Source: Halohasta litchfieldiae (GTDB lineage: Archaea; Halobacteriota; Halobacteria; Halobacteriales; Haloferacaceae). Taken from it: a stretch of 64,000 bases of DNA. Below the pieces are notes generated by a model. It worked only from the letters and a program-made list of their open reading frames with translations. It had not been told where the DNA came from and did not search any database. The position numbers were made by a program, and so were the translations under genes. The stretch lies in the NCBI RefSeq assembly GCF_002788215.1, contig NZ_CP024845.1, positions 682,001-746,000 on the forward strand, read 5' to 3'. Positions within the stretch are counted from its first letter, which is position 1. Each line of letters opens with the position of its first letter. This document shows positions 1 to 64,000 of the stretch, piece after piece.

Positions 1-596
1 TCGTCCAAGAGGGTACGGAGTACCAGTTGGGGCTCAAGTTCCTTGACCTAAAAGAGTATGTCCGCGCGCGCAAGCCCGCGTACAAACTCGCCGAACCGCT
101 GGTCGAAGAACTCGCCGACGAAACTGGCGAACGCGCCCAGTTTTTCGCCGAAGAACACGGCCGTGCCGTCTACGTCCATACGAAACAGGGCGAACACGCC
201 GTTCAGGCCGACCGCCGCGTCGGCAAACAGCGGTATCTCCATTCGAGTGCCGGTGGGAAAGCGATCTTGGCGCATCTACCGGAAGAGCGAATCGAGGCCG
301 TCATCGAACAGTGGGGGCTGCCACAGGAGACCGACAACACACATGCGACGCGCGAATCGTTGTTCGAGGATCTGGCTGAAATCCGCAACCGTGGCTACAG
401 CCTGAACAAGGCCGAATCGATTAGTGGGCTCTGGTCGGTTGGTGTGCCAGTGATGGGGCCGGACGGACTCCCGGTCGGCGCGTTTAGTATCTCCGGACCC
501 CGACACCGCATGAAAGCCGACCGAATCCATGACAGTATGGTCGACCTCCTGCTTGGCACCGCAAACGAACTCGAACTGAACATTGCATACTCCTAA
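1..596 (+). CDS. IclR-family transcriptional regulator, C-terminal part (5' end outside window)
   Basis: The reading frame is open from base 3 and enters from outside the window, so the N-terminal winged helix is missing. The visible part begins with a VQEG-EYQLG-type linker, typical of the helix joining the IclR DNA-binding domain to the effector domain. The effector (GAF-like) domain follows, with the family-typical stretches HSSAGGKAILAHLPEERI, SLNKAESISGLWSVGVPV and GALSISGP-like GAFSISGP. Such proteins usually sense a small metabolite and regulate catabolic genes. The target is unknown because the upstream neighbour is not visible. A Usp gene follows 51 bp downstream on the same strand. 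Family assignment is firm; ligand and regulon are not inferable. Confidence 0.9.
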   Translation, partial: VQEGTEYQLGLKFLDLKEYVRARKPAYKLAEPLVEELADETGERAQFFAEEHGRAVYVHTKQGEHAVQADRRVGKQRYLHSSAGGKAILAHLPEERIEAVIEQWGLPQETDNTHATRESLFEDLAEIRNRGYSLNKAESISGLWSVGVPVMGPDGLPVGAFSISGPRHRMKADRIHDSMVDLLLGTANELELNIAYS

Positions 597-647
597 CATT
601 TCAACCATCATATACACTTATTTCAACGCACCACATCTACAGTATGT

Positions 648-1049
648 ATGGTAGTACTCGCAGCTATTAGTGATGCAGACACGGACGAACAGATTTTGGC
701 AGAGGCAGTAAAACTCGCCGACGCGTTCGACGACGAACTGCATGTCGTCCACGTCCGATCCTATGATTCGCTTTCGGACACAGAGCAGGATGCAACCGAC
801 AAGACCGTCAAACAACAGACGAAGGCTATCGCAGCCGCCGCAGTCGAAGACGTCGACAGATCGGTCGTTCCAGTCGGTCTCATTGGTCAGCCAGCAGCCG
901 AGATCCTGGAGTATGCCGAGGAGATCGACACACGGTATCTCGTGATCGGCGGCCAAAAGCGCTCGCCGGTCGGGAAGGCACTGTTTGGCAGCACGACACA
1001 GAAGGTACTGTTGGGTGCAGAACGGCCCGTTGTCACCGTCATGGGCTGA
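648..1049 (+). CDS. Universal stress protein (UspA family), single domain
   Basis: A 133-residue protein with one Usp alpha/beta fold: an N-terminal strand MVVLAAISDAD and a C-terminal nucleotide-loop-like segment VIGGQKRSPVGKALFGSTT followed by QKVLLGAERPVVTVMG. The G-x2-G-x9-G-[ST] pattern of ATP-binding Usp proteins is approximated by GGQKRSPVGKALFGST. ATG at 648 is chosen over the out-of-frame ATG at 644. An AT-rich box (around 612-622) lies about 27-30 nt upstream, compatible with a leaderless transcript. The exact stress role is unknown. It is followed by a 690-bp control region and then ppsA. Confidence 0.88.
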   Translation: MVVLAAISDADTDEQILAEAVKLADAFDDELHVVHVRSYDSLSDTEQDATDKTVKQQTKAIAAAAVEDVDRSVVPVGLIGQPAAEILEYAEEIDTRYLVIGGQKRSPVGKALFGSTTQKVLLGAERPVVTVMG

Positions 1050-1361
1050 GTGTACCCTCATATCGTCGACCGCGAAATTGGCCCATTTTATACGACGCAG
1101 TACACCGCCAGCCCCGGAGTGTCCACGAGAGCGATCCGGAGACGAGAGAACCGTTCAGTCGACTGTTGACCCTGTTCGTTGATAACGAACCCTGTTGTGG
1201 CCCAAAGACAGAAAGGATTCAAATCATACAGGATAAATCATGATAGATTTGAAACGGGCTGAGGCATCGAGATCGATTCCTCCGAATCAATCTGTTCGAA
1301 CCCGGTCACAGAGCAGATATTCGCGAATTCGTTCCTGACGAATTATTCCCCAGAGATCTTA

Positions 1362-1381
1362 TTACATACATATGGTTGTAA
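1362..1381. repeat. TTACA-N10-TGTAA site, copy 1 of an inverted pair
   Basis: The sequence ttacatacatatggttgtaa is the reverse complement of the 1501-1520 site with 18 of 20 bases matching, and each copy is itself palindromic at the ends (TTACA...TGTAA). This suggests a dimeric-regulator operator rather than a transposon end, because no target duplication flanks the pair. Confidence 0.55.
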
Positions 1382-1500
1382 TACATTCTGCGGAGGCACA
1401 CAGTGGAATATGTCAATAATATCAATTCCATACATAGACGTATATTAGCACAAAACAGAACTCGGGATTAGATGTAGATAGTAATTTATTGCGCTAATCT

Positions 1501-1520
1501 TTACAACCGTATGTGTGTAA
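1501..1520. repeat. TTACA-N10-TGTAA site, copy 2 of an inverted pair
   Basis: The sequence ttacaaccgtatgtgtgtaa is the inverted partner of 1362-1381, 139 bp away centre to centre. It ends 12 bases before the ATG of the small candidate ORF at 1533, so it would overlap that ORF's promoter. The regulator is unknown. Confidence 0.55.
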
Positions 1521-1532
1521 TATTAGTTCGGA

Positions 1533-1670
1533 ATGAAACAGCTGGCAGTGTTCGACAGTGATCGAGTCTGGAGAGAGCAGCCGTGGCTGCGATACGAAAA
1601 CGGCTTCACGGTTCGTTGTGAACGAAATTTTCGTGGCAGACATCCACATAGGCATCTTACTCGGAACTGA
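1533..1670 (+). CDS. Candidate small protein, 45 residues
   Basis: An ATG-initiated frame reading MKQLAVFDSDRVWREQPWLR and then YENGFTVRCERNF looks protein-like for its first 33 residues; the tail (RGRHPHRHLTRN) resembles random GC-rich sequence. A TTACAACC-type AT-rich element lies about 27-34 nt upstream, within the 1501-1520 palindrome. I recognise no family. It may be noncoding DNA of the ppsA control region, whose TrmB-like site overlaps its 3' end. Evidence is weak and rests on residue pattern and promoter spacing only. Confidence 0.22.
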   Translation: MKQLAVFDSDRVWREQPWLRYENGFTVRCERNFRGRHPHRHLTRN

Positions 1671-1673
1671 GTG
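1658..1673. promoter_or_regulatory. TrmB-like operator upstream of ppsA
   Basis: TACT-cggaact-GAGTG matches the TACT-N7/8-GAGTA element known for the haloarchaeal sugar regulator TrmB, with one mismatch in the last base. It lies directly upstream of a TATA-like box (cgttttatt, 1675-1683), the arrangement expected for activation of a gluconeogenic gene. Confidence 0.6.
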
Positions 1674-1689
1674 TCGTTTTATTCAACAT

Positions 1690-1703
1690 TATTGTTAACA
1701 ATA
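1690..1703. promoter_or_regulatory. 14-bp perfect palindrome near the ppsA transcription start
   Basis: TATTGTTAACAATA is a perfect palindrome just downstream of the TATA-like box and about 40 bases before the ppsA ATG, where a repressor operator would block initiation. The cognate regulator is not known. Confidence 0.4.
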
Positions 1704-1742
1704 GATTCATTACCCAGCCCCTGAACAGGGTTCATACAGTCA

Positions 1743-4070
1743 ATGAGTATCCAATGGCTCGACAACGTACGGTCGACCGATCTCGAAACGGTCGGCGGAA
1801 AGGCAGCCTCGCTGGGCGAGTTGACCGACGCCGGACTCCCCGTTCCACCGGGGTTCGTCGTGACCGCCGACACCTACCGGACGTTCCTCGAGGCCTCCGA
1901 GATCGACGAGGAACTGTTTGCCGGTCTCGACGTTGATCCCGACGATGACGCCGGGCTCGCGGCCGCCGCGTCGGCTGGGCGTGAGCTGATCAGAGAGACA
2001 CCGCTCCCGGAGTCGGTTCGGGACGAGATCATAACTGCCTACCGGTCACTCGGAGAGGGTAGTGACGCGGAAAACAAGCCGTTCGTCGCTGTTCGCTCGT
2101 CGGCAACCGCCGAGGACCTGCCGGATGCTTCCTTTGCAGGCCAACACGGTACCTATCTCAACGTCACCGAAGACCTGCTTGTTCGGCGCGTCAAGGAGTG
2201 TTGGGCTTCGCTGTTCTCCGAGCGCGCGGTCCACTACCGAAACAATCAGGGGTTCGCTCACGACGCCGTCGACATCGCGGTCGTCGTCCAGCAGATGGTC
2301 GACGCCGAGAAATCCGGCGTGATGTTCACCCGACATCCCTCGACTGGTAACAGACAGATGATCGTCGAGGCCGCATGGGGGCTCGGCGAAGCCGTCGTCT
2401 CGGGGACGGTATCACCGGATCACTACGAGATCAACCCCGAGACGGCCACGATCACCGAGTCGACCATCGCGGACAAAAAACAGCGGATGGTCAAAGATCC
2501 CGAGACGGGCGAGACCGCACTCCAACCGGTGCCCGAGGCGGATCGAACCGCACAGGTGATCACGGATGCCGAGATCGAACGACTCGTCGAACTCGGGCAG
2601 CTCGTCGAGGACCACTACGGTGAGCCCCAAGATGTCGAGTGGGCGATTCTGGATGGAGAGGTGTTCATGCTCCAGTCCCGGCCGATCACGACCATCAGCG
2701 AGGGAGACGACACCGAGCAGGCCGCAAACGGTGGTCCCACTGAATTACAGTCGACTGACGCCACCGACAGTGAGACAGCTGAGGGTGGCGACGAGATCCT
2801 CGTCCGTGGTGTGAGCGCAAGCCCCGGAACCGGTTCCGGAGCCGTGCGGATCATCAAAAAACTCGATCATCTCGACCAAGTGACCGACGGCGACATCATC
2901 GTCAGCAAGATGACGATGCCGGATATGGTGCCCGCGATGAAACGGGCCGGAGCCATCGTCACCGACGAGGGCGGGATGACCTCACACGCCTCGATTGTCT
3001 CCCGCGAGATGGGCGTCCCCGCAGTCGTCGGCACTCAGGACGCGACGCAGGTGTTGGAAAACGGCCAGCAGATCACCGTCGACGGCGATATGGGCATCGT
3101 CCGTGCGGGCGGCACCGAGGACGACGAGCCAGCAGTCCAGCCGGACCCGCTCGAATCGGTTCGCCCACAGACGCCGGTCAAACCGATGACTGCCACCGAA
3201 GTCAAAGTGAATCTCTCGATTCCGGAAGCCGCCGACCGGGCGGCCGCGACCGGCGCTGACGGCGTCGGACTACTGCGTATCGAACACATGGTGCTCTCGC
3301 TCGGCAAGACGCCCGAGCAGTATATCGAAGATCACGGCGAGGACGCCTACATCTCGGAACTCGTTGAGGGGATTCGGACGGTCGCCGAGGAGTTCTATCC
3401 TCGACCGGTTCGGGCACGCACCCTCGATGCGCCAACCGACGAATTCCGCGAACTGAAAGGCGGGGAAAACGAGCCACACGAGCACAATCCGATGTTGGGC
3501 TACCGAGGCATCCGCCGGAGTCTCGACAACCCCGAGCCGTTCCGCTGTGAACTCAAAGCCTTCAGTCGACTGTTCGAGATGGGCTACGACAACGTCGAAC
3601 TCATGGTGCCGCTGGTCAACGACGCCGAAGATATCGAACGCACCAAGCACCTCATCGAGGAGGTCGGCATCGATCCGGAAAAGGCCCGCTGGGGCGTGAT
3701 GATCGAGACACCCGCCAGCGCGCTTCTCATTGAAGAAATCGCCGCCACCGGCGTCGGTTTCGTCTCCTTCGGGACCAACGATCTCACCCAGTACACACTT
3801 GCGGTCGACCGAAACAACGAACACGTCGCAGAGCGGTTCGATGAACTCCACCCCAGCGTGCTCAAACTGATCGGCTCGACCATCGAAACCTGCCGCGAAC
3901 TCGGCGTCGACACCAGTATCTGTGGCCAAGCCGCCTCGAAACCGGCGATGGTGAAATTCCTCGTCGAACAGGGGATTAATTCGATCAGTGCCAACATCGA
4001 TGCCGTGCGGGACGTCCAACACGAGGTTAAACGGGTCGAACAGAAACTGCTGCTCGACTCGGTTCGCTGA
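1743..4070 (+). CDS. ppsA: Phosphoenolpyruvate synthase (pyruvate, water dikinase)
   Basis: Converts pyruvate, ATP and water to PEP, AMP and phosphate, the entry step of gluconeogenesis from pyruvate. The 775 residues show the full domain order: N-terminal ATP-binding domain (GGKAASLGELTDAGLPVPPGFVV near residue 19; RSSATAEDLPDASFAGQ near 118), the swivelling phosphohistidine domain with GGMTSHASIVSRE (catalytic His near 413), and a C-terminal PEP/pyruvate TIM barrel with GVMIETPAS, GTNDLTQYTLAVDR and the catalytic Cys motif ICGQAAS. Length is normal. It stands alone behind a 690-bp control region with a TrmB-like element, which fits induction when sugar is absent. The downstream neighbour is mutY after a 560-bp gap, so it is probably monocistronic. 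Confidence 0.97.
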   Translation: MSIQWLDNVRSTDLETVGGKAASLGELTDAGLPVPPGFVVTADTYRTFLEASEIDEELFAGLDVDPDDDAGLAAAASAGRELIRETPLPESVRDEIITAYRSLGEGSDAENKPFVAVRSSATAEDLPDASFAGQHGTYLNVTEDLLVRRVKECWASLFSERAVHYRNNQGFAHDAVDIAVVVQQMVDAEKSGVMFTRHPSTGNRQMIVEAAWGLGEAVVSGTVSPDHYEINPETATITESTIADKKQRMVKDPETGETALQPVPEADRTAQVITDAEIERLVELGQLVEDHYGEPQDVEWAILDGEVFMLQSRPITTISEGDDTEQAANGGPTELQSTDATDSETAEGGDEILVRGVSASPGTGSGAVRIIKKLDHLDQVTDGDIIVSKMTMPDMVPAMKRAGAIVTDEGGMTSHASIVSREMGVPAVVGTQDATQVLENGQQITVDGDMGIVRAGGTEDDEPAVQPDPLESVRPQTPVKPMTATEVKVNLSIPEAADRAAATGADGVGLLRIEHMVLSLGKTPEQYIEDHGEDAYISELVEGIRTVAEEFYPRPVRARTLDAPTDEFRELKGGENEPHEHNPMLGYRGIRRSLDNPEPFRCELKAFSRLFEMGYDNVELMVPLVNDAEDIERTKHLIEEVGIDPEKARWGVMIETPASALLIEEIAATGVGFVSFGTNDLTQYTLAVDRNNEHVAERFDELHPSVLKLIGSTIETCRELGVDTSICGQAASKPAMVKFLVEQGINSISANIDAVRDVQHEVKRVEQKLLLDSVR

Positions 4071-4636
4071 GAGATGTCGCTGTCGATCTTGACCGTCTGT
4101 GTCTACTCTACATACGCTGAATTATAATATTTCAATGTATATTTGAAAAATTATAGTTCTTGCAGCTACTCCACACAGGGGCATAAATTAGTCGACGCCT
4201 ACCGAGATGCAAGTCTGATAGCGTGTTGTAAAGAAATCACGAACACAGTGCTGGTTGTCCCAAAATACCATAGAAAACCGTCTAATACCAGTGAAATCCA
4301 AATTATACCATTTAAAACCATACATAGAGTATCTGCCAACTAGGACCAACGTATACCGGCCAGTACGGTGTTCGTTTGACAGCGGAGTCATAGAAACATC
4401 AGTAAAAATAGAAGAATATGAAACTACTAAATAGAATATGTTTGTATCTCCGTCTGTTGTCCGATAGCTTGGGAGCACGTTCCTGTCATCGTACTCACGG
4501 TGAGGATTGTGATAGCCTCTCGGTCGCTGCGGACCGAAGCTGTTGGGGAGCGTCCGTACTGAAACGTGGTCCCTTTCGTCCCGATGTGCTGTGCCCAAAC
4601 ACCATGCCTAAATCCGACGCCATCCCACAGTCGACA
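4071..4636. other. AT-rich intergenic region between ppsA and mutY
   Basis: No convincing gene is present. The stretch is clearly AT-richer than flanking genes and contains the tandem 20-bp repeats at 4265-4324. An open frame extends upstream of mutY to 4418, but its residue composition (rich in Cys, Leu, Ser) is unlike the acidic mutY product, so I treat it as untranslated. Confidence 0.55.
4265..4324. repeat. Three tandem 20-bp iteron-like repeats
   Basis: Three adjacent units follow the pattern ATACCA-N4-AAWCCR-N4: atacca-taga-aaaccg-tcta, atacca-gtga-aatcca-aatt and atacca-ttta-aaacca-taca. Each unit therefore holds two half-sites 10 bp apart, so all six half-sites face the same side of the helix. 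This is typical of a cooperative DNA-binding site array. Confidence 0.65.
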
Positions 4637-5566
4637 ATGAGTGATTCGGGCACCAAGGAGAGCGCAGAACTCCCTGACGGCGAGACGGTCGACGCGATTC
4701 AGGACGCGCTGATCGAGTGGTACGAGGCCGACCACCGGTCGTATCCGTGGCGGGAGACCGACGACCCATATGCCATTCTCGTCTCCGAAATCATGAGCCA
4801 ACAGACCCAACTCGACCGGGTTGTCGAGGCGTGGTCGGATTTTCTCGACGAGTGGCCCACCGTCGACTCGCTGGCTGAGGCTCCCCGCGGCGACGTGGTG
4901 GCCTTCTGGAGCGACCACAGCCTCGGCTACAACAACCGCGCGAAATATCTCCACGAGGCCGCCAATCAGGTCGTCGACGACTACGACGGTGAGTTCCCCG
5001 ACACACCCAGCGAACTCAAGGAACTGATGGGCGTCGGCCCATACACCGCCAACGCGGTCGCCTCGTTTGCCTTTAATAATGGTGATGCGGTGGTCGACAC
5101 CAACGTCAAACGCGTGTTGTATCGCGCATTTGATATTCCGGACGACGATGCCGCTTTCAAAACTGCTGCCGAGGAGCTGATGCCCGAGGGTCGCTCGCGG
5201 GTCTGGAACAACGCCATCATGGAACTCGGCGGGGTTGCCTGCGAGAAGACGCCCAAATGCGACACCGCGGGCTGTCCGTGGCGCGAGTGGTGTACGGCCT
5301 ACGAGACAGGGGATTTTACAGCCCCTGACGTGCCGACTCAGCCGAGTTTCGAGGGGAGCAGGCGGCAGAAGCGCGGTCGCGTTATTCGGACGCTCGGCGA
5401 GTACGATGAGTTGACACTGGATAAGCTGGGACCGCGAGTGCGAGTCGACTACGGCGGCGAGACTGGCAAAGAATGGCTTCGGGAGTTGGTCGCTGATCTC
5501 GCTGATGATGGATTAGTTGACGTCACAGACGACGGCGAGTCGACGGTTGTTCGATTACAGCAGTAA
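4637..5566 (+). CDS. mutY: A/G-specific adenine DNA glycosylase (MutY)
   Basis: Removes adenine mispaired with 8-oxoguanine. The HhH-GPD fold is complete: SYPWRETDDPYAILVSEIMSQQTQ near the N-terminus with the catalytic Glu, the helix-hairpin-helix LMGVGPYTANAVASFAF, and the catalytic Asp in VVDTNVKRV. A 4Fe-4S loop follows with spacing C-x5-C-x4-C-x5-C, one residue longer than the usual C-x6-C-x2-C-x5-C. A haloarchaeal C-terminal winged-helix-like tail replaces the bacterial NUDIX domain. Start choice is uncertain: ATG 4637 gives MSDSGTKES; ATG 4604 would add 11 residues. The upstream region carries the iteron-like repeats, and no operon partner is visible. Confidence 0.9.
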   Translation: MSDSGTKESAELPDGETVDAIQDALIEWYEADHRSYPWRETDDPYAILVSEIMSQQTQLDRVVEAWSDFLDEWPTVDSLAEAPRGDVVAFWSDHSLGYNNRAKYLHEAANQVVDDYDGEFPDTPSELKELMGVGPYTANAVASFAFNNGDAVVDTNVKRVLYRAFDIPDDDAAFKTAAEELMPEGRSRVWNNAIMELGGVACEKTPKCDTAGCPWREWCTAYETGDFTAPDVPTQPSFEGSRRQKRGRVIRTLGEYDELTLDKLGPRVRVDYGGETGKEWLRELVADLADDGLVDVTDDGESTVVRLQQ

Positions 5567-5733
5567 CGCGGGCTATTTTAGCGCCACATCTTCCGGGTCG
5601 ACACGCACAAACGACAGATCCAGTTGGCGACCATCAGTACAGTCTACGATGGCGATCAGTCGACGCTGTAGCCGGATAGTGACCCGATCAGTGAGAGATA
5701 GTTTTACAATGGTTACCCTCGCAACTGGGAGTA

Positions 5734-6156
5734 ATGGTGAAGTCGACAGTTCGCTTCTCGGAGGCGGTGATGGACCGCGTCGAGGAGCTCGTCTCCGGAG
5801 AAACGTTTTCGAGCAAATCCGAGTTCCAGCGGTTTGCCGTTGAGTTCGTCCTCTCGGAGATCGACGACTACGAGCCTGAGATGCTGGATTTTGACGACGT
5901 CCGCGACGAGGTATTCCCCGACACCGCTCCGGCAAGAGGCTCCGATAACGTCCCTGAACCGGGCGCGGAGTTCTATCAGATCGCCGCCCGCGTCCGACAG
6001 TTCGCGATCCGCGACGAGATCGATACTGCCCGCGACCTCATCGACACCCACTATCCGGCGACCGATCCCCGAAGCGTCCTCCTTGACGATATCGTCGAAA
6101 CCTACCGCATCCGCGAACTGTTACAGACTTCTCCACTCCCGGACGAGACCGACTAG
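5734..6156 (+). CDS. Ribbon-helix-helix (CopG/MetJ-type) transcriptional regulator with C-terminal extension
   Basis: The first 45 residues, MVKSTVRFSEAVMDRVEELV and SGETFSSKSEFQRFAVEFVL, fit an RHH DNA-binding motif: a short strand that contacts DNA as a dimer, followed by two helices. Beyond it lies an acidic region and a helical C-terminal part (residues ~75-140, FYQIAARVRQFAIRDEIDTA and RSVLLDDIVETYRIRELLQT) without a known family that I recall. Such proteins bind DNA as dimers or tetramers, and the extension may sense an effector or oligomerise. The gene stands alone between mutY and a Usp gene, so its target is unknown. Confidence 0.78.
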   Translation: MVKSTVRFSEAVMDRVEELVSGETFSSKSEFQRFAVEFVLSEIDDYEPEMLDFDDVRDEVFPDTAPARGSDNVPEPGAEFYQIAARVRQFAIRDEIDTARDLIDTHYPATDPRSVLLDDIVETYRIRELLQTSPLPDETD

Positions 6157-6548
6157 TTGTCGACGCTGGTTGGACTTTTTCTGAATTGCGATCTTGTCCT
6201 TAATTCTATCACTTTTAGATACAATAACCTCTGTATTTTCGGGTCTATTTTCAACTATAATACCGAGTAGATCATTAACCCGGGCTATTTTGTCCATCTG
6301 TACACATCTACACACGGACAAGAATAGTCCTAAATAAAGGGCTGCGAAATCTCGACGGTTCATTATTTATTTCAGTAGACATCATACTATTAAAATAAAT
6401 ACTGCGCTACTGTTTTGAGATCTGTTATATAATCATTCAGTACAGTCTGAGTACAGAAGTCGTATTTGGAACAACTAGTGGTCTTGAGATTGCTCACGAC
6501 ATCTGGTAACAACGATTAACACACTACCAACCCATGGTATAAGGTAGC
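6157..6548. other. AT-rich intergenic region before a Usp gene
   Basis: There is no convincing gene. A T-run (ggactttttctg, about 6173-6184) just after the RHH gene may act as its terminator. A TATA-like ttatataatc at 6425-6434 is the best promoter candidate for the Usp gene, implying a leader of about 90 bases. A lysine-rich minus-strand frame here is judged spurious. Confidence 0.45.
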
Positions 6549-7070
6549 ATGTCACTGTACAACCGCATTTTAGTCCCGACAGATGGCTCACAGGAGGGTA
6601 TGCGGGCGATTACCCACGCAATAGCTGTTGCCGAGGCACATGGGTCGACAGTGACTGCACTGTATGTAATCAACACGGCGAGTTACAACGGGATTCCGAT
6701 GGAGTCGTCATGGAAGAACGTGACGACGCTGCTCGACACGAACGCGCAGGCAGCACTCGACGAGGTCGTCGACATGGGTGCCGAACACGACGTTCCTGTC
6801 GAGACCGAAATCGTCGAAGGACCACCGAGCAAGGAGATTATTACGGCGGCTGAGGTCGACAACTGTGACCTGATCGTGATGGGCACTCATGGCCGCGGCG
6901 GGATCAACCGGCTACTGTTGGGGAGCGTCGCCGAAAAAGTCGTTCGCAGTGCCTCCGTCCCGGTGATGACTGTCAGAGTCGGCACGGAGCCCGCCGAGGT
7001 CAGTGGCCCGTCGACCGCCGAACCGGACACTGACACTGGACCGATGGCTGCCGACTCCTGGACCAGTTAA
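6549..7070 (+). CDS. Universal stress protein (UspA family) with acidic tail
   Basis: A 173-residue single-domain Usp protein. It starts with the family-typical LYNRILVPTDGSQEGMRAI and carries a complete ATP-binding loop, MGTHGRGGINRLLLGSVAEKV, matching G-x2-G-x9-G-[ST], so nucleotide binding is likely. About 25 residues of low-complexity acidic/Thr-Pro tail follow the fold. The 3' end overlaps the convergent birA gene by 4 bp. This makes it one of three Usp genes in the window; the physiological stress is not inferable. Confidence 0.93.
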   Translation: MSLYNRILVPTDGSQEGMRAITHAIAVAEAHGSTVTALYVINTASYNGIPMESSWKNVTTLLDTNAQAALDEVVDMGAEHDVPVETEIVEGPPSKEIITAAEVDNCDLIVMGTHGRGGINRLLLGSVAEKVVRSASVPVMTVRVGTEPAEVSGPSTAEPDTDTGPMAADSWTS

Positions 7071-8014
7071 CTGGTTTCAGCAGGTCGCAAATGCTCACAG
7101 TCGCCCGCGTGGACGACTTCTTCGCCGGTGTCAGTTTCGACAACTAGCGCGCCGGGGAACTGCACGTCGACGGCCCGTCCCTCGACGACTCCTGTCGACG
7201 TCTCGATTCGAACCTCGCTGCCAAGCGTTGAACTGTACTCTCGCCACTGATCAAGCACTGTATCAGGGTTTGAAAGCTGTTCGTGGAGTGATTCGAGCAG
7301 TCGTTGGACGAACAGTCGACGGTCGATGTCGCCTGTCAGTTCTCGAAGGCTCGTTGCCCCCTCCGGCAACTCGGCAGCGTCGATGTTGGCGTTAACACCG
7401 ATGCCAATAATAAGCCACGACACCCGGTCGGCTTCACCCTCCATTTCGGTGAGAATCCCAGCTAGCTTCTGGCCGCCGCGTTCTCCCTCGTCGCCGACGA
7501 GCACGTCGTTGGGCCATTTGAGGTGAGCGTCGACGCCTGCCTCCCGACACGCAACGACGGTTGCAACACCGGATGCGAGTGCCGACAGTGGGACGTGAGC
7601 CGCCGGAAGATCCGGCTGGAGCACGACCGAACACCAGACGCCGCCGCTGGGGGCGGTCCACGCCCGCTTGAGTCGACCGCGGCTCCCGGTCTGTTCGTCG
7701 GCGACGACCGCGACGTCGACGGCTCCGGATTTGGCCACCTTTCGGGCGCGGTCGTTGGTGCTGCCGAGTGAGTCGTGGTACTCGACGGTGTACGGTGCCT
7801 CCAGCCCAAATTCGATTGCGGCCGCACCATACTCCGGAACACCCGTTACCTCGTAGCCCGCGTCCGTGCTTTCAATCGTGAACCCGTCGTCTCTGAGCGC
7901 TTCGACCTGCTTCCAGACTGCGGCCCGAGAGATATCCAGCCGCGTGGCCAGTTCAGGCCCCGTGATCGGTCCCTCCTCGAAAGCCGCCAACAGCGTGCGG
8001 CGAGTTTCGTTCAT
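7067..8014 (-). CDS. birA: Biotin-[acetyl-CoA carboxylase] ligase / biotin operon repressor-type (BirA)
   Basis: Activates biotin with ATP and attaches it to the lysine of biotin carrier domains. At 315 residues it is a class II BirA: residues 1-60 form a winged helix ([27 protein letters not shown]), followed by the ligase core with [11 protein letters not shown], the biotinyl-AMP loop SRGRLKRAW (canonical GRGRxGRxW, here with Ser first), LKWPNDVLV and [11 protein letters not shown], and a C-terminal SH3-like domain ([16 protein letters not shown]). The helix-turn-helix suggests it can also bind DNA. It is divergent from cofD with about 68 bp between starts and has no biotin synthesis genes nearby. 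Confidence 0.94.
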
Positions 8015-8082
8015 TGCCAGCAGTACGCACTCGGCGACAAAGAGCCGTCGGATACAAAGCCACGCCCTGCCTACGTCACGAT

Positions 8083-9081
8083 ATGATCACGTTTCTCGCT
8101 GGTGGCACGGGAACGCCGAAGCTGTTGGCCGGGGCCACAGCCCAGTTCGACCCCGACGGGCTCACCGTCGTCGCCAACACCGGCGACGATATCGAACTTG
8201 GCGGCCTGCTCGTCTCTCCGGACGTCGACACCGTCCTCTTTCACGAGGGCGACGTCTTAGACACCGACCGATGGTGGGGAATCGAGGACGACACCCACGA
8301 GACCAACGCCGAACTCCACCGACTGGCCGAGGAAGCCGACCTCGACACCGGCCCACAGTACCTCCCGCCGCGCGAGCAGACCGCCGGTCGACCGATTGCC
8401 CGCTGGCGACGCTTCTCGGGCATCGCTGAGTTCATGACCATCGGCGACCGCGACCGGGCGGTCCACATCACGCGCACGAGCCTGCTTGACGAGGGCAAAA
8501 CGCCCACCGAAGCGACCCGGATTCTCGCCGATGCCTTCGACGTCGACCTCACGCTGCTGCCGATGACCGACGATCCAGTTGCGACTATCATCGCAACCGA
8601 GGAGGGGCCGATCCATTTTCAGGAGTACTGGCTCGGTCCAGCTGACCACGACGTACAGGGCGTCGAGTTCCGCGGGGCCGAGGAGGCCGAGCCGACGACC
8701 CACGTGCTCGACGCCCTCGACGCGCCGGTCGTGATCGGCCCCTCAAACCCGGTGACAAGTATCGGCCCAATGCTCGCGGTACCGGGTATTCGTGAGGCCC
8801 TCGAACGAACTCCGGTCGTTGCGGTCTCGCCGTTCATCGAAGACGAGGTGTTCTCGGGACCGGCCGCGGAACTCATGGACGGCACTGGACGGGAACCAAG
8901 TACACGAGGGGTAGCCGACGCCTACCCCTTCGTCGACGCCTTCGTCCTCGACTCCGAGGACGGGACTGATCTCGACCGACCAGTCGTCCGAACCGATACG
9001 AAAATCGATGACGAGGCAGACAGCAGACGAGTGATGGAGGCCGTGATTGAGGCGATGGCGGAGTTGGGGATCAACGTATGA
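8083..9081 (+). CDS. cofD: 2-phospho-L-lactate transferase (CofD), coenzyme F420 biosynthesis
   Basis: Transfers the lactyl(or enolpyruvyl)-phospho group from the guanylated donor to the deazaflavin Fo, giving F420-0. The N-terminus [18 protein letters not shown] is the family's glycine-rich nucleotide loop. Further markers are [47 protein letters not shown], and [19 protein letters not shown] near residue 220. Length (332 residues) is normal. ATG 8083 is chosen because the conserved glycine loop begins there; upstream codons are not family-like. It is the first gene of a four-gene run joined by ATGA overlaps. F420-dependent enzymes are expected in this host; one damaged candidate is at 44084. 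Confidence 0.96.
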
Positions 9082-9884
9082 GTCGGCGGGAGCCTGAACG
9101 GTCGACCAGCTGCTCAGCGGGCAATAGCCGGTGCCTACCATTCAAACCACGACTGGCGCTAGCGAGTCTGAGCGGCGAGGCCGACGCCGCGTGGGCGGCC
9201 GCGGGGGCGGAACTCGCCGGAGCAGCCTTTATAGGTGGGGTTGCCCTTGACGAGCCGAGCCGGGAGGCTGCCCGCGCGCTCGTCGACCGGGACCGCGAGG
9301 AGTTTCTCCCAGATGATCCGCTGGCGTTTATAAGCGATCAACTGTCGACACTCGATGCGGTACCGATTCAACCGGGCGTCAACGTCAGAGCTACGCGCCT
9401 TGAGCCGATTCGACGGGCCGCAGCAATCTGTGCGGATCACGACGCAATCGTGGAGATCAACGCCCACTGTCGACAGCCTGAACTCTGCGAGGTGGGCTGT
9501 GGCGAGACGTTGCTGGCCGATACCGACCGACTAACAAAGAATGTCTCCACGGCCGCCGCCGAAGGAGCGACGGTGAGCGTCAAGGTTCGTGCCGAGGTTC
9601 CCGGCGTCGACCTGTCGACGGTTGCCGAGCGAATCGAGGATGCGGGGGCCAACATTATCCACGTCGACGCGATGGACTCTGAACCTGTGATCCGGGATGT
9701 CGCTACGGCGTCCGATTTGTTCGTGATTGCCAACAACGAGGTACGGGATCAAGAGACTGTAAGAGAGTATCTCAGCTATGGGGCCGACGCGGTCAGTGTG
9801 GGTCGACCGAGCCGGGAGCCGACCGGCGCGGTAATGCAACGGGTGGCCACCGCGGTCGACCAGTGGGAGGTACCAGTCAGATGA
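9078..9884 (+). CDS. Dus-like FMN TIM-barrel protein (tRNA-dihydrouridine-synthase superfamily)
   Basis: A 268-residue protein related to dihydrouridine synthases and dihydroorotate dehydrogenases. It has an FMN-barrel pattern: [30 protein letters not shown] near residue 130, [11 protein letters not shown] with a probable flavin-contacting Lys, [17 protein letters not shown], and a C-terminal phosphate-binding segment [11 protein letters not shown]. The Cys-rich [11 protein letters not shown] segment is unlike the catalytic Cys loop of true Dus enzymes. A tRNA role is therefore doubtful and an unassigned redox step is equally possible. The start overlaps the cofD stop (ATGA), and the stop overlaps the next start. 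Its linkage to cofD, CitG-like and DUF447 genes argues for a coenzyme-related job. Confidence 0.72.
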
Positions 9885-10753
9885 GTCGCTGGGGCGAGAC
9901 CACTGGCCGAACCACTGTTGACAACGCACAACTCGCGCTGCTACTCGAAGTGTCGGGGACCCCCAAACCGGGCAACGTCGACCGCCACCGAGATCTGGAT
10001 GACCTCCGATTCGAGCACCTCATTGCGGGGGCGGTCGGTGCCCGAAGCGGCCTCCAGTGTGCTGCCGCAGGCGATTCAGTCGGGGCCGCCTTCGAGCAGG
10101 CGGTCAGCGGGATGTCGAACCAACAGGGCGGTAACACCCAGTTCGGTTGCCTGCTGCTGTTGGTTCCACTTATAAAAGCCGCCGCCACCCAGTCGCTCAC
10201 ACCGGATGGCGTTCGGTCAGTGGTCGACGCGACGACTGTTGAGGACGCCGTCGACTTCTATCGGGCCTTCGAGCACGTCGACGTGGCGGTCGACGAGCCA
10301 CCAGCTGATGCCGACGCATTGGACGTTCGACGGGGCAGCGAGGTCGCCGCAACGCTCCGCGAGCGAGGGCTCTCGCTGTACGACATCATGCAGTTGTCGG
10401 CCGATCCCGACGACCGACTTGGTGATGGCAACGCCCGCGAGTGGGTCTCGGGTTTCGAGCGAACGTTCGAGGCGGCCGACTCGCTGGTGGCCGACGAGGG
10501 ACCAGTTGGTGACCGGACGGCTCGCGTCTTTCTGGAGCTACTGGCCGACCAGCCCGACACGTTAATCGCAATCAACCACGGTGAGGCCACTGCGCGGTCG
10601 GTCTCCGAGCGTGCGGCCGCAGTCGACGGTGATCTCGCGGCCGCCGAACGGCTCGCCGAGGAGTTCGTCGACGAGGGGTACAACCCGGGGACGACCGCAG
10701 ATATTACGGCTGCGGCCCTGTTTGTCGCACTCGAACGGGGATTAGAGGTATGA
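9881..10753 (+). CDS. Triphosphoribosyl-dephospho-CoA synthase (CitG/MdcB)-like protein
   Basis: The 290-residue protein matches the CitG fold: VSGTPKPGNVDRHRDLDDL corresponds to the family's PKPGLVD motif, then LRFEHLIAGAVGA, SNQQGGNTQFGCLLLLVPLI, and the C-terminal INHGEATARSVSERA and NPGTTADITAAALFVALE. Known CitG makes the citrate-lyase prosthetic-group precursor from dephospho-CoA and ATP, but no citrate lyase or malonate decarboxylase is present, so the archaeal protein probably acts on another nucleotide substrate. It is translationally coupled on both sides (ATGA overlaps). The residue pattern makes family assignment good; the reaction is unknown. Confidence 0.8.
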   Translation: MSRWGETTGRTTVDNAQLALLLEVSGTPKPGNVDRHRDLDDLRFEHLIAGAVGARSGLQCAAAGDSVGAAFEQAVSGMSNQQGGNTQFGCLLLLVPLIKAAATQSLTPDGVRSVVDATTVEDAVDFYRAFEHVDVAVDEPPADADALDVRRGSEVAATLRERGLSLYDIMQLSADPDDRLGDGNAREWVSGFERTFEAADSLVADEGPVGDRTARVFLELLADQPDTLIAINHGEATARSVSERAAAVDGDLAAAERLAEEFVDEGYNPGTTADITAAALFVALERGLEV

Positions 10754-11349
10754 CTGATATGCGCTCCGAGTGGCCCGTCGACCTCCGTGGAGTCACCGAG
10801 TCCATCGTCGCTACACTCGGCCCCAACGACCGGTGGAACATGGCTGCTCTTGGGCTTCACGCACCTGACGAGTTGGGCGAGCCAGTCGAAGCGACGACGT
10901 GGGGTAACACCCGGACGCGACGAAACTTTCACCGCCAGGGCGGTGGCGTGGTGCAGTTTACGGCCGATCCGCGGGAGTTCGTCGACGCCGCCGTGACGAT
11001 CCGCGAGGAAGACGAGCCAGTGTTGCCAAACGCCGACGCGTGGGTCGAAATCGAGGCGACATCAGTCGACAGCGGAAAGGATGGCAGCACCAGTTGGGAG
11101 CAATGGGAACTCCGACCCACCGAAGCGGGAATCGTCGAAGGTAGTCGTCCCCTAACGATCAATCGCGGGTTCTACGCCGTTATTGATGCCACCGTGGCGG
11201 CCTCGCGGCTTGAGGTGTCTGCCTTTGAGACAGCAACCCTGCGTGATCGGTTGGCCTACTTCGAGGAGACCGTCGAGAAGTGTGGTGGGCCACGAGAGCA
11301 TGAGGCATTCGAGACACTGAGCGAGGAGACTGGATGGCGGGAGTACTGA
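10750..11349 (+). CDS. DUF447 family protein
   Basis: This 199-residue soluble protein matches DUF447, a family found in archaea and in tetrahydromethanopterin-using bacteria. Visible features are a flavin-reductase-like split-barrel opening (GVTESIVATLGPNDRWNMAALGL), TWGNTRTRRNFHRQGGGVVQ, and RGFYAVIDATVAASRL near residue 140. The fold resembles FMN-binding split barrels, so a flavin-binding role is plausible. It is the last gene of the cofD operon, beginning in an ATGA overlap; ATG 10759 is an alternative start. The function is unassigned. Confidence 0.82.
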   Translation: MTDMRSEWPVDLRGVTESIVATLGPNDRWNMAALGLHAPDELGEPVEATTWGNTRTRRNFHRQGGGVVQFTADPREFVDAAVTIREEDEPVLPNADAWVEIEATSVDSGKDGSTSWEQWELRPTEAGIVEGSRPLTINRGFYAVIDATVAASRLEVSAFETATLRDRLAYFEETVEKCGGPREHEAFETLSEETGWREY

Positions 11350-11394
11350 GTGCGGAACGAATCGTTTTAGTGTTGCTCCGACCGAAGAGGCTGT

Positions 11395-11580
11395 ATGGCA
11401 ATCAAACCGAAGTACGTCAAACAGCTCGCAACGACCCTGCTTGAGCGCTACCCCGAGGCATTCAACACCGATTTCGATACCAACAAGGAAAACGTCTCCA
11501 AGCTCACTACCGTCGACTCCAAAGGCGTTCGCAACCGAGTCGCCGGCTACATTACGCGAAAGAAAGCCGCAACGGTCTAA
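11395..11580 (+). CDS. rps17e: 30S ribosomal protein S17e
   Basis: A 61-residue archaeal eS17, a small-subunit protein without a bacterial counterpart. The sequence MAIKPKYVKQLATTLLERYP, FNTDFDTNKENVSKLTTVDS and the C-terminal VRNRVAGYITRKKA are family-typical, and the length is normal for archaea (about 60-65). A TATA-like cgttttagtg at 11361-11370 is centred 29 bases before the ATG, so the transcript is probably leaderless. It is transcribed separately from the upstream DUF447 gene and convergently with the LOV kinase. Confidence 0.97.
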   Translation: MAIKPKYVKQLATTLLERYPEAFNTDFDTNKENVSKLTTVDSKGVRNRVAGYITRKKAATV

Positions 11581-11648
11581 TTGCTACAAGAGAGTCGTGT
11601 GACTGTTTGTGAGGGTGAGATAGTGGGAACCATAGCGTCCCGGAGTGG

Positions 11649-13559
11649 CTACTCGTCGTCACTGTATTCGGAGAGCTTCTGCTGGAAGCCGACCCAGTGG
11701 GTAAGCTCGCCGGTGTCGTCTCTGACTGGCGCGATATCAAGTTTGTTCCAAAACTGGGTACCATCCTTCCGATAGTTTTGCAGTGTTACCGACACCGGTT
11801 CGTGGCTCTCGATCCCTTGCCGTATCTCGTCGACCGTCTCGGGATCCGACGCCGGACCCTGCATGAACCGACAGTTCCGGCCGAGAATCTCCGCACGGTC
11901 GTAGCCGGTTAGCTCACAAAACTGATCGTTCGCATACACCATCGGATTGTCATCGAGGGTCGGATCGGTGATCGCGATACCGATGGGGGCTTCGTCCATG
12001 GCCTGTGTTTTCATTTCGAGTTCGGCCTCCCGGCGGTTCCGGGCAGTGACATCCCGAGCCACGAAGAGGTGTTGGCCCGGCACGACGTTGGCTGCCCCAG
12101 CGTACTCGACCGCGCGGTCGACACCGTCTGCCCCGTGGATGGTGACTGTATCACGCCGCTCTGTGTCGGTCTGGAACTGTTGCCACTCGCTGTTGAAATC
12201 GAACTCAGCGGGCAGAAACTCTTGGAGTGATCGGCCGAGTAACTGTTTCCTGTCGAGCCCGAACACTGCGGTTGCCCCCGCGTTGGCATCGACGATCCGG
12301 CCCTCGTCATCGGTGATCAACAACGCGTCGGTTGCTTCTTCGAAGGCGGCCTTATACTGGTCGCGGGCCCGCGTGAGTTCGGTGATCCCCGACTCGCTGC
12401 CCGTCTCGGGAAGCCGTGGGATCGAGACCGTCATCGTCGTCCCTTGGTCGGTCACTGTCGTCTCGACGCTGCCGTCGTGGCTGTCGATGATCCAGTGGGT
12501 GAGCCACAGCCCGAGTCCGCTGCCGTGAACAAGCGGCGTCTCCGCGCCCTCTCTGAGAACGGTACGTTCTTGCTCGGAGAGCCCCGGCCCGTCGTCGGCA
12601 ACGTGTATTTCGAGCGCGTTTGGGAGGCTGTCGACGGTCACGGTGACGGTCGGAGCCTCGCCGCAGTGTTTGGCGGCGTTCTCGACGAGTTCCATGATCG
12701 CCCGCTCGAAGTTTGCCAACACCGCCACCGAGATGTCGTCGTCACAGTCGACCGAAATTGACGCGTTGGGATGTGACTGGGTGACTCTCTCGACGACGTA
12801 CTCGATTAGCGCAGCGATATCGGTTGGGTTTCGGTCGGCGGTTTCGCTGATTACCTGCTCCAACTCGCGGGCTTTCTGGCCCAGTCCGATGAGTTTGTCA
12901 ATGTTGCGGAGTGCGGTCTCACCGCTTTGTGTGTCATCCAACTGCTCGGCCATGATCTCAGTGTGTCCCCGAATGACTGCCAGATCGTTCCGAAGGTTGT
13001 GTCGCAGCACGCGGTTGAGCACGGTCGCAAGGTTGGCCTGCCTGGTGAGTTCGGCCTCATGTTGTTTGCGTTCGAGTTCACGTTCGAGCAGTCGAGCAAT
13101 CAGTTCGGTAAACATCGTCTCGCCGTCGCTGAAGGCATCCCGTGGATCGTCAGCGACGAAACAGACCGTGCCATACGGTTCGCCGTCGACAATAAGCGGT
13201 GTGCCGTGATAGCAGTGCAACCCGTGGGTTACGAATGCTGGATCATCAGCCCACCCCTGGTTGGGCGCGTCAGAGAGGGCAATCTGGGCGTTGCTCTCGA
13301 TTGTCCGCCGGCAGTATGTCGTCCCGAGATCAAGCTCTAAGCCCGGTGGGAATTGTCCACTGGCTGGGTCTGTGCTGGCGATGGTTTTCCAGTGATCGGT
13401 TTCTTGATTGATACGGGTTAGATGGCCGTTGTCCGCCCCCAAATACTGTGCGCCAAGCCGCAGTGCGTCCTCGGCTTTCGTCTCGAACGGCGTCTCTCGA
13501 CGAATGATCTCATACAGTTCGTTTCTCGCCTCTTGGGCAGTGTATGTGGTATCAGACAT
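11649..13559 (-). CDS. GAF - histidine kinase - PAS - LOV protein (kinase-first architecture)
   Basis: Predicted cytosolic light- or redox-sensing kinase, 636 residues. Order: GAF domain (about 20-160), phosphoacceptor helix LRHNLRND with His187, ATPase domain with ELVENAAKH (N-box, Asn294), ADDGPG and HGSGLGLWL (to about 385), PAS (395-505), then a terminal PAS (515-630) containing RNCRFMQGP, the signature of photoactive LOV domains (Cys563), plus the flavin-contacting residues in LQNYRKDGTQFWN and WVGFQQ. Sensor domains normally precede the kinase; here two PAS domains follow it. Start 13559 (MSDTTYTAQ) is preferred over an upstream extension. No response regulator is adjacent. The neighbours are a flavoprotein reductase and a second LOV-like protein. 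Confidence 0.9.
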   Translation of the reverse strand: MSDTTYTAQEARNELYEIIRRETPFETKAEDALRLGAQYLGADNGHLTRINQETDHWKTIASTDPASGQFPPGLELDLGTTYCRRTIESNAQIALSDAPNQGWADDPAFVTHGLHCYHGTPLIVDGEPYGTVCFVADDPRDAFSDGETMFTELIARLLERELERKQHEAELTRQANLATVLNRVLRHNLRNDLAVIRGHTEIMAEQLDDTQSGETALRNIDKLIGLGQKARELEQVISETADRNPTDIAALIEYVVERVTQSHPNASISVDCDDDISVAVLANFERAIMELVENAAKHCGEAPTVTVTVDSLPNALEIHVADDGPGLSEQERTVLREGAETPLVHGSGLGLWLTHWIIDSHDGSVETTVTDQGTTMTVSIPRLPETGSESGITELTRARDQYKAAFEEATDALLITDDEGRIVDANAGATAVFGLDRKQLLGRSLQEFLPAEFDFNSEWQQFQTDTERRDTVTIHGADGVDRAVEYAGAANVVPGQHLFVARDVTARNRREAELEMKTQAMDEAPIGIAITDPTLDDNPMVYANDQFCELTGYDRAEILGRNCRFMQGPASDPETVDEIRQGIESHEPVSVTLQNYRKDGTQFWNKLDIAPVRDDTGELTHWVGFQQKLSEYSDDE

Positions 13560-13723
13560 TGTTAGGGGATACGGCCATACAGGGTGCAGGTTCGCTTGGA
13601 AGCAGTTTATTACTATCTTCCTCACAGAAAGTTCTCTGAATGTGATTAGTATGGGCCTGTGTTAACAAATAACTACCTGTTGGAATAAGACTAGTAACCC
13701 AATGAGCGGACCGCTATTTCCAC

Positions 13724-15118
13724 TCAGTAGCTGTACGTTTCTTCAGTAATCTGGACGTAGCCCTGTTTTTTGAGCGACCGTTTTTTCTTTTTATATTTAT
13801 AAAGGGTCTTCGCGCCGGAGAGCCCCGACCGGAGCGTGCTCTTTTTAAGAAGGTTAGAGCCATCCGCCGCGAGCATCCCACGAACTGATTTAAATGTTCG
13901 ATCCCAGTCGCTCGGCCCATAGCCGCGGCAGAGTTCGGCAAAGGTGACGTTGCGGAGTAGTTCGTCACCGATGGCTTCGTCCCATCGGTTGTTGTACGTC
14001 GACAGATCGCCTTTCGCCGCCAACTCGCCAGCAATCGCTCCCGTCCGAACGGCAACGTGGTCGCCGCCCTCGTGGAACGCCGAGGTCGTCCCCATTGCGC
14101 CACCGGCGACCGCGATTCCAGCGTCGACGGGCGACTCGATTGGCTGTGTCGAGGAGATACTGTAAGTTTCGGTACCGTCGCGCTTGCCGCGGTCTTCAAC
14201 CAGTGGGAAGTCGGTCTCGATGTCGTACTCGTCGCCCCACTGCCACTCAAGCAGTCGATGAATGTAGGTGCTCCCCTGTGGGATACTGTCGTCGTCTGGC
14301 CGAAGGAGTTCGTACTCGTCTCGGTCGTCGACGGCATCGATGTCGAGCCCGATTGGCATCGTCAACCCAACCCGGCAGACCCGCGCGTCGTTCGGGAACA
14401 CCCACGGATAGGCCGTATGGCCGGGCATCACGCCCCACCAGAATTTGATCGACGTCTTGAGTTCCTCGAAGACCTCCTCGGGGAACCGTCGGTACTCCTG
14501 ATAGGCGATATGGTTGGCTTTCGGCGAGGCCAGTAGTTCCGAGGCCTTGGTGTCGTCGGGGAGATAGCTATCGAGCACTCGGTTAGTAACCGTACGCTGT
14601 GGGCCATCCGCGAGAATTAGGAAATCAGCCCCGATTTCCTCGCCGTTGGCCAGCGAGACGACGTGCCGCGGATCGTCCGCGGAGCCGTCTGCATCGAGGT
14701 CGCTGTCGACCTCGGTTACGCGAACCTTGAGCCGGTACTCCGCGCCGGCGTCCTCGGCGCGCTCGCGCATCCAGTCGTCGAACCGAGCGCGATTGAAGGT
14801 GTAGCCGAAATGGTCGTACGACGATTCGATACCGGTACTTCTCAGCGTGCAGGATTCCGTGGGGCCAATGAACTCCGCGCGGTCGAGGTGTTGGAGGAGG
14901 ACATCGTCGGGGAACTCATCCGGATGAATATCCATGATGTCGACCCAGTAGTCGAGAATGCCCGCCGCGTCGGTCGAATCGGGACCGAGTCCCTCGCGGT
15001 CGGCCCGCGGGACGCCCTTCTCACAGACGACCGCCGAGGCACCACCGCTGGCCGCGGCATGTGCCGCCGCCGTGCCCGCGGGGCCACCACCTACGATAGC
15101 CACGTCTACGCGTTCCAT
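13724..15118 (-). CDS. Geranylgeranyl reductase family FAD-dependent oxidoreductase
   Basis: A 464-residue flavoprotein. The N-terminal Rossmann motif VDVAIVGGGPAGTAAAHAAA binds FAD, followed by YTFNRARFDDWMRERAEDAG and a second FAD segment VAGGAMGTTSAFHEGGDHVA preceded by PVDAGI. The family saturates geranylgeranyl chains of archaeal lipids or of quinone/retinoid side chains. Several paralogues exist per haloarchaeal genome, so the substrate is not certain. A basic tail (KYKKKKRSLKKQG) may aid membrane association. It is divergent from the Cys-less LOV gene (127 bp between starts) and lies downstream of no obvious operon partner on its strand. Confidence 0.88.
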   Translation of the reverse strand: MERVDVAIVGGGPAGTAAAHAAASGGASAVVCEKGVPRADREGLGPDSTDAAGILDYWVDIMDIHPDEFPDDVLLQHLDRAEFIGPTESCTLRSTGIESSYDHFGYTFNRARFDDWMRERAEDAGAEYRLKVRVTEVDSDLDADGSADDPRHVVSLANGEEIGADFLILADGPQRTVTNRVLDSYLPDDTKASELLASPKANHIAYQEYRRFPEEVFEELKTSIKFWWGVMPGHTAYPWVFPNDARVCRVGLTMPIGLDIDAVDDRDEYELLRPDDDSIPQGSTYIHRLLEWQWGDEYDIETDFPLVEDRGKRDGTETYSISSTQPIESPVDAGIAVAGGAMGTTSAFHEGGDHVAVRTGAIAGELAAKGDLSTYNNRWDEAIGDELLRNVTFAELCRGYGPSDWDRTFKSVRGMLAADGSNLLKKSTLRSGLSGAKTLYKYKKKKRSLKKQGYVQITEETYSY

Positions 15119-15217
15119 ACCAGTTACCGCCCCGAGTTGATATTAAAGCCACTGAACTTGTGGTCCACAACTCAATGTAAGGCGTTGACTACCAGCCCAC
15201 AATGAATCGTAAACCGG

Positions 15218-15224
15218 TATATAA
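15218..15224 (+). promoter_or_regulatory. TATA box of the LOV-like gene
   Basis: TATATAA is centred 25 bases before the ATG at 15246, giving a leaderless transcript. The start codon lies inside the 10-bp palindrome ATACCGGTAT (15238-15247), and a second ccggtat copy abuts the TATA box, so a regulator could control this start. Confidence 0.6.
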
Positions 15225-15245
15225 CACGGTCCCCAAGATACCGGT

Positions 15246-15773
15246 ATGTCCGTCGACGCCGATCTCAAACGGATTTTTCAGGCCCAAACCAAGTCGGATG
15301 GCCCTCTCATTCCCTCGATGGCCGTGTTGGAACAGCTCGCCGACACGCTCGGTGAGATTCGTGCGAGTGCCAACCCCGATAGCTACAGGACCGATGCGGA
15401 GTCGACGCTTGACTGGAACACGCCCGCGATGGACACCGCGCCGATCGGGATGGCGATTTCGGGGCCAGCCTACGAGGACAACCCAATCGCGTACGTCAAC
15501 GATCAGTTCGAGGGGATCACGGGCTACACGGAGGTCGACCTGATCGGCGAGAACCTACGACTCCTTCAGGGACCGGAGACGGCCAGCGACCCGGTCGACG
15601 ACCTCCGGGAAGCCCTCGACATCTGGGCTCCGGTAATTGTCGAACTCCGGAACTACCGCAACGACGGCACCAAGTTCTGGAACCGCCTCGCGCTGGCTCC
15701 GATTGTCGACGTAACCGGGACGGTCAGCAATTGGGTCGGCTTTCAAGAGGATATCACCGACAGGCGGTCATAG
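15246..15773 (+). CDS. Stand-alone LOV-like PAS protein lacking the photoactive cysteine
   Basis: A 175-residue protein with a helical N-terminal cap (1-58) and one PAS domain (60-172). It closely resembles the terminal LOV domain of the kinase at 11649: APIGMAISGPAYEDNPIAYV, GENLRLLQGPE, LRNYRNDGTKFWNRLALAP and NWVGFQEDIT. The Asn, Arg and Gln residues expected to hold flavin remain, but the adduct-forming cysteine of NCRFLQ is Leu104 (ENLRLLQ). It may bind flavin without forming the classical adduct, acting as a redox sensor, a semiquinone-type photosensor or a partner of the kinase. No output domain is visible. Confidence 0.82.
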   Translation: MSVDADLKRIFQAQTKSDGPLIPSMAVLEQLADTLGEIRASANPDSYRTDAESTLDWNTPAMDTAPIGMAISGPAYEDNPIAYVNDQFEGITGYTEVDLIGENLRLLQGPETASDPVDDLREALDIWAPVIVELRNYRNDGTKFWNRLALAPIVDVTGTVSNWVGFQEDITDRRS

Positions 15774-15960
15774 GGACAGCCTACCAGCCAGTATTAACTG
15801 CCTACTCCCGGTAGATCTCGTCGTTTCTCTGCCTCGTCGTTGATCTCTTCGAATGGCTGTTCTTGTTTGCCGTGTGAGACGTGGTTCCGGAGGTGTCGAC
15901 AATGACATCGAACCTACCAGAGTGCCGCAAACTCATGTGGGTGGACGTCAATACCCGTGT

Positions 15961-16911
15961 ATGAGTGATCCGGAGATTGCAATTTTACGACAGAAAATTC
16001 ACGGCCTATCGGCTGACGACTACGCGACTGCCCTGCGGTCTCGACTGCCGGAGACCGAGATTGCGGTCGCCCAGACGCCCAGCGAGGAACGGGAACTCTT
16101 GGAACAGGTCCCGATTGCAACCGGGTTCGAACTTTCACCCGACGAGGTCGAGGCGGCCCCGAACCTGGATCTGTTCGCCTGTGTCTACGCCGGCGTCGGC
16201 CATCTGGATCTCGACGCGTTCGAAGCCAACGGGACGGCGGTTACCAACGCCTCCGGTGTCCATGGCCCCAACATCGCCGAATACGTCATCGGCTCGATTC
16301 TCTCCCACGTCCGCGGCTTCAGACAGGCGTGGCGACAGCAGGATCGTAACGAGTGGCGGTCCTACCCTGCCCGCGAGTTTCAGGGGAGCACGGTCACCGT
16401 CGTCGGGCTTGGCTCGATAGGCCAAGCCATTGTCGACCGTCTCGACCCGTTCGGCGTCGACACCATCGGCGTGCGCTACACCCCAGAGAAGGGTGGCCCA
16501 ACCGACGAGGTACTCGGGTTCGACGAGATCCAAGACGCGTTGGCTCGGACCGACTACCTCGTCCTCGCCTGTCCGCTGACCGACGAAACACGGGGTCTCA
16601 TCGACAGCGAAGCGTTCCTTACTCTGCCGTCGGACGCGTTCATGGTCAACATTGCGCGTGGTGGCGTGGTCGACACCGACGCGCTGGTGGCCGCGATGCA
16701 GGCCAACCGGATTTCGGGTGCCGCACTCGACGTGACCGATCCCGAACCACTGCCGAACGACCACCCACTGTGGGACATTGATACGGTCTCGATCACACCC
16801 CACAACGCGGGCCATACGCCGAACTACTACGAACGAACGGCCGAAATTCTGGCAACGAACGTCGAACGCTACAGGCAGGGAGAGACCGAGTACGAAAATC
16901 AGGTCGTTTAG
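15961..16911 (+). CDS. D-isomer-specific 2-hydroxyacid dehydrogenase
   Basis: An NAD(P)H-dependent dehydrogenase of 316 residues that interconverts a 2-oxoacid and a D-2-hydroxyacid. Visible features are the nucleotide loop VVGLGSIGQAI (near residue 145), the catalytic Arg in NIARGGVVDTDAL, the Glu in DVTDPEPLP, and the catalytic His in TPHNAGHT. Substrate candidates include glycerate/hydroxypyruvate, lactate or phosphoglycerate, but no ACT domain is present, so it is not a typical SerA. Start 15961 is chosen because the codons upstream are not family-like. Its stop overlaps the convergent CBS gene by 4 bp. Confidence 0.93.
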   Translation: MSDPEIAILRQKIHGLSADDYATALRSRLPETEIAVAQTPSEERELLEQVPIATGFELSPDEVEAAPNLDLFACVYAGVGHLDLDAFEANGTAVTNASGVHGPNIAEYVIGSILSHVRGFRQAWRQQDRNEWRSYPAREFQGSTVTVVGLGSIGQAIVDRLDPFGVDTIGVRYTPEKGGPTDEVLGFDEIQDALARTDYLVLACPLTDETRGLIDSEAFLTLPSDAFMVNIARGGVVDTDALVAAMQANRISGAALDVTDPEPLPNDHPLWDIDTVSITPHNAGHTPNYYERTAEILATNVERYRQGETEYENQVV

Positions 16912-17312
16912 GCGATCTGTCGGGGTTCGGAGTAGGACAGATACGCCGTCATATCGGTCGTTGTCAGCATTCCGATCACCCCCGAGTCCTCGTCGACCAC
17001 CGGGAGATGGTGGAATCCCCGGTCGACCATCGTCTCTGCGACCTCGGTGACCGCATCGTTTGCGGTGACGGTGACAACGTTCTCCGTCATATAATCCGCA
17101 ACCGTCGTCTCGGCGGCGTCGGCCCTATCAGCGGTCATCCGAACGAAATCAGTCGTCGTTAGAATTCCAACCAACGCGTTGTCCGCGTCGGTGACGACCA
17201 GCGAGCTAATCTCGCGGTCGAGCAGTCTCGCTGCGGCCTCTTGGACGGGCGTCTCTGGCGATACCGACTCAACCGGGGAGGACATCAACCGACCTACAAA
17301 TATGTCTGTCAT
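16908..17312 (-). CDS. Two-CBS-domain protein
   Basis: This 134-residue protein consists of a CBS pair (Bateman module) and nothing else. CBS1 is LMSSPVESVSPETPVQEAA... with VGILTTTDFVRM; CBS2 is YMTENVVTVTANDAVTEVAE with GVIGMLTTTDMTAY. Such modules bind adenosine nucleotides (AMP, ATP, SAM) and regulate partner proteins. The ATG at 17312 (MTDIFVGRL) is preferred because the upstream frame is not CBS-like. The partner is unknown; asd lies directly upstream on the same strand. Confidence 0.9.
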   Translation of the reverse strand: MTDIFVGRLMSSPVESVSPETPVQEAAARLLDREISSLVVTDADNALVGILTTTDFVRMTADRADAAETTVADYMTENVVTVTANDAVTEVAETMVDRGFHHLPVVDEDSGVIGMLTTTDMTAYLSYSEPRQIA

Positions 17313-17425
17313 GGTTATTGGTATACATTCGCATAGAAAAGTGTTGGTACTCGATGGGGTAGTCGACTCGGTTTCGGTTTCTTTCTGCAGTCGCAAAAAT
17401 GTGACCAGCCGTTTAGGAGGTGGCG

Positions 17426-18466
17426 TTAAATCCAGCCTCCTTCGACCAGCAGTTCGCCGTTCAGTAGGCTCGCGCCGGCGGCACCGCGGATGGTGTTGTG
17501 GGCGAGACAGTTGTATTTGAGTCCGGAGTCCGTCGAGGCGACGCCACCGGCCGAAATCTGCATCCCGTTTTCGCGGCTCCGGTCCATCCGGGGCTGTGGG
17601 CGGTCGGGTTCGTCGTCGCCGAAGACGTGGATCAGCTGCTCGGGTGCGCTCGGGAGGTCGGCACCGGGGTACTCTCGCATGGCCGCCCGGGCCTCTTCGG
17701 GGGTCGGCTCGTCGGCGAGGTCGACAAAGAGGCTTTCGAGGTGGCCGTCGAGCGTTGGAATTCGGTTACAGGAGGCGTTGACCGTCGACTCGTGCATGCT
17801 GAGTTCTGCGCCGTCGAACCCACCGAGCAGTTTGCGGGATTCGGACTCCATCTTGGATTCCTCGCCGCCGATGTGGGGAATCGCGTTGTCGATGATCTCC
17901 ATCGAGGTGACCCCGGAGTAGCCAGCACCCGAGACGGCCTGCAAGGTGGTGACGTCGACGCGGTCGAGACCGAACTCGTCGAGTGCGGCCAGCGTCGGCA
18001 CCATCGTGATCGTCGAGCAGTTGGGGTTTTTGATGAGTGCACCGTCCCAGCCGCGGTTGTCACGCTGGACCTCGATCAGGCCGAGATGGTCTGGGTTGAT
18101 CTCCGGAATCGTGAGGGGCACGTCGTCGGCCATCCGGTCGTTTAAGGAGTTCGAAGAAATAATGTGGCCCGCTTCGAGGAATTCGGGTTCGACTTCGCTG
18201 GCGACCGACGAGGGGAGCGACGAGAACAGGAGGTCGACGTCATCCGAGACCGCCTCGGGGGTCGTCGCGCCGACTTCCATTTCAGCGATCTCCTCTGGAA
18301 TCTGGGTTTCGACTCGCCATTTGGCGGCTTCGCGGTAGGTTTTTCCGGCGCTCGATTCGCTTGCGGTGAGTGCGGCGATCTCGAACGTCGGGTGGCCGTC
18401 GAGCAGCTGAATGAACCGCTGACCGACTGCGCCCGTCGCTCCGAGAATGCCAACTTGTACTGCCAT
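17426..18466 (-). CDS. asd: Aspartate-semialdehyde dehydrogenase
   Basis: Reduces aspartyl-phosphate to aspartate semialdehyde with NADPH, the branch point to lysine, threonine, methionine and isoleucine. Of 346 residues, the N-terminus VQVGILGATGAVGQRFIQLL is the NADP-binding loop, LIKNPNCSTITMVPTLAALD holds the catalytic Cys, SGAGYSGVTSMEIIDNAIP follows, and the late His-containing segment CNRIPTLDGHLESLFV is typical of the archaeal/fungal branch. ATG 18466 (MAVQVGIL) is chosen. A 740-bp gene-poor region lies upstream. Confidence 0.96.
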   Translation of the reverse strand: MAVQVGILGATGAVGQRFIQLLDGHPTFEIAALTASESSAGKTYREAAKWRVETQIPEEIAEMEVGATTPEAVSDDVDLLFSSLPSSVASEVEPEFLEAGHIISSNSLNDRMADDVPLTIPEINPDHLGLIEVQRDNRGWDGALIKNPNCSTITMVPTLAALDEFGLDRVDVTTLQAVSGAGYSGVTSMEIIDNAIPHIGGEESKMESESRKLLGGFDGAELSMHESTVNASCNRIPTLDGHLESLFVDLADEPTPEEARAAMREYPGADLPSAPEQLIHVFGDDEPDRPQPRMDRSRENGMQISAGGVASTDSGLKYNCLAHNTIRGAAGASLLNGELLVEGGWI

Positions 18467-18739
18467 TACCGTGGGGTGCAGTCTCATACACATAAGTGGG
18501 TCGGATTGCCACGCAGTTCCCCGAACAATCAGGAAGAATACGGCCGCTACCTCCCGATTCGCGACTGGAACTGTCAGGTTCTATCTGCATGTTTGATATA
18601 AAAGTACGATGAGAGTCGACTGATGATTGTGTCTGTCCATTACATGGCGTGGTTTGGTTCGTGATTTTCAACTCCGAGTCGTTTGATCGCTGGCTACTGG
18701 GCGACTCATCAGAAGGTGTAAACTATGGGCGGTGGTATG

Positions 18740-18908
18740 TTGACCTACGTGCCCTAGTCCCCGGCGGAGTACTCCTACTTGGGAGCGATGATCGTCCGGA
18801 GAACCCAGGCACGTGATATACGGTTCGTTGTCGACCGTAACAGACAGCTGCCCGGCACGAGGGTTTCCCGACCGACGTGGCATGCCGCCTCTGAATGAGG
18901 TCGGGCGT
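18740..18908 (+). ncRNA. Candidate structured noncoding RNA (unidentified)
   Basis: The segment has nested complementary stretches: TACGTGCC near 18758 with GGCACGTG near 18808, TCCCCGG with CCGGAGA inside it, small hairpins such as CTCC-tacttg-GGAG and CGAtgaTCG, then a second domain closed by CCGACC...GGTCGG with inner CCTC-tgaat-GAGG. A TATA-like GTAAAC lies about 25 bases before. It does not show the conserved motifs I know for SRP RNA, RNase P RNA or tRNA. It could equally be a decayed mobile-element end. Confidence 0.25.
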
Positions 18909-18928
18909 TAGTGTTCCGGGTAACATTT
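18909..18928 (+). repeat. 20-bp direct repeat, left copy
   Basis: TAGTGTTCCGGGTAACATTT recurs exactly at 21079-21098. Similarity continues for a few bases (ttCCGAAgt here, CGAAct there). The core TGTTnCnnGnAACA is imperfectly palindromic. The two copies bracket the SHOCT-permease pair. Confidence 0.75.
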
Positions 18929-19159
18929 TCCGAAGTTACACAGAGTACGTCTCCATCCTGCGTAGGTACGCACGGACTGTTTCGATGGCAGTTTCAGATG
19001 TAAACGCTTGCCAGTTGTCGACATCGGATAGAACCCTCCGATTAGCGCCGTGTTCGGATCGGGATCATTCACTCAATCACAAAACGGATTGCATGCTAAG
19101 AATTTGAGCGCCATTTGCTTTGGAATCGTAAGCGAAACGACTTTGAACGATGTACCCGT

Positions 19160-19194
19160 ATATTTAGATTGAGATCGCGTTTTGACGCGACTCT
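19160..19194 (+). promoter_or_regulatory. Promoter and operator-like inverted repeat of the metal module
   Basis: A TATA-like tatattta (19160-19167) is followed by TCGCG-ttttga-CGCGA (19175-19190), extended imperfectly by GAGA and TCTC. The inverted repeat sits where transcription should start, about 15-30 bases before the ATG at 19206, so it suits a repressor operator, possibly metal-responsive. Confidence 0.45.
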
Positions 19195-19205
19195 CGGATA
19201 CTATC

Positions 19206-19565
19206 ATGACCACCAATACAATTGATCGACAACTCGTCTGGGTCGTCCTCGCAATCATCGCTGCCCTGATTATCGTTCCCCTGTTCGGCATGATGTGGGC
19301 CGGACCGATGATGGGTGGGATGTGGGGTACCGGAATGTGGGGTGCAGATGGCATGTCTGGATGGATGCTCATCATTGGCGTGGGGATGCAACTCCTCTTC
19401 GTCGCCGTCATTGCCGGGGCCGTCTACCTCGGCTATCGAGCGACACGCAAGGGGGATGACTCATCTGACCCTGCAGTCAAGGAGCTTCGGGCTGCCTACG
19501 CACGTGGCGACCTGAGCGACGAGGAGTACGAACGACGGCGGGACCGACTCGAAACCGAACCGTAA
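19206..19565 (+). CDS. Small two-helix membrane protein with SHOCT domain and Met/Trp-rich loop
   Basis: A 119-residue membrane protein. The first helix (about residues 8-28, VWVVLAIIAALIIVPLFGMM) is followed by a glycine/methionine/tryptophan-rich loop with repeated GMW/GMM units, a second helix (about 48-70), and a C-terminal SHOCT motif (VKELRAAYARGDLSDEEYER). The Met-rich loop resembles copper(I)-binding segments. It starts 4 bp before the permease gene ends its leader, so the two are co-transcribed. Role as an accessory to the transporter is inferred. ATG 19206 is preferred over the in-frame TTG at 19182. Confidence 0.8.
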   Translation: MTTNTIDRQLVWVVLAIIAALIIVPLFGMMWAGPMMGGMWGTGMWGADGMSGWMLIIGVGMQLLFVAVIAGAVYLGYRATRKGDDSSDPAVKELRAAYARGDLSDEEYERRRDRLETEP

Positions 19566-19569
19566 ACCG

Positions 19570-20961
19570 ATGATGTTAGCACCACTGGGACCAGCGGTTG
19601 CCGAGGCCCTCCGGATCGGGATCGGCTTCCTCTGGACAGCCGCCTGGGCGATCATCATGGGATTAGTGATCACCAGTCTCGTCCAAGTTTACGTCTCGAA
19701 AGAACGAATGGCTGCCGTGCTTGGCGATGCCGATATGGCCGGTGTCACGAAGGCCACGCTGTTCGGCGCTGCCAGCAGCGGCTGTAGCTTCGGTGCGGTC
19801 GCCATCGGGAAGGGGCTCTTCAAAAAGGGTGCCCACGTCGTGAACTTCCTCGCGTTCATGTTCGCGTCGACGAACCTCATCGTCGAACTCGGATTGATGA
19901 TCCTGATCCTGTTGGGCTGGGAGTTCCTCGTTGCCGAGTTACTCGGTGGTCTCATCCTCATCGCAGTGATGGCAGTGATCGTCCAGTTGACGCTTCCAGA
20001 AACCCTCTTTGAGGAGGTTCGCACCGAACTGAATCAGCGAGATCACGACCACGGCGTGACCGAGGATCCGACCTGCGGAATGGAGGGGCGAGACGAGTAT
20101 TCGCTCGTCACGGATGGTGGCGAGACGCTGAAATTCTGTTCGGAGGGTTGTATGGAGACCTATCAGCAGGAGGTGGCCAGCAGTGGGAGCTGGCGAGACG
20201 AACTCCTGTCGTGGGGTGGCTGGTACAAGGTCGGCAACCAGTATCGCAAGGAGTGGTCGATGCTCTACACGGACGTGATAGCGGGCTTTCTGATCTCTGG
20301 ATTCGTCATCGTGTTCGTCCCACAGTGGGTCTGGAACACGCTGTTTTTGCAGGGCGACGGCATCCTTGTCAGCGCTGAGAACGCAGTCATGGGCGTGGCT
20401 ATCGCTGTTATTAGCTTCGTCGGTAGCATGGGAAACGTCCCGTTCGCCGTTGCGCTCTGGGGTGGCGGTGTGAGCTTCGCCGGTGTGATCGCCTTCGTCT
20501 ATGCCGACCTCATTACAGTCCCCGTGCTCAACGTCTACCGGAAGTACTACGGCTGGAGTGTGATGCTGTATATCCTCGGCGTGTTCTTCGTGACGATGGC
20601 ATTCACGGGGTTTCTCATGGAACAGCTATTTAGTGTGTTAGGGATCGTCCCCGATCTCGCTGGTGGCATGACTGCGAGCGAGCAGACCTATTTCGAACTG
20701 AACTATACGTTCTACCTCAATCTGATCGCGTTCGCACTCTCAGGATTCCTTCTCTACGTGTACCGACGCGGTCTGGGAGCACCCGGTCAGTACCGGGATC
20801 CTGTCTGTGGAATGCGAACCGGCGAGGATGGTCCAACCGTCATCCACGATGGTGATACCTACCATTTCTGTTCGAAGGCGTGTCGACGAGCCTTCGAGGA
20901 GACACCCGAGGAGTTCGCTATGATCGATCCAACAGTCTCGGGCGCTCACGATCACCATTGA
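19570..20961 (+). CDS. Permease (DUF318/ArsP-like) with two YHS/TRASH metal-binding domains
   Basis: This 463-residue polytopic membrane protein is built from two permease halves. The first has ATLFGAASSGCSFGAVAIGKG and LAFMFASTNLIVELG; the second has AVISFVGSMGNVPFAVALWG and FAGVIAFVYADLI. A YHS-type domain sits between them (about 166-200: DPTCGMEGRDEY ... FCSEGCMETY) and a second one at the C-terminus (about 417-450: DPVCGMRTGEDG ... FCSKACRRAFEE). Tail and loop are His-rich. The permease family exports heavy metals or metalloids; the cysteine-rich domains suggest metal capture, with copper most likely given the Met-rich partner. It follows the SHOCT gene with a 4-bp gap. Confidence 0.88.
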   Translation: MMLAPLGPAVAEALRIGIGFLWTAAWAIIMGLVITSLVQVYVSKERMAAVLGDADMAGVTKATLFGAASSGCSFGAVAIGKGLFKKGAHVVNFLAFMFASTNLIVELGLMILILLGWEFLVAELLGGLILIAVMAVIVQLTLPETLFEEVRTELNQRDHDHGVTEDPTCGMEGRDEYSLVTDGGETLKFCSEGCMETYQQEVASSGSWRDELLSWGGWYKVGNQYRKEWSMLYTDVIAGFLISGFVIVFVPQWVWNTLFLQGDGILVSAENAVMGVAIAVISFVGSMGNVPFAVALWGGGVSFAGVIAFVYADLITVPVLNVYRKYYGWSVMLYILGVFFVTMAFTGFLMEQLFSVLGIVPDLAGGMTASEQTYFELNYTFYLNLIAFALSGFLLYVYRRGLGAPGQYRDPVCGMRTGEDGPTVIHDGDTYHFCSKACRRAFEETPEEFAMIDPTVSGAHDHH

Positions 20962-21215
20962 TAAATCGGTAACGCAATCCTTCTTTATCGAAATTCAATT
21001 AGTAACAGTTTGTGCTGCTGATACGGGTTGCACTATTGATTTCAGTTTTACAGACCCTACTAGTAGATCGTCGACTGGTAGTGTTCCGGGTAACATTTCG
21101 AACTATATATAGTTATTTTATTGATATTTGTGTAGCTATGCCAATTAGTTACGTAGGATAATAAAAACCGAGAGAAAACGAAGCATCATCTACATACCAC
21201 TCAGAGATTCGTTAC
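20962..21215. other. AT-rich convergent intergenic region carrying the right repeat copy
   Basis: There is no gene. It contains the right copy of the 20-bp repeat and, directly after it, a 14-bp perfect palindrome AACTATATATAGTT (about 21101-21114). It lies between the 3' ends of the permease and of the minus-strand Met-rich protein gene, so neither signal is placed like a promoter. Confidence 0.5.
21079..21098 (+). repeat. 20-bp direct repeat, right copy
   Basis: This is an exact copy of 18909-18928, 2170 bp away in the same orientation, immediately 3' of the permease gene. Its position between convergent 3' ends argues against a simple operator and for an insertion or recombination boundary. 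Confidence 0.75.
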
Positions 21216-21500
21216 TCACGTCTTCCAGTCGACGTCCTCGTCATCAACTTCGAGATCATCGGCGTCAAGCCCACCCTCATCTGCCTCTTGGTTCTCCATC
21301 ATATCCATCATATCTCCCATGACGGCTTCCATGTCGGGCTGATCCTGTTGTGTTGGTGGGTCCTGCATCATGCCGCCCATCCCACCGAACATATTGTCTT
21401 GCATTTTCTGGAGTTTCCGCTTCACAAACCAGATACTCCCACCGATACCGACAATAGCACCGATGACGACCCCGACTGTGAGCGACAGCGGATCGATCAT
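21216..21500 (-). CDS. Small membrane-anchored Met/Asp-rich protein
   Basis: This is a 94-residue protein with one N-terminal transmembrane helix (MIDPLSLTVGVVIGAIVGIG, then SIWFVKRKL marking the cytoplasmic side) followed by a methionine-rich stretch (MFGGMGGMM, MEAVMGDMMDMMEN) and a strongly acidic tail. The Met clusters are reminiscent of copper-binding segments and match the neighbouring transport module, although it is encoded convergently. ATG 21500 is chosen because the hydrophobic segment begins there. No named family is recognised; the metal role is inferred. Confidence 0.7.
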   Translation of the reverse strand: MIDPLSLTVGVVIGAIVGIGGSIWFVKRKLQKMQDNMFGGMGGMMQDPPTQQDQPDMEAVMGDMMDMMENQEADEGGLDADDLEVDDEDVDWKT

Positions 21501-21722
21501 TCGCTGCCTCCAGACGTTCTGTGCAGGCTTTTGTGGTTCCCGATTCTCGGAGACAGCGCGTGTGTCCAGCACCCTACGTTCGCCATACGTATCGTCTGCC
21601 GGTGAGCCTCAAATCGCTTGTGTCTGTGCTGCAGCGATTCGAGGCGGGTCGACCTCGGCAACTAGCGTTGCGTCGGCCGTTTCGACGTGTTCCCAGTAGG
21701 TTTCGATGAGGGACGCGTATTG

Positions 21723-22628
21723 CTACTGTTGCTGGCGGTTGACGACGAGCACGGGCACGTCGACGCTCCGCAGGACGCTCGCAGCGACACTCCCGAGCAG
21801 TTGGCGTTTGAGATTTGACCGCCCATGAGACCCCATCACGATGAGGTCGATATCGGTATCCGATACGTACTCACGAACCCCTGCAACAACCCCGTTGAAC
21901 GACGCCGTTCGTTCGACAGCTGTCTCAACATCAAGCGCAACGTCGGCTGCGGTGATCTCGTCTGCAACCCTGTCGACGGCTGTCTGTCCACTCGCTTCGA
22001 GTCGGTCGACGAACTGCATATCGAGACCGCCCGCACTGAACATGCCGCCTGCATCCTGGAGGTCGACCACGTTTAGCACGTGGACGGTCGACCCATAGCT
22101 CGCTGCGACCGCGATGCTGTGGAGTGTGGCCGCCTCGGCGTTGTCGCTCCCATCGGTCGGAACGAGAAGCTTGGAGTATGACTGTGCAGTCGGGGTCGGC
22201 TGCTCCTCGTTTGGGACGACAAAGACGGGACTCCCAGCGCGGTGGAGTACCTGTTCGGTGACGCCGCCGAGGAGTTTCGTTTTCAGGCCTGTCACACCCT
22301 GTCGACCGAGGACAATGAGATCTGCGTCCTGCTCGGCTGCATGCTCGCTGATCTCGACGGCGGGCGTTCCCTCTCTGAGGGAGGTCGTGAGTTGTTGTCC
22401 AAACTCACGATCCGAGGCGTCGTTTTCGACTGCGGTGAGTGCTGTCTGACCTCGTTCTCGGAGCTGCGTCTTTTCGTCGCCTGAGACTGCGAGACGCAGT
22501 GTCTTCTGTGGGACGACGTGAAGCACGTCGACGTCAGCAGCGAACCGCTGGGCGAGTTCGAGACCACGTCTTGCGGCGTGTCTGGCTTCTTCGCTCCCGT
22601 CGACAGCCAAGAGGAGACGGTCGTACAT
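21723..22628 (-). CDS. Tandem universal stress protein (two UspA domains)
   Basis: This 301-residue protein is two Usp folds in a row. Domain 1 (about 1-145) opens with YDRLLLAVDGSEEARHAARR and has LGRQGVTGLKTKLLGGVTEQV; domain 2 (about 155-300) opens with SKLLVPTDGSDNAEAATLHS and has MGSHGRSNLKRQLLGSVAAS. Both loops keep the G-x2-G-x9-G-[ST] type ATP-binding pattern. A tandem form is an intramolecular version of the usual Usp dimer. Start 22628 (MYDRLL) is preferred over an upstream ATG. It is divergent from the CBS-HPF gene. Confidence 0.93.
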   Translation of the reverse strand: MYDRLLLAVDGSEEARHAARRGLELAQRFAADVDVLHVVPQKTLRLAVSGDEKTQLRERGQTALTAVENDASDREFGQQLTTSLREGTPAVEISEHAAEQDADLIVLGRQGVTGLKTKLLGGVTEQVLHRAGSPVFVVPNEEQPTPTAQSYSKLLVPTDGSDNAEAATLHSIAVAASYGSTVHVLNVVDLQDAGGMFSAGGLDMQFVDRLEASGQTAVDRVADEITAADVALDVETAVERTASFNGVVAGVREYVSDTDIDLIVMGSHGRSNLKRQLLGSVAASVLRSVDVPVLVVNRQQQ

Positions 22629-22816
22629 GGGCCCCTGTTCGACCCCAACCGTCTTCATCGTTTGGCGTACTGCCAGCAGCCCGTACAGTCTCCGTAGAGC
22701 GACCAGCTACCGCGACGGTCTCACTGACTGACGCCGATCACATGATATTTCCCGGCAAACCATGCTATTGTGCAACAAGGTTCAATACCCCCGGCGATGT
22801 ATATACTGATTGGACT

Positions 22817-23959
22817 ATGGATATAACTGATATTGTTATGACGGAGTTCGTCGAGGTGGATGTCGACGAGCGACTCGCCAAGGTGCGGGCGAAGTTCGAC
22901 GAGCAGAACCCCCGTGGGGTGATCGTCACCGACGACGGCGCCTACGAGGGGGTGATCGGAGAGTCCGAACTCGTCAAATCCCGTATCCAGGACGACACCA
23001 AAGCGAGCGTGTTGATGACGTCGGCTCCCCGGGTCGACCACCACGAGGACATCCGTGAGGTTGCCCGACTGCTGGTCGAGGGCGATGTCCAGATCGCGCC
23101 GGTGTTCCGCGGTGACTCCCTTGCTGGCATCATCACGGGCGACGCGATTCTCACTGCGGTCCTCGAGAACCTCGATGCACTGATCGTCGAACAGATCTAC
23201 AGCGAGGACGTCATCAACATCGCCGCGAAATCGACGGTCGGCCAAGCCATCAATCGGCTTCGGGAACACGGTATCTCGCGGCTTCCCGTGGTCGACGACC
23301 GTGGCTCGCTCGACGGCGTGATCACGACTCACGACATCGTCGACTTCGTGGTTCGGGACCACGAGCGCCAGCACAAAGGCGACCGAAGCGGCGACCGCGA
23401 CCGCATGCTGGATCTCCCCGTCGAGAACCTGATGAGCAGTCCGGTCGTGACCGCGACGCCCGACGAGAGCGTCGAGGTCGCCGTCCAGCGGATGTTCGAC
23501 AACGAAATCTCCGGACTCGTCGTGACGGCTGGCGAGGGCCAGCAGGCGGTCGCCGGTGTCGTCACCAAAACCGACGTGCTCCGGGCGTTGACGTTCACTG
23601 AAGAGGAGACGATGGACGTTCAGATCACCAATGTCGAACTCCTTGATACGATCAAGCGAGAGGAGATCGTCGACTCGATCACACAGGTCGTCGACAAATA
23701 CCAGGAGATGAACGTGATGCACGCCCACGTTCGGTTCCACGAACACAAGGAGAAACTCCGCGGCACGCCGCTGATTCAGGCCCAGATTCGGCTCCGAACC
23801 AGCCACGGCCAGTTGGCTGGCTCGGGTGAAGGCTACGGCGCGAACCACGCCTTCCACGTCGCGCTCGACAAACTCGAACGCAACGTGTTGGAGCTGAAGG
23901 GAATCAACGCAGACAAGGAGTACCGCGGCCAGCTGCTGCGGAAACTCAACGAGATCTGA
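22817..23959 (+). CDS. Four-CBS protein with C-terminal HPF/S30AE-like domain
   Basis: A 380-residue protein with four CBS repeats in two Bateman pairs (MDITDIVMTEFVEVDVDERL; VLMTSAPRVDHHEDI; QIYSEDVINIAAKSTVGQAI; LMSSPVVTATPDESVEV). A final ~100-residue domain contains VMHAHVRFHEHKEKLRG, IQAQIRLRTSHGQLAG and NHAFHVALDKLERNVL. That last part looks like the beta-alpha-beta-beta-beta-alpha fold of ribosome hibernation factors (S30AE). The CBS domains would bind adenine nucleotides and so could link ribosome silencing to energy state; this is inference. Start: the family usually begins MDIxDI, so 22817 is used, though TATA spacing (gtatata about 22797-22804) would also allow ATG 22838. Confidence 0.82.
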   Translation: MDITDIVMTEFVEVDVDERLAKVRAKFDEQNPRGVIVTDDGAYEGVIGESELVKSRIQDDTKASVLMTSAPRVDHHEDIREVARLLVEGDVQIAPVFRGDSLAGIITGDAILTAVLENLDALIVEQIYSEDVINIAAKSTVGQAINRLREHGISRLPVVDDRGSLDGVITTHDIVDFVVRDHERQHKGDRSGDRDRMLDLPVENLMSSPVVTATPDESVEVAVQRMFDNEISGLVVTAGEGQQAVAGVVTKTDVLRALTFTEEETMDVQITNVELLDTIKREEIVDSITQVVDKYQEMNVMHAHVRFHEHKEKLRGTPLIQAQIRLRTSHGQLAGSGEGYGANHAFHVALDKLERNVLELKGINADKEYRGQLLRKLNEI

Positions 23960-24013
23960 GACGATAGAGTGAGGGAGCTCCCGAGCAGCCCCCGTTCTGT
24001 GCGGTCTGGTTAC

Positions 24014-24019
24014 TTTTTT
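24014..24019 (+). terminator. T-run terminator after the CBS-HPF gene
   Basis: Six consecutive T's (tacttttttggtg) lie 55 bases after the stop codon and 57 bases before the Rieske gene, the T-tract type of haloarchaeal terminator. Confidence 0.5.
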
Positions 24020-24075
24020 GGTGTGCGAACCGTCCACTTCGTCATGCTTTTGAGCGGTCCCTTCCAAAACTGACC

Positions 24076-24921
24076 ATGAGCGCAGACGAGGACAAGTATC
24101 CCGCGGAGTCCGGTCGTCGACGGTTCGTCAAGGGTGTTGTCGGTGGGGCGGCACTCGCTGGTGTGGGAGCCACCGGCGCAGTGTCGATGAACACACTAAC
24201 GAGTTCGTCCGGTGCGGGTGGTGGACCGGTCGAAGCGATGGTAATCGAAAACACGGGCGGTCCCGCCCCGCGTGGGATGCCCCAGATTCCCATCGAGATA
24301 GACGACGAGGGATTCATCAAAGGCGTCTGGCCCGAGATCACCACCGAAACCGTCGAAGGTGTCGAAGTCGAAATCGCCAGAGAGGATATCGGCGGGGTAA
24401 CGTACTCCCAAGAGTGGTTCCAGTACTGTGGGCTCGAATCGAACAACGCACTCGATCCGAGCTACGAGTCGGATAACTACTTCATCACCGACCCCGCGGC
24501 TGGCTACGAGTGGCAGTCAGACAAATCCGAGGGCGACCGGTTCAACATCTCCGAGTTCGACGACTACACCGAGTGGCAGTCGGATGCCGGTATCGGGAGC
24601 CCCGGTGTCGGGAAGGCTGGCTCGGCTATCTGGCGATCCGGCGATTCGGAAAACCCCATGCCGGTGACAATCCTGCGATCCGAAACTATCGAAGAGGCCG
24701 CCCAAGACAACGAGTGGCTGGCCGCCAGCACCGATCAGGGTGTCATCGCGTGGCTCAACAAGTGTACCCACTTCTGCTGTGTGCCAACGTTCAAGACCGC
24801 CGCTGACGCGCCCAGATACAACGCCGCAGACAAGGTGTACTGTGCGTGCCACCAGTCGGTGTACGACCCATTCTCCATCGTTACTGCACTCTACATCTCC
24901 CGACCACGCCCGACCGAGTAG
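24076..24921 (+). CDS. Tat-exported Rieske 2Fe-2S protein
   Basis: A 281-residue electron-transfer protein. The N-terminus has a twin-arginine signal (SGRRRFVKGVVGGAALAGVG), so the folded protein is probably exported and held by its N-terminal helix. The cluster-binding motifs are CTHFCC near residue 235 and CACHQSVYDPF near 260: two Cys and two His ligands plus the disulfide Cys pair of bc-type Rieske proteins. Cytochrome b genes are absent nearby, so it is either an orphan subunit of a bc-like complex or serves another respiratory chain. The small acidic protein gene 70 bp downstream may be co-transcribed. Confidence 0.93.
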   Translation: MSADEDKYPAESGRRRFVKGVVGGAALAGVGATGAVSMNTLTSSSGAGGGPVEAMVIENTGGPAPRGMPQIPIEIDDEGFIKGVWPEITTETVEGVEVEIAREDIGGVTYSQEWFQYCGLESNNALDPSYESDNYFITDPAAGYEWQSDKSEGDRFNISEFDDYTEWQSDAGIGSPGVGKAGSAIWRSGDSENPMPVTILRSETIEEAAQDNEWLAASTDQGVIAWLNKCTHFCCVPTFKTAADAPRYNAADKVYCACHQSVYDPFSIVTALYISRPRPTE

Positions 24922-24990
24922 TCGTCTCCCGCCCACGATCTCCGAGCGGTCGACCCCCGAATTTTTCCGCGTTCTCATCCGAGTAGCCGT

Positions 24991-25317
24991 ATGGCCGAAT
25001 CAACTGGCTTCGAGACGGAACTCGCCCGTGCCCGTGCCCTGCTCGATGCGGAGGATCTCACTGCCGTTCACGTCGGCGTCATCCACGACGACCAGACGGT
25101 CGACACCGTCGCCTCCCGCCGAACTGACACCGACACCGAAGAAGAGCTCCAAGCACTCTCGCTGTTAGCCACCCATATCCGTGCAGTCGCCGCCGAAGCC
25201 GGCGTCGACTACGACACCGTCGCGGCGGATGCCGCCGCTGTCGCCGCCCAACTCGAAGAGTTGCCGGTGACAGCTCCAGATGATGACGAAAGCGTCGACA
25301 GCGAGTCCGATACGTAA
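24991..25317 (+). CDS. Small acidic haloarchaeal protein of unknown function
   Basis: A 108-residue soluble, strongly acidic protein. Residues 1-85 look like a compact alpha/beta unit (ELARARALLDAEDLTAVHVG, VIHDDQTVDTVASRR, LSLLATHIRAVAAEAGVDYD, ADAAAVAAQLEEL) followed by an acidic disordered tail. I recognise no named domain. It lies directly after the Rieske gene in the same direction and convergent to moeA (13 bp apart). Coding evidence is the typical haloarchaeal residue composition and a full-length open frame with an ATG. Confidence 0.75.
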   Translation: MAESTGFETELARARALLDAEDLTAVHVGVIHDDQTVDTVASRRTDTDTEEELQALSLLATHIRAVAAEAGVDYDTVAADAAAVAAQLEELPVTAPDDDESVDSESDT

Positions 25318-25330
25318 CGAGGTCGACCTG

Positions 25331-27250
25331 CTACTCGCCAGCGAATCGGTAGCCCGAAAGCGACGAACAGTGATCCGGGAGGTCGTCGAGTTCGCTCCGG
25401 AGTCGGTCGACCGCTTCCTTTTCGGTACGCTCCGGATTGACGAGCACGTCGACCGACTGGTCGCCAAGCGAGACAAAGCCGAGATCGAGTTTGTCGGCGG
25501 TCGTCCGGAGGCCGAGACCGACAGCCGCACGCCCCTCGATAACTCGCCGGGCCGGGCTCTCGACGGCCTTGACCGAGGCCTCGAAACCATCGATGGCCTC
25601 AACGAGACTGTGGCGTGAGATGTCGCGCTCCTCGGCCACCTCCGCGAGTGCGTTCGAGAGACTGGTTCTGAGCCCGGAGTTGGTGTCTCGGTTGACGAAC
25701 CGAAGGTCGCGGTCGACCAGATCCTCCAGTTCTTCGATATTGTCCGGGTTCCCCTCGGGAACGAGCAGCCCCCACTCGCGGTGCCAGCCGCCGACCGACA
25801 CCGCTTCGACATCTCGGTCGACCGGGCCAGCGACGACCGCGAGATCCGGCAGGCCATCGCGGAGCCTGCGTAGTCCCTCACGGCTTCCGGGCGAGAGATA
25901 CCGGACAGGCCCGAGGTGGTCCAGCAGTTCGTTGAGTGCCGGATCGTCCTCACCGATGCCGAGCAGTGCGGGCGGCTCGACGTCCGGCGAAAACAGCTGG
26001 ACAGTCACCGACTCGCCAGCACTCAGATAATCGGTGTCGGGGTCAATCGCAACCACGCCGTCGGCCTCGACGAGGCTGGTCGTCGCCCCTGATCCTTTAT
26101 CAACCGGATACACCAACCGACTCCCGCTCCCGTCTTCGAGCACGCCGACTGATAGGAGTCGCAACCGTCCCTCTTCGGAGCGGGCTTCGACCGCCATCTC
26201 GCCCGCCATCGTCGCGGTTGCTGGCTCCGGCTGTCCCGTCGCTTCGCGGAGCGCCGGGGCGACGAACGTCCGGAAGATGGTCAGCGCCGACACCGGATAC
26301 CCCGGAAGCCCAATGTAGGCCGACTGCCCGCCGTTGCTCTGGTCGAGTCGACCGACCAACATCGGCTTGCCGGGTTTGACCGAGACGCCGTGCAGCAGCA
26401 GTTCGCCCCGGTCTTCGATCACGTCATAAATCACGTCGACCGCGCTGGCGGAGGTCGACCCCGAGGAGAGTACCAAATCACACTCGTCGGCAGCCTGCCG
26501 AAGGAGTCGCTCTAGTTCCTCGATATCGTCGCCCGCGTGCGGGTAGACGACCGCCTCGCCCCCAGCGGCCTCGACGCCTGCGGCGATGGTGTAGCTGTTG
26601 ACATCGTAGATCTCCCCACGGTTGCTATTCAATTCCTCTCCGGGCCGAACGAGTTCGTCGCCCGTCGAGATAATTCCCACTGTGGGTTCGGCGACGACCG
26701 ACACGCTGTCGACGCCCAACGCCGACAACAGGCCGATCTCTCTGGGGGTGATCTTCCGTCCCGGACCCAAGGCCCGCGCTCCGGCGGCGATATCCGCCCC
26801 TGCGACCATCACGCTGTCACCCGGCGTCACCGACGTCCGAATCCGAATTCGTGTCTCGCCATCCGGTCTCGTTGTTTCGTCGGTTCGCTCGACAACCACA
26901 ACCGCGTCGGCTCCCGGCGGCATCACCGCGCCCGTCGAGATTTCGACACAGGACCCCGAGTCGACTGTCACATTCGGTTCTTCGCCCGCGTGGACTGTTC
27001 CAGCGAGATCGAGTTCGACCGGATCGGACTCGTCTGCGCCGAAGGTATCTCTCGCTTTGACTGCGTAACCATCCATCGCGGCGCGGTCGAATCCCGGCAC
27101 GTCGACAGCGGCGTCGACGCGCTCGGCCAGCACGCGACCGTGGGCCTCGGTGAGGTCGACGACTTCGGTGCCGCCGCCGAGCGCCAGCGAGTCAATCGTC
27201 TCCCGTGCTTCGTCGGGGTCGGCCAGCGTGCGAAACTGTTTGCGGCTCAT
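25331..27250 (-). CDS. moeA: MoeA molybdenum insertase fused to a periplasmic-binding-protein-like domain
   Basis: Predicted to insert molybdate (or tungstate) into molybdopterin-AMP. Of 639 residues, 1-400 are a full MoeA: VPGFDRAAMDGYAVKA, EISTGAVMPPGADAVVVVE, ADIAAGARALGPGRKI, GIISTGDELVRPGE, VLSSGSTSASAVDVIYDVIE (normally SGGxSxG) and GLPGYPVSALTIF. Residues about 410-639 are a PBP-like domain (VGGWHREWGLLVPEGNPDNI, RFVNRDTNSGLR, VIEGRAAVGLGLRTTADKL) as in archaeal MoeA-LysR-type fusions, probably binding the oxyanion. It overlaps the other moeA by 4 bp and is translated after it. ATG 27250 (MSRKQFRTL) is the overlap start. Confidence 0.92.
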   Translation of the reverse strand: MSRKQFRTLADPDEARETIDSLALGGGTEVVDLTEAHGRVLAERVDAAVDVPGFDRAAMDGYAVKARDTFGADESDPVELDLAGTVHAGEEPNVTVDSGSCVEISTGAVMPPGADAVVVVERTDETTRPDGETRIRIRTSVTPGDSVMVAGADIAAGARALGPGRKITPREIGLLSALGVDSVSVVAEPTVGIISTGDELVRPGEELNSNRGEIYDVNSYTIAAGVEAAGGEAVVYPHAGDDIEELERLLRQAADECDLVLSSGSTSASAVDVIYDVIEDRGELLLHGVSVKPGKPMLVGRLDQSNGGQSAYIGLPGYPVSALTIFRTFVAPALREATGQPEPATATMAGEMAVEARSEEGRLRLLSVGVLEDGSGSRLVYPVDKGSGATTSLVEADGVVAIDPDTDYLSAGESVTVQLFSPDVEPPALLGIGEDDPALNELLDHLGPVRYLSPGSREGLRRLRDGLPDLAVVAGPVDRDVEAVSVGGWHREWGLLVPEGNPDNIEELEDLVDRDLRFVNRDTNSGLRTSLSNALAEVAEERDISRHSLVEAIDGFEASVKAVESPARRVIEGRAAVGLGLRTTADKLDLGFVSLGDQSVDVLVNPERTEKEAVDRLRSELDDLPDHCSSLSGYRFAGE

Positions 27251-28479
27251 GGCTGAGCCTCCCAATCTTCGACGTTGACGCGCTCACCCTCGGCGTACCC
27301 CTCGCGGTCCTCGGAGACGACCACCCAGCCGTCGGCCAGTGCCACGCTCGACAGGACACCGGCTCCACCGGCACGAGTCGGCGTGGCGGTGAGTTCACCG
27401 TTCTCACTGTCGACGCCCGTTTCAACCCGAGCAAACGTTCGCGTTCCGGGCTCGCTTGGTATCTTTCGCGTCAGAGTTGCCTCGCGGGCGGGCAGCGGCT
27501 CGGTTGGGAGGTGACCCATCGTTTTGAGCAACGGTCGGAGCAGTTGGACCGCCGTGACCAGACAGGAGACTGGATACCCCGGTAGCATGAGCACCGGCGT
27601 CTCTTGGACGAGACCGATGGCGACCGGGTAGCCGGGTTTGATCGCGACACCGTGGACCAGTATCTCGCCAAGGTCGTCGACGACCTCGGGAATCAAATCC
27701 CGTTCGCCGACCGACGAACCGCCGGTGGTGACGATAATATCCTTCGTGAGGTCCCGCTGAATCGCCGCCCGGAGCGCGGACTCGTCATCGGTGACGATGT
27801 TGCGGTAGGTCGCGTCGCCACCCCAGCGGGTGACATACTGGGCGACGGTGAGGCCGTTGGTTTCGATGATCTCGCCGGGATCTGGGTCGGTTTCGACCAA
27901 CTCCTCGCCGGTTGGAACGACGCCGACGGTCGGCTTCTGGTAGACGTCGAGTTTCCAGCGGCCAACCGATTTCAAAAGCCCCAGATCCGAGGGCCGGAGT
28001 CGGTGCCCCGGCTCGTACAGCATCTGTCCTTCAGCGACGTCTTCGCCCGTATCGCCGACGTTTTCGCCCGCTGCAACTGCCTCGTGGACCTCGATTGTCT
28101 CGCCGTTGTCGTCGACGGTCTCGATCATGACGACCGCATCCGCTCCCTCGGGGAGTTCGCTCCCCGTGTTGACGGGGATCGCAGTTCCCGGCGTGATCTC
28201 GTCTTCGGGCGGCACGGTATCGAGGATCTTCGGCGACCGATCACCAGCGCCGAAGGTGTCTGCGGCCCGGACGGCAAAGCCATCCATCGCGGCTCGGTCG
28301 TAGTTCGGGACGGGGTTCGGCGCGGTGATCGTCGAAGCGACCGCCCGACCGTCGGCCATATTTAACGGGAGCCGCTCGGTGCGCTCGTGTGGCTCGACCG
28401 CCGACAGCAACGTGTCGACTGCGGCAGCGAGCCGGGTTCGATGTTTGAACCCGGATGTTTGTCTGTGATCTGTGGTCAT
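27247..28479 (-). CDS. moeA: MoeA molybdopterin molybdenumtransferase (stand-alone)
   Basis: A 410-residue MoeA with NYDRAAMDGFAVRA, VNTGSELPEGADAVVMIE, VGDTGEDVAEGQMLYEPGHR, VGVVPTGEELVE, VTTGGSSVGERDLIPEV (canonical SGGxSxG) and MLPGYPVSCLVTAV, ending with the beta-barrel domain. It is first in a two-gene operon, with the stop and the next gene's start overlapping (ATGA). Two MoeA paralogues together suggest either Mo/W specialisation or a hetero-oligomer. The ATG at 28479 is used; the frame open farther upstream lacks MoeA similarity. mobB is at 41864. Confidence 0.94.
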   Translation of the reverse strand: MTTDHRQTSGFKHRTRLAAAVDTLLSAVEPHERTERLPLNMADGRAVASTITAPNPVPNYDRAAMDGFAVRAADTFGAGDRSPKILDTVPPEDEITPGTAIPVNTGSELPEGADAVVMIETVDDNGETIEVHEAVAAGENVGDTGEDVAEGQMLYEPGHRLRPSDLGLLKSVGRWKLDVYQKPTVGVVPTGEELVETDPDPGEIIETNGLTVAQYVTRWGGDATYRNIVTDDESALRAAIQRDLTKDIIVTTGGSSVGERDLIPEVVDDLGEILVHGVAIKPGYPVAIGLVQETPVLMLPGYPVSCLVTAVQLLRPLLKTMGHLPTEPLPAREATLTRKIPSEPGTRTFARVETGVDSENGELTATPTRAGGAGVLSSVALADGWVVVSEDREGYAEGERVNVEDWEAQP

Positions 28480-28625
28480 GGCTATTTGTTGTCGTGCCAC
28501 CCTGATAAGCCCGCGCGGTATCGAGCCGGGAGCCAGCTCTCGGGCCACGGTGTGGCCGCCCATCTGCTCGTCGACGACGCTCACCGACCGCGGGGTTTTT
28601 CGACCTTGCGTTCATACACCAGTGT

Positions 28626-28988
28626 ATGTCAGCACTGCGCGATGCGCTCCGAGAACTCCCAGACGCGGTGTTTGCGGATCTGTTGGAATCCGATGAATCC
28701 TACCGACTCGTCTTAGACGTGCCGGGCGTCACCGCCGACACCGCCGAGATCGTCGCCGACGGCAGCCGACTGACCATCGAAGCGAGACGCGAAAAAGCCG
28801 TTCCCGGGGAGTTCCGGTACATCCGCGAGGACCGACCGCTGTTTCTCGACGCCGAACTGCCGGTCCCACGGGAGGCCGACGGCGAGGAGGCGACCGCGGT
28901 CATCGACCGCGGTGTGTTGGAAATCACGCTGCCGAAGACAACTGACGGGGACGGCCAACCCATTCCAATCGACGATGCCGCGGAGTAG
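28626..28988 (+). CDS. Hsp20/alpha-crystallin family small chaperone
   Basis: This is a 120-residue ATP-independent holdase. The alpha-crystallin domain spans about 22-105: YRLVLDVPGVTADTAEIVAD, LTIEARREKA, REDRPLFLDAELPVPREA, then ATAVIDRGVLEITLPKT, where GVLEITLPK matches the family's G-V-L-x-I/L-x-L-P motif. The N-terminal arm is short and a C-terminal I-P-I (QPIPIDDAAE) matches the IxI anchor. The stop codon abuts the GTG start of the UbiB gene, so the two are coupled. Confidence 0.9.
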   Translation: MSALRDALRELPDAVFADLLESDESYRLVLDVPGVTADTAEIVADGSRLTIEARREKAVPGEFRYIREDRPLFLDAELPVPREADGEEATAVIDRGVLEITLPKTTDGDGQPIPIDDAAE

Positions 28989-30671
28989 GTGATTCCTCTG
29001 GTCTCTCTCCGTGCCTACTGGCGGTTCGTCGTCGTCTTCTATCGGTTTTCGCCGCTGCTCGTCGCCTACCTGCGGGACCGTCGACGCTACATCCTTTTCG
29101 GCAGTCCGAGACGCGTCACCACCGACATGCAACTCGACCGGGCCGACGTCCTCTTGGATACCCTGCTCACACTCGGCCCGACGTTCATCAAACTCGGCCA
29201 GCTGCTGTCGACGCGGCCCGACATTCTCCCGAAGGCCTACATCGACGTCCTATCGAGCCTGCAGGACGATGTCCCGCCAGCCCCGTGGCCGGAAACCAAA
29301 CGAGTCCTCGAAGACGAGATCGGTCCCATAGAGGAGGTGTTCGACGAGTTCGACACCGAGCCGATCAGCGGCGCGAGTCTTGGCCAAGTGTATCTCGCAA
29401 CCTACGAGGGCCAGCAGGTCGCCGTCAAGGTGCGTCGACCGAACATCGAGTCGCTGGTCGAGGCCGATCTCCGAGTCCTCAAATGGTCGGTCCCCATCCT
29501 CGTCCGGTTCATCGGCGAGGGCCGGGCCTTCTCGCTCGATAATCTGGCCGACGAGTTCTCGAAAACCATCCGCCAAGAGATGGACTACAGCCGCGAACGG
29601 AACATCCTCGAACAGATCCGGGGGAACTTCGACGAGAGCCGGGACATCCGGATTCCCGAACCCGTCAACCAGCTTTCCGGCCCACGTGTCCTGACGATGG
29701 AGTACCTACCGGGCGTCAAGATCACCGACATTGACACCCTCGACGAAATAGGGCTCGACCGCACCGAACTTGCGACCAAACTCCAGCGCATCTACCTCCA
29801 GATGATCGTCCAGGATGGCGTCTTCCACGCCGACCCCCATCCCGGCAATCTCGCGGTCGCCGAGGACGGTTCGATCATCTTCTACGACTTCGGGATGTCT
29901 AGCACGGTCGACTCCTTCATTCAGGACAAGATCGTGGATTTCTACATCGCCGTCGCCAACCAGGATATCGACGCCATTCTCGATACCCTGATCGATATGG
30001 GGACGCTCAGCCCGACCGCCGACCGACAGGTGATGGGCGAGGTGATGGAACTCGCGATTGCCGACGCCCGGGGTGACGACATCGAACAGTACCGGGTCAA
30101 CCAGATCATCGAACAGGTGGAGTCGACGATCTACGAGTTCCCGCTCCGGCTCCCCCGAAACCTCGCGCTCGTGCTCCGGGTGGCGACGGTCGTCGAAGGC
30201 GTCTGTGTCACTCTCGACCAGAATTTCGACTTTATCTCGGTCGCTACCGACTACCTCACCGAGGAAGGCTACCGCGAGGAGACCGCCAAACGACTGTTCG
30301 AGGAGGGCGGCCAGCAGGTCCAGCAGACCGCACAGGCGCTGTTTACGGTGCCGCCGAAACTCGACCGCGTACTCGATACTATCGAACGCGAGGATCTCAC
30401 GGTCAACGTCCAGATCGACGACGAAAACCACGTCCTCGACAAACTCGCCAAACGCATTTCCTACTCGATTATCGTCGCGGTCGGCCTGCTGTCGGCCTCG
30501 ATCATCTACGCATTTGCCAACGAATGGCAGATCTCAGTCGCGATTCTCGGGCTGACCGCGCCAATGGTCTTTTTCCTCTATCGGTCGTTCAAAGAGCCGC
30601 GTGGGCTTCGGGCCCGACCACAGTTCACCCGACAGAACCTGCGTGAAAAGCGCGGTCCTGGTAACGAGTAG
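28989..30671 (+). CDS. ABC1/AarF/UbiB family atypical protein kinase-like protein
   Basis: This 560-residue protein belongs to the family of atypical kinases that support isoprenoid quinone or lipid metabolism. Markers are the KxGQ motif FIKLGQLLSTRPDILP (near residue 75), the Ala-rich loop ISGASLGQVYLATYEGQQVAVKV (Lys of ATP site), the ExD and FHADPHPGNLAV catalytic motifs (near 280), and the metal-binding YDFGMSS. Two transmembrane helices lie at the C-terminus (about 495-540, YSIIVAVGLLSASIIYAF; ISVAILGLTAPMVFFLYRS). The GTG start immediately follows the Hsp20 stop codon. Confidence 0.94.
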   Translation: MIPLVSLRAYWRFVVVFYRFSPLLVAYLRDRRRYILFGSPRRVTTDMQLDRADVLLDTLLTLGPTFIKLGQLLSTRPDILPKAYIDVLSSLQDDVPPAPWPETKRVLEDEIGPIEEVFDEFDTEPISGASLGQVYLATYEGQQVAVKVRRPNIESLVEADLRVLKWSVPILVRFIGEGRAFSLDNLADEFSKTIRQEMDYSRERNILEQIRGNFDESRDIRIPEPVNQLSGPRVLTMEYLPGVKITDIDTLDEIGLDRTELATKLQRIYLQMIVQDGVFHADPHPGNLAVAEDGSIIFYDFGMSSTVDSFIQDKIVDFYIAVANQDIDAILDTLIDMGTLSPTADRQVMGEVMELAIADARGDDIEQYRVNQIIEQVESTIYEFPLRLPRNLALVLRVATVVEGVCVTLDQNFDFISVATDYLTEEGYREETAKRLFEEGGQQVQQTAQALFTVPPKLDRVLDTIEREDLTVNVQIDDENHVLDKLAKRISYSIIVAVGLLSASIIYAFANEWQISVAILGLTAPMVFFLYRSFKEPRGLRARPQFTRQNLREKRGPGNE

Positions 30672-30715
30672 CACCGCTGTCGACTCTGTTATCCCGTCAA
30701 AAAGCAGCTTCACGG

Positions 30716-30889
30716 CTATGTGTCGTTGAGTTTCTGGAACTGATCGAGCAGTTCGTCGGCCGACTCGCCGGAATCATACGTCACCGTGCCGCGGAACTCC
30801 GACCGCTCTTGGTCGAAATCCGCGTCGACAGTCGAGGCTTTCTCTTCGCGACGCTCGTGTTCGGCGTCATCGTATGCACCCATAGACAT
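30716..30889 (-). CDS. DUF5786-like small acidic protein
   Basis: A 57-residue protein starting MSMGAYDDAEHERREEKAST, then FRGTVTYDSGESADELLDQF. The opening MGxYDxxE and the closing ELLxQFxKL pattern resemble DUF5786, a small haloarchaeal family. It is very acidic and probably cytosolic. Start could be 30889 (MSMGAY) or 30883. A TATA-like ttataaat-type box (about 30915-30925, minus strand) is roughly 27 nt upstream of 30889. Function unknown. Confidence 0.65.
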   Translation of the reverse strand: MSMGAYDDAEHERREEKASTVDADFDQERSEFRGTVTYDSGESADELLDQFQKLNDT

Positions 30890-31017
30890 GGTATACCATA
30901 CCTTGGAATGGTTTCGATTTATACTTAACGATTGTTCAGATATGATGTCGCCCGTATCGATCCCGGTCGACTGTGACAATCAGAATATGTAACTACCACC
31001 GTCGTCTCTCCGTGAGT

Positions 31018-32067
31018 GTGGCACGACCGCTCCGCTTCAGATACGCCCCTGACCGCTGGTCAGTCAGTCGTGTTCGGTCGGCGATCCTGGAGCCACTGGA
31101 TTCGAACCTCGGCGCTGAGATGCGTGAGCCGTGGTTTCAGTCGCCGCCGAGCTACGACGCCCGGCGATTCGAAATGGACAACGGCGACATTGCACTGTTC
31201 TGTTGGACCTCGGGCGATGAGGGACCGACCGGCACCGACGGCGGTCCCGGTGGCTACTGGCTCGGCAACACCGAAACGCCGAGTTCGCTCTGGCGAACCG
31301 AGAAATACGGGCTCGACGAGGTTCCGTATCCGGTTCGGCGGTGGGCCGAACGTGAGCTGCTGGCACAGCTCCACATGGAGTCGCCGTGGCTTGAGCCCTA
31401 CCCGCATCTCTCGTGGTTCTTTCTGCCCGTCTTTCTTTCGAAGGACGGCCGAGAGACGACCCGCGAGTTCTTTCAGGACCACGCAGCCGGGTTTCCGGAT
31501 GCCTCGGCCGACGAGGCACTCACTTACTACGAATCGGTGCTCCACACCGGCGCGCTCGACCCCTATCAGTCGGAGATGTCCGGCAAGCTCGGCACCTCCT
31601 CGTATCTTGACTTGACGCGAATGGCCGCCGCGATGGGTGAGTTCAACGCAGCGAAACTCCTCTTAGACGCTGGCTACGAGATCACTCCCGAAATCGAAGT
31701 GACGACCGGTCACTCCATCGACTATCGGGCCGATCCACCCGACTCGGAGGGTGGGCAAGCTGTACTTGTCGAAGTTACCCGCCCACTACCGCCGGGGAAG
31801 CGAGCAGCCGACTCGCCGCTAACGGCGGTTCGTGAGACGGCTAAAACCAAAACTGACGGCCAACTCGATGCGCATGCGGGCGGCATCGTCCTCTTCGTCG
31901 ACTGCTCGTCGTTCCCCGACGACGAGTGGCGAGTGATCGCCAGCGAACAGCCCGACGTGCGACATCGCCCGGCGGTCGTCTTCCGGGTTCGCCCCAATGG
32001 CTCCATCGAGGGGTATAAAAAGGGACAGCTCCCGTTATCGCTGGACGATGCGGTTAGCTTCTTATAA
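31018..32067 (+). CDS. DUF5784-like haloarchaeal protein
   Basis: A 349-residue soluble protein that I place in DUF5784 by its opening ARPLRFRYAPDRWSVSRVR and its late segment ILLFVDCSSFPDDEW-like IVLFVDCSSFPDDEW. The middle is helical (WAERELLAQLHMESPWLEPY; EFFQDHAAGFPDASADEALT). The C-terminal half (AVLVEVTRPLPPGKR ... TKTDGQLDAH ... GGIVLFVD) has the strand-helix pattern of PD-(D/E)xK-like nuclease folds, with E in LVEVTRP; this is only a suggestion. GTG 31018 is used (MARPLRF); GTG 31012 is equally possible. Confidence 0.7.
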   Translation: MARPLRFRYAPDRWSVSRVRSAILEPLDSNLGAEMREPWFQSPPSYDARRFEMDNGDIALFCWTSGDEGPTGTDGGPGGYWLGNTETPSSLWRTEKYGLDEVPYPVRRWAERELLAQLHMESPWLEPYPHLSWFFLPVFLSKDGRETTREFFQDHAAGFPDASADEALTYYESVLHTGALDPYQSEMSGKLGTSSYLDLTRMAAAMGEFNAAKLLLDAGYEITPEIEVTTGHSIDYRADPPDSEGGQAVLVEVTRPLPPGKRAADSPLTAVRETAKTKTDGQLDAHAGGIVLFVDCSSFPDDEWRVIASEQPDVRHRPAVVFRVRPNGSIEGYKKGQLPLSLDDAVSFL

Positions 32068-32084
32068 AAGTAGTCGACGACTAC

Positions 32085-32369
32085 TTAAAACGAAACCGGG
32101 TCTGGACCGTGTTCTCCCGGCGTATACTGGTCGCGGTCGCTGTAGAAGCGTCGACCGATTGCCTTGTGGCTCACACCGCCCATCAGTGCGTCTCTGACAG
32201 CCGCCGGATCGTCGAACGTCTCCTCGCCCAGTCGACCAAGAATGTCGCCGATAGTTTCTGTGCCGTTCTGGAGCTGAATCTCGCTGTCACCGTAGGCCGC
32301 GATTAGTTCTGTAGTTGTTGCTGGATACCTGTGGTCGACGAACATGTGGGCTGTTTCACTCAGTCGCAT
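32085..32369 (-). CDS. DUF5789-like small haloarchaeal protein
   Basis: The 94-residue sequence MRLSETAHMFVDHRYPATTT, LIAAYGDSEIQLQNGTETIG, DILGRLGEETFDDPAAVRDA and VSHKAIGRRFYSDRDQY matches what I recall of DUF5789, a small haloarchaeal family. It resembles a short DUF2795-like helical bundle. It is convergent with the DUF5784-like gene, whose stop is 17 bp away. Function unknown. Confidence 0.75.
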   Translation of the reverse strand: MRLSETAHMFVDHRYPATTTELIAAYGDSEIQLQNGTETIGDILGRLGEETFDDPAAVRDALMGGVSHKAIGRRFYSDRDQYTPGEHGPDPVSF

Positions 32370-32485
32370 ACACCACCGTCCGCACTCCGTATAGTTAATG
32401 ATTGTCCATTATGTATACTAGGTGTTATTATGTGTGGGTGGTTCGACCCGATACGATCTTGAGGGACCGTCTCCAACCGGATTCC

Positions 32486-33301
32486 ATGACGACGACGGCT
32501 CCAGTCGCGGATCTCCATCTTCATACGACGGCGTCGGATGGCGTGCTCACCGTCGAGACGCTTCCGGCGGCCGCTCGTCGAGCGGGTGTCGACTGGGTTG
32601 CGGTGACCGACCACGACATCGTCCACCCGGAGCTGTCGGCTCCCGTCACCATTCACGATGGAATTACCGTCGTACGCGGGATCGAACTCCGCGTCGACGC
32701 CGGGCCGCTGACGGTCGATCTGCTGGGCTACGGCGTCGATCCCACACCCGAGTTGGCGTCCGAACTGACACGCCTCCAAGACGACCGCCGCGACCGCGGC
32801 CAGCGTATTATCGACCGGGTTGAATCCCATCTCGGCGTCGACCTCGATATCGAACCGCGATCTGGAATCGGTCGACCACACATTGCTCGCGCAATCGCCG
32901 ACAGCGACGCGCCCTACGATGTCAGCGGTGCGTTTGCCGACCTGATCGGCGAGGACGGTCCCTGCTATGTGGCCCGCTCGATCACGCCGGTCGACCGCGG
33001 GGTCGACCTGCTGTCGGACTCTTGTGGTCTCGTCAGTCTCGCCCATCCGTTTCGCTACCCCGACCCCGAGGCAGCTCTCGAACTGACTGCCGATCTCGAT
33101 GCAGTCGAATACCACTATCCCTACGACCACTGGGAAGAGACGTTCTCGCTTGATCCGATCTGCGAGGAACGGGAACTCCTCATCACTGGCGGGAGTGACG
33201 CCCACGATACGGAGTTGGGCCGGGCAGGACTCGATGGCGAAGCCTTCGAGGCGTTTCGGCGTCGACTCGACCGAACAGTCGGTCTCCCAACTAACTTGTA
33301 A
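32486..33301 (+). CDS. PHP-domain phosphoesterase
   Basis: This 271-residue metallo-phosphoesterase is a stand-alone PHP domain: the metal motifs are DLHLHTTASDGVL (HxH plus D), AVTDHDIVHP, GIELRVD (Glu), then a His in GRPHIARAI, VSLAHPFRYP, and the terminal TGGSDAHDTELGR. These supply the trinuclear metal site. Similar proteins hydrolyse 3',5'-nucleoside bisphosphates or short RNA ends, so an RNase AM-like role is possible. The start MTTTAPVADLHLH at 32486 is chosen because the fold begins there. Confidence 0.92.
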   Translation: MTTTAPVADLHLHTTASDGVLTVETLPAAARRAGVDWVAVTDHDIVHPELSAPVTIHDGITVVRGIELRVDAGPLTVDLLGYGVDPTPELASELTRLQDDRRDRGQRIIDRVESHLGVDLDIEPRSGIGRPHIARAIADSDAPYDVSGAFADLIGEDGPCYVARSITPVDRGVDLLSDSCGLVSLAHPFRYPDPEAALELTADLDAVEYHYPYDHWEETFSLDPICEERELLITGGSDAHDTELGRAGLDGEAFEAFRRRLDRTVGLPTNL

Positions 33302-33392
33302 CAGTCTGGTTACTCATTTTACAAACAATTTCTTGCGGACAGTGAACGTCGGTTGCCGAACGGTTAAACCGTCTGGAACCCATACAGCAACT

Positions 33393-33557
33393 ATGCGCTG
33401 TCATTACTGCGACGAGGAGGCCACATTTGCGGCCGAGAAGGGTGGTGTCAAAGTTGGGCTCTGCACCGAACATTTCCGTGAGCGACTCGAACTCATCAGC
33501 GACTCCGAAGAGCTTGCCTCGCTCGAAGAACAGCTCGACGTCACCCGAACCGACTAA
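33393..33557 (+). CDS. Small zinc-finger protein (DUF6757-like)
   Basis: A 54-residue protein with one treble-clef-like site: CHYCDEEATFAAE and GLCTEHFRERL supply C-x2-C and C-x2-H ligands, followed by a helix (LISDSEELASLEEQL). It matches the haloarchaeal DUF6757 type as I recall it. ATG 33393 is chosen because the zinc motif starts there; the frame continues upstream only as part of another gene's shadow. It sits 62 bp before hemB in the same direction and may be co-transcribed. Confidence 0.8.
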   Translation: MRCHYCDEEATFAAEKGGVKVGLCTEHFRERLELISDSEELASLEEQLDVTRTD

Positions 33558-33619
33558 CTACCTGCTGTTGGCTCTCTGAGAGCGATATGCCTTTAGATAC
33601 CGCGTGTTGAACTCGTGGT

Positions 33620-34606
33620 ATGCCATTCAAACCCACTGACCGGCCGCGACGGCTCCGAACCGACGGGGTTCGGCCGCTGGTCCGTGAGACGACCCTCGAC
33701 GCACAGGATCTCATCGCGCCGGTCTTCGTCGACGCAACCATCGACGAGCGACTGCCAATCGAGACGATGCCGGGTCACGAACGCGTCCCGGTCGACGAGG
33801 CCGCCGACCGCGTCGAGGAGATCCGCGAGACGGGCGTCGAGGCCGTCATCGTCTTCGGGGTTCCCGACTCGAAAGACGAGGTCGGCAGTCAAGCCTACGC
33901 CGAGGATGGGGTCGTCCAGCGCGGGATTCGCGAAATCAGCGCCAACACCGACGCCTACATCATCGGTGACGTCTGTCTCTGTGAGTACACCGACCACGGT
34001 CACTGTGGCGTGCTCGAACCCCACGCGGAGGATGATCCAACGCTGACGGTCAAAAACGACGAGACGCTCGACCTACTGGCCCAGACAGCAGTCTCCCAAG
34101 CTGAGGCTGGAGCTGATATGGTCGCACCGTCTAGCATGACCGACGGCATGGTCGGTGCGATCCGCACGGCCCTCGACGAGGCAGGATTCGAGCATATTCC
34201 GATCATGAGCTACGCCGCCAAATACGAGTCCTCGTTTTATGGGCCGTTCCGCGATGCCGCAGACGGTGCGCCTGCCTTCGGCGACCGTCGACATTACCAG
34301 ATGGACCCCGCCAACAGTCGGGAAGCACTCCGCGAGGTCCAACAGGACGTAAAGGAGGGTGCGGACGTGCTGATGATCAAACCTGCCCTTCCCTACCTCG
34401 ATATCGTCAGCGATGTGCGCCGGGAGTTCGACCAACCGGTAGCGGCCTACAACGTCTCCGGGGAGTATGCGATGCTCCATGCCGCCGCCGACAAAGGGTG
34501 GCTTGATCTCGAAGCGACGGCATACGAATCCCTGTTAAGTATCAAACGGGCCGGCGCAGACCTCATTCTGACCTACTTTGCTGAAGATCTAGCCGAGAAG
34601 TTGTAA
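33620..34606 (+). CDS. hemB: Delta-aminolevulinic acid dehydratase (porphobilinogen synthase)
   Basis: Condenses two 5-aminolevulinates to porphobilinogen in haem, sirohaem and cobamide synthesis. Of 328 residues, VCLCEYTDHGHCGVL is the zinc site (three Cys), VAPSSMTDGMVGAIR and MSYAAKYESSFYGPFRDA carry the first Schiff-base Lys, and VLMIKPALPYLDIV carries the second. NVSGEYAMLHAAADKGWLD completes the pattern. Length is normal. No other haem genes adjoin; the preceding zinc protein gene is in the same direction. Confidence 0.97.
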   Translation: MPFKPTDRPRRLRTDGVRPLVRETTLDAQDLIAPVFVDATIDERLPIETMPGHERVPVDEAADRVEEIRETGVEAVIVFGVPDSKDEVGSQAYAEDGVVQRGIREISANTDAYIIGDVCLCEYTDHGHCGVLEPHAEDDPTLTVKNDETLDLLAQTAVSQAEAGADMVAPSSMTDGMVGAIRTALDEAGFEHIPIMSYAAKYESSFYGPFRDAADGAPAFGDRRHYQMDPANSREALREVQQDVKEGADVLMIKPALPYLDIVSDVRREFDQPVAAYNVSGEYAMLHAAADKGWLDLEATAYESLLSIKRAGADLILTYFAEDLAEKL

Positions 34607-34616
34607 GGCCCGCTTG

Positions 34617-35843
34617 CTACTCGGTCGGTCCGAGACCGGCTTCCTGCATATACTCGTCAAGCCTTTCGGCCATCGTTTCTGCAAACTGCTCGTCGTTGAT
34701 GTCGGTCTCCCGCTCGATCAGTTCGACCTGTTCGTCGACTGTCTCTCGGAGCGCAGTAAATAGCGCCTCGTCGGCTTCGGGATCATAGAAATCCTCGCCC
34801 TCTACGTCGAGCATCGAGACGCCGCCGAGTGGCAAGGCGAGGGCGGTCGACCCAGTTGCGGCGTTGAGTTTCTCGCCGATGATGCGACCGAGTTCGGCGT
34901 TTTCCTCCGGTGTCGTCCGCATCAGTGTTACCTGTGGGTTGTGGATATGGAACAGTCGACCTTCGAACTCCTCGGGGACCGAATCCCGTGGGCCGAAGTT
35001 GACCATATCGAGTGCGCCGGTCGACACGACCTGCGGAACTCCCTGCTCGCCGGCCGCATCGAGTCGCTCCGGACCGGCGTTGAGATTGCCACCGACGAGT
35101 TCGTCGGCCCATTCGGTCGTCGTGATATCGAGAACGCCGTCGATGACGCCCTCCTCGATGAGGTTCTCCATCGCCCGGCCGCCGGTGCCGGTCGCGTGGA
35201 AAACGATAGTTTCGTAGCCTCTATCTTCGAGATACGCCCGCGCAGTCTTGGCACAGGGGGTCGTCACCCCGAACATCGTGATTCCGATGGTCGGTTTCGC
35301 CGCAACGGAGACGTCGGGTTCGTTGGCAACCATCCCGACCATCGCAAGGGCGGCGTTGGCGATCACCTGCCGGGAGAGCTGGTTGAGACCCTCGATATCG
35401 GCGACCGAGTACAGCATCATCACGTCCTTGATACCGACATACGGTTCGACATCGCCCGAGGCCACCGTCGACACCATCAACTTGGGCACGCCGACCGGAA
35501 GCGCCCGCATCGCGGTCGTCGCAATCGAGGTGTTGCCGGAGCCGCCAAGTCCTAGGATACCTTTTAAATCACCGTCGTCGTGCATGCGCTGGGCGATGGC
35601 GGCGGCTCCCTCACCCATCGCTTCCATCGCTTCGCCACGGTCGGCGTTCTTTCGGAGATGTTCAAGTGAGGTTCCGGCGGCCTCGGCGACCTCGCTGGCC
35701 GATGTATCGGGTTCGAATCCCGGTTCGCCGACGACACCGGTGTCGACGACGTGGACGTCGACGCCCTGTGACTGAATCACGTCTCGGGCGAAGCCGATTT
35801 CCTCGCTTTTCGTGTCCAGCGTCCCGATAATGACGACGCTCAT
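34617..35843 (-). CDS. Tm-1-like ATP-binding domain protein (UPF0261)
   Basis: A 408-residue protein of the UPF0261 family, the N-terminal half of the plant antiviral protein Tm-1. Markers: VVIIGTLDTKSEEIGFARDV at the start, GILGLGGSGNTSIATTAMRA (nucleotide-binding glycine loop), KLMVSTVASGDVEPYVG, and IGITMFGVTTPCAKTARAYL, VFHATGTGGRAMENLIEEGV. The enzymatic role in prokaryotes is unassigned. The gene starts in a 1-nt overlap (TGATG) with the stop of the upstream TIM-barrel gene, so the two are translated together, as separate pieces of the same plant-type fusion. Confidence 0.9.
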   Translation of the reverse strand: MSVVIIGTLDTKSEEIGFARDVIQSQGVDVHVVDTGVVGEPGFEPDTSASEVAEAAGTSLEHLRKNADRGEAMEAMGEGAAAIAQRMHDDGDLKGILGLGGSGNTSIATTAMRALPVGVPKLMVSTVASGDVEPYVGIKDVMMLYSVADIEGLNQLSRQVIANAALAMVGMVANEPDVSVAAKPTIGITMFGVTTPCAKTARAYLEDRGYETIVFHATGTGGRAMENLIEEGVIDGVLDITTTEWADELVGGNLNAGPERLDAAGEQGVPQVVSTGALDMVNFGPRDSVPEEFEGRLFHIHNPQVTLMRTTPEENAELGRIIGEKLNAATGSTALALPLGGVSMLDVEGEDFYDPEADEALFTALRETVDEQVELIERETDINDEQFAETMAERLDEYMQEAGLGPTE

Positions 35844-36676
35844 CAGAAGTCAATCTCCTTGAACTCACGGGCCTGATTCTGGATGGCCTCCTCGGTGGGG
35901 AGCCGTTCGATACTGGAGGCCCCGAAGAAGCCGACGACGCCCTCGGTGTTGTTGAGGACGTATTCGGCGTCATCCGGCCACGCAATTGGGCCGCCGTGAC
36001 AGATGACCAAGACATCTTCGTTGACCTCTTTGGCGGCGTCGTGGTGGGCCTGAACCTGCTCGACGGCACCGTCGAGATCGAGGGCGGTTTCCGCGCCGAT
36101 GTCGCCGGAGGTCGTCAGTCCCATGTGGGAGACGATCACGTCGGCTCCGGCCTCAGTCATCCGGCGGGCCTGATCCTCGTTGAACACGTAGGGACAGGTC
36201 AACATGTCCTGATTCGACGCCTCGCGGATCATGTCGACTTCCTTGTCGTACCCCATCCCGGTCTCTTCGAGGTTCTGCCGGTAGCCACTATCTTCGTCGA
36301 TCAGACCCACGGTCGGGAAGTTCTGGACACCCGAAAAGCCGCGTCGCTTGAGATCCTCGATGAAGACGTCCATTTGCCTGAACGGATCAGTGCCATTGAC
36401 GCCCGCTAGTACCGGCGTGTCTTCGACAACTGGAATTACCTCGTTGCCCATTTCGACGACAATCTCGTTGGCATCGCCATACGGGAGCAGTCCGGCCAGC
36501 GAGCCGCGGCCGTTCATCCGGTACCGTCCGGAGTTATAGATGATCAGCAGGTCGACGCCACCTCGCTCGGCGAATTTGGCCGAGATACCCGTTCCTGCAC
36601 CGGCACCGATAATCGGCTCGTCGTTCGAGGCTGTCTCTCGCAATCGACCGAGTGACTCTTCTCGTTGGAACTTCAT
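35843..36676 (-). CDS. Phosphoenolpyruvate hydrolase-family TIM-barrel protein (Tm-1 C-terminal-like)
   Basis: A 277-residue TIM barrel of the PEP-mutase-like superfamily found as the C-terminal half of plant Tm-1. Visible segments: PIIGAGAGTGISAKFAERGG near residue 20, LLIIYNSGRYRMNGRGSLAG, VLAGVNGTDPFRQMDVF, FSGVQNFPTVGLIDEDSG, ADVIVSHMGLTTSGDIG and VLVICHGGPIAWPDDAEYVL. Substrate is unknown. It is the first gene of the two-gene Tm-1 operon. A TATA-like AT-rich stretch lies at about 36695-36725 on the minus strand. Confidence 0.88.
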   Translation of the reverse strand: MKFQREESLGRLRETASNDEPIIGAGAGTGISAKFAERGGVDLLIIYNSGRYRMNGRGSLAGLLPYGDANEIVVEMGNEVIPVVEDTPVLAGVNGTDPFRQMDVFIEDLKRRGFSGVQNFPTVGLIDEDSGYRQNLEETGMGYDKEVDMIREASNQDMLTCPYVFNEDQARRMTEAGADVIVSHMGLTTSGDIGAETALDLDGAVEQVQAHHDAAKEVNEDVLVICHGGPIAWPDDAEYVLNNTEGVVGFFGASSIERLPTEEAIQNQAREFKEIDF

Positions 36677-36847
36677 ACATAATTGTTCATTGCATATCTT
36701 ATCAGTTTTATGTTAAAATATAAGACATTGTGACGAGGAATTCGTCGACCGCTCTCAGAAGAGAGCTAGTAGAAGGCGTCGACGCTGTCGAAAACAGTAG
36801 AAACAGAACGATGTATCGAGGTGGACACTCCCACCACGGGGGGTGCG

Positions 36848-37276
36848 TTACTCTTCAGTAATCGTCTCGCCGTACTCATCGGGATCGAGCTCGCCCAGAT
36901 GGAGTTTCGCGCCGTCTTTGGCGACCTGATTGCCGAGCACGGCACATGGAATCCGCATCGGTGAGATCGTCACGCCGAGCATATCGGTGATATCCTCAGT
37001 CTCTAAGTCCTGTAGCTCGTCGACTGTCATCCCGACCAGCCGTTCGGAGAGCATGCTGGCCGAAGCCTGTGAGATCGCACAGCCGTCGCCGGTGAAGCTG
37101 ACGTATTCGATTGTCTCGTCGTCGTCTTCGAGCCGAATGTCCATCTGGATCGTGTCGCCACAGGAGGGGTTTTCTCCAGTGTGTGTAAACGTTGGATCCT
37201 CTAACTCCCCGTAGTTTCGGGGGCTTTTGTAGTGGTCGAGGATCTGCTGGCGATACATATCCGAGCCCATTCCCAT
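36848..37276 (-). CDS. SufU/IscU-type iron-sulfur cluster scaffold
   Basis: A 142-residue NifU-N-like protein. Three conserved cysteines are present: NPSCGDTIQMD, GDGCAISQASASMLSERLVG and RIPCAVLG, with the DxR-type spacing of SufU (SufU carries an extra stretch before the third Cys, consistent with LQDLETEDITDMLGVTISPM here). It would receive sulfur from a cysteine desulfurase and build or transfer Fe-S clusters, serving for instance HMG-independent targets such as MutY and the Rieske protein. The start 37276 (MGMGSDMYRQQI) is chosen because family homologues begin with this helix. Confidence 0.92.
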   Translation of the reverse strand: MGMGSDMYRQQILDHYKSPRNYGELEDPTFTHTGENPSCGDTIQMDIRLEDDDETIEYVSFTGDGCAISQASASMLSERLVGMTVDELQDLETEDITDMLGVTISPMRIPCAVLGNQVAKDGAKLHLGELDPDEYGETITEE

Positions 37277-37372
37277 AGTGGAACAGAGTAGGGGTGTTGT
37301 TCTCAAAAGGGTTCCGGGAAACAACATCACACGGGCGTTCGCCACTCGCTCACGCTATTGATTCGGTATCGC

Positions 37373-38233
37373 TTACCTCGTGTCGTCAGTCGACTCAACC
37401 AGTGCCAGTCCGTCGGTGACAACCCATCGGATAAACACCTCGGCTTCGGCCGGTGTCCGGACTCGGTAGTCAGCAGCCGTCTTGTGGTTATCGCCGACGT
37501 GGACCGTGATTCCGTCGGGTCTGATCTCCTCAAAAGCTGCCTCGTCGGTCGTGTCGTCGCCGATATACAGCGGGAGCCATACCTCAGTATGCGCCAGCAG
37601 TTGGCTGATCGCCGTTCCCTTATCCCAGTCAGCGGCCGGTCGGAGTTCAAGGCTCTCCTTGCCGTCGTGGATCTCGACCTCGTCCTTGCCGAGTTCCGAA
37701 ACTACCTCCTTGACGTGGTTTTGGACCGTCTTGACCTCCTCTCGGTCGACCATTCGGTAGTGGATCGTCGCGGTAACACCCTTGTTTTCGACGACTGTGC
37801 CGTCGATACCTGCGAGCCGGTCCCCGAGCGTTTGGCAAATGTCCTCGATTACTGGCTCGGCGGCTTCGGCGTCGGGATGGGTTTCACGTTGGCCGTCGAT
37901 GCCGAGTTCGAGGCCGTGATTGCCGACGTAGTCGACGCCCTCGATGCCGACGCGCTCCCGGAGATCCGCCAGCCCACGGCCACTGATAACTGCGGGGCTG
38001 ACCTGCGGATGGTCGCGCAACGCCCGCAGCGACCGGAGATTCGTCTCGGTCGGTTCGGGGGAATCGGGATTTTCTTCAATCGGCGACAGCGTCCCATCGA
38101 AATCGGTTCCGAACAGCAGGCCATCGGCTTGGTGAAGGCGGGTTCGCACGTCCGAGAGATGGTCCCAGACGAGTGGTGTTTCGACCGTCGATTCGGCACT
38201 GGCGGTCTGTGAGGAGTTAGTGTGATCTGACAT
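37373..38233 (-). CDS. otsB: Trehalose-6-phosphate phosphatase
   Basis: Releases phosphate from trehalose-6-phosphate. The 286-residue HAD enzyme shows LFGTDFDGTLSPIEENPD (catalytic Asp pair), VISGRGLADLRERV, YVGNHGLELGI (substrate loop), GKESLELRPAADWDKGTAI (Lys) and LYIGDDTTDEAAFEEI (metal Asp), the standard order. It overlaps the otsA 3' end by 17 bp in another frame and is translated after it. Trehalose acts as compatible solute in some haloarchaea. ATG 38233 (MSDHTNSSQ) is chosen. Confidence 0.95.
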   Translation of the reverse strand: MSDHTNSSQTASAESTVETPLVWDHLSDVRTRLHQADGLLFGTDFDGTLSPIEENPDSPEPTETNLRSLRALRDHPQVSPAVISGRGLADLRERVGIEGVDYVGNHGLELGIDGQRETHPDAEAAEPVIEDICQTLGDRLAGIDGTVVENKGVTATIHYRMVDREEVKTVQNHVKEVVSELGKDEVEIHDGKESLELRPAADWDKGTAISQLLAHTEVWLPLYIGDDTTDEAAFEEIRPDGITVHVGDNHKTAADYRVRTPAEAEVFIRWVVTDGLALVESTDDTR

Positions 38234-39770
38234 CGGTCTCTGTAGTGTCGACTTGCTGTTCGAGTGCGAGCGTCGCGTCGAAGACGTCGGCCATCCACGA
38301 CTGGATGTTGGTGGTCGCGACCACAGACCGGAGTGCGCGCATCCGGCGCTGTCGTTCCTCGTCGGGCATCGACAGAGCGAGATCGAGCCGGGAGGCGAAC
38401 GTCTCGGTGTCGGTTGGATCGATTGTGACTGCGGCATCACCGAGGAGGTCGTCGGCTCCGGCGCGGTCGCTGAGAAGCAGCACGCCGGTGTGGTCGATCT
38501 GGGCCGAGACGTACTCCATGGCGACGAGGTTCATCCCGTCGGCCAGCGGGCTGACGATAGCGAGATCGCTGTGTCGACAGAGGCCGTACAGCGCCTCCTC
38601 GGTCAGATAGTCCTCGATCTCGATTATTGGCTGCCAGTCGTCGGTGCCGAACCGCTCGTTGATTCGTTCGATATCCCGGTCGACCTGTCGACCGAGTTCG
38701 CGGTACTCCGGGATCTCGGTTCGACTCGGTGTCGCCTTCTGGACGTACGTAAATTCGCCGAGCCAGTTGGGTTCGGTTTCCAACAGGTGTTCGATTGCGG
38801 CCAGTCGCTCGGGGATGCCCTTGGTGTAGTCGAGACGGTCGATCCCGACTGCGACCGCTTGATCCTCGGGAATTCCGTATTCGGCGCGGAACTCCGCCCA
38901 GAACCCCTCGTCGGGCGCGGCCGCATACTCGGCGATCCGTTCGGTGTCGACGCCCATCGGGAACGACCGAACTCGGCACTCGTGGCCCTCGCGTTCGACG
39001 GTCCACGACTCCCAGTCGACTGCGGCCTCGGGAAGGATCGTCGCCACACAGTCGAGGAAGTTGGCACAGTAGTCCGGGATATGGAATCCCAACAGATCGT
39101 TAGCCAGCAGGCCACGGAGGAGTTCGGTCTGGTGGGGACAATCCCTGAACACCTCGCGTTCGGGCCACGGGATGTGCCAAAAGTGGCTCAGCAGGGCCTC
39201 GTCGCCGACTTCCTCGCGGACGAACTGTGGTGCGAGTCCGAAATGGTAGTCCTGAAACCAGACGAGGCTGTTGCTGTCGTCGGTCTCCGTCCCGACGCTG
39301 CCGTCGTCTGTGGCAACGCTGTCGACCACGCTGTCGGCGAACTGCTGGTTGACCTCGCGGTACCGTTCCCAGTGGCGGTCCTCGAAGGTGACTTTATTTT
39401 CGAGACTGTGAGACAGCGGCCAGAGGACTCGATTACTGAAGCCGTAATAGTAGTCGGCGACGTCGGACTCCGAGAGCCAGACGCGTTTCAGCGTGTAGGC
39501 CGGATCCTCCGGCGGGACACGGACGGAGTTGGCATCGTCGGTGGCTTCCCGGTCGGCGTCGCCGTCACCCCACGCGACCCACGTGCCGTCGGTCTGCTGG
39601 ACGACCGGGTCGAGCCCAGCCGTGAGTCCGCCAGCCGGTCGGTCGACAGCGATTTCGTCGTTGTCGTCGAAGGTGTGACGGTAGGGCTGGCGGTTCGAGA
39701 CGACGATCAAATCCCAGTTTTCGAGTACTGATAGTGTGTCGTCGAGGGATTGTTGGGTCGACTCAGCCAT
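38217..39770 (-). CDS. otsA: Trehalose-6-phosphate synthase (UDP/GDP-forming, GT20)
   Basis: Joins a nucleotide-glucose donor to glucose-6-phosphate. The 517-residue GT20 protein has LIVVSNRQPYRHTF, RPAGGLTAGLDPVVQ (phosphate loop), VWFQDYHFGLAPQFVRE, FWHIPWPEREVF, LGFHIPDYCANFL, GIDRLDYTKGIPERL (Arg and Lys of the donor site) and LADGMNLVAMEYV. The nucleotide preference cannot be read from sequence. It is first in the otsA-otsB operon. ATG 39770 (MAESTQQS) is used; an in-frame extension to 39884 including MYRPANERPS cannot be excluded. Confidence 0.96.
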   Translation of the reverse strand: MAESTQQSLDDTLSVLENWDLIVVSNRQPYRHTFDDNDEIAVDRPAGGLTAGLDPVVQQTDGTWVAWGDGDADREATDDANSVRVPPEDPAYTLKRVWLSESDVADYYYGFSNRVLWPLSHSLENKVTFEDRHWERYREVNQQFADSVVDSVATDDGSVGTETDDSNSLVWFQDYHFGLAPQFVREEVGDEALLSHFWHIPWPEREVFRDCPHQTELLRGLLANDLLGFHIPDYCANFLDCVATILPEAAVDWESWTVEREGHECRVRSFPMGVDTERIAEYAAAPDEGFWAEFRAEYGIPEDQAVAVGIDRLDYTKGIPERLAAIEHLLETEPNWLGEFTYVQKATPSRTEIPEYRELGRQVDRDIERINERFGTDDWQPIIEIEDYLTEEALYGLCRHSDLAIVSPLADGMNLVAMEYVSAQIDHTGVLLLSDRAGADDLLGDAAVTIDPTDTETFASRLDLALSMPDEERQRRMRALRSVVATTNIQSWMADVFDATLALEQQVDTTETDVRSH

Positions 39771-40228
39771 GGTGTGGCCTCCGCGGCCGTGGCTGGCCGG
39801 AGATGGGCGTTCGTTCGCGGGGCGATACATGGCGTCGTATGATGCGGTGAGGTCGCCGATTGGCACGCCGAGACAGCGGGACACTCAGCCGCGTTGGTGG
39901 AGGATGTCGTATGCTCATGGCAGTCTCTGCACGTCTCGCAGGACCAGCCGGAGGTTCGTCGACTGGTGATCATCGACGGCGACCCGACTCGGATGAAAGC
40001 GAGACCGCCGTGGCGGCAACACAACGGCTGTAATAATGTCCCTGTTGGCCAAACGGTCGACAACCGCTGGCCCCAAACATACCAAAAACATGCTGATTAC
40101 TTGTCTACCGGTTCGCCGTCAGTCCCTTCCCGTCACCCCTCAGCGGCTTGTTTTGATCGGCAGCGACCTAGGTTCATAACTGAGTGATATCAACAAGTTA
40201 TATATCGGTTGTCGTCGACCAGTGAGCT
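39771..40228. other. Divergent promoter region between otsA and tenA
   Basis: No gene is convincing here. The left 250 bases are coding-like in GC content but only shadow frames occur. The right part is AT-richer and carries the tenA promoter. No THI-box elements of a TPP riboswitch are visible before tenA, and none is expected because its transcript looks leaderless. Confidence 0.5.
40197..40206 (+). promoter_or_regulatory. TATA box of the tenA pair
   Basis: Sequence gttatatatc is centred about 27 bases upstream of the ATG at 40229, the spacing of a leaderless haloarchaeal transcript. Confidence 0.55.
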
Positions 40229-40888
40229 ATGTCAGGAAGCCAGCGACTGCTGGAAGCAGGCACGGAGATCTGGGAAGCACAGAAATCCCATCCGTTCGTC
40301 GTCGAACTCGCCGAAGGAACGCTTGATCCGGCGGCGTTCGAACACTGGATTACACAGGATTATCGGTATCTCCAAGATTACGCCCGCCTGTTTGCGATTG
40401 CGGGACCCAAAGCCCGAGATGAGGAGACGATGACCGGGCTGTTGGCCATTGCCCACAGTATTCTCGATACCGAGATGGATCTTCATCGGTCGTTTGCAGC
40501 TGACTACGGTATTTCGCAGGCCAACCTCGAAGCCACCGAGAAGGCACCGACCTGCGTGGCCTACACCAACTTTTTGTTACGGACTGCCTACGAGGGGAGT
40601 CTCGCCGAAATCGCCGCCGCGCTCTACCCCTGTATGCAGGGGTATCTCGACATTGCCGATCATATGACCGAGCTGGCCGACGAAAACCACCAGTATACCC
40701 AATTCATCGAGACCTACACGAGCGATGAGTTCCGCGAGGACGTGCAGTGGGGCCGTGAGTTCGTCGACCACTGCTGGGAGACCAATCCCGGCGAACACGA
40801 GGCGATGAAGGCCGCATTTCTCACCAGCGCAAAACTCGAATACCGGTTTTGGGAGATGGCCTACACACAGGAGGACTGGGGACTATGA
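40229..40888 (+). CDS. tenA: TenA family aminopyrimidine aminohydrolase / thiaminase II (TenA_C)
   Basis: Salvages thiamin pyrimidine breakdown products by deamination, or cleaves thiamin. The 219-residue all-helical protein has the catalytic Cys at residue 135 in ALYPCMQGYLDIAD, the same number as in Bacillus TenA, an active-site Asp/Tyr region WITQDYRYLQDYARLFAI, and the terminal Glu in EYRFWEMAY. It is the first gene of a two-gene operon with the TenA_E gene (ATGA overlap). It is divergent from otsA. Confidence 0.94.
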   Translation: MSGSQRLLEAGTEIWEAQKSHPFVVELAEGTLDPAAFEHWITQDYRYLQDYARLFAIAGPKARDEETMTGLLAIAHSILDTEMDLHRSFAADYGISQANLEATEKAPTCVAYTNFLLRTAYEGSLAEIAAALYPCMQGYLDIADHMTELADENHQYTQFIETYTSDEFREDVQWGREFVDHCWETNPGEHEAMKAAFLTSAKLEYRFWEMAYTQEDWGL

Positions 40889-41598
40889 GCGGCGACGGAC
40901 CAGCGACTCCCGACACCTACGAGGCCTACGCCGCTTCCACCACCGAACCGCGGTTCACTGATTGGCTCCGCGAGCGGTCGGAGCCACAGTGGACTGCTGC
41001 CACCAGTCACCGATTTACCCAACAGTTGGGTGCTGGCACGCTCAACGAGGCGGTCTTTAGTCGGTACCTAATACAAGATTATGCCTTCGTCGACACCCTC
41101 GTTGGCGTCTTTGGCCACGCGGTTGGCCAAGCACCCACGATGGCTGCAAAGCGTCGACTGATCGAGTTTCTGGACGTGATTACAGATGACGAAAACGCGT
41201 TCTTCGAGCGCTCGTTCGACGCCCTTGACGTGCCAGTTGCGGAGCGAACCGATCCGGAACTGACCGATACGACCGAAGCGATGACCGATCTGCTGACGGC
41301 GGCAGCCAATCAGGGTGGGTACGCCGAGACGCTTGCGGTACTCGTCCCCGCTGAATGGGTCTACCTCACGTGGGCGACCGCCGAGGCCGACGACCGCCCC
41401 GACGCGTTTTATTTCAGTGAGTGGATCGACCTCCACGTAAACCCCGGTTTCGTTTCCTTTGTCGACTGGCTCCGCGGGCAGTTGGATTCGGTCGGCCCGA
41501 CGCTTTCGCCCCGCCAGCAAGGGCGCGTGGCTCGGCTATTCGAACGAACTGTTGCGTTAGAAGTCGACTTCTTCGAAGCCGCCTACGACGCTCAGTAA
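40885..41598 (+). CDS. TenA_E-type paralogue (no active-site cysteine)
   Basis: This 237-residue TenA-fold protein aligns with its upstream neighbour (SRYLIQDYAFVDTLVGVF with WITQDYRYLQDYARLFAI; VLVPAEWVYLTWA with ALYPCMQGYLDIA; ERTVALEVDFFEAAY at the end). Where TenA_C has PC, this has PAEW, the pattern of TenA_E proteins, in which Glu/other residues replace Cys. Plant TenA_E enzymes lacking the Cys salvage N-formyl- and aminopyrimidines, so it may perform a neighbouring step. Its ATG overlaps the upstream stop (ATGA). Confidence 0.88.
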   Translation: MSGDGPATPDTYEAYAASTTEPRFTDWLRERSEPQWTAATSHRFTQQLGAGTLNEAVFSRYLIQDYAFVDTLVGVFGHAVGQAPTMAAKRRLIEFLDVITDDENAFFERSFDALDVPVAERTDPELTDTTEAMTDLLTAAANQGGYAETLAVLVPAEWVYLTWATAEADDRPDAFYFSEWIDLHVNPGFVSFVDWLRGQLDSVGPTLSPRQQGRVARLFERTVALEVDFFEAAYDAQ

Positions 41599-41611
41599 GG
41601 ACCGCTACTAC

Positions 41612-41785
41612 CTAGTCGATATCTGGCGGTGAGTCGACGTTGTGGTGGGGGCCGAGCGGGCCGTGAGTCGGGCAGATGCCGACGATTGGGGTCGCGTTGA
41701 GACAGCAGGCCCGCTGTTCTGTGGCGACGACTCCCTGCAGAAGCATTTCGCCGCACCGTCGACAGTACGGGCCCTCATCGCTCAT
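41612..41785 (-). CDS. Small Cys-rich zinc-binding protein, 57 residues
   Basis: A short frame not usually called: MSDEGPYCRRCGEMLLQGVV, then EQRACCLNATPIVGICPTHG and PHHNVDSPPDID. It has CxxC (residues 8 and 11), a CC pair (27-28), CPTH (38-41) and a HH pair (47-48), enough for one or two zinc sites, as in haloarchaeal micro zinc-finger proteins. The frame has haloarchaeal codon use and an acidic end. It stands convergent to the TenA_E gene (13 bp) and 78 bp downstream of mobB. Function unknown. Confidence 0.7.
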   Translation of the reverse strand: MSDEGPYCRRCGEMLLQGVVATEQRACCLNATPIVGICPTHGPLGPHHNVDSPPDID

Positions 41786-41863
41786 ACCAGTTGTATCGGT
41801 GGCGGTTCGTATAGCTTCCTCGTCTGTCAGTGTGCCACTGTCGACTCGGTTATCCGATGACTA

Positions 41864-42331
41864 CTATTCTACACCCTCGAACAGCGTCCCATCAGCAATC
41901 GACGTCGCCACCGCCTCGATATCGATAGTGTCGACCGTTCCGCTGGCGACAATCGGTGGTTCGGTGTCATCGCGCTCGCCAACCTCTATTTTGGGATACG
42001 GCGAGTCGTGGAACCCCTCGATGAGTACGAAGTCGTAACCATCGGCTGTGAGGCTCTCTACGGTCTGTTCAAGCAGTGCCATCTCGCTGGGAGCCGCCGC
42101 CTTACCACCCGGTGTGATCTGAAACGCAAGCGACGGCGTGAGACCGACGACAGTGTCGGCTCCCGCCTCGCGGTGGCGATAGGTGTCCTTACCGGGCGTG
42201 TCGGGCTCGATATCGTGGTGAATGGATTTGATCGTCGCAACGGTGCCGTGTGCGCCGAGGGTGTCGACCAGCGACTCCATGAGGGTGGTTTTCCCGCTGT
42301 CGCTGGGACCAACGAGACAGACTGTGGGCAT
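41864..42331 (-). CDS. mobB: Molybdopterin-guanine dinucleotide biosynthesis adapter MobB
   Basis: A 155-residue P-loop GTPase-like protein assisting MobA in forming the guanine-dinucleotide cofactor. The P-loop is VCLVGPSDSGKTTLMESLVD, followed by TVATIKSIHHDIEPDTPGKD, TYRHREAGADTVVGLTPSL, and DFVLIEGFHDSPYPKIEV (Walker B region), all family-typical. The ATG at 42331 (MPTVCLVG) is chosen. Together with the two moeA genes it points to molybdoenzymes in this organism. It is downstream of the DICT-like gene on the same strand. Confidence 0.93.
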   Translation of the reverse strand: MPTVCLVGPSDSGKTTLMESLVDTLGAHGTVATIKSIHHDIEPDTPGKDTYRHREAGADTVVGLTPSLAFQITPGGKAAAPSEMALLEQTVESLTADGYDFVLIEGFHDSPYPKIEVGERDDTEPPIVASGTVDTIDIEAVATSIADGTLFEGVE

Positions 42332-42390
42332 GGCTGTGGGTTCGGCCGGTCGACCAAAACATGACCGACGTGAGGCCACGCGCGAGAAAC

Positions 42391-43053
42391 TCAAGAAAAA
42401 TAGGTGTCGGTGAGATGTGAGATGATCTCGTCGACGCGATCCGGGTCGACGGTCCAGAACCCATGGTACTGACGTGGGCCGACCTCTTGGGCGACCAGCG
42501 CGGCTTTCAGGTCGTCGTCTCCGTTACCGTCGTAGGCGACGAGCCACGTCCGGGCGAGTTCCTCGCTCGACTCGTCGTGGACGGTCAGCCCGTCGGTGTC
42601 GAGGAGATCGGTGTCCGGAAGCCCGAACAGATGGATTTCAAGGCTGCTTCGGCCGAGGACACTGTAGTAGAGCATCGTCCGGAGATCACGTTTGACCCGT
42701 GAGAGATGCTGAAAACAGGCATACAGCGTCCCCTCATCCTGTCGTTCGGCCCGGCGTTCGACATAGCGTGAGGCAACGACCAGCTGTGGCACGCTCTGGG
42801 AGCGAAACGTGACGGTATCGAGCCGGTCGATCATCGAAATGGGATCGGGTTCGGTCCGAATCACCTCCGCAGTGGTCGTCACCGCCTCCCATAGTTCTGC
42901 CATCGATGCTGTCAGTAGCTCCTCGCCGTCGACTCTCAGTACGACTTCCGGTCTGGTCTCACTGGCATCGTGGACACTCACTGCTGTAGGTGGAGTATCG
43001 AAGAACGCCGCAATATCGGAGACAGCCTCGGCAGGTGGCTCGTCGACGGACAC
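42391..43053 (-). CDS. DICT-like sensory protein, probably frameshifted at its 5' end
   Basis: The product of 220 residues (GTG start) matches the DICT pattern: VVASRYVERRAERQDEGTLY, ACFQHLSRVKRDLRTMLYYS, HLFGLPDTDLLDTDGLTVHD, LARTWLVAYDGNGDDDLKAA and HGFWTVDPDRVDEII. DICT domains are associated with light- and redox-responsive haloarchaeal kinases. The frame stays open to about 43119 with further protein-like residues (DIVDANSFHELIEAV) but no start codon; a GTG at 43126, at leaderless distance from a TATA-like box (43142-43151), is 2 nt out of frame. The gene may be silent or made from an internal start. It is divergent from the HTH gene. Confidence 0.6.
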   Translation of the reverse strand: MSVDEPPAEAVSDIAAFFDTPPTAVSVHDASETRPEVVLRVDGEELLTASMAELWEAVTTTAEVIRTEPDPISMIDRLDTVTFRSQSVPQLVVASRYVERRAERQDEGTLYACFQHLSRVKRDLRTMLYYSVLGRSSLEIHLFGLPDTDLLDTDGLTVHDESSEELARTWLVAYDGNGDDDLKAALVAQEVGPRQYHGFWTVDPDRVDEIISHLTDTYFS

Positions 43054-43167
43054 CTGTAGCTCTCTGGACCCCTGCGGGACAGCCTCGATGAGTTCGTGGA
43101 ACGAGTTGGCGTCGACGATGTCTCACAGTACGGGTGCAACTGCTTTGTATGTGTGGCACGTAGTTCC

Positions 43168-43902
43168 ATGGTAGTGACTGAATCCCGTAGAGCGAAGGGG
43201 CTGTACGCCCGAATACGAGTTCGACCGGTTCGGGAGTGTATTCTCCGTCAGCTTTCTGAAGAACACGTTGTCCAGCAGTATATGCCGGGAACACCCGACG
43301 GGAACCGGCCACAGGTACTCGTTGAGCCAGCGACCGAGACCGAAGGCAACTCGCTGAACGCAGACTCCATCGAGCAGACCATTTGGCTGGGCGACCGGGT
43401 GGTCTGTCTGCTTCGACACTGCGAGTCGACACCCCCGAAACGAGAATCGACCACAGAGAACCAGCCACCCCCTGACTCTCGGAACCCTAACTGCGGAATG
43501 GTGTTGTACGGGTTTGGGCATCTCCCCGTGGCACCGGTCGCAGTTCAGCTCTCGGATGGGTGGCTTGAACTCCATTTCGTCACAACTGCGTATCCGAAAC
43601 TCCGGGAGACAATCAGCGACCTCCGCGAGGCGGCGTTCGATGTCGACCTCCGACAGGTGGTCCAGAGCGACCGCACGTCGGTTCCACTGCTCGATGAACT
43701 CCCGATGTTGTCGATGGTTGATCTCTCGGTACTTACCGACAGACAGCGGGAGGTCGCGACGGTTGCTATCGAGATGGGATACTTCGAGGAGACGGGAGCG
43801 ACTGCCGAGGAGACCGCCGACGCACTGGATATCTCGAAGTCGACGCTATCGGAACATCTCCGGATCGTCATTCGGAAACTCCTCTCGCAGATTATCCCAT
43901 AG
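43168..43902 (+). CDS. Bat-type helix-turn-helix regulator (HTH_10, bacterio-opsin activator family)
   Basis: A 244-residue regulator. The C-terminal 55 residues VLTDRQREVATVAIEMGYFE, TGATAEETADALDISKSTLSE and HLRIVIRKLLS are the HTH_10 domain. The N-terminal part (ARIRVRPVRECILRQL ... QVLVEPATE ... SIEQTIWLGDRVVCLLRHCE ... HLPVAPVAVQLSDGWLELHF) is the Bat-associated sensory domain. Such proteins activate membrane-energy or stress genes. It is divergent from the DICT-like gene; shared regulation is plausible. The ATG at 43168 is chosen, 115 nt from the GTG of the DICT gene. Confidence 0.9.
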   Translation: MVVTESRRAKGLYARIRVRPVRECILRQLSEEHVVQQYMPGTPDGNRPQVLVEPATETEGNSLNADSIEQTIWLGDRVVCLLRHCESTPPKRESTTENQPPPDSRNPNCGMVLYGFGHLPVAPVAVQLSDGWLELHFVTTAYPKLRETISDLREAAFDVDLRQVVQSDRTSVPLLDELPMLSMVDLSVLTDRQREVATVAIEMGYFEETGATAEETADALDISKSTLSEHLRIVIRKLLSQIIP

Positions 43903-44004
43903 GTGTATATAAAGGGCCTCACTGTTCGTCCGAATCTTCAGGCCCGTCGGTGGACTCATGTTAGTTGTGGGTGGAGAGTTCCGCTCTTTCGGACATCCAA
44001 GCCG

Positions 44005-44057
44005 CCACCGTTGGGGGACGGTGGTTGCGTATCGACACTGTTGGGGGACAGTGTCGA
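44005..44057. repeat. Twin hairpins with identical TTGGGGGA loops
   Basis: Hairpin 1: CCACCG-ttggggga-CGGTGG (44005-44024). Hairpin 2: tCGACACTG-ttggggga-CAGTGTCGa (44032-44057). Loops are identical while stem sequences differ but stay perfectly paired. They lie in the 180-bp gap between two convergent 3' ends, so they may be a double terminator/3'-end signal or a protein-binding RNA element. Confidence 0.65.
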
Positions 44058-44083
44058 CGTGTCGACTGTTTTGACTGGCTGAT

Positions 44084-44716
44084 CTATAATGGCGGCAACA
44101 CTTCTGAGTCGTAGCATTCGAAAAACGACGCTTGATCGAGACCGACCGTCCAAAACCCGTCGGCCCAGTCGGCAATCGCTCGGGCGGTGATCTCACCAAA
44201 TGCCGAGGCAACCACTGGTGGTGGAGCGTCAGGAAGCGTGAACAGCCGGGCGTTTTCGACCGTGTAATGCTCGCCGCGGTGGCTCTGCTGACCACCCGCC
44301 CACAACGACCGGATAACGTCGACGGCCTCTTCGAGCATGTCGAGACGAACGCTGTGTTCCGGCCAGTGGTCGCCGATAATATGCTCGTTGAGGTTCTCGC
44401 CGGTACCGACGCCGAAGTAGAACTCACCCGTCGACATGACCTGCGTGGTGGCGGCGGCTTGAGCAATAACAGTCGGATGAATCCGCATCGTCGGACAGGA
44501 AACGCCGACAGCGAGGTCGATCTCCTCGGTTGTGGCCGCAACCCCACCAAGGACATCCCAGACGAACGGTGCGTTGCCCTGCTGGGAGGTCCACGGATGA
44601 TAGTGATCTGAGATCGAGCAGAAATCGAAGCCAACGCACTTGGCGCAGTGGGCGTACTCGACGAGTTCGGTCAGACCATGCTCCTCGCTGGACAGTGTGT
44701 AGCCGAGTTGGGTCAT
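44084..44716 (-). CDS. F420-dependent LLM-class oxidoreductase with a ~100-residue internal deletion
   Basis: The 210-residue frame begins like the TIGR03557 family of F420-dependent oxidoreductases (LGYTLSSEEHGLTELVEYAH; FDFCSISDHYHPWTSQQGNA; VWDVLGGVAATTEEIDLAVG; FYFGVGTGENLNEHIIGDHW; LDMLEEAVDVIRSLWAGG). After IADWADGFWTVG it jumps directly to LDQASFFECYDSEVLPPL, which is the usual extreme C-terminus. Family members are about 310-330 residues, so an in-frame loss of roughly 100 residues removed part of the barrel, including late strands that help hold F420. It is probably inactive. It is on the minus strand, divergent from the IS-split kinase. Confidence 0.75.
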   Translation of the reverse strand: MTQLGYTLSSEEHGLTELVEYAHCAKCVGFDFCSISDHYHPWTSQQGNAPFVWDVLGGVAATTEEIDLAVGVSCPTMRIHPTVIAQAAATTQVMSTGEFYFGVGTGENLNEHIIGDHWPEHSVRLDMLEEAVDVIRSLWAGGQQSHRGEHYTVENARLFTLPDAPPPVVASAFGEITARAIADWADGFWTVGLDQASFFECYDSEVLPPL

Positions 44717-47700
44717 TGGTGGGGCCTACCGTGGAGTTACGGCACAGGCGCGAACTACGGCCAGTCGACCCAAAAACGGCCTTCGTGGTCGACCAATACA
44801 TTGCCGCGTGAGACTGTCTCCCGATGAATTACTACACATGATAATTTAAAACAGAGATTTAACTAATGAAGAAGGGAATGTCGCCGTAGAATACATGAGC
44901 AGCCGGGATACGACACTCAACCAAAGCCAACCACAGCGACAGATTGTGGTGTACGAGACGTCGGACCCCCCGCAGGATGGACTCGACTCCCGGCTTGATG
45001 CAACTACCTCCCAGACGACCATCCGGTCCGCCTCCGATCCGGTTGGTCTTGTGGATACGTTGACGGAGTCGACGACCGACTGTCTCGTCTGCTACTACGG
45101 TACCGAAACGACAGCTGCAACAGAAGCACTGTACGAACTACTGGCGAAAGCCCGCCCGAATCTCCCACGGGTCGCCTACCTCACATCGAGCGAGGCACTG
45201 CCTTCGGCACACGAACTCGGGTTTACCGCGGTCCATCTGCGCCGTGAGACCGATGACACGGCCGCCCTCACTGCACGAGTTCAGGCCGCGATCAACGCCA
45301 CCGAGGCGAGGGGGCCCGAACAGACACTCCAGCGACTGGTGGCAGCCACAGTCGACACCGAGGGGACCGTTCGACAGCTGGCTGGGGGGAGTCAGAATAC
45401 AGCTCACCCTGACGACCAGCCAGCGCTCTGGACGCTGCCGTGGGCACCCTCGAAACAGGCCGTCGACAGCGCGCTCGAAGCGGCACTCGCCACACCGGGT
45501 CGGCCCGCCACTGTCGGCACAGCCGCCGACGCGAGCGACCTGATCGTGGTTACTGCTGGCGGTTCTGGAACCAGCACAAACGGAGCGTCCCCAACAGCGG
45601 TCGACCGGATAACCGTCGTGGGCGCGATAGCGACCGATTCGGCGGGCGTCGACGGACCCACAGTGGTCGACGACGTCACAGCCACTGACGACACCGAACT
45701 AGCGATGGCCGAGGAGGTCGAACGCTACGAACAGATCCTCGATACGGTCTCGGATGGCGTCTATGCGCTCGATCCGGTGGGACAGTTCACCTACGTTAAT
45801 CAGGGGTTGGCCGACCTCACCGGCTACAGTCGGTCGGAACTGCTCGGCTCCCACGTCAGCATCTGTAAAAGCGAGTCGACGGTCGAACGGGCCGAAACAG
45901 CCGTTCGTGAACAGATCGACCGGGCCCAAACTGATTCCGAGACGGTGAGTGATATCTCGCTGGAGCTGGAGATCGAGACGGCCGATGGGCAGGCGATCCC
46001 GTGTATGGACCACATTGCGCTGCTGCCGTTCGACGACCAGTTCCGCGGGAGCGTCGGGGTGCTCCGGGATGTCAGCGCCCAACAGGAACGCGAGCAGACA
46101 CTGAGTGGACTGCTGACGGTGACGCGGGCACTGATGGCCGCCGAGACCACGCGGGATGTCGCGGATCTCGTCGTCGAGGCCGTCTCGGACGTGCTGGGAT
46201 ACGACCGGGCAATCGTCCATCTGGTCGACGAGGAGACGACCCGTCTCCGCCCGGAGGCGGCCACCGAAACCGTCTCTAGGGCGGTCGACACCCTCAGTTC
46301 CGTCGACGTCAGCGAGGGACCGGTCGGCTCCGTTTTCGAATTGGGATCTACACAGCTCTACGAGCCGAGCGAGGCAGCCGGTGCCGAGTACAGGACGGCC
46401 GACGTGCTGATGAGTGTCCCGCTCGGCTCCTACGGGACGCTGACAGTCGGTGCCAGCGAAGGCGACGGGTTCGAAGCCTCCGACCGACAATTCATTCAAC
46501 TGCTGACCGCGAACGCCGAGGAGGCACTCAACCGCACCCAGCGTCGACAGACGCTCCGGCGCTACGAGATGATTCTGGAGTCCGTCCAGGAGATGATGTG
46601 TGTCGTCGACAGCACCGGGCGGATCAAACTCCTCACCGATCCACTGGCGAGACGGCTCGACCGTGACCGGTCACAGCTGGTCGGCCAACAGCTTTCGACA
46701 TTGCTCACCGAATCCCAAACCGATCCGCAAAACGGTCCGTTGGCAGACCTCTTCGAGGCGCAGTCGGCGACAGATATCACGTTCAAAGATCAGCTGGCCG
46801 TTGGCGACGACGAGCCAGTGCCGGTCAGTGTCGAAGCCTCCCAACTCCCTCACGTCGAGGGTCGACCGGAGGCTGTTGTCAGCATCCACGACATCTCGGA
46901 TCTGATCTCGGCCAAGGAGGCCGCCGCCGCCGAGCGCGAGCGGTTTACCTATCTGTTCGAGAACCTCACCGATCCAGTCGACGAGATCAGGGTTGGCGAC
47001 AACCCCCAGATCAAAGGTGTCAACAGTGCGTTTCGGACACAGTTCGGCGAGCCGGTCGACATTGATCCCGGTCTCTCGGCCGACAGCCACGCGGCACCGA
47101 TTGCACTCGATGAACGGCTCGTCGAAAGCGAGATCGGGCAGTCGCTGTCCGACGAGTTCCGCTCGGAGGACGACCGCGAGCTAAAACTCTCGACGAACGA
47201 GGGGACCAAATACTTCCTCTATCGGAGTATCCCCTACGAACTCGACGACGAGCTCTGTGGGTTCGAGATCTACTCCGACATCACCAGGCTCAAACAGCGA
47301 GAGATCCAGCTTCAGGTACTGCACCGCCTCCTGCGACACAACCTCCGGAACGATCTCAACGTTATCGAAGGGTTCGCGGAGATGCTGAAAACCGAACTCG
47401 ACAACGAACAGCACCAGCAGTTCGCCGCCCACATCCACACCAACGCCACGCAGTTGGCCGAACTCAGCGAGACCGCCAAAACAATCGAGGCGGTCGCCGG
47501 TCATCGCTCCCTGAGCCGCGAGCCGATAGCTATCGGCGACCTCGTTCGGTCGACGGTCGAAAGCTGTGCCCAGTCGTACGAACATGCCGAGATCTTCCTC
47601 GAAGACTTCCCGGAGATCGCTATCTCGGCAGGACCTCATCTCGAAACCGCCATCGCTGAGCTGGTCGAAAACGCTATCGAACACAACGACGCCGACTCAC

Positions 47701-47865
47701 CGCGCGTCTCGATCAGCGTCGAGGTCGACACCGAAACAGCCACCGTAACGATCAGTGACAACGGGCCGGGAGTTCCACCCGAGGAGTGGGCGGTCGTCAC
47801 CGGCGACAAGGAGATCTCACAGCTCGAACACGGCAGCGGACTCGGCCTCTGGCTGGTCCGATGGG

Positions 47866-47873
47866 TAACCGAA
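47866..47873. repeat. Target-site duplication, left copy
   Basis: TAACCGAA, identical to 48943-48950, flanks the insertion element. Confidence 0.9.
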
Positions 47874-48942
47874 GAGGGTGTCATAGAAAGCGTCACACAC
47901 GAAGACGCAGGATGTTGGAACTGTGTCTACGAGCGCCAGCATCCTGCAAGAGGAGACTTCTATCGACGAGTTCTTCAATGTAATGGCGACCGAGACGCTC
48001 GCGTTGTTCGAGCATCTTGAGTTCGACTTTCTCGAAGAATTCGATGTGTTCGCCCCCGCTCGCCGGGGGCGAACACGAGATCATCACCCACCAGCACTCT
48101 TCCGAGCGTTCCTGCACTGCTACTACAAGAACGTCTACGGCATCCGTCCAGTCACGCGAGAACTCCAGAACACGGTCGTCTGGCTCAGCTGTGGCTTCGA
48201 TCGACCGCCGTCGAGAGACGCGGTCGATCGCTTCCTCACCGACCTCGAACACGTCGTCGACGAGGTCTTCGACCGCCTCGTCGAGCAGGCCGCCTGCCGC
48301 GGCCTGCTCGACTTGACCTACTCCATCGATTCCACCGACGTGAGGACGATGCCCGCCGACCAAGACGCGTCGAAAGGCTACGATCCAACCGCCGAAGAGT
48401 ACTACCACGGCTACGGCTGTACGATCGTCTCGACCGGGCAAAAGATCCCGATTGCCGCGGAGTTCACCGAGAGCAAGCAAGCGCCAGAGGAGACGGCGAT
48501 GCGCGTCACGTGTGACGCGCTCGCCGTCGAGAAACCGATCTGGATGCTTGGAGACAGCGCCTACGACACGCTCGGCTGGCACGACCACCTGCTGGCCGCA
48601 GGGGTCGTGCCAGTCGCTCCGTACAACGCACGAAACACCGACGATCCGAAAGACATCGAGTACAGGGTCGAAGCCCGCATCGACGAACACAGCGAGGACG
48701 TTCAGCTGAAGCAATCGACGCTAGACGAGACGTACAACCGCCGGAGTGGAGTCGAACGAACCAACGACGCCGTCAAGGACTGCGGCCTCGGGCACGTTCG
48801 CGCCCGAGGCCGCGTCCACGCACGAGCACAAGTGTTCCTCGCGCTGTGCCTTCGTCTCGTTATTGCGATCACCAACGACGAACGCGGAGACAATCCAGGA
48901 AGCACCGTCATCACGCTATGAGAACTATTCTATGACACCCTC
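47874..48942. mobile_element. Complete IS element (IS5/ISH11-like), 1069 bp
   Basis: Perfect 15-bp terminal inverted repeats GAGGGTGTCATAGAA (47874-47888) and TTCTATGACACCCTC (48928-48942) enclose one transposase gene. An 8-bp duplication TAACCGAA borders it. From memory, size, repeat length and protein length resemble ISH11 of Halobacterium; family naming needs a database check. The intact ends and duplication indicate a recent insertion. Confidence 0.92.
47923..48921 (+). CDS. DDE transposase of the IS element
   Basis: A 332-residue transposase filling the element. Conserved acidic motifs: SIDSTDVRTMPAD (first Asp region), the second Asp near ILGDSAYDTLGWHD-like MLGDSAYDTLGWHD, and the terminal YNRRSGVERTNDAVKDCGL (Y-x2-R-x3-E-x6-K of IS4/IS5-type enzymes). 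The frame is uninterrupted, so the enzyme should be active. GTG 47923 is the earliest start; ATG 47983 (MATETLALFEH) is an alternative. It is read in the same direction as the kinase it splits. Confidence 0.92.
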   Translation: MSTSASILQEETSIDEFFNVMATETLALFEHLEFDFLEEFDVFAPARRGRTRDHHPPALFRAFLHCYYKNVYGIRPVTRELQNTVVWLSCGFDRPPSRDAVDRFLTDLEHVVDEVFDRLVEQAACRGLLDLTYSIDSTDVRTMPADQDASKGYDPTAEEYYHGYGCTIVSTGQKIPIAAEFTESKQAPEETAMRVTCDALAVEKPIWMLGDSAYDTLGWHDHLLAAGVVPVAPYNARNTDDPKDIEYRVEARIDEHSEDVQLKQSTLDETYNRRSGVERTNDAVKDCGLGHVRARGRVHARAQVFLALCLRLVIAITNDERGDNPGSTVITL

Positions 48943-48950
48943 TAACCGAA
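48943..48950. repeat. Target-site duplication, right copy
   Basis: TAACCGAA, the duplicate of 47866-47873. The kinase frame resumes at 48951 (GGC TAC GGC ...). Confidence 0.9.
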
Positions 48951-49037
48951 GGCTACGGCGGCGATCTCACCTACCACTGTTTGGGCGAGGGAAGTTCGAT
49001 CTCGATCCAACTCCCGTTAGCCGACGACTAACGCCTC

Positions 49038-50513
49038 TCAGACGAAATCAGACAACCCCGCCTGATCCTCGTCGTCACCGTCGTCCGGTTCGTCCTCCTC
49101 TGGTGGGTCGTCGACACTCGCTGTCGACGAGTCGTTTGCCGTCTCAACGAACTCGTTTTCAGTCCCATCAGACTCCGCATCATCATTTTCTCGCTGCATA
49201 AACGCGTCGCCAGCGTGGGCTTCGATTGCATCGTCGCGTGCTGCCTCGGCGTCTTCGACAATCGAGCCAACTTTCTTGGTCGACTCGCCGCTCCCCGTGA
49301 TGAACGAGACCTGCGATTCGTCGAAGTCGTAGGCCGCAGCCATCGCCACCGTCAACTCCCGCGGCTTGCAGTGGTGGGTCATCGCCGAGAGGAACGGCAA
49401 CACGGCTCGGCGAGCGATGGCCATGCTCATCCCGCCGCGGTCGGCAATCCGTCGACACACCTCGTCGGCGGTTTTGTCCGAGCCGGGCCAAAACTGGGGT
49501 CGACCGTAGCGCGTCCAGCCGCCTTTCGTTCCATTTCGGGCCGCGGCAACACCTCCGGCGGCGTTATCCGTTGCATACCGCCAGTAGCTGTAGTTCTGGC
49601 TGGCCCGCACGCGACCCAGCCAGATATCGGCGTTCGCGAGGAAATCGTAGGCCCGCGCGGCCTCGTCGGCGTCGTAAACGCCCAGCATGTTGTCTTCGAG
49701 CCACTTGGTCAGGTCGTCGGGTGTCTCGTCGACGCGATAGGCCGACTGGATGGATTCTTCGGCCGATTCCTCTTTGAAAACCGCATCCAAGAACGGAAAG
49801 ATGTCCATCGAGGTGTCCCGCTCGCCGGTGACTACGTCGGCTTCGCTGATCGAATCCCGGCCCTCGGCGGCGGCCTGAAGGTCTTTGACTGCGCCACGCA
49901 GATCACCACTGTTTGTCTCGGCGATTGCATCGAGGGCGTCCTGTTCGTATTCAATTCCTTCGTGTCGACAGATGTCTCGGAGCGCGGGGACGATAGAGCG
50001 TGCGCCAACGTCGCGGAACTCGATCTCTTGACAGGCGTTTCGGAGGCCGCGGCTCATATCGTAGAACTCGTTGGCGATCAGGATGATCGGCTGGCCGGAG
50101 TTCTTGACGAGGTCGGTGATTGCGGCCTTGCCGCCGCGGTCGTAGTTGCCGTGGATGTTGTCAGCCTCGTCCATGACGACGAGCTGTCGACTGGCCGTAT
50201 CCGCGCCTGCTGCGCCGCCACCCGAAGCGCTGCCCGAGAGGGTAGCGTTCATCGCCGCCCGCCCCGCGAACCGCTCGATCACGTCGCCGGTCCGCTGGTC
50301 GGAGGCGTTGAGTTCGACCGTCTCCCACCCCATATCGTTGGCCAGCGCGTGGGCTGCCGACGTTTTCCCGACGCCCGGCGAGCCGTAGATGATGACCGCC
50401 TCCCGGTGGTCGTCCCACGTGTCGGCCCACTTCTGGAGCGCGTCGCGGGCCTTGTTGTTCCCCCGGAGCTCCGAGAGACTCCGTGGGCGGTAGCTTTCGG
50501 TCCAATCAACCAT
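49038..50513 (-). CDS. rfcL: Replication factor C large subunit
   Basis: Large subunit of the archaeal clamp loader that opens PCNA. The 491-residue AAA+ protein has WTESYRPRSLSELRGN, the Walker A IIYGSPGVGKTSAAHALAND, a Walker B VVMDEADNIHGNYDRGG, a sensor-1 region PIILIANEFYDMS, and sensor 2 SGDLRGAVKDLQ. A long acidic tail ends in QAGLSDFV, a PIP-box-like sequence for PCNA contact. ATG 50513 (MVDWTESYRP) is chosen; an extension to 50570 lacks family similarity. Its small-subunit partner is not in the window. Confidence 0.96.
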   Translation of the reverse strand: MVDWTESYRPRSLSELRGNNKARDALQKWADTWDDHREAVIIYGSPGVGKTSAAHALANDMGWETVELNASDQRTGDVIERFAGRAAMNATLSGSASGGGAAGADTASRQLVVMDEADNIHGNYDRGGKAAITDLVKNSGQPIILIANEFYDMSRGLRNACQEIEFRDVGARSIVPALRDICRHEGIEYEQDALDAIAETNSGDLRGAVKDLQAAAEGRDSISEADVVTGERDTSMDIFPFLDAVFKEESAEESIQSAYRVDETPDDLTKWLEDNMLGVYDADEAARAYDFLANADIWLGRVRASQNYSYWRYATDNAAGGVAAARNGTKGGWTRYGRPQFWPGSDKTADEVCRRIADRGGMSMAIARRAVLPFLSAMTHHCKPRELTVAMAAAYDFDESQVSFITGSGESTKKVGSIVEDAEAARDDAIEAHAGDAFMQRENDDAESDGTENEFVETANDSSTASVDDPPEEDEPDDGDDEDQAGLSDFV

Positions 50514-50714
50514 TATCGGAGCAAGGTCAGTCCGGTGCTTAGTGGTTGCGGAGCCGTCGGCACCGCTCACAGCGAACAGCTCGTCGACGGGATTCGAGAC
50601 GTGCCACCGAGTAGGGTGTGACTACACGTCGACTGCTGCTGACCGAGTCGGAGACATTATTTAAAAACAGGGTTTTCCGGTGGTTTCATTCGGCTATCCA
50701 CAAAATAGGAAGGC

Positions 50715-51152
50715 ATGTCACGGGTCCAATCGACCGAACTCGACGATGCGGAGATCGACTCACTGCTCGGTACGGGCGGTATCGGCGTGATCTCGTTTGC
50801 CGACGGTGACGAACCGTACTCGATTCCGGTCTCCTACGGCTACGATTCGAACGCTGAGTGTCTATACGTTCGGTTCGGCTTCGCCGATAACAGCGAGAAA
50901 CGTCAGTTCATCGACGACGGCGTCACAGCCTCGCTGGTCGTGATGGCCGAATCGATGGACGGCTGGCAGAGCGTTGTCGCTCGCGGTCCGCTCCACAAAG
51001 TCACCGAAATGGCACTCGACTCACAGGCCGCCGAGAGTGTCCGGAAAATCAACATTCCCTTCGTGACAATCTACGACAAACGCGCCAGCGAACTGGAGTT
51101 CGAACTGTTCCGACTCGAACCCGACTCGATCACCGGTCGACGGGAACGCTGA
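50715..51152 (+). CDS. Pyridoxamine 5'-phosphate oxidase-family (split-barrel FMN) protein
   Basis: A 145-residue member of the PPOX superfamily. Features are LLGTGGIGVISFADGDEPYS near residue 20, IPVSYGYDSNAECLYVRFGF, KRQFIDDGVTASLVVM and GWQSVVARGPLHKV, the usual flavin-contacting strands. Many such haloarchaeal proteins bind FMN or F420 and reduce unknown substrates; pyridoxal synthesis itself is unlikely because PdxH-specific residues are absent. Its transcript starts downstream of rfcL's divergent promoter. No partner gene is evident. Confidence 0.88.
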   Translation: MSRVQSTELDDAEIDSLLGTGGIGVISFADGDEPYSIPVSYGYDSNAECLYVRFGFADNSEKRQFIDDGVTASLVVMAESMDGWQSVVARGPLHKVTEMALDSQAAESVRKINIPFVTIYDKRASELEFELFRLEPDSITGRRER

Positions 51153-51299
51153 TCGGTAGGAGCCGCCTACCCAGTCGAAGGCAGCGCCATACTGGTCGAC
51201 AGTCGCACGGTATACGTCAACTGTCGAACTTCGGTTTCGGTATGCTTTTGCTTGCAAGGGACGGGATTCAGGTATGACACAGGTTTCAGAGAGGAGCCG

Positions 51300-52007
51300 A
51301 TGACTTCATCGATTCGTGAGGATCTGGCCCATCGGATCGCAGGTGAGATCACGCTCAGCGAGGACCCCGGTGCCACGCTCCGGAAGTGGCGAACGGATTT
51401 CGATATCTCACAGACCGATTTGGCCGCGAACTTGGATGTCTCGTCATCGGTGATCTCGGATTATGAGAGCGGTCGACGCGAGAGTCCGGGCATCGGCATC
51501 GTCCGTCGGCTCGTGACGGCATTGTTGGATGTCGACGAGGCCCGCGGTGGGAGCCGGATTCGCCAGTACGGGCGGGTGTTGTCGGCAGGCTTCGACGGTG
51601 ATATCGTCTACGACCTCCGGGAGTATTCGACTGCCCTCCCTATCGAGGATTTTTACGAGGCACTCGATGCGACCGAGATCGTTCGCGGGGACCGCGACTA
51701 CGTCAACGGCCACACCGTCATCAACAGCATTCAGGCGATTACTCGGTTGACAAACGAAGAGTTCTATCGGCTCTATGGCCAAAGCACCGACCGCGCGCTG
51801 GTGTTTACCGACGTGACTCGCGGCGAGTCGCCGCTGGTCGCTATGCGTGTCGTGACGCCGACACCGAATGCGGTCGTGTTGCACGGCATTGAAGAAGACG
51901 ATCTGTGGGAACATGCCGGAGATCTAGCCAACGTCGACGGGTTTTCGCTGGCGGTGTCGACGCGGGACCTCGATGATGCGCTCGACGATCTGCAGGCGCT
52001 GGCCTAG
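51300..52007 (+). CDS. XRE-family transcriptional regulator with C-terminal sensor-like domain
   Basis: A 235-residue regulator. The HTH is ATLRKWRTDFDISQTDLAAN and LDVSSSVISDYESGRRESPG (about 27-66), followed by helix IGIVRRLVTALLDVD. The C-terminal half (residues 90-230) is an alpha/beta domain conserved in archaeal XRE proteins (DFYEALDATEIVRGDRDYVN; ALVFTDVTRGESPLVAMRVV; TPNAVVLHGI). No ligand is known. Start 51300 (MTSSIREDL) is chosen. It overlaps the convergent thioredoxin gene by 4 bp. Confidence 0.92.
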   Translation: MTSSIREDLAHRIAGEITLSEDPGATLRKWRTDFDISQTDLAANLDVSSSVISDYESGRRESPGIGIVRRLVTALLDVDEARGGSRIRQYGRVLSAGFDGDIVYDLREYSTALPIEDFYEALDATEIVRGDRDYVNGHTVINSIQAITRLTNEEFYRLYGQSTDRALVFTDVTRGESPLVAMRVVTPTPNAVVLHGIEEDDLWEHAGDLANVDGFSLAVSTRDLDDALDDLQALA

Positions 52008-52378
52008 CTCTCGGTTGAGGTGTCGACGCCGTCCGTGTGGTCGCTGATGAAGTCGACAACAGCATCGGTCCCCTGAAAGCCCTCAGCCAGTCGACCGACT
52101 TCCGCGCCGTCATCGAAGACGATCAGCGTCGGCACGCTCTTGATATTGTGTTCCTCGACGAGATCGAGATCGAACTGCGGATTGATCATGCCAACCGTAA
52201 TTCCGGTTGCGCGGGCGACGTTGCCCAAGACTGGTTCGATAGACTGGCAGAGCGTACAGCCCTTCGTGTAGAACTCGATGAGGACTGGTGATCGGGATTG
52301 AAGAAGGTCGACCAGTTCGTCTCGGTCGGCGAGTCGAATCGGTTTGTTCGGTGTCGACTCGGAGGTCTGCTCGGTCAT
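52004..52378 (-). CDS. Thioredoxin-like protein with CTLC active site
   Basis: A 124-residue thioredoxin fold: VLIEFYTKGCTLCQSIEPVL has a CxxC centre CTLC where thioredoxins have CGPC, and the cis-Pro segment KSVPTLIVFDDGAEVGRLAE is intact. The unusual dipeptide should change redox potential and substrate choice. The N-terminal 20 residues are disordered and acidic; no export signal is seen, so it is cytosolic. ATG 52378 is chosen. It is convergent with the XRE gene (4-bp overlap); the HMG-CoA synthase gene starts upstream on the same strand. Confidence 0.88.
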   Translation of the reverse strand: MTEQTSESTPNKPIRLADRDELVDLLQSRSPVLIEFYTKGCTLCQSIEPVLGNVARATGITVGMINPQFDLDLVEEHNIKSVPTLIVFDDGAEVGRLAEGFQGTDAVVDFISDHTDGVDTSTES

Positions 52379-52432
52379 TGGTGTCGACAACGCGGGCCGA
52401 GCGGAAACCGATTGCGCCCAGCCGACGGTCGA

Positions 52433-53773
52433 CTACTCGACGTAGTCGTACTTTCGTTCGTTCATTCGGCCCCAGCCAGTGAACACGAACTCGTCGGAGG
52501 GGTTGGTGAACTCCTCTAGGTCGACATTGCTCTTTTCGTAGTTGTGGCTGTCGTGGACCTGCTCGTACTCCTCGTAGGTCAGATCGTAGCGCGCGGCGAT
52601 CTGGGCGTCGATGTTGAGCTGGTCGATCTCCTCGCGCCACTCGTCTTGCACAGTCTCAGCGTGAATCTCGGCCTGTGCACCCGATCCGTAGGAGCCAATG
52701 AGGAGCTTTTCATCCGTCAGATCGCGGCCGTTGTCGGCGGCATATTTCATCGCGGCGATCCGGGCGAGATGGACTGAGCCGGTGTACCAGTTGCCGACGT
52801 GCCGCGAGATACCGAGTGTCGGCTCGATGGTCTTGTCGTACCACGCGCGGTATTGGTCGGTGTCTTTCAACTCGTCCATATAGTCGCGGATCGCATCCTC
52901 GTAGGCGTCCCACGAGGTGTACTCGTCCTGACGCGGTTGGTAGCCGAGTTCACCCGATAGTTCCTCTTCGATCTCAGTATCCCGGCTCATATGCCGGTAG
53001 CCAAGCAGGGCGGCCTTCCGGACCATCCCCGGGAACGGGGTGTGGAACGGAATGTAGGCGAAATCGTCGGGATGCATATCCCATGCCACGGATTCGAAGT
53101 CCTGGACTGCTTCGCGCATCCGGGCGAGATACACCTGCATCGACCGTTTGCCATCCACGGAGGGGAACTGCTGGTTCGGTTTCAGGAAGTCGGTTTCGTC
53201 CATACTCCCATACCCTTGCTCGGTCGAAATCTCGACCAGATCGGGCTCTTCGTCGACGAGCATGGCGACCGCGCCTGCGCCCTGCGTTGCTTCGCCGGGG
53301 TCACCGCGGGCATAGAGGGCGGTGTCGGTGGCGATCACGAGCGCTGCGCGGCCACGGTTGCGACCGGCGCGGATCCAGTTGTAGGCGTCGTCGACCGACT
53401 GGGTGCCGGCGACGCAGGCGAACTTCCGCTCGCCCTTGTTGGCGTGGCGGAAGTCCTCCTCGTAGTACTGTTCGAGACAGCCGGCGATGTAGGTCGAGAC
53501 GGGTTTGGAGTTGTCGAACGCCGACTCGGTGGCCACGTCGATCCGACCGATGTCGGAGGGGGTCAGCCCCTTGCGCTCCATGAGGCGTTTGGCCGCGTTC
53601 GCGCCCATGGTAACGATATCCTCGTAGACGTCAGGGAACGAGGAGTGTTCGAGACCGATCCCTTTGCGATACTTATCGGGGTCTTCGTCTTTGGCGGGCG
53701 CGAACGTCTCCGGCAGGTCGAGCTGTAGCTTTCCGGTCCAGATCTCGACCGCGTCAATACCGACAGGTGTCAT
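52433..53773 (-). CDS. hmgB: Hydroxymethylglutaryl-CoA synthase
   Basis: Condenses acetoacetyl-CoA with acetyl-CoA to HMG-CoA, a mevalonate-pathway step for archaeal lipids and carotenoids. The 446-residue protein carries the catalytic Glu in VATESAFDNSKPVSTYI, the acyl-carrying Cys in KFACVAGTQSVDDAY, and the His in PFHTPFPGMVRKA, plus GNWYTGSVHLARIAAMK and SYGSGAQAEIHAE. It resembles the full-length bacterial/eukaryotic-type synthase rather than the shorter archaeal one with DUF35. A TATA-like CATAAG (minus strand, about 53797-53803) is about 27 bp upstream of the start. gene symbol is the common haloarchaeal usage. Confidence 0.95.
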   Translation of the reverse strand: MTPVGIDAVEIWTGKLQLDLPETFAPAKDEDPDKYRKGIGLEHSSFPDVYEDIVTMGANAAKRLMERKGLTPSDIGRIDVATESAFDNSKPVSTYIAGCLEQYYEEDFRHANKGERKFACVAGTQSVDDAYNWIRAGRNRGRAALVIATDTALYARGDPGEATQGAGAVAMLVDEEPDLVEISTEQGYGSMDETDFLKPNQQFPSVDGKRSMQVYLARMREAVQDFESVAWDMHPDDFAYIPFHTPFPGMVRKAALLGYRHMSRDTEIEEELSGELGYQPRQDEYTSWDAYEDAIRDYMDELKDTDQYRAWYDKTIEPTLGISRHVGNWYTGSVHLARIAAMKYAADNGRDLTDEKLLIGSYGSGAQAEIHAETVQDEWREEIDQLNIDAQIAARYDLTYEEYEQVHDSHNYEKSNVDLEEFTNPSDEFVFTGWGRMNERKYDYVE

Positions 53774-54118
53774 ACCGACCGATTGCGAGAGTGGGCTTAT
53801 GGGTGTGTCGATGCTATATACGTCGACTGTCGAACCCTATACTCTCACAGCAATAACAAACAACCTACACTACAGCCACGTATTTATGTACCTCAAAACT
53901 AACTAGTCAGTATCCGATGTATAGGTCTAGTTTGGTCTCTCGCATTTTTCTTGGTATTGGTACATTTCTTAGTCACACGGTTCTCTACCAACGGCTCCAT
54001 TCGATGGATAGCGACGCGTCGAACCGGGTGTCCGGACAACTGCTGTGTCGACATCCCGACCCCGAGCGGATTGGCACTGCTGTAGAGTCACAGTCGGAAC
54101 AGATCAGTGATATAGCCC
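53774..54118. other. Divergent intergenic region between HMG-CoA synthase and the pilin-like gene
   Basis: No gene is confident. AT-rich boxes near 53797 (minus strand) and at several points between 53860 and 53960 could be promoters; the frame at 53917-54126 lacks haloarchaeal composition. Nothing else is recognisable. Confidence 0.45.
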
Positions 54119-55372
54119 ATGTCTGACTCGAAAAGCAAGGTCTCGTTTGTCGACGACACGCGTGGTGTCTCGGAGGTTGTCGGTTTTATATTGGTATTTG
54201 CGGTTCTCATCCTCGCACTCTCGACATATCAAGCAGCGATTGTTCCGCAACAGAACGCACAGGCTGAGTTCCAGCATTTTGAGGACGTTCGAAACGAGAT
54301 GATCGAGCTTCGAAATTCGATATCAACCGCCGGACAGACCGACGTCTCGCAGTTCCCGAGTGTCACACTCGGAACGAACTACCGGACGCGAACCGTGACG
54401 GTCAATCCACCCCCACCAGCCGGGACGCTCCAGACAAGCAAGCCATACAATATCACGATTGCGAACGCATCCGGATCACAAATGAACATCTCGACCCGGT
54501 TTATCGAGTACCAACCGGGCTACCGTGAGATCTCTATCGGGTCGACGTGGTACGAGCATTCAGTGTTGTACCTCGACGAGCGAGATCGCGGTGGCGTGAG
54601 TATCATCGAAGAGCAAAACATCGTCAAAGACGGGACAGTGCGCATCACCGCCCTGCAAAACCAGTTCGAAAAGACTGGCACCGGGCGTGTAACACTCGAA
54701 CTGTATCCACAAGATAAATTGAGCGCAGATGATTTCCCAGCGGCTGAGGGCGAAAATCTCACAGTTACGATTCCTACCCGATTAAATGAAGACGAATACT
54801 GGGATGATGCTCTGGGAGAGACCGGTGGTATTTATCAGGATGTCGACCCGTATCCCGTCTCTGATGACGTCTATAAGCTCAATTTAAGCGTCAATGAGAG
54901 CGATCTGAAAGTGAATACAGTCGGGATTCGTGAAGAACCTGATGAAGGTCCAGCGAAAAACATACAGCCACAAGGTACCGGTGGCGGTGGCGGAGACAGT
55001 GGTGGTAGTGTAACTGACGATGGGTCTCTTTCATTCGCTGGATTACCTACAGTCAAAACAATTAATAATAATCCTGTGACAGGGGTAGAGTTTGATTTTG
55101 GAGTGTCAAACCCAGACGGTGTAAATTATCAGATTAGGCTTGGTGTTCGAAACGCGACTGGGGGGTCAAGTAACCGGCTAATCCCAAATGCCGATAGTCC
55201 AGAATCCGTCAACGAATCTCACGGAGATGCATTATCAGATAAATTTACCGGAAATGATAATACCTACCTTGATGTCGAAATAATATTGCTAGATTCTAGT
55301 GGATCCGTGATAGATTCTCGTTCTGGGCGGATCACTAAATCAGGAGGAGGAAACCCCGTCACACTTACATAA
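54119..55372 (+). CDS. Pilin-like secreted protein (type IV pilin N-terminal signature)
   Basis: This 417-residue protein has a class III-like signal: DDTRG followed by VSEVVGFILVFAVLILALST, the prepilin-peptidase site being after RG. The long external part has beta-rich stretches with N-x-S/T glycosylation sites (YNITIANASGSQMNISTRF; LNLSVNESDL; GVRNATGG). A glycine-rich hinge (TGGGGGDSGGS) near residue 288 separates a C-terminal domain. The 3' third (from about 54870) is visibly AT-richer than the first part, so the tail domain may have been acquired separately. No pilus assembly genes adjoin. Surface adhesion is inferred. Confidence 0.78.
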   Translation: MSDSKSKVSFVDDTRGVSEVVGFILVFAVLILALSTYQAAIVPQQNAQAEFQHFEDVRNEMIELRNSISTAGQTDVSQFPSVTLGTNYRTRTVTVNPPPPAGTLQTSKPYNITIANASGSQMNISTRFIEYQPGYREISIGSTWYEHSVLYLDERDRGGVSIIEEQNIVKDGTVRITALQNQFEKTGTGRVTLELYPQDKLSADDFPAAEGENLTVTIPTRLNEDEYWDDALGETGGIYQDVDPYPVSDDVYKLNLSVNESDLKVNTVGIREEPDEGPAKNIQPQGTGGGGGDSGGSVTDDGSLSFAGLPTVKTINNNPVTGVEFDFGVSNPDGVNYQIRLGVRNATGGSSNRLIPNADSPESVNESHGDALSDKFTGNDNTYLDVEIILLDSSGSVIDSRSGRITKSGGGNPVTLT

Positions 55373-55461
55373 TCGCAACATTCAATATAGCCATTTTACG
55401 ACCGCTATATGACTAAAATCAAATCAGATTTCAGCAGCTAGTTTTAATCGAGATTTGATAG

Positions 55462-56043
55462 CTACTCTTCGTCGATAACTTCCGGATCCGCAAACGCATC
55501 TTGGAGACTATCTAAGCCGTTCAACCATTCGGAGACGATCCATGACTCGATCTCGTCGACCTCCGTCCCATCGAACTCTGCGCCGTCGATGATCTGGGTG
55601 CCAGCCTGCACGAGATATGCGAGCGCCGCGTCGACATCCTCTTCGTCGGTGGCGACCTCGATGGCCGCGTCGATACACTCCTCAACCGAGTACTCCTCGA
55701 CGGGACCACCGATGATGTACTCCTCGGCCGCATAGAACACGGGAACGAGGCTGGTCTGGACGCTGTCGATCAACAGCAGTGCTTCCTCGCCGTCGAACTC
55801 CGGTTCGGCCATGACGACTTCGTTGATAAATTCGAGCTTTTCGAGGGTGGTCTCCTCGTCGACGCGACCGTCTTTGGCCGCCGAGATGACCTTCGCAATC
55901 GCGATTGTGGTGTCGTTTTGGAGGTTAAAGTAGAGGCGAGCGAAGTCCTCGCTTTCGGGGTCGAGTTCCTCGTCTTCGACCCGTGTCAGCCAATTTTGCC
56001 AGCGATCTTCGGAGTAAAACGTCTCGGCGGGCTCATCTGTCAT
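55462..56043 (-). CDS. DUF2150 family protein
   Basis: A 193-residue acidic helical protein matching DUF2150 as I recall it: FYSEDRWQNWLTRVEDEEL, FARLYFNLQNDTTIAIAKVI, DEETTLEKLEFINEVVMAEP, LLLIDSVQTSLVPVFYAAEE. It has no catalytic motif and no membrane segment. Such proteins are common in haloarchaea and have no known role. It is convergent with the pilin-like gene and stands alone. Confidence 0.85.
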   Translation of the reverse strand: MTDEPAETFYSEDRWQNWLTRVEDEELDPESEDFARLYFNLQNDTTIAIAKVISAAKDGRVDEETTLEKLEFINEVVMAEPEFDGEEALLLIDSVQTSLVPVFYAAEEYIIGGPVEEYSVEECIDAAIEVATDEEDVDAALAYLVQAGTQIIDGAEFDGTEVDEIESWIVSEWLNGLDSLQDAFADPEVIDEE

Positions 56044-56208
56044 ACGTCATTACTCTGGGTGGGGACTCAAATGCCTTTCTTATCGTTCGACTATCGACCG
56101 CGATAGCTGGTCACAACCCGGATGATAGCCGTTGACTAACGCTTTAGTAGCCAGAGTATAATCTCAGCCAACTGCTGACAGACGGATCACGACTCCATCA
56201 CTGACGAC

Positions 56209-57054
56209 TCACGAGAGCGTCGACTCGGTGTCGATTCCGTAGACGCGCTCGGGAGTCTCAACGTGTGCGCGATGGATTGCCTCGTCGTACCCCTGCTCGC
56301 TGAGCCATCGGACGCGACGCGGGACGGTTTTCGGTCCCAACACAGCTCCGGGTCGGTCGGGATCGTCGATGAAGTCGGTCTCCATCAGGAACGAGTCGCC
56401 CGACTCGGCGGCCGTTTCGATCCAATCTTTGTTACTCATCACGCTCGGCGTCGGGCCTGCCAGTCGACCGCCCGCGTAATGTTTGACGACCTTGTGTGGC
56501 GCAAGCCCTCGCTCTTCGGCCCAGTCAGCGATCTCGGTCAGGTCTTCGCTGGCCTCGGTGTGGAGTTGGACCGCACAGTCGACTTCGGCTCCCAGTGAAA
56601 AGGCGTGTTTCATCACGCCGTTCGAAGCATCCCACACAGCGTCGCTCACCTCGTAGTGCGGTCGACCGGATTTAAGACCGAGTGCCCGCCCGTCGCCCAC
56701 ATAGTCGGCGGCAATATCGAGCACGCCCTGCATGCAGTCGCGGGCCTCGGCTGGCGAACAGCCGCGATCCTCGATGAGTCGACTAATTAGGCCGGGATGG
56801 GCACCGACAATTGGCCACGCGCGTCCCGGGAGTCGCTCAGTTGCGTCGGCGGCGATCTCGACTGTGGTCTCGAAGACGGACCTGAAATCCTCGGGATCGG
56901 TTGAGTCGACGCCAAGTTTCCACGATGGTTGGTTGACGATCATGAGGTGGGTACCTCCGAGTCGTGCGAATTCGTCGACGGCTTCCATCCCGCGTCCCCG
57001 CTCGGGATCAAGATGCAGATGGTTGTCGAGAACTGGCGTTGCTAACTCCTCCAT
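56209..57054 (-). CDS. TatD-related metal-dependent hydrolase
   Basis: A 281-residue amidohydrolase-fold protein. Metal ligands are visible in order: LDNHLHLDPERGRG (HxH), a Glu/Lys region in LGLKSGRPHYEVS, the His in VQLHTEASEDLTE, KHYAGGRLAGPT (His) and the terminal Asp in LMETDFIDDPDR. These fit the TatD/YcfH-type nuclease or deacylase family; archaeal members have no defined substrate. It has normal length. HIT family gene lies 45 bp upstream on the same strand, so they may be co-transcribed. Confidence 0.88.
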   Translation of the reverse strand: MEELATPVLDNHLHLDPERGRGMEAVDEFARLGGTHLMIVNQPSWKLGVDSTDPEDFRSVFETTVEIAADATERLPGRAWPIVGAHPGLISRLIEDRGCSPAEARDCMQGVLDIAADYVGDGRALGLKSGRPHYEVSDAVWDASNGVMKHAFSLGAEVDCAVQLHTEASEDLTEIADWAEERGLAPHKVVKHYAGGRLAGPTPSVMSNKDWIETAAESGDSFLMETDFIDDPDRPGAVLGPKTVPRRVRWLSEQGYDEAIHRAHVETPERVYGIDTESTLS

Positions 57055-57099
57055 GGCTCAGGATTCGAGTGGGGACGCAAAAAGTCGGCAGGTCTCGTC

Positions 57100-57645
57100 C
57101 TATTCGAAGGCAAACTGGACGGCAGTTTCAGCGTCGACGACGGTTGCGCCGGGCTGATCGGCGAACCCCTCGTGAAGTCGGTCGTAGGTTTCGGTGACGG
57201 CTTCGACGATCACGTTTGTCTCGCCGATGACGGGCATGAAGTTGGTGTCGCCGCGCCAGCGCGGGACGATATGGGTGTGGATGTGGTCGCCAATCGAGCC
57301 GCCCGCGCCGTCGCCGAGGTTCATCCCCGTGTTGAATCCATCCGGGCCAAGCCCGCTTTTGAGTGCCCGGATCGTCACCTGTTTGAGCCGGGCGTGATCC
57401 ACCAGTTCGGCCTCGGTGAGATCCTCGTACCGTCCGACGTGTCGACGGGGGATCACCATCGCGTGGCCGGGGTTGTACGGGTAGTTGTTCAGGATGACGA
57501 ACGTCGACTCGCTTTCGGCGACGATCAGATTCGACCGGTCGTCGTCGGCTTCGGGGAGGACACAGAACGGACAGCCATCGAGCGAGGCGTTTTTGTCCTC
57601 GCGTTCGATCCACTCGATTCGCCACGGAGCGAAAATCTGGTCCAT
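57100..57645 (-). CDS. HIT-family nucleotide hydrolase/phosphorylase
   Basis: A 181-residue histidine-triad protein. The catalytic motif is DHIHTHIVPRWRGDTNF (H-x-H-x-H), with FVILNNYPYNPGHAMVIPRR upstream and FNTGMNLGDGAGGSIG. The N-terminus has GCPFCVLPE, a Cys pair that may bind zinc. By length and the C-terminal extension it resembles Ap4A phosphorylase-like archaeal HIT proteins (FHIT/AP4A-type). It lies upstream of the TatD gene on the same strand. Confidence 0.93.
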   Translation of the reverse strand: MDQIFAPWRIEWIEREDKNASLDGCPFCVLPEADDDRSNLIVAESESTFVILNNYPYNPGHAMVIPRRHVGRYEDLTEAELVDHARLKQVTIRALKSGLGPDGFNTGMNLGDGAGGSIGDHIHTHIVPRWRGDTNFMPVIGETNVIVEAVTETYDRLHEGFADQPGATVVDAETAVQFAFE

Positions 57646-57769
57646 ACACAGTACAGTCAGTAGCCCCGTATAATCGTACCCGTTAGGCAGTGGCTACTAT
57701 CATATTGTGGTGACTGTCAGCGCTGTTGGCTACTGGTTTTATTCTCGTGTGTGGCCTACCACACGACAC

Positions 57770-57970
57770 ATGGCCACAACGCCCTCCACCCCGGATAACA
57801 CCGTTGAGTACTGTTCAGACTGTGGCCGAGAGACCTCCCACGTCGTTCGCGTCGAGATCCGAACTGAGAGCCAGAAAACGGAGAACGCGGAGTTCTCTCG
57901 GGAGCCGTACCGCCTCACACGGTGTGTCGACTGCGGATCCGAGTCGACGATGCGCATGAACAACGCCTAG
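57770..57970 (+). CDS. Small zinc-ribbon protein
   Basis: A 66-residue protein with two CxxC knuckles: YCSDCGRETSHVVRVEIRTE and RCVDCGSESTMRM. The spacing of about 35 residues fits a zinc ribbon. It lacks other domains. ATG 57770 (MATTPSTPDN) is chosen; the frame upstream is not family-like. It is divergent from the HIT gene. Function is unknown; such haloarchaeal zinc micro-proteins often affect gene expression. Confidence 0.78.
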   Translation: MATTPSTPDNTVEYCSDCGRETSHVVRVEIRTESQKTENAEFSREPYRLTRCVDCGSESTMRMNNA

Positions 57971-58002
57971 TCCCCACTCAACGCCAGCCCACGACACTGC
58001 GA

Positions 58003-58908
58003 TCAGTCGAAGCCGTGGATGCCGCTGGTTGTTACCTCACAGCCATCCTCGGTGACAATAAGCGTGTGTTCGGCTTGGCTGACTAGTTGACCGTCGGCTT
58101 CTTTGAGTACGGGATAGCCTTTGACGACGTCGGCCATTTTGAGCCGTCGGAGCGCCATCTCCGACCGTGAACTGTCGAGCCAGCGACCCGCAAACGGCAG
58201 GTCATCGAACGCCTCCAGTTCGTCGAGTACCTGTCGAGCACGCCGATCTCGGACGTTTCCATCGCTCACCTGTTCGTAGATCTCTTCGGTACCACCCTCG
58301 CCGACTTTCCCGCGGCCGTCGGTAGCGAACGGCTCGATAGCGATGGCTTGGCCGACTTCGAGTTCGACGCTTCGGTCGACCGCGCGGTTCGGGATATTTG
58401 GCCCCGTGTGGGCGTCGTACCGCTCGACGCCGTGGCCCGTCAGATTGAGAATTGGCGTATAGCCGTAGCCGTCGATGACGGCCTCGATTTCTCCGCCGAT
58501 TGTACCGACTTCGACTCCGGGACCGACTGCGTCGACGGCGGCTTCGAGGGCCTGCTCGGAGGCTTCAGCCAGCTCCGTGTTACCGGTGTAGTCGACCGTC
58601 ACGGCGGCATCAGCGATGTAGCCGTCGACGTGAACCCCGATATCCAGACAGATCATCTCGTCGCCGAACTCGGTGTCATCGTCGCGGGCGGGCGTCGCGT
58701 GCGAGGCTTCCTCATCAATCGAGATGTTGACCGGGAACGCCAGTCCGGCACCCGACTCTCGGATGGCGTCTTCGGCGTATTCGGCGACTTCGAGTTGGGT
58801 GACGCCCGGTTCGATCATCGCTCGGGCCTCGGTCATCGTCTCGACGAGAATTTCGCCGGCCTCGCGATAGCTGTCGACTGCGTCGTCATCAAGGGGTCCG
58901 ATACTCAT
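58003..58908 (-). CDS. map: Methionine aminopeptidase, type II
   Basis: Removes N-terminal methionine from nascent proteins. The 301-residue pita-bread enzyme has metal ligands in DIGVHVDGYIADAAVTVDYT (two Asp), LTGHGVERYDAHTGPNIPN (His), IAIEPFATDGRGKV (Glu) and VSQAEHTLIV (Glu). The type II insert (about residues 190-255, including RQVLDELEAFDDLPFAGRWL) is present. ATG 58908 (MSIGPLDDD) is chosen because the frame farther upstream is not family-like. It is downstream of the HalOD1 gene on the same strand, with 80 bp between. Confidence 0.95.
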   Translation of the reverse strand: MSIGPLDDDAVDSYREAGEILVETMTEARAMIEPGVTQLEVAEYAEDAIRESGAGLAFPVNISIDEEASHATPARDDDTEFGDEMICLDIGVHVDGYIADAAVTVDYTGNTELAEASEQALEAAVDAVGPGVEVGTIGGEIEAVIDGYGYTPILNLTGHGVERYDAHTGPNIPNRAVDRSVELEVGQAIAIEPFATDGRGKVGEGGTEEIYEQVSDGNVRDRRARQVLDELEAFDDLPFAGRWLDSSRSEMALRRLKMADVVKGYPVLKEADGQLVSQAEHTLIVTEDGCEVTTSGIHGFD

Positions 58909-58988
58909 ACACGGCCCTATAGGAGGTCGTCCGCAAAGAGGTTCCGACCGCGACGAACATGGGACGACAGTGTTGTGGGACCGCCCGG

Positions 58989-59324
58989 TTACTGCGGAGT
59001 GTCGGGACCGACCGTCCGGTCTCCTGTCCCGGCTGGCTTGGCGGTCGAACTCGCGTCGACATGGAGCCGTCCAGTTCCCCAAAGGGTGATCTCCAGACCA
59101 GCGTGATCGAAACTCAACATCCACGACTCCGAACCATCGTCACGGTACAACTGCAGCAGCGTATCCGGATCGATGCTCTCTGCGAGCACTGGAACTTCTG
59201 TCGACCCTGTTGTGACTTCGATTGCCTCGACAATCGCCGTACAGGGGTTCTGTGTCGACGGATCAAACATCGTTCGATACATCTGGTCGTCGACACAGTG
59301 TGAGTCAGACGCTGATACAGTCAT
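58989..59324 (-). CDS. HalOD1 output-domain protein
   Basis: A 111-residue protein whose middle matches the haloarchaeal output domain HalOD1: VEAIEVTTGSTEVPVLAESI, DPDTLLQLYRDD and ISFxHxGxxITxxGxGxIxV-like SFDHAGLEITLWGTGRLHV. HalOD1 usually ends signalling proteins, and here it stands alone with a short disordered tail. No partner is visible. The role is presumed in signalling. Confidence 0.82.
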   Translation of the reverse strand: MTVSASDSHCVDDQMYRTMFDPSTQNPCTAIVEAIEVTTGSTEVPVLAESIDPDTLLQLYRDDGSESWMLSFDHAGLEITLWGTGRLHVDASSTAKPAGTGDRTVGPDTPQ

Positions 59325-59556
59325 CCGTGATACACTATGACATGAAAGAACTTAATCATCTCGCTCCGATTTTCAGCGGTGATACTGTCGACCCGGAGAC
59401 GGTGTATCAATCGGTGGGTCGAAGAACTGGTCATCTATCGAGTTATTCCCAGAGAGATACAGCAATATTGTACTCTGCCTAGGATTACTCATAATTATTC
59501 CGGTGACACCGAGAACGGCAGGACTTTTAGGTTCCCTTAGAAACCCGTGACCGTCT

Positions 59557-60819
59557 ATGAGCTACGATAAGATTGAGGTTCCCGAGACGGGCGAGCAGAT
59601 CACGCTTGCCGACGAGGAAACCGGGGAGCTAAACGTTCCGGAGACGCCAATTATTCCGATTATTTACGGTGACGGGATCGGGTCGGATGTCGGCCCAGCC
59701 GCCCAGAAAGTGCTCGATGCCGCCGCTGAGGCGACCGGTCGCTCGATTTCGTGGATGCGACTGTACGCCGGTGGCTCCGCCCGAGAGAAATACGACGAGA
59801 ACCTCCCACAGGAGACCGTCGACGCGATCCGCGAACACCGAGTCGCGATTAAGGGCCCACTAACGACCCCCGTAGGCGCGGGCTTCCGCTCGCTCAACGT
59901 CGCGCTGCGGAAAAAGCTGGATCTGTACGCCAACGTCCGACCGACCTACCATCTCGACGGCGTTCCATCGCCGGTCAAAAATCCGGGCGCGATGGATATG
60001 GTCACGTTCCGGGAGAACACCGAGGACGTGTACGCTGGCATCGAGTGGGAAGCCGGCACCGACGAAGTCCAAGAGGTCAAGGAGTTCGTCGAAGAGGATA
60101 TGGGCTTCGACAACACGATCCACGATGGGCCGGTCGGCATCGGTATCAAGCCGATCACCGAGTTCGGCTCGAAACGCCTCATCCGCGAGGCCATCGACTA
60201 CGCCATTAACAACGACCGACCAACAGTCACGCTCGTCCACAAGGGCAACATCATGAAGTTCACCGAGGGCGCGTTCCGTGACTGGGGCTACGAGGTCGCC
60301 GAGGAGGAGTACGGCGAGGACGTTCTCACTGAGGACGAACTCTGGGACGAGCACGACGGCGAGCAGCCCGAGGGCACCGTGGTCGTTCAGGACCGCATCG
60401 CCGACAACATGCTCCAGCAGATCTTGACGCGAACGGATCAGTACGACGTGATCGCCACGATGAACCTCAACGGCGACTACATGTCCGACGCCGCCGGTGC
60501 ACAGATCGGTGGCCTCGGTATCGCTCCCGGAGCCAACTACGGTCACGGCCGCTGTCTGGCCGAGCCAGTCCACGGCAGCGCACCCAAGTACGCTGGCGAG
60601 GACAAGGTCAACCCAACCGCGATGATCCTCTCCGGACGAGAGATGCTCGACTACCTCGGCTGGGACGACGCCGCCCAACTCGTGCGTGACGCCGTCGAAC
60701 AGACGATTGTCGACCGGACGGTCACCTACGATCTGCACCGGCAGATCGAGGGCGGCGAGAAACTCGCCACCAGCGAGTTCGCCGAAGCCGTCGTCGAGAA
60801 TATCGACCAGTTGGCCTAA
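59557..60819 (+). CDS. icd: Isocitrate dehydrogenase (NADP-type)
   Basis: Oxidatively decarboxylates isocitrate to 2-oxoglutarate. The 420-residue protein has IIPIIYGDGIGSDVGPAAQK near the start, the substrate-binding RSLNVALRKKLDLYANVRP, TFRENTEDVYAGIEWE, VHKGNIMKFTEGAFRDWGYE (Lys), MNLNGDYMSDAAGAQIGGLG (Asp pair) and GSAPKYAGEDKVNPTAMILS. The coenzyme residues suggest NADP (K..Y region near 345), as in other haloarchaea. ttttagg (59523-59529) lies about 30 bp before the ATG. A T-run terminator follows. Confidence 0.97.
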   Translation: MSYDKIEVPETGEQITLADEETGELNVPETPIIPIIYGDGIGSDVGPAAQKVLDAAAEATGRSISWMRLYAGGSAREKYDENLPQETVDAIREHRVAIKGPLTTPVGAGFRSLNVALRKKLDLYANVRPTYHLDGVPSPVKNPGAMDMVTFRENTEDVYAGIEWEAGTDEVQEVKEFVEEDMGFDNTIHDGPVGIGIKPITEFGSKRLIREAIDYAINNDRPTVTLVHKGNIMKFTEGAFRDWGYEVAEEEYGEDVLTEDELWDEHDGEQPEGTVVVQDRIADNMLQQILTRTDQYDVIATMNLNGDYMSDAAGAQIGGLGIAPGANYGHGRCLAEPVHGSAPKYAGEDKVNPTAMILSGREMLDYLGWDDAAQLVRDAVEQTIVDRTVTYDLHRQIEGGEKLATSEFAEAVVENIDQLA

Positions 60820-60854
60820 CGCCACGCGAGGCGTCTCGACCACTCACACTGCTC

Positions 60855-60860
60855 TTTTTT
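60855..60860 (+). terminator. T-run terminator after icd
   Basis: Six T's (gctctttttttgac-like gctcttttttgac) lie about 35 bases after the icd stop codon. Confidence 0.5.
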
Positions 60861-60979
60861 GACGTCGTCGACCAACCTCTCTACGTTGTGGATACGGGTT
60901 CGACGTGTGGTATATCGTGTTTTATGACATAATTAGATAAAAAGAGACACATACCATCGGCCAGTTAGATACGCAGTAG

Positions 60980-61954
60980 ATGTATTCGTGGGTCAGTCGA
61001 CGATTGGAACAGACGTACGAGCGGCTCCTCCGCCGCGAGATCGGCGACGGGCCGACACACGTCGCAATCATCCAAGACGGAAACCGGCGCTACGCCCGCA
61101 AACAGGGCGACGACGCGCCGGACGGCCACCGTGCGGGTGCCGAAACATCCGAACAAGTCCTCAACTGGTGTGAGGAGTTGGGTGTCAAGGAGCTGACGCT
61201 GTACACGTTTTCGACCGAGAACTTCAATCGCCCCGCCGAAGAAAACGAGCCGCTGTTCGATATGATCGCTTCCAAACTCCGGGAACTCGCCGACAACGAC
61301 CGGCTCCACGACCGGGAGGTCTGTATTCGGGCAATCGGCGAGATCGACCGGCTCCCCGAGCGTGTCCGTGAGGCCATCGAGTACGCCGAGACCGAAACCG
61401 CGGGCTACGACGGGTTCCGGCTCAACATCGCGTTGGCCTACGGCGGTCGCAACGAACTGCTCCGGGCGGCCCGGGAGGTCACCGCAGCGGTTGAGGCGGG
61501 CGACCTCTCGGCCGACGAAATCGATGTCTCGACCATCGAACAGCGACTCTACCGCCAACCGATCCGGGACGTCGACCTCATCATCCGCACGGGAGGCGAC
61601 GAGCGAACCTCGAACTTCCTGCCGTGGCATGCCAACGGCAACGAGGCCGCGGTCTACTTCTGTGCACCCTACTGGCCGGAGTTCTCGAAAGTCGACTTTC
61701 TCCGTGGTATTCGGACCTACGAGTCCCGCGAGCAGTCTTGGCAACAGAGCAAGGTCGACCGTGCGGTCACGCTCGTCCGGGCCCTCGGGAGCCTCGAACT
61801 CGAAGAGGCCCGTCGTGTGGCCGGACGACTCCGCGAACAGCTCCCGCAGGCTGGCGTCCAGGCGGTGACCGACGAACTAGAGGCCCAGGGGTCGACCGAA
61901 TCGGCCACCGAGACGGAACTGTCGGAGACCACCTCACCGAGTTCAGCCGACTAA
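60980..61954 (+). CDS. uppS: cis-prenyltransferase (UppS family, catalytic)
   Basis: Elongates an allylic diphosphate with isopentenyl diphosphate in cis, producing the polyprenyl chain for dolichol-like glycan carriers. The 324-residue protein keeps the catalytic Asp33 and phosphate-binding residues in HVAIIQDGNRRYARKQG, ETSEQVLNWCEELGVKELTL, TFSTENFNRPAEENEPLF (Ser-x-Glu region) and IIRTGGDERTSNFLPWHAN. The C-terminus is an acidic tail. It converges on the lipoprotein gene, 6 bp apart, opposite the divergent UppS paralogue. Confidence 0.94.
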   Translation: MYSWVSRRLEQTYERLLRREIGDGPTHVAIIQDGNRRYARKQGDDAPDGHRAGAETSEQVLNWCEELGVKELTLYTFSTENFNRPAEENEPLFDMIASKLRELADNDRLHDREVCIRAIGEIDRLPERVREAIEYAETETAGYDGFRLNIALAYGGRNELLRAAREVTAAVEAGDLSADEIDVSTIEQRLYRQPIRDVDLIIRTGGDERTSNFLPWHANGNEAAVYFCAPYWPEFSKVDFLRGIRTYESREQSWQQSKVDRAVTLVRALGSLELEEARRVAGRLREQLPQAGVQAVTDELEAQGSTESATETELSETTSPSSAD

Positions 61955-61960
61955 CACGCC

Positions 61961-62398
61961 TCAGAAGAGACCCGAGCCATCGACCCGTCTGACCGTGATC
62001 GTGACCGAGTCGACAACCGTCTCACTGTCGGTCTGGACGACACGAAGCTCGTAGGTTCGCTCGTCTCCGTCGTTCCACGGCGGCGGAAGCTCATTTTTAT
62101 ATGTCGGTTCGGGACCGAGTCGACCGCCCGAGGAGATCCGCTTGTTCGATCCGTTCGTCCGCTCGTAGGCCTCGATTTGGTAGCTGCCAGTGCGGTTGGG
62201 GAGCCGGTAGTCGAGTTCATATCTAGCTCCGTCGATATCGTTGATATCGTACACCGAGACGTTTTCGATCACGGCCCCGGTCGTCGGCTCACCGATTGTC
62301 GTTTCGTACTCCGCAGTCGCCAGACAGCCGCCGCCGGCCAGACTCACACCGACGAGCAGAGCCAGTAGTAACCGCCGGTTGGAATGAGGAACGGTCAT
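61961..62398 (-). CDS. Putative lipoprotein
   Basis: A 145-residue secreted protein. The start MTVPHSNRRLLLALLVGVSL carries positive residues and a hydrophobic core, ending in a lipobox LAGGGC, so Cys near residue 25 would be lipidated. The rest is a single beta-sandwich-like domain (VYDINDIDGARYELDYRLPN; IEAYERTNGSNKRI; TYELRVVQTDSETVVDSVTI). It follows the UppS-like gene by 4 bp and is therefore co-transcribed. Function unknown. Confidence 0.78.
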   Translation of the reverse strand: MTVPHSNRRLLLALLVGVSLAGGGCLATAEYETTIGEPTTGAVIENVSVYDINDIDGARYELDYRLPNRTGSYQIEAYERTNGSNKRISSGGRLGPEPTYKNELPPPWNDGDERTYELRVVQTDSETVVDSVTITVRRVDGSGLF

Positions 62399-62402
62399 TG
62401 TC

Positions 62403-63008
62403 TCAGGCTCCGAACCGCCGCTGTCTGTCCTCGTAGTCGAGCAACGCCCGGAGATAGTCACGTTTTCTGAAATCCCGCCAGTTGACGTCGGTAAAGTAGA
62501 GTTCGGAGTACACCGATTGCCAGATCATAAAATCCGACAGCCGTTCGGCCCCGGTTTTGATAACCAGATCCGGCTCCTCCCGGAACACGAGCCGGTTGTC
62601 GATCTGTTCGGCCTCGATTTCGTCGGGCGAGAGGTCGCCCGCGTCGACGGCCTCTGCGAGCTGTCGGACGGTTTCGGTGAACTCCCGTTTCCCGCCAAGC
62701 CCAATCGAAATCTGGATTGGCTCCTCGGCCTGCTCGGTGTCGTCGGGACCTCTGACGGCCATCGGTCGAGGGACCGATAGCTCCGCAAGCTCCCGGCGGA
62801 GCGTCGGGATCACTGCCTCGTCGAGCACGCTAACCGAGACGGTGATTCGCTCGGCACCGTATTCGACGGCCCACTCGAAAAACGCGGCCAGCGTCTCGTA
62901 GGCTCCCTGTTCGAGGAGGTCTCGCTCGGTGATGACGACCGCAACGTGGCGTGGGGGGTCTTCGGACTGTCGACGGAGCCGGACGGCGAGATAAGTGTCG
63001 TACAGCAC
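62403..63008 (-). CDS. cis-prenyltransferase homologue lacking the catalytic motif
   Basis: The 201 residues align to UppS along its length: HVAVVITERDLLEQG stands where catalytic UppS has DGNRR, the C-terminal part LVIKTGAERLSDFMIWQSVY and SELYFTDVNWRDFRKRDYLR matches the RTGG... and YFTDVLWPDF segments of active enzymes, and KTG replaces RTG. The catalytic Asp and the phosphate loop are gone. This suggests a non-catalytic partner subunit, as NgBR/Nus1 serve eukaryotic enzymes; that is inference. GTG 63008 is chosen: it gives normal length and a TTTTTAC box lies 25-32 bases upstream; ATG 63152 would add a non-family extension. Confidence 0.82.
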   Translation of the reverse strand: MLYDTYLAVRLRRQSEDPPRHVAVVITERDLLEQGAYETLAAFFEWAVEYGAERITVSVSVLDEAVIPTLRRELAELSVPRPMAVRGPDDTEQAEEPIQISIGLGGKREFTETVRQLAEAVDAGDLSPDEIEAEQIDNRLVFREEPDLVIKTGAERLSDFMIWQSVYSELYFTDVNWRDFRKRDYLRALLDYEDRQRRFGA

Positions 63009-63191
63009 TACCGGACACTCTGCCCGGAGCGGTAAAAACTCGCTGTCAGCGACATTCGGTCTGTTGGAGACGGTTCCCGCTCGACTGCCACCCGGTGGGC
63101 GGTCGAGACGGGAACATCCGACAACAACCAGTATCAGACGGCGTTTCGGCATGTCGGGACCGTTAAGTGTGTCTCGGGGATACGGCGTTGT

Positions 63192-64000
63192 GTGACAGAT
63201 GGGTTCCGACGCGCCGGTGGATTCGCCGCTGTCGCCAGCCTCGCGCTGGCGGCTCCAGCGCTCGGCCCGTCGACGGCAATCCCCTTCGCAGTGATCGCTC
63301 TCGTTGCGGCCGTCGGCATCACCGACGGCCCGCTATTCGACCTGTTTGCTCGCCCCGGTGACTGGGAGGACGGTCGACTCAACGGGCTGGCTGGCTTTTC
63401 GCTTGCCGCGGCGGCCCTCGCCCTGTTGGCGACCGTTCCCCAAACTCCACTGCCAGTCGGTATCTTCGTCGGGACGCTATTCATACTCGGCTTCGGAAAC
63501 CTCGGGATGGAGGCCGTCCGGACACAAACCAGCGAGCCGTTTTTAACAGTCGCTGGTTTCGTCGCCACTGGCTTTCTGGCCGGGATCGGTGGCCAGTATC
63601 TGGTCGACCTCCAGCAGGCCACACCGGTCGCGTGGTCGTTGATCACGTTTCTGGCTATCGTCGGCGCGCTGATCGCCGCCCTGCTCCGGGAACTCCTCTA
63701 CGAGCGGGACGACCCGCTGGTGTTGCTCTCGGTGGGGCTCGTACTGTGGCTGTTCGCCGAACTCGTCGGGACGATGCCGCCGGTCGAACTCGTCGCCGCC
63801 CTCGTAGTCACGGTCGTCCTCGGGGCTATCTCCTACGGGTTGGGCACCGCGTCGGTCTCAGGAATGCTCACTGGCGTCCTGCTCGGCGTGCTGATGATCG
63901 TTCTCGGCGGCTTCGGCTGGTTCGCCGTGTTGATTGCGTTTTTCGGTATCGGTGGGCTCTCCTCGAAGTTCCGCTACGGCGACAAGGAACAGCGCGGCGT
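63192..64000 (+). CDS. DUF92 membrane protein (3' end outside window)
   Basis: The frame opens at GTG 63192 (MTDGFRRAGGFAAVASLALA) and is still open at the edge after about 269 residues. The several hydrophobic helices match DUF92: FAVIALVAAVGITDGPLFDL, PVGIFVGTLFILGFGNLG, VTVVLGAISYGLGTASVSGM and LLGVLMIVLGGFGWFAVLIA. Plant VTE6, a phytyl-phosphate kinase, belongs to this family, so a CTP/NTP-dependent polyprenyl-phosphate kinase role is attractive next to the UppS genes; this is inference. It is divergent from the UppS-like gene. Confidence 0.85.
   Translation, partial: MTDGFRRAGGFAAVASLALAAPALGPSTAIPFAVIALVAAVGITDGPLFDLFARPGDWEDGRLNGLAGFSLAAAALALLATVPQTPLPVGIFVGTLFILGFGNLGMEAVRTQTSEPFLTVAGFVATGFLAGIGGQYLVDLQQATPVAWSLITFLAIVGALIAALLRELLYERDDPLVLLSVGLVLWLFAELVGTMPPVELVAALVVTVVLGAISYGLGTASVSGMLTGVLLGVLMIVLGGFGWFAVLIAFFGIGGLSSKFRYGDKEQRG

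Follow-up and report, generated by a model that had tools for sequence, protein, structure and literature searches.

LOV histidine kinases, which include Brucella LOV-HK, YF1 and the haloarchaeal LOV-HKs, have an N-terminal LOV domain that feeds the DHp helix through the Jα helix (PMC6798134). LOV receptors with the effector in front are already known. In aureochromes, an N-terminal effector is followed by a C-terminal LOV domain that forms a light-driven dimer, and this "rare domain topology" is opposite to that of most LOV proteins (PMC4721966). NmPAL (PAS-ANTAR-LOV) is a prokaryotic LOV receptor with a non-standard domain order. Its LOV domain is located at the C-terminal position. In the dark, this domain inhibits the RNA-binding ANTAR effector (PMC9614035). 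Haloarchaea also contain BAT-type LOV regulators, LOV-GAF-BAT-HTH_10 DNA-binding proteins, some of which have no adduct cysteine. A kinase-then-LOV order is not described in the accessible portions of open-licence papers on archaeal LOV proteins (PMC4844311, PMC12202551, PMC4682037); large LOV surveys may list it.

P0001 is a GAF–histidine kinase–PAS–LOV protein of the salt-loving archaeon Halohasta litchfieldiae. Its gene is located at positions 11649..13559 on the minus strand of the window (the whole stretch of 64,000 nucleotides that was analysed) and encodes 636 aa, as defined by the open reading frame and its translation, Pfam/NCBIfam matches and an alignment with 44 homologues. The earlier note had not mentioned that the gene is on this strand. 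The reading frame itself opens farther upstream, with a GTG at 13625, and the ATG start was adopted on the evidence of the full-length-aligned homologues, which begin at or near the same ATG. An annotation artefact or a frameshift fusion was ruled out, because other genomes hold the identical full-length architecture.

The kinase half occupies the N-terminal part of the protein, and all the features of P0001 given here are on the minus strand. The GAF domain (res. 27–161, 13077..13481) was identified by Pfam PF01590 (5.5e-10) and by the helix/strand pattern of the structure model. It is followed by the DHp/HisKA helix (res. 182–224, 12888..13016), whose HisKA match (4e-4, 20.7 bits) is below the Pfam cut-off of 26.9 bits; the H-box RHNLRND is nonetheless clear. 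The candidate phospho-acceptor is His187 (codon 12999-13001), and R186, H187, N188 and N191 of the H-box are invariant in the alignment of 45 sequences. The catalytic ATPase domain (res. 244–382, 12414..12830; HATPase_c 2.7e-16 over residues 284–382) contains the N-box ELVENAAKH, the G1 box DDGPGL and the G2 box GSGLGLWL, in which E290, N294, H298, D322, G324, G326, G346, G348 and G350 are invariant across the same 45 sequences. Thus, P0001 has both the H-box histidine and the N, G1 and G2 boxes that define a histidine kinase, and its kinase boxes are intact as judged from the sequence. None of the neighbouring genes examined was recognised as encoding a response regulator.

Two PAS matches follow the kinase in Pfam, at about residues 401–508 and 520–627. 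The first one (PAS domain 1, res. 402–503, 12051..12356) matches PAS_4 and PAS_8 and is not a LOV domain. The terminal one (res. 515–630, 11670..12017) matches NCBIfam YtvA_fam over residues 518–633 with 148.5 bits (2e-43). This falls short of the equivalog cut-off of 250 that applies to the whole protein, which is to be expected when only a single domain is matched. Its best PDB matches are the YtvA LOV domain and YF1 (4gcz and 2mwg, 1e-35 to 1e-43; 5e-43 for 4gcz, the YtvA LOV-FixL fusion YF1), and its model superimposes on the solved LOV domain 9vf7 with an rmsd of 0.7 Å at 53% identity (Foldseek). The motifs RNCRFMQGP, LQNYRKDGTQFWN and WVGFQQ, which the earlier note had read from the translation, are all present. 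The first of them contains GRNCRFMQ, a GXNCRFLQ-type motif, with the candidate adduct-forming Cys563 (codon 11871-11873). The putative flavin site consists of N562, C563, R564, Q567, N595, N605, W622 and Q626, and therefore includes the flavin-contacting Arg, Gln and two Asn as well as the N5 Gln. The cysteine is conserved in 14/14 kinase-first LOV domains and in 74/80 sampled haloarchaeal LOV domains of other genomes. By sequence and model, the terminal domain of P0001 is an unmistakable LOV domain and its light-sensing site looks fully intact. Photoactivity is likely by analogy, because the canonical haloarchaeal LOV domain ALovD-1 keeps its photocycle up to 3 M monovalent salt (PMC12202551).

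Two positions of the LOV domain differ from the usual pattern. Met566 (codon 11862-11864) stands in for the Leu of NCRFLQ; the 80 loci sampled from other genomes all lack a Met here, but 6/14 kinase-first LOV domains have one, and it could tune the flavin redox properties or the photocycle. Trp622 occupies the position at which most characterised LOV domains carry Phe (PMC12202551).

In P0001, the LOV domain (res. 515–630) comes after the kinase (res. 182–382), so that the output domain is N-terminal to the sensor and the canonical LOV-HK architecture is not found. By sequence, the LOV site and the kinase chemistry are the same as in the LOV histidine kinases, with YF1 as the top PDB match and Brucella LOV-HK among the fold matches. 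In contrast to their N-terminal LOV domain with a Jα helix, the LOV domain of P0001 is located behind the ATPase domain and has no Jα helix. The aureochromes share the layout of effector first and LOV last, in which the output must exit the LOV domain on its N-terminal side, and their solved LOV domains are 46–50% identical to that of P0001 in the aligned stretch. However, their effector is a DNA-binding bZIP, without a kinase, GAF or extra PAS domain, and the likeness is one of layout only. NmPAL, a match in the fold search (6hmj), is likewise a prokaryotic receptor of non-standard order, but its effector is the RNA-binding ANTAR domain and it has no kinase. The BAT-type regulators are found in the same organisms and have related LOV domains, but they differ in architecture. 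The haloarchaeal GAF-HK-PAS kinases without LOV have the same core and stop after the first PAS domain.

To place this order among LOV proteins, the LOV domain was searched in 117 haloarchaeal genomes, of which 87 gave a match. Eighty loci of other genomes were sampled, comprising the 40 best-scoring matches and about every second or third beyond them, and the LOV-bearing frames were sorted by a HATPase profile. The kinase was located after the LOV domain in 45 proteins and before it in one (G063), which is a homologue of P0001, and 34 proteins had no kinase. Ten of these 34 were checked and all ten were LOV-BAT-HTH_10 regulators. The sample is tilted toward relatives of the query LOV domain and should thus favour, not hide, kinase-first cases. 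The claim of the earlier note, that a GAF-kinase core ahead of both PAS domains is the reverse of most LOV kinases, therefore stands, with the domain order agreeing in Pfam and only 1/46 sampled LOV kinases outside the H. litchfieldiae genome being kinase-first. Two of the checks that it proposed, a domain search and a structure prediction, also bore out the C-terminal LOV domain (Pfam/NCBIfam and AlphaFold2/Foldseek).

A different result was obtained within the family of P0001. Relatives of the GAF-HK core were found in 26/392 haloarchaeal genomes (about 7%) at E <= 1e-140 in a whole-protein search, and none was found outside the same order in the phylum-wide sample. When P0001 was scanned against nucleotide contigs, a single contig matched and it was unrelated; viral sequences gave no match, and plasmid records gave no place covering 80% of the query. 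Among 45 usable family members, 14 from 12 genomes have a cysteine-intact LOV domain behind the kinase; in 10 of them LOV adjoins the first PAS domain, and in 4 it lies farther along a multi-PAS tail. Seven other members end after one PAS domain, 19 have other tails and 5 are tailless. All of the 8 scanned LOV-tailed homologues have HATPase and then PAS matches in Pfam, and 7 of them have GAF or GAF_2. The H. litchfieldiae genome also encodes a paralogue, L002, which is 58% identical to P0001 over residues 4–513 and has PAS domain 1 as its sole tail domain. Because 14 of 45 members share it, the kinase-first order is a recurrent variant and not an oddity. The earlier note would have been refuted by homologues in which this order is routine, and this holds by half: the order is rare among LOV kinases at large but recurs among the homologues of P0001. 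As judged from these sequences, the reversed order is real, rare overall, and recurrent within one small archaeal kinase family.

The LOV domain is under purifying selection in every pair tested, and in most pairs its constraint is about as strong as that of the kinase. Between P0001 and G063, for example, the LOV domain and the kinase core are 62% and 67% identical, with nonsynonymous divergences of 0.25 and 0.24, respectively. In a tree of the 45 cores, the presence of LOV requires seven changes. A tree of 98 LOV domains, which was built from a short alignment and has many open forks, places all 14 kinase-first LOV domains on one side of a branch with an SH-aLRT of 84. As they form one group, the LOV domain probably entered the family once, and this single recruitment followed by losses and exchanges is the simplest history. 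G364 and G168a have cores that are 87% identical and LOV domains that are 61% identical, whereas G364 and G417b have LOV domains that are 71% identical and cores that are 66% identical. This one case (G364) suggests that LOV tails were swapped between family members. The loci L018, L168 and L189 (G168/G364/G417) are those at which the LOV and kinase-core similarities disagree. Another homologue, L169 (G305), has an in-frame TGA within its LOV tail, which is due either to natural truncation or to an error in the assembly.

On one flank of the P0001 gene are a plus-strand cofD and a gene run ending in ribosomal protein S17e. On the other flank are a geranylgeranyl-reductase-like FAD oxidoreductase (13724-15118, minus strand), which scores below the family cut-offs, and divergent from it the gene of an effector-less short LOV protein, P0002 (175 aa, 15246-15773, plus strand), in which the adduct cysteine is replaced by Leu (GENLRLLQG). 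The two genes adjoin in 8/9 genomes examined and are a candidate flavin redox/light-regulated pair. All 9 orthologues found, from two genera, share this Leu, so P0002 is a conserved adduct-null LOV protein and not a decayed one; its structure model is poor (pLDDT 43.5). The H. litchfieldiae genome has six LOV domains at E<=1e-25, L158, L159, L160 and L161 among them. The adduct cysteine is found in two of the six, the window kinase and L161, and the other four have Pro, His, Pro and Leu. The kinase is located between S17e and the reductase both here and in G417, which belongs to another genus; six further genomes have the same order of genes without the kinase in this gap. The kinase was either ancestral in the gap and then lost, or inserted twice. 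The same six genomes exclude an obligate unit of kinase, oxidoreductase and short LOV protein, and the neighbours of P0001 do not define its function, because the occupancy of the gap varies among genomes.

The AlphaFold2 model of P0001 (45 sequences) has a mean pLDDT of 80.7, with about 87–93 in the LOV domain, and a pTM of 0.39, so that the single domains are trustworthy and their placement is unreliable. The stretch between the ATPase domain and PAS domain 1 (res. 385–401, 12357..12407) is predicted to be a flexible linker with pLDDT below 50. Its sequence is variable among tailed relatives, and the distance from P381 to A404 is 24 residues in 31/40 tailed homologues and 23–30 in the others. 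The connection between PAS domain 1 and LOV is a helix in the model (A'α, res. 505–522, 11994..12047, by DSSP), and the stretch of residues 503–527 is 25 long in all of the 10 homologues in which LOV directly follows PAS. This fixed length fits a rigid helical coupling through A'α, as far as sequence and model can tell. The C-terminus is only about 8 residues past the last LOV strand. P0001 thus has no C-terminal Jα effector helix, and a change in the LOV domain must leave via the N-terminal A'α.

From these features we infer that P0001 is probably a soluble, cytoplasmic blue-light histidine kinase with an effector-then-sensor layout, in which the LOV tail controls its own kinase, and it can reasonably be supposed that light acts from the C-terminus. 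Blue light would excite a bound flavin, most likely FMN, in the LOV domain and form a flavin-Cys563 adduct. Protonation of N5 would then reorient Gln626 and shift the LOV β-sheet. The signal would exit toward the N-terminus through A'α to the first PAS domain, and continue over the flexible linker behind the ATPase domain to the kinase. The probable means is an altered pairing of the two PAS-LOV tails in a homodimer, which would change the access of the ATPase domain to His187 and thereby the kinase output. The N-terminal GAF domain would provide another input, separate from LOV, from the side of the DHp.

Tight coupling in cis is not evident, because the ATPase-PAS linker is predicted to be disordered. 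The LOV tail may instead sense light but serve for docking or heterodimerisation, for instance by recruiting a PAS/LOV partner or a response regulator, while GAF drives the kinase. This is unlikely. The disordered linker and the absence or replacement of the LOV tail in most relatives speak for it, as does a second LOV protein, P0002, at a distance of one gene both here and in G417; against it, the linker length is identical in most tailed relatives, and the genes of P0002 and the kinase usually lie apart or are not found in the same genome. A bolder form of cis control is rather doubtful. Here the kinase would be worked from two ends, with the LOV tail acting on the tethered ATPase domain or through tail-tail pairing and GAF acting on the DHp from the other side, by a route unlike that of known LOV kinases; at the window locus, the neighbouring cysteine-less P0002 could pair with the tail and blend redox and light signals. 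It is quite improbable that the LOV domain is chiefly a redox or oxygen sensor that works by flavin reduction and in which light is of secondary importance, a role that has been proposed for the cysteine-less BAT-LOV. Signalling via the semiquinone is possible for LOV domains without the cysteine, and BAT-LOV shows a response to reduction (PMC4682037); four cysteine-less LOV domains exist in the same genome, and Trp622 is at the usual Phe position. However, every kinase-first LOV domain keeps the cysteine, for which a sensor of redox alone would have no need. A decaying or accidental fusion without function is very improbable, since the stop in L169 and the plasticity of the tails are set against retained flavin residues, purifying selection on LOV in every tested pair and recurrence in 12 genomes.

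Control of the kinase by its own LOV tail thus remains the preferred reading, and the interest of P0001 resides in the coupling mechanism between tail and kinase. Models of LOV-kinase signalling assume a sensor that feeds the DHp from the N-terminal side, so this family asks how else a sensor controls a kinase. A kinase of this type is evidently able to work without LOV, because its relatives freely drop the tail or exchange it for another. With its sensor located behind the ATPase domain and with close paralogues that either carry or lack LOV, this natural family allows a clean comparison of how kinases can be controlled, and it is also a possible salt-tolerant optogenetic scaffold.

Follow-up and report, generated by a model that had tools for sequence, protein, structure and literature searches.

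What might a LOV domain do once it has lost the cysteine that forms the flavin adduct, and when it is joined to no effector? The question is raised by a small gene in the window, that is, the whole 64,000-nucleotide stretch analysed here, which covers positions 682001-746000 of a single-contig haloarchaeal genome (G000, contig G000:C1; 3,332,022 bases). The gene (15246..15773, plus strand), defined by the ORF call, profile searches and a structural model, starts with ATG and encodes a protein of 175 aa, here called LOV*. Residues 1-65 make up a helical N-terminal region and residues 66-170 the LOV/PAS core; neither a C-terminal J-alpha helix nor an effector domain was found in the profile searches or in the model. 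Pfam PAS_9 matched residues 76-172 (8.9e-17). The top NCBIfam model was that of the YtvA-family blue-light photoreceptor (E 4.8e-33), and the score stayed under the cut-off of that model because the protein has the LOV half alone. By sequence, the closest solved structures were YtvA and YtvA chimeras (E ~1e-24).

The AlphaFold2 model was built from a 7-row alignment holding only the window protein and sequences from related loci. It reached a mean pLDDT of 76 and a pTM of 0.75 (pLDDT of the five models, 47-76). Helices were predicted at residues 3-16 and 25-41, followed by a weak linker at 44-55 and then by the LOV core; J-alpha was absent from the model, which ended in a short turn at 171-174. 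The N-terminal helices are tentative, since the 7-row alignment has little sequence depth there. When the model was compared with the PDB by Foldseek, the top matches were LOV domains (6ph2, aureochrome LOV and CagFbFP). Across 21 aligned sequences, the window protein among them, the start Met did not vary, and together with a short N-terminal pattern it is retained across genera.

In place of the canonical LOV motif GxNCRFLQG, LOV* has GENLRLLQG (15546..15572, plus strand), and alignment of the motifs puts the CTA codon of Leu104 (15555-15557, plus strand) at the site of the adduct Cys. The fold and the residues of the flavin cradle (GxN.R..Q, N, N, Q) are otherwise those of a canonical LOV domain. 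An earlier note on this DNA had described both the substitution and the kept cradle, and motif and alignment agree with it on both counts. Because the adduct Cys is missing, a thioadduct photocycle is ruled out. Yee et al. (2015) defined LOV* domains as lacking the Cys while keeping at least nine of ten other conserved LOV residues (PMC4682037, partial text). Nine of these ten positions are named in the available part of that paper, and the window protein holds eight of them (G101, N103, R105, L107, Q108, N136, N146 and Q167); at the ninth it has Leu106, where YtvA has Phe64. The LOV-like domains L001-L006 of the genome differ at this site: two kinases carry Cys at the adduct site, the BAT regulator and another kinase Pro, a multi-PAS protein His and the window protein Leu.

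A short LOV domain without Cys or effector could be a functionless remnant of a LOV kinase in decay. Full-length relatives of LOV* turned up not only in the window genus but also in Halonotius and across many other genera. A profile search of 391 Halobacteria genomes, which imposed no condition on the residue at the adduct site, gave, among the matches listed, 66 frames shorter than 350 aa; all 66 had Leu or Pro there. The short sequences amounted to at least 79 distinct ones among the matches listed (42 Pro, 37 Leu, 0 Cys), a lower bound on prevalence, as the searches give best matches. Loci L064-L093 were picked by a DNA pattern that demanded Leu or Pro and are by themselves no evidence for the absence of Cys. 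We recognised members of this stand-alone haloarchaeal clade by a short ORF ending at I-beta, Gly73, Tyr or Phe at 76, a non-Cys motif, Trp163 and a place in one clade. The window protein has all of these features and, unlike the other members, additionally keeps Trp145.

We placed 119 LOV domains on a tree, in which the usable short sequences, 78 in number, made up one side of a branch with support 100/99, although this tree has few columns relative to its rows and its bootstrap was not fully settled. Our two trees differ in their rows (119 and 81), and the broken short row L066 was left out of both. The rule used to flag short proteins (a tail under 45 aa) also caught two rows with Cys: L081, a LOV ending a longer frame, and L002, which is the LOV at the C-terminus of the window kinase described below. 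Both were placed with the multi-domain rows. The Cys-bearing row nearest to the short clade was a Natrinema kinase LOV (87/81), and the LOV of the window kinase grouped with the kinase of G060 (96/88). The earlier note had taken LOV* for a paralogue of the LOV domain in this nearby kinase, about half identical to it. The figure was close (46% over 125 residues), but many haloarchaeal LOVs are equally close and a special relation between the two did not emerge; with LOV* in a separate clade, we rejected the idea that it is a recent paralogue of the window kinase LOV.

Within the clade, Leu and Pro have replaced each other in six changes on the tree, at least four to five of them forced by well-supported branches, and no reversion to Cys was found on the tree. 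Selection on these genes is purifying: the NG86 dN/dS medians of six groups were 0.24, 0.26, 0.27, 0.31, 0.18 and 0.28. These values indicate apparently working genes, and on their strength we rejected pseudogene decay. The protein is short and effector-less and has lost the Cys, and two copies (L066 and L073, in the g34 genomes G221 and G279) look frame-broken, possibly through sequencing error. A remnant should nevertheless not form one clade of 79 distinct sequences across two GTDB families, with an invariant cradle and a conserved start Met, so that this explanation is very improbable. As judged from its sequences, the clade is old and well kept and is not a decayed copy of a kinase LOV.

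For the pocket, we compared 79 short with 25 Cys-bearing domains, numbered on the window protein, gapped rows being left out. Asn103, Arg105 and Gln108 were present in 79/79 short sequences, Asn136 in 78/78 and Gln167, the residue that reads the signal, in 77/77. Asn146, kept in the window protein, was less strict (70/78; Ser or Thr in 8/78). Arg121, which we take to be the second phosphate Arg, was kept in 52/79 and lost in 27/79, and Gly165 was changed to Ala in 21/77. Two positions mark the clade: Gly73 (77/79; Asp in 22/25 canonical domains) and Tyr or Phe at 76 (79/79). The Halonotius rows L018/L047 and L019/L048 have the motif GENLRCLQG, with a Cys two residues past the adduct position, and have also lost the second flavin Asn (FYS or FDS); judging by the motif, the extra Cys may reflect drift or may be a redox Cys that has changed its place.

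Two Trp positions show opposite patterns in the two kinds of domain. Trp145, which with Asn146 belongs to the FWN motif (Trp145-Asn146, 15678..15683, plus strand), occupies the position of the electron donor in canonical LOV domains. It was present in 25/25 Cys-bearing LOVs and, among the short proteins read, in the window protein alone. It corresponds to W467 of iLOV by its spacing from the conserved Gln (22 residues in both), and in iLOV-Q489D it is this FWN Trp that donates the electron (PMC5645311, excerpt). Trp163, at a flavin-contact position, was found in 77/77 short proteins, 15/25 Cys-bearing LOVs and 2/16 other non-Cys rows; the stretch from Trp163 to Gln167 lies at 15732..15746 on the plus strand, and both residues were present in each of the 77 gap-free clade members. 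Counted from the R-x-D-G turn, Trp163 is position 116 of a study of archaeal LOV domains, whose available part places it inside the chromophore site, gives Phe as its normal occupant and names Trp or Tyr there as a likely deactivator (PMC12202551). Judged from the alignment, the donor Trp thus appears to have moved from the FWN site to a place beside the flavin.

Such a Trp has a bearing on two further explanations. A protein that held free flavin beside Trp163 and signalled to nothing would be a flavin buffer or a photoprotective quencher, in the manner of the haloarchaeal dodecin, which binds flavin and quenches its excited state. The presence of Trp163 in every gap-free short sequence fits this idea, as do the lack of an effector, of J-alpha and of a conserved partner; for archaeal LOVs, Trp and Tyr at this position have moreover been singled out as strongly deactivating (PMC12202551, partial text). 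The signal-reading Gln167 is, however, as invariant as the residues that bind the flavin, and the N-terminal region is retained, both the invariant Met and the two helices predicted there. Because a buffer needs neither Gln167 nor this region, we regard the explanation as unlikely.

Alternatively, LOV* could be mainly a blue-light photoreceptor in which Trp163, Trp145 and nearby Tyr photoreduce the flavin to a long-lived neutral semiquinone that serves as the signal. There are precedents: Cys-less Vivid (VVD) and YF1 signal via the semiquinone (PMC4682037, excerpt), and Tyr and Trp donors power photoreduction in a Cys-less LOV (PMC5645311, excerpt). By residue counting, Phe88 of LOV* would stand at the position of the quenching Trp172 of BAT, which also speaks for photoreduction. 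Yet in BAT-LOV* a Trp near the flavin makes photoreduction poor (PMC4682037, partial text), and Gln167 is not replaced by an acidic proton donor. We hold a role mainly as a photoreceptor to be rather improbable.

The surroundings of the gene offer a further candidate for its role. Divergent from LOV* lies a core haloarchaeal gene for a 464-aa FAD flavoprotein of the geranylgeranyl-reductase superfamily (13724..15118, minus strand), and beyond it a GAF - HisKA - HATPase - PAS - LOV histidine kinase (11649..13625, minus strand), a lineage-specific neighbour whose LOV domain has the canonical Cys (GRNCRFMQG). The ORF positions confirm the order kinase(-) / flavoprotein(-) / LOV(+) given by the earlier note, which had proposed that LOV* and the kinase form a light/redox pair. 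In this strain, LOV* could then dimerise with the Cys-bearing LOV of the kinase and serve as a semiquinone sensor or as a decoy unable to form the adduct. PAS and LOV domains often dimerise, and the two genes adjoin both here and in G060, where a kinase 60-61% identical to that of the window holds the same place. This gap contains a kinase in only 2/9 g1/g13 genomes, the window genome and G060. In other relatives, kinase matches were 42-62% identical and lay at other loci, and of eight LOV*-bearing relatives searched, two, G048 (only 83% complete) and G057 (99%), lacked any match to the kinase at E<=1e-60. Other short LOV* genes, too, sit among different neighbours. Most of the proposed pair was therefore not borne out, and we rejected a conserved general kinase-LOV* pair. 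The kinase is unlikely to be a general partner of LOV*, and a pairing peculiar to this strain also seems to us rather improbable.

The flavoprotein fared differently. A gene for a D-2-hydroxyacid dehydrogenase (15853..16911, plus strand) lies downstream of LOV* in 9/9 g1/g13 genomes, and the order flavoprotein(-) / LOV*(+) / dehydrogenase(+) was found in 4/4 g1 and 4/5 Halonotius (g13) genomes; in H. pteroides, LOV* still adjoins the dehydrogenase, with the flavoprotein on a different contig. The flavoprotein thus adjoins LOV* in 8/9 g1/g13 genomes, whereas kinase, flavoprotein and LOV* stand together in 2/9. The suggestion that the three genes might be conserved together does not hold for the trio as such, which is not strictly limited to this strain, however, since G060 has it. 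The flavoprotein gene was present in 166/167 genomes of the GTDB family, with or without LOV*, and was absent near LOV* at 12/12 more distant short-LOV loci (flanks of ~10 kb). Because the flavoprotein is a core gene, its adjacency is a matter of local synteny, and the idea of a dedicated LOV* partner is weakened. A DUF447-family gene (10750-11349) and its upstream neighbour (9863-10753) are likewise conserved in order near the flavoprotein in 8/9 g1/g13 genomes.

Clustering of neighbours at 20 and then 60 loci gave no universal LOV* partner gene beyond the close relatives. The neighbours in several genera included TGT, an SPP peptidase, an AI-2E transporter, an AsnC-type regulator, MFS, a chemoreceptor and others; these lists are partial, as the rough gene caller mis-called some antisense frames. 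In Halorubrum (g21), a CrtI-type phytoene desaturase gene adjoined LOV* at 16 of the 21 loci read (L124, L129, L131, L136, L141, L143-L150, L152, L153 and L161). In both members that were scanned, the desaturase exceeded the NCBIfam cut-off, and at the loci inspected the two genes were convergent. A tie of LOV* to carotenoid control in this genus is possible, as is mere local synteny.

The region upstream of LOV* suggests that the gene is expressed on its own. A TATA-like box, TATATAACA (15218..15226, plus strand), lies ~27 nt before the ATG, and a similar box precedes the gene in two of its three g1 relatives. From this spacing and recurrence, the window gene probably has its own promoter and a leaderless mRNA. 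A different element, CGACAGNNGTTTG, was present at 8/11 fixed bases or better between -25 and -65 in 44 of 67 short LOV* genes (those of the 79 with a usable start and upstream stretch), compared with an average of 2.9 in shuffled controls and 6 in the stretch from -66 to -110; the consensus was chosen after the sequences had been seen, and in a few genes the start rule of the scan settled on a codon different from that of the conserved Met. Among the 67, the g1/g13 genes (the group of the window protein) gave no match. The element stood ~30-50 nt before the start at L025/L053, L026/L054, L027/L055, L058, L060, L067, L108, L113 and L119, and was weaker in g34 and Halorubrum loci. In ten genomes, the exact 13-mer CGACAGACGTTTG occurred four times, each time upstream of a LOV* gene. 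Near-matches in the same genomes numbered 1-8 each, close to the 0-8 of the reversed-pattern control, and a regulon was rejected on this ground. By its distribution, the element resembles a core promoter or operator specific to this gene and not the mark of a regulon; CGACAGNNGTTTG is perhaps an unusual core promoter.

We lean towards reading the window protein as a free-standing redox switch that uses flavin and acts in trans, with photoreduction possible. Its main support is twofold: Gln167 is as fixed as the flavin-binding residues in a clade that is without adduct chemistry, and the behaviour measured for BAT-LOV* offers a precedent. LOV* would bind FMN (or FAD or riboflavin), and reductants of the cell would reduce the flavin to the semiquinone or hydroquinone; blue light could reduce it as well, to an extent set by nearby Trp and Tyr. 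Gln167 would read the protonation of N5, and the face of the beta-sheet would change along with the N-terminal helices. Because LOV* lacks an effector domain, its output would be a reversible interaction, either with a separate partner or of LOV* with itself. We infer that LOV* is chiefly a redox sensor, because Trp163 should quench the excited flavin, as does Trp172 in BAT-LOV*. An adduct-less redox or semiquinone sensor, as first suggested for this locus, is thus plausible in view of the conserved cradle and the precedent of BAT-LOV*; the part of that suggestion that did not stand is the dedicated pair with the kinase. The changes at Asn146, Arg121 and Gly165, the broken copies L066 and L073 and the failure to find a shared partner gene count against a flavin switch. 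Among the rivals, the buffer or quencher comes first, the kinase pair and the photoreceptor follow on a par, and the remnant is last.

More tentatively, and with rather less than even confidence, we propose that the clade as a whole is an ancient haloarchaeal redox switch on the LOV fold. It would have given up Cys for Leu or Pro for good, have exchanged the donor Trp of FWN (~11 Angstrom away in iLOV) for the flavin-contacting Trp163, and come to signal in trans without an effector, and in most genera it would carry a promoter element of its own that is largely specific to the gene. If this is true, the clade is a large natural lineage in which adduct-free LOV signalling can be probed. One may ask of it whether LOV domains began as redox sensors or reverted to them, and whether the position of a Trp decides between the sensing of redox and of light.

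Most work on Cys-less LOV signalling has used engineered mutants, together with a single natural domain, BAT-LOV*. Dozens of small natural Cys-less LOVs under purifying selection are direct evidence that such proteins can do without the adduct in whatever role they have. Yee et al. (2015) reported ~70 natural LOV-like entries without the Cys, its replacements including Ala, His and Pro (PMC4682037, excerpt). Archaeal LOV proteins were surveyed in 2014; that survey named LOV-HTH proteins and kinases and noted that BAT is without the Cys (PMC4844311, excerpt). The archaeal LOVs of Lake Diamante include two with Pro and one with Phe in place of Cys, treated as ungrouped or exceptional single sequences; like LOV* they are archaeal with the Cys replaced, and the available part of that report describes no stand-alone Leu/Pro clade (PMC12202551). 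Nor did the open-access papers listed and read contain a description of such a haloarchaeal clade, although the supplement of Yee et al. might list some members.

With YtvA and canonical LOV domains, the window protein has the fold and the flavin cradle in common; it is without the adduct Cys, the thioadduct photocycle and the STAS domain. The bacterial short LOV proteins PpSB1-LOV and DsLOV resemble it in being stand-alone and effector-less with short flanking helices. These bacterial proteins carry the adduct Cys, whereas the short haloarchaeal LOVs read have neither the adduct Cys nor, as predicted, a C-terminal helix. A further close counterpart is BAT-LOV*, haloarchaeal like LOV*, with a non-nucleophilic residue (Pro) for Cys and the other LOV residues kept. 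It binds flavin, is readily reduced by chemical means and changes its conformation, and its Trp172 blocks photoreduction (PMC4682037, partial text). Its flavin is redox-responsive, as that of the window protein would be. The window genome has a BAT of its own, encoded by a separate gene (L001), with Pro at the site and the domains Response_reg, PAS_9, GAF_2, BAT and HTH_10; the window protein matches PAS families only, with no BAT domain and no HTH_10 C-terminus. BAT is a large receiver-PAS-GAF-HTH protein, whereas LOV* is a free domain of 175 aa from a different clade, with Leu at the adduct site and a clade-fixed Trp163, and without a DNA-binding domain.
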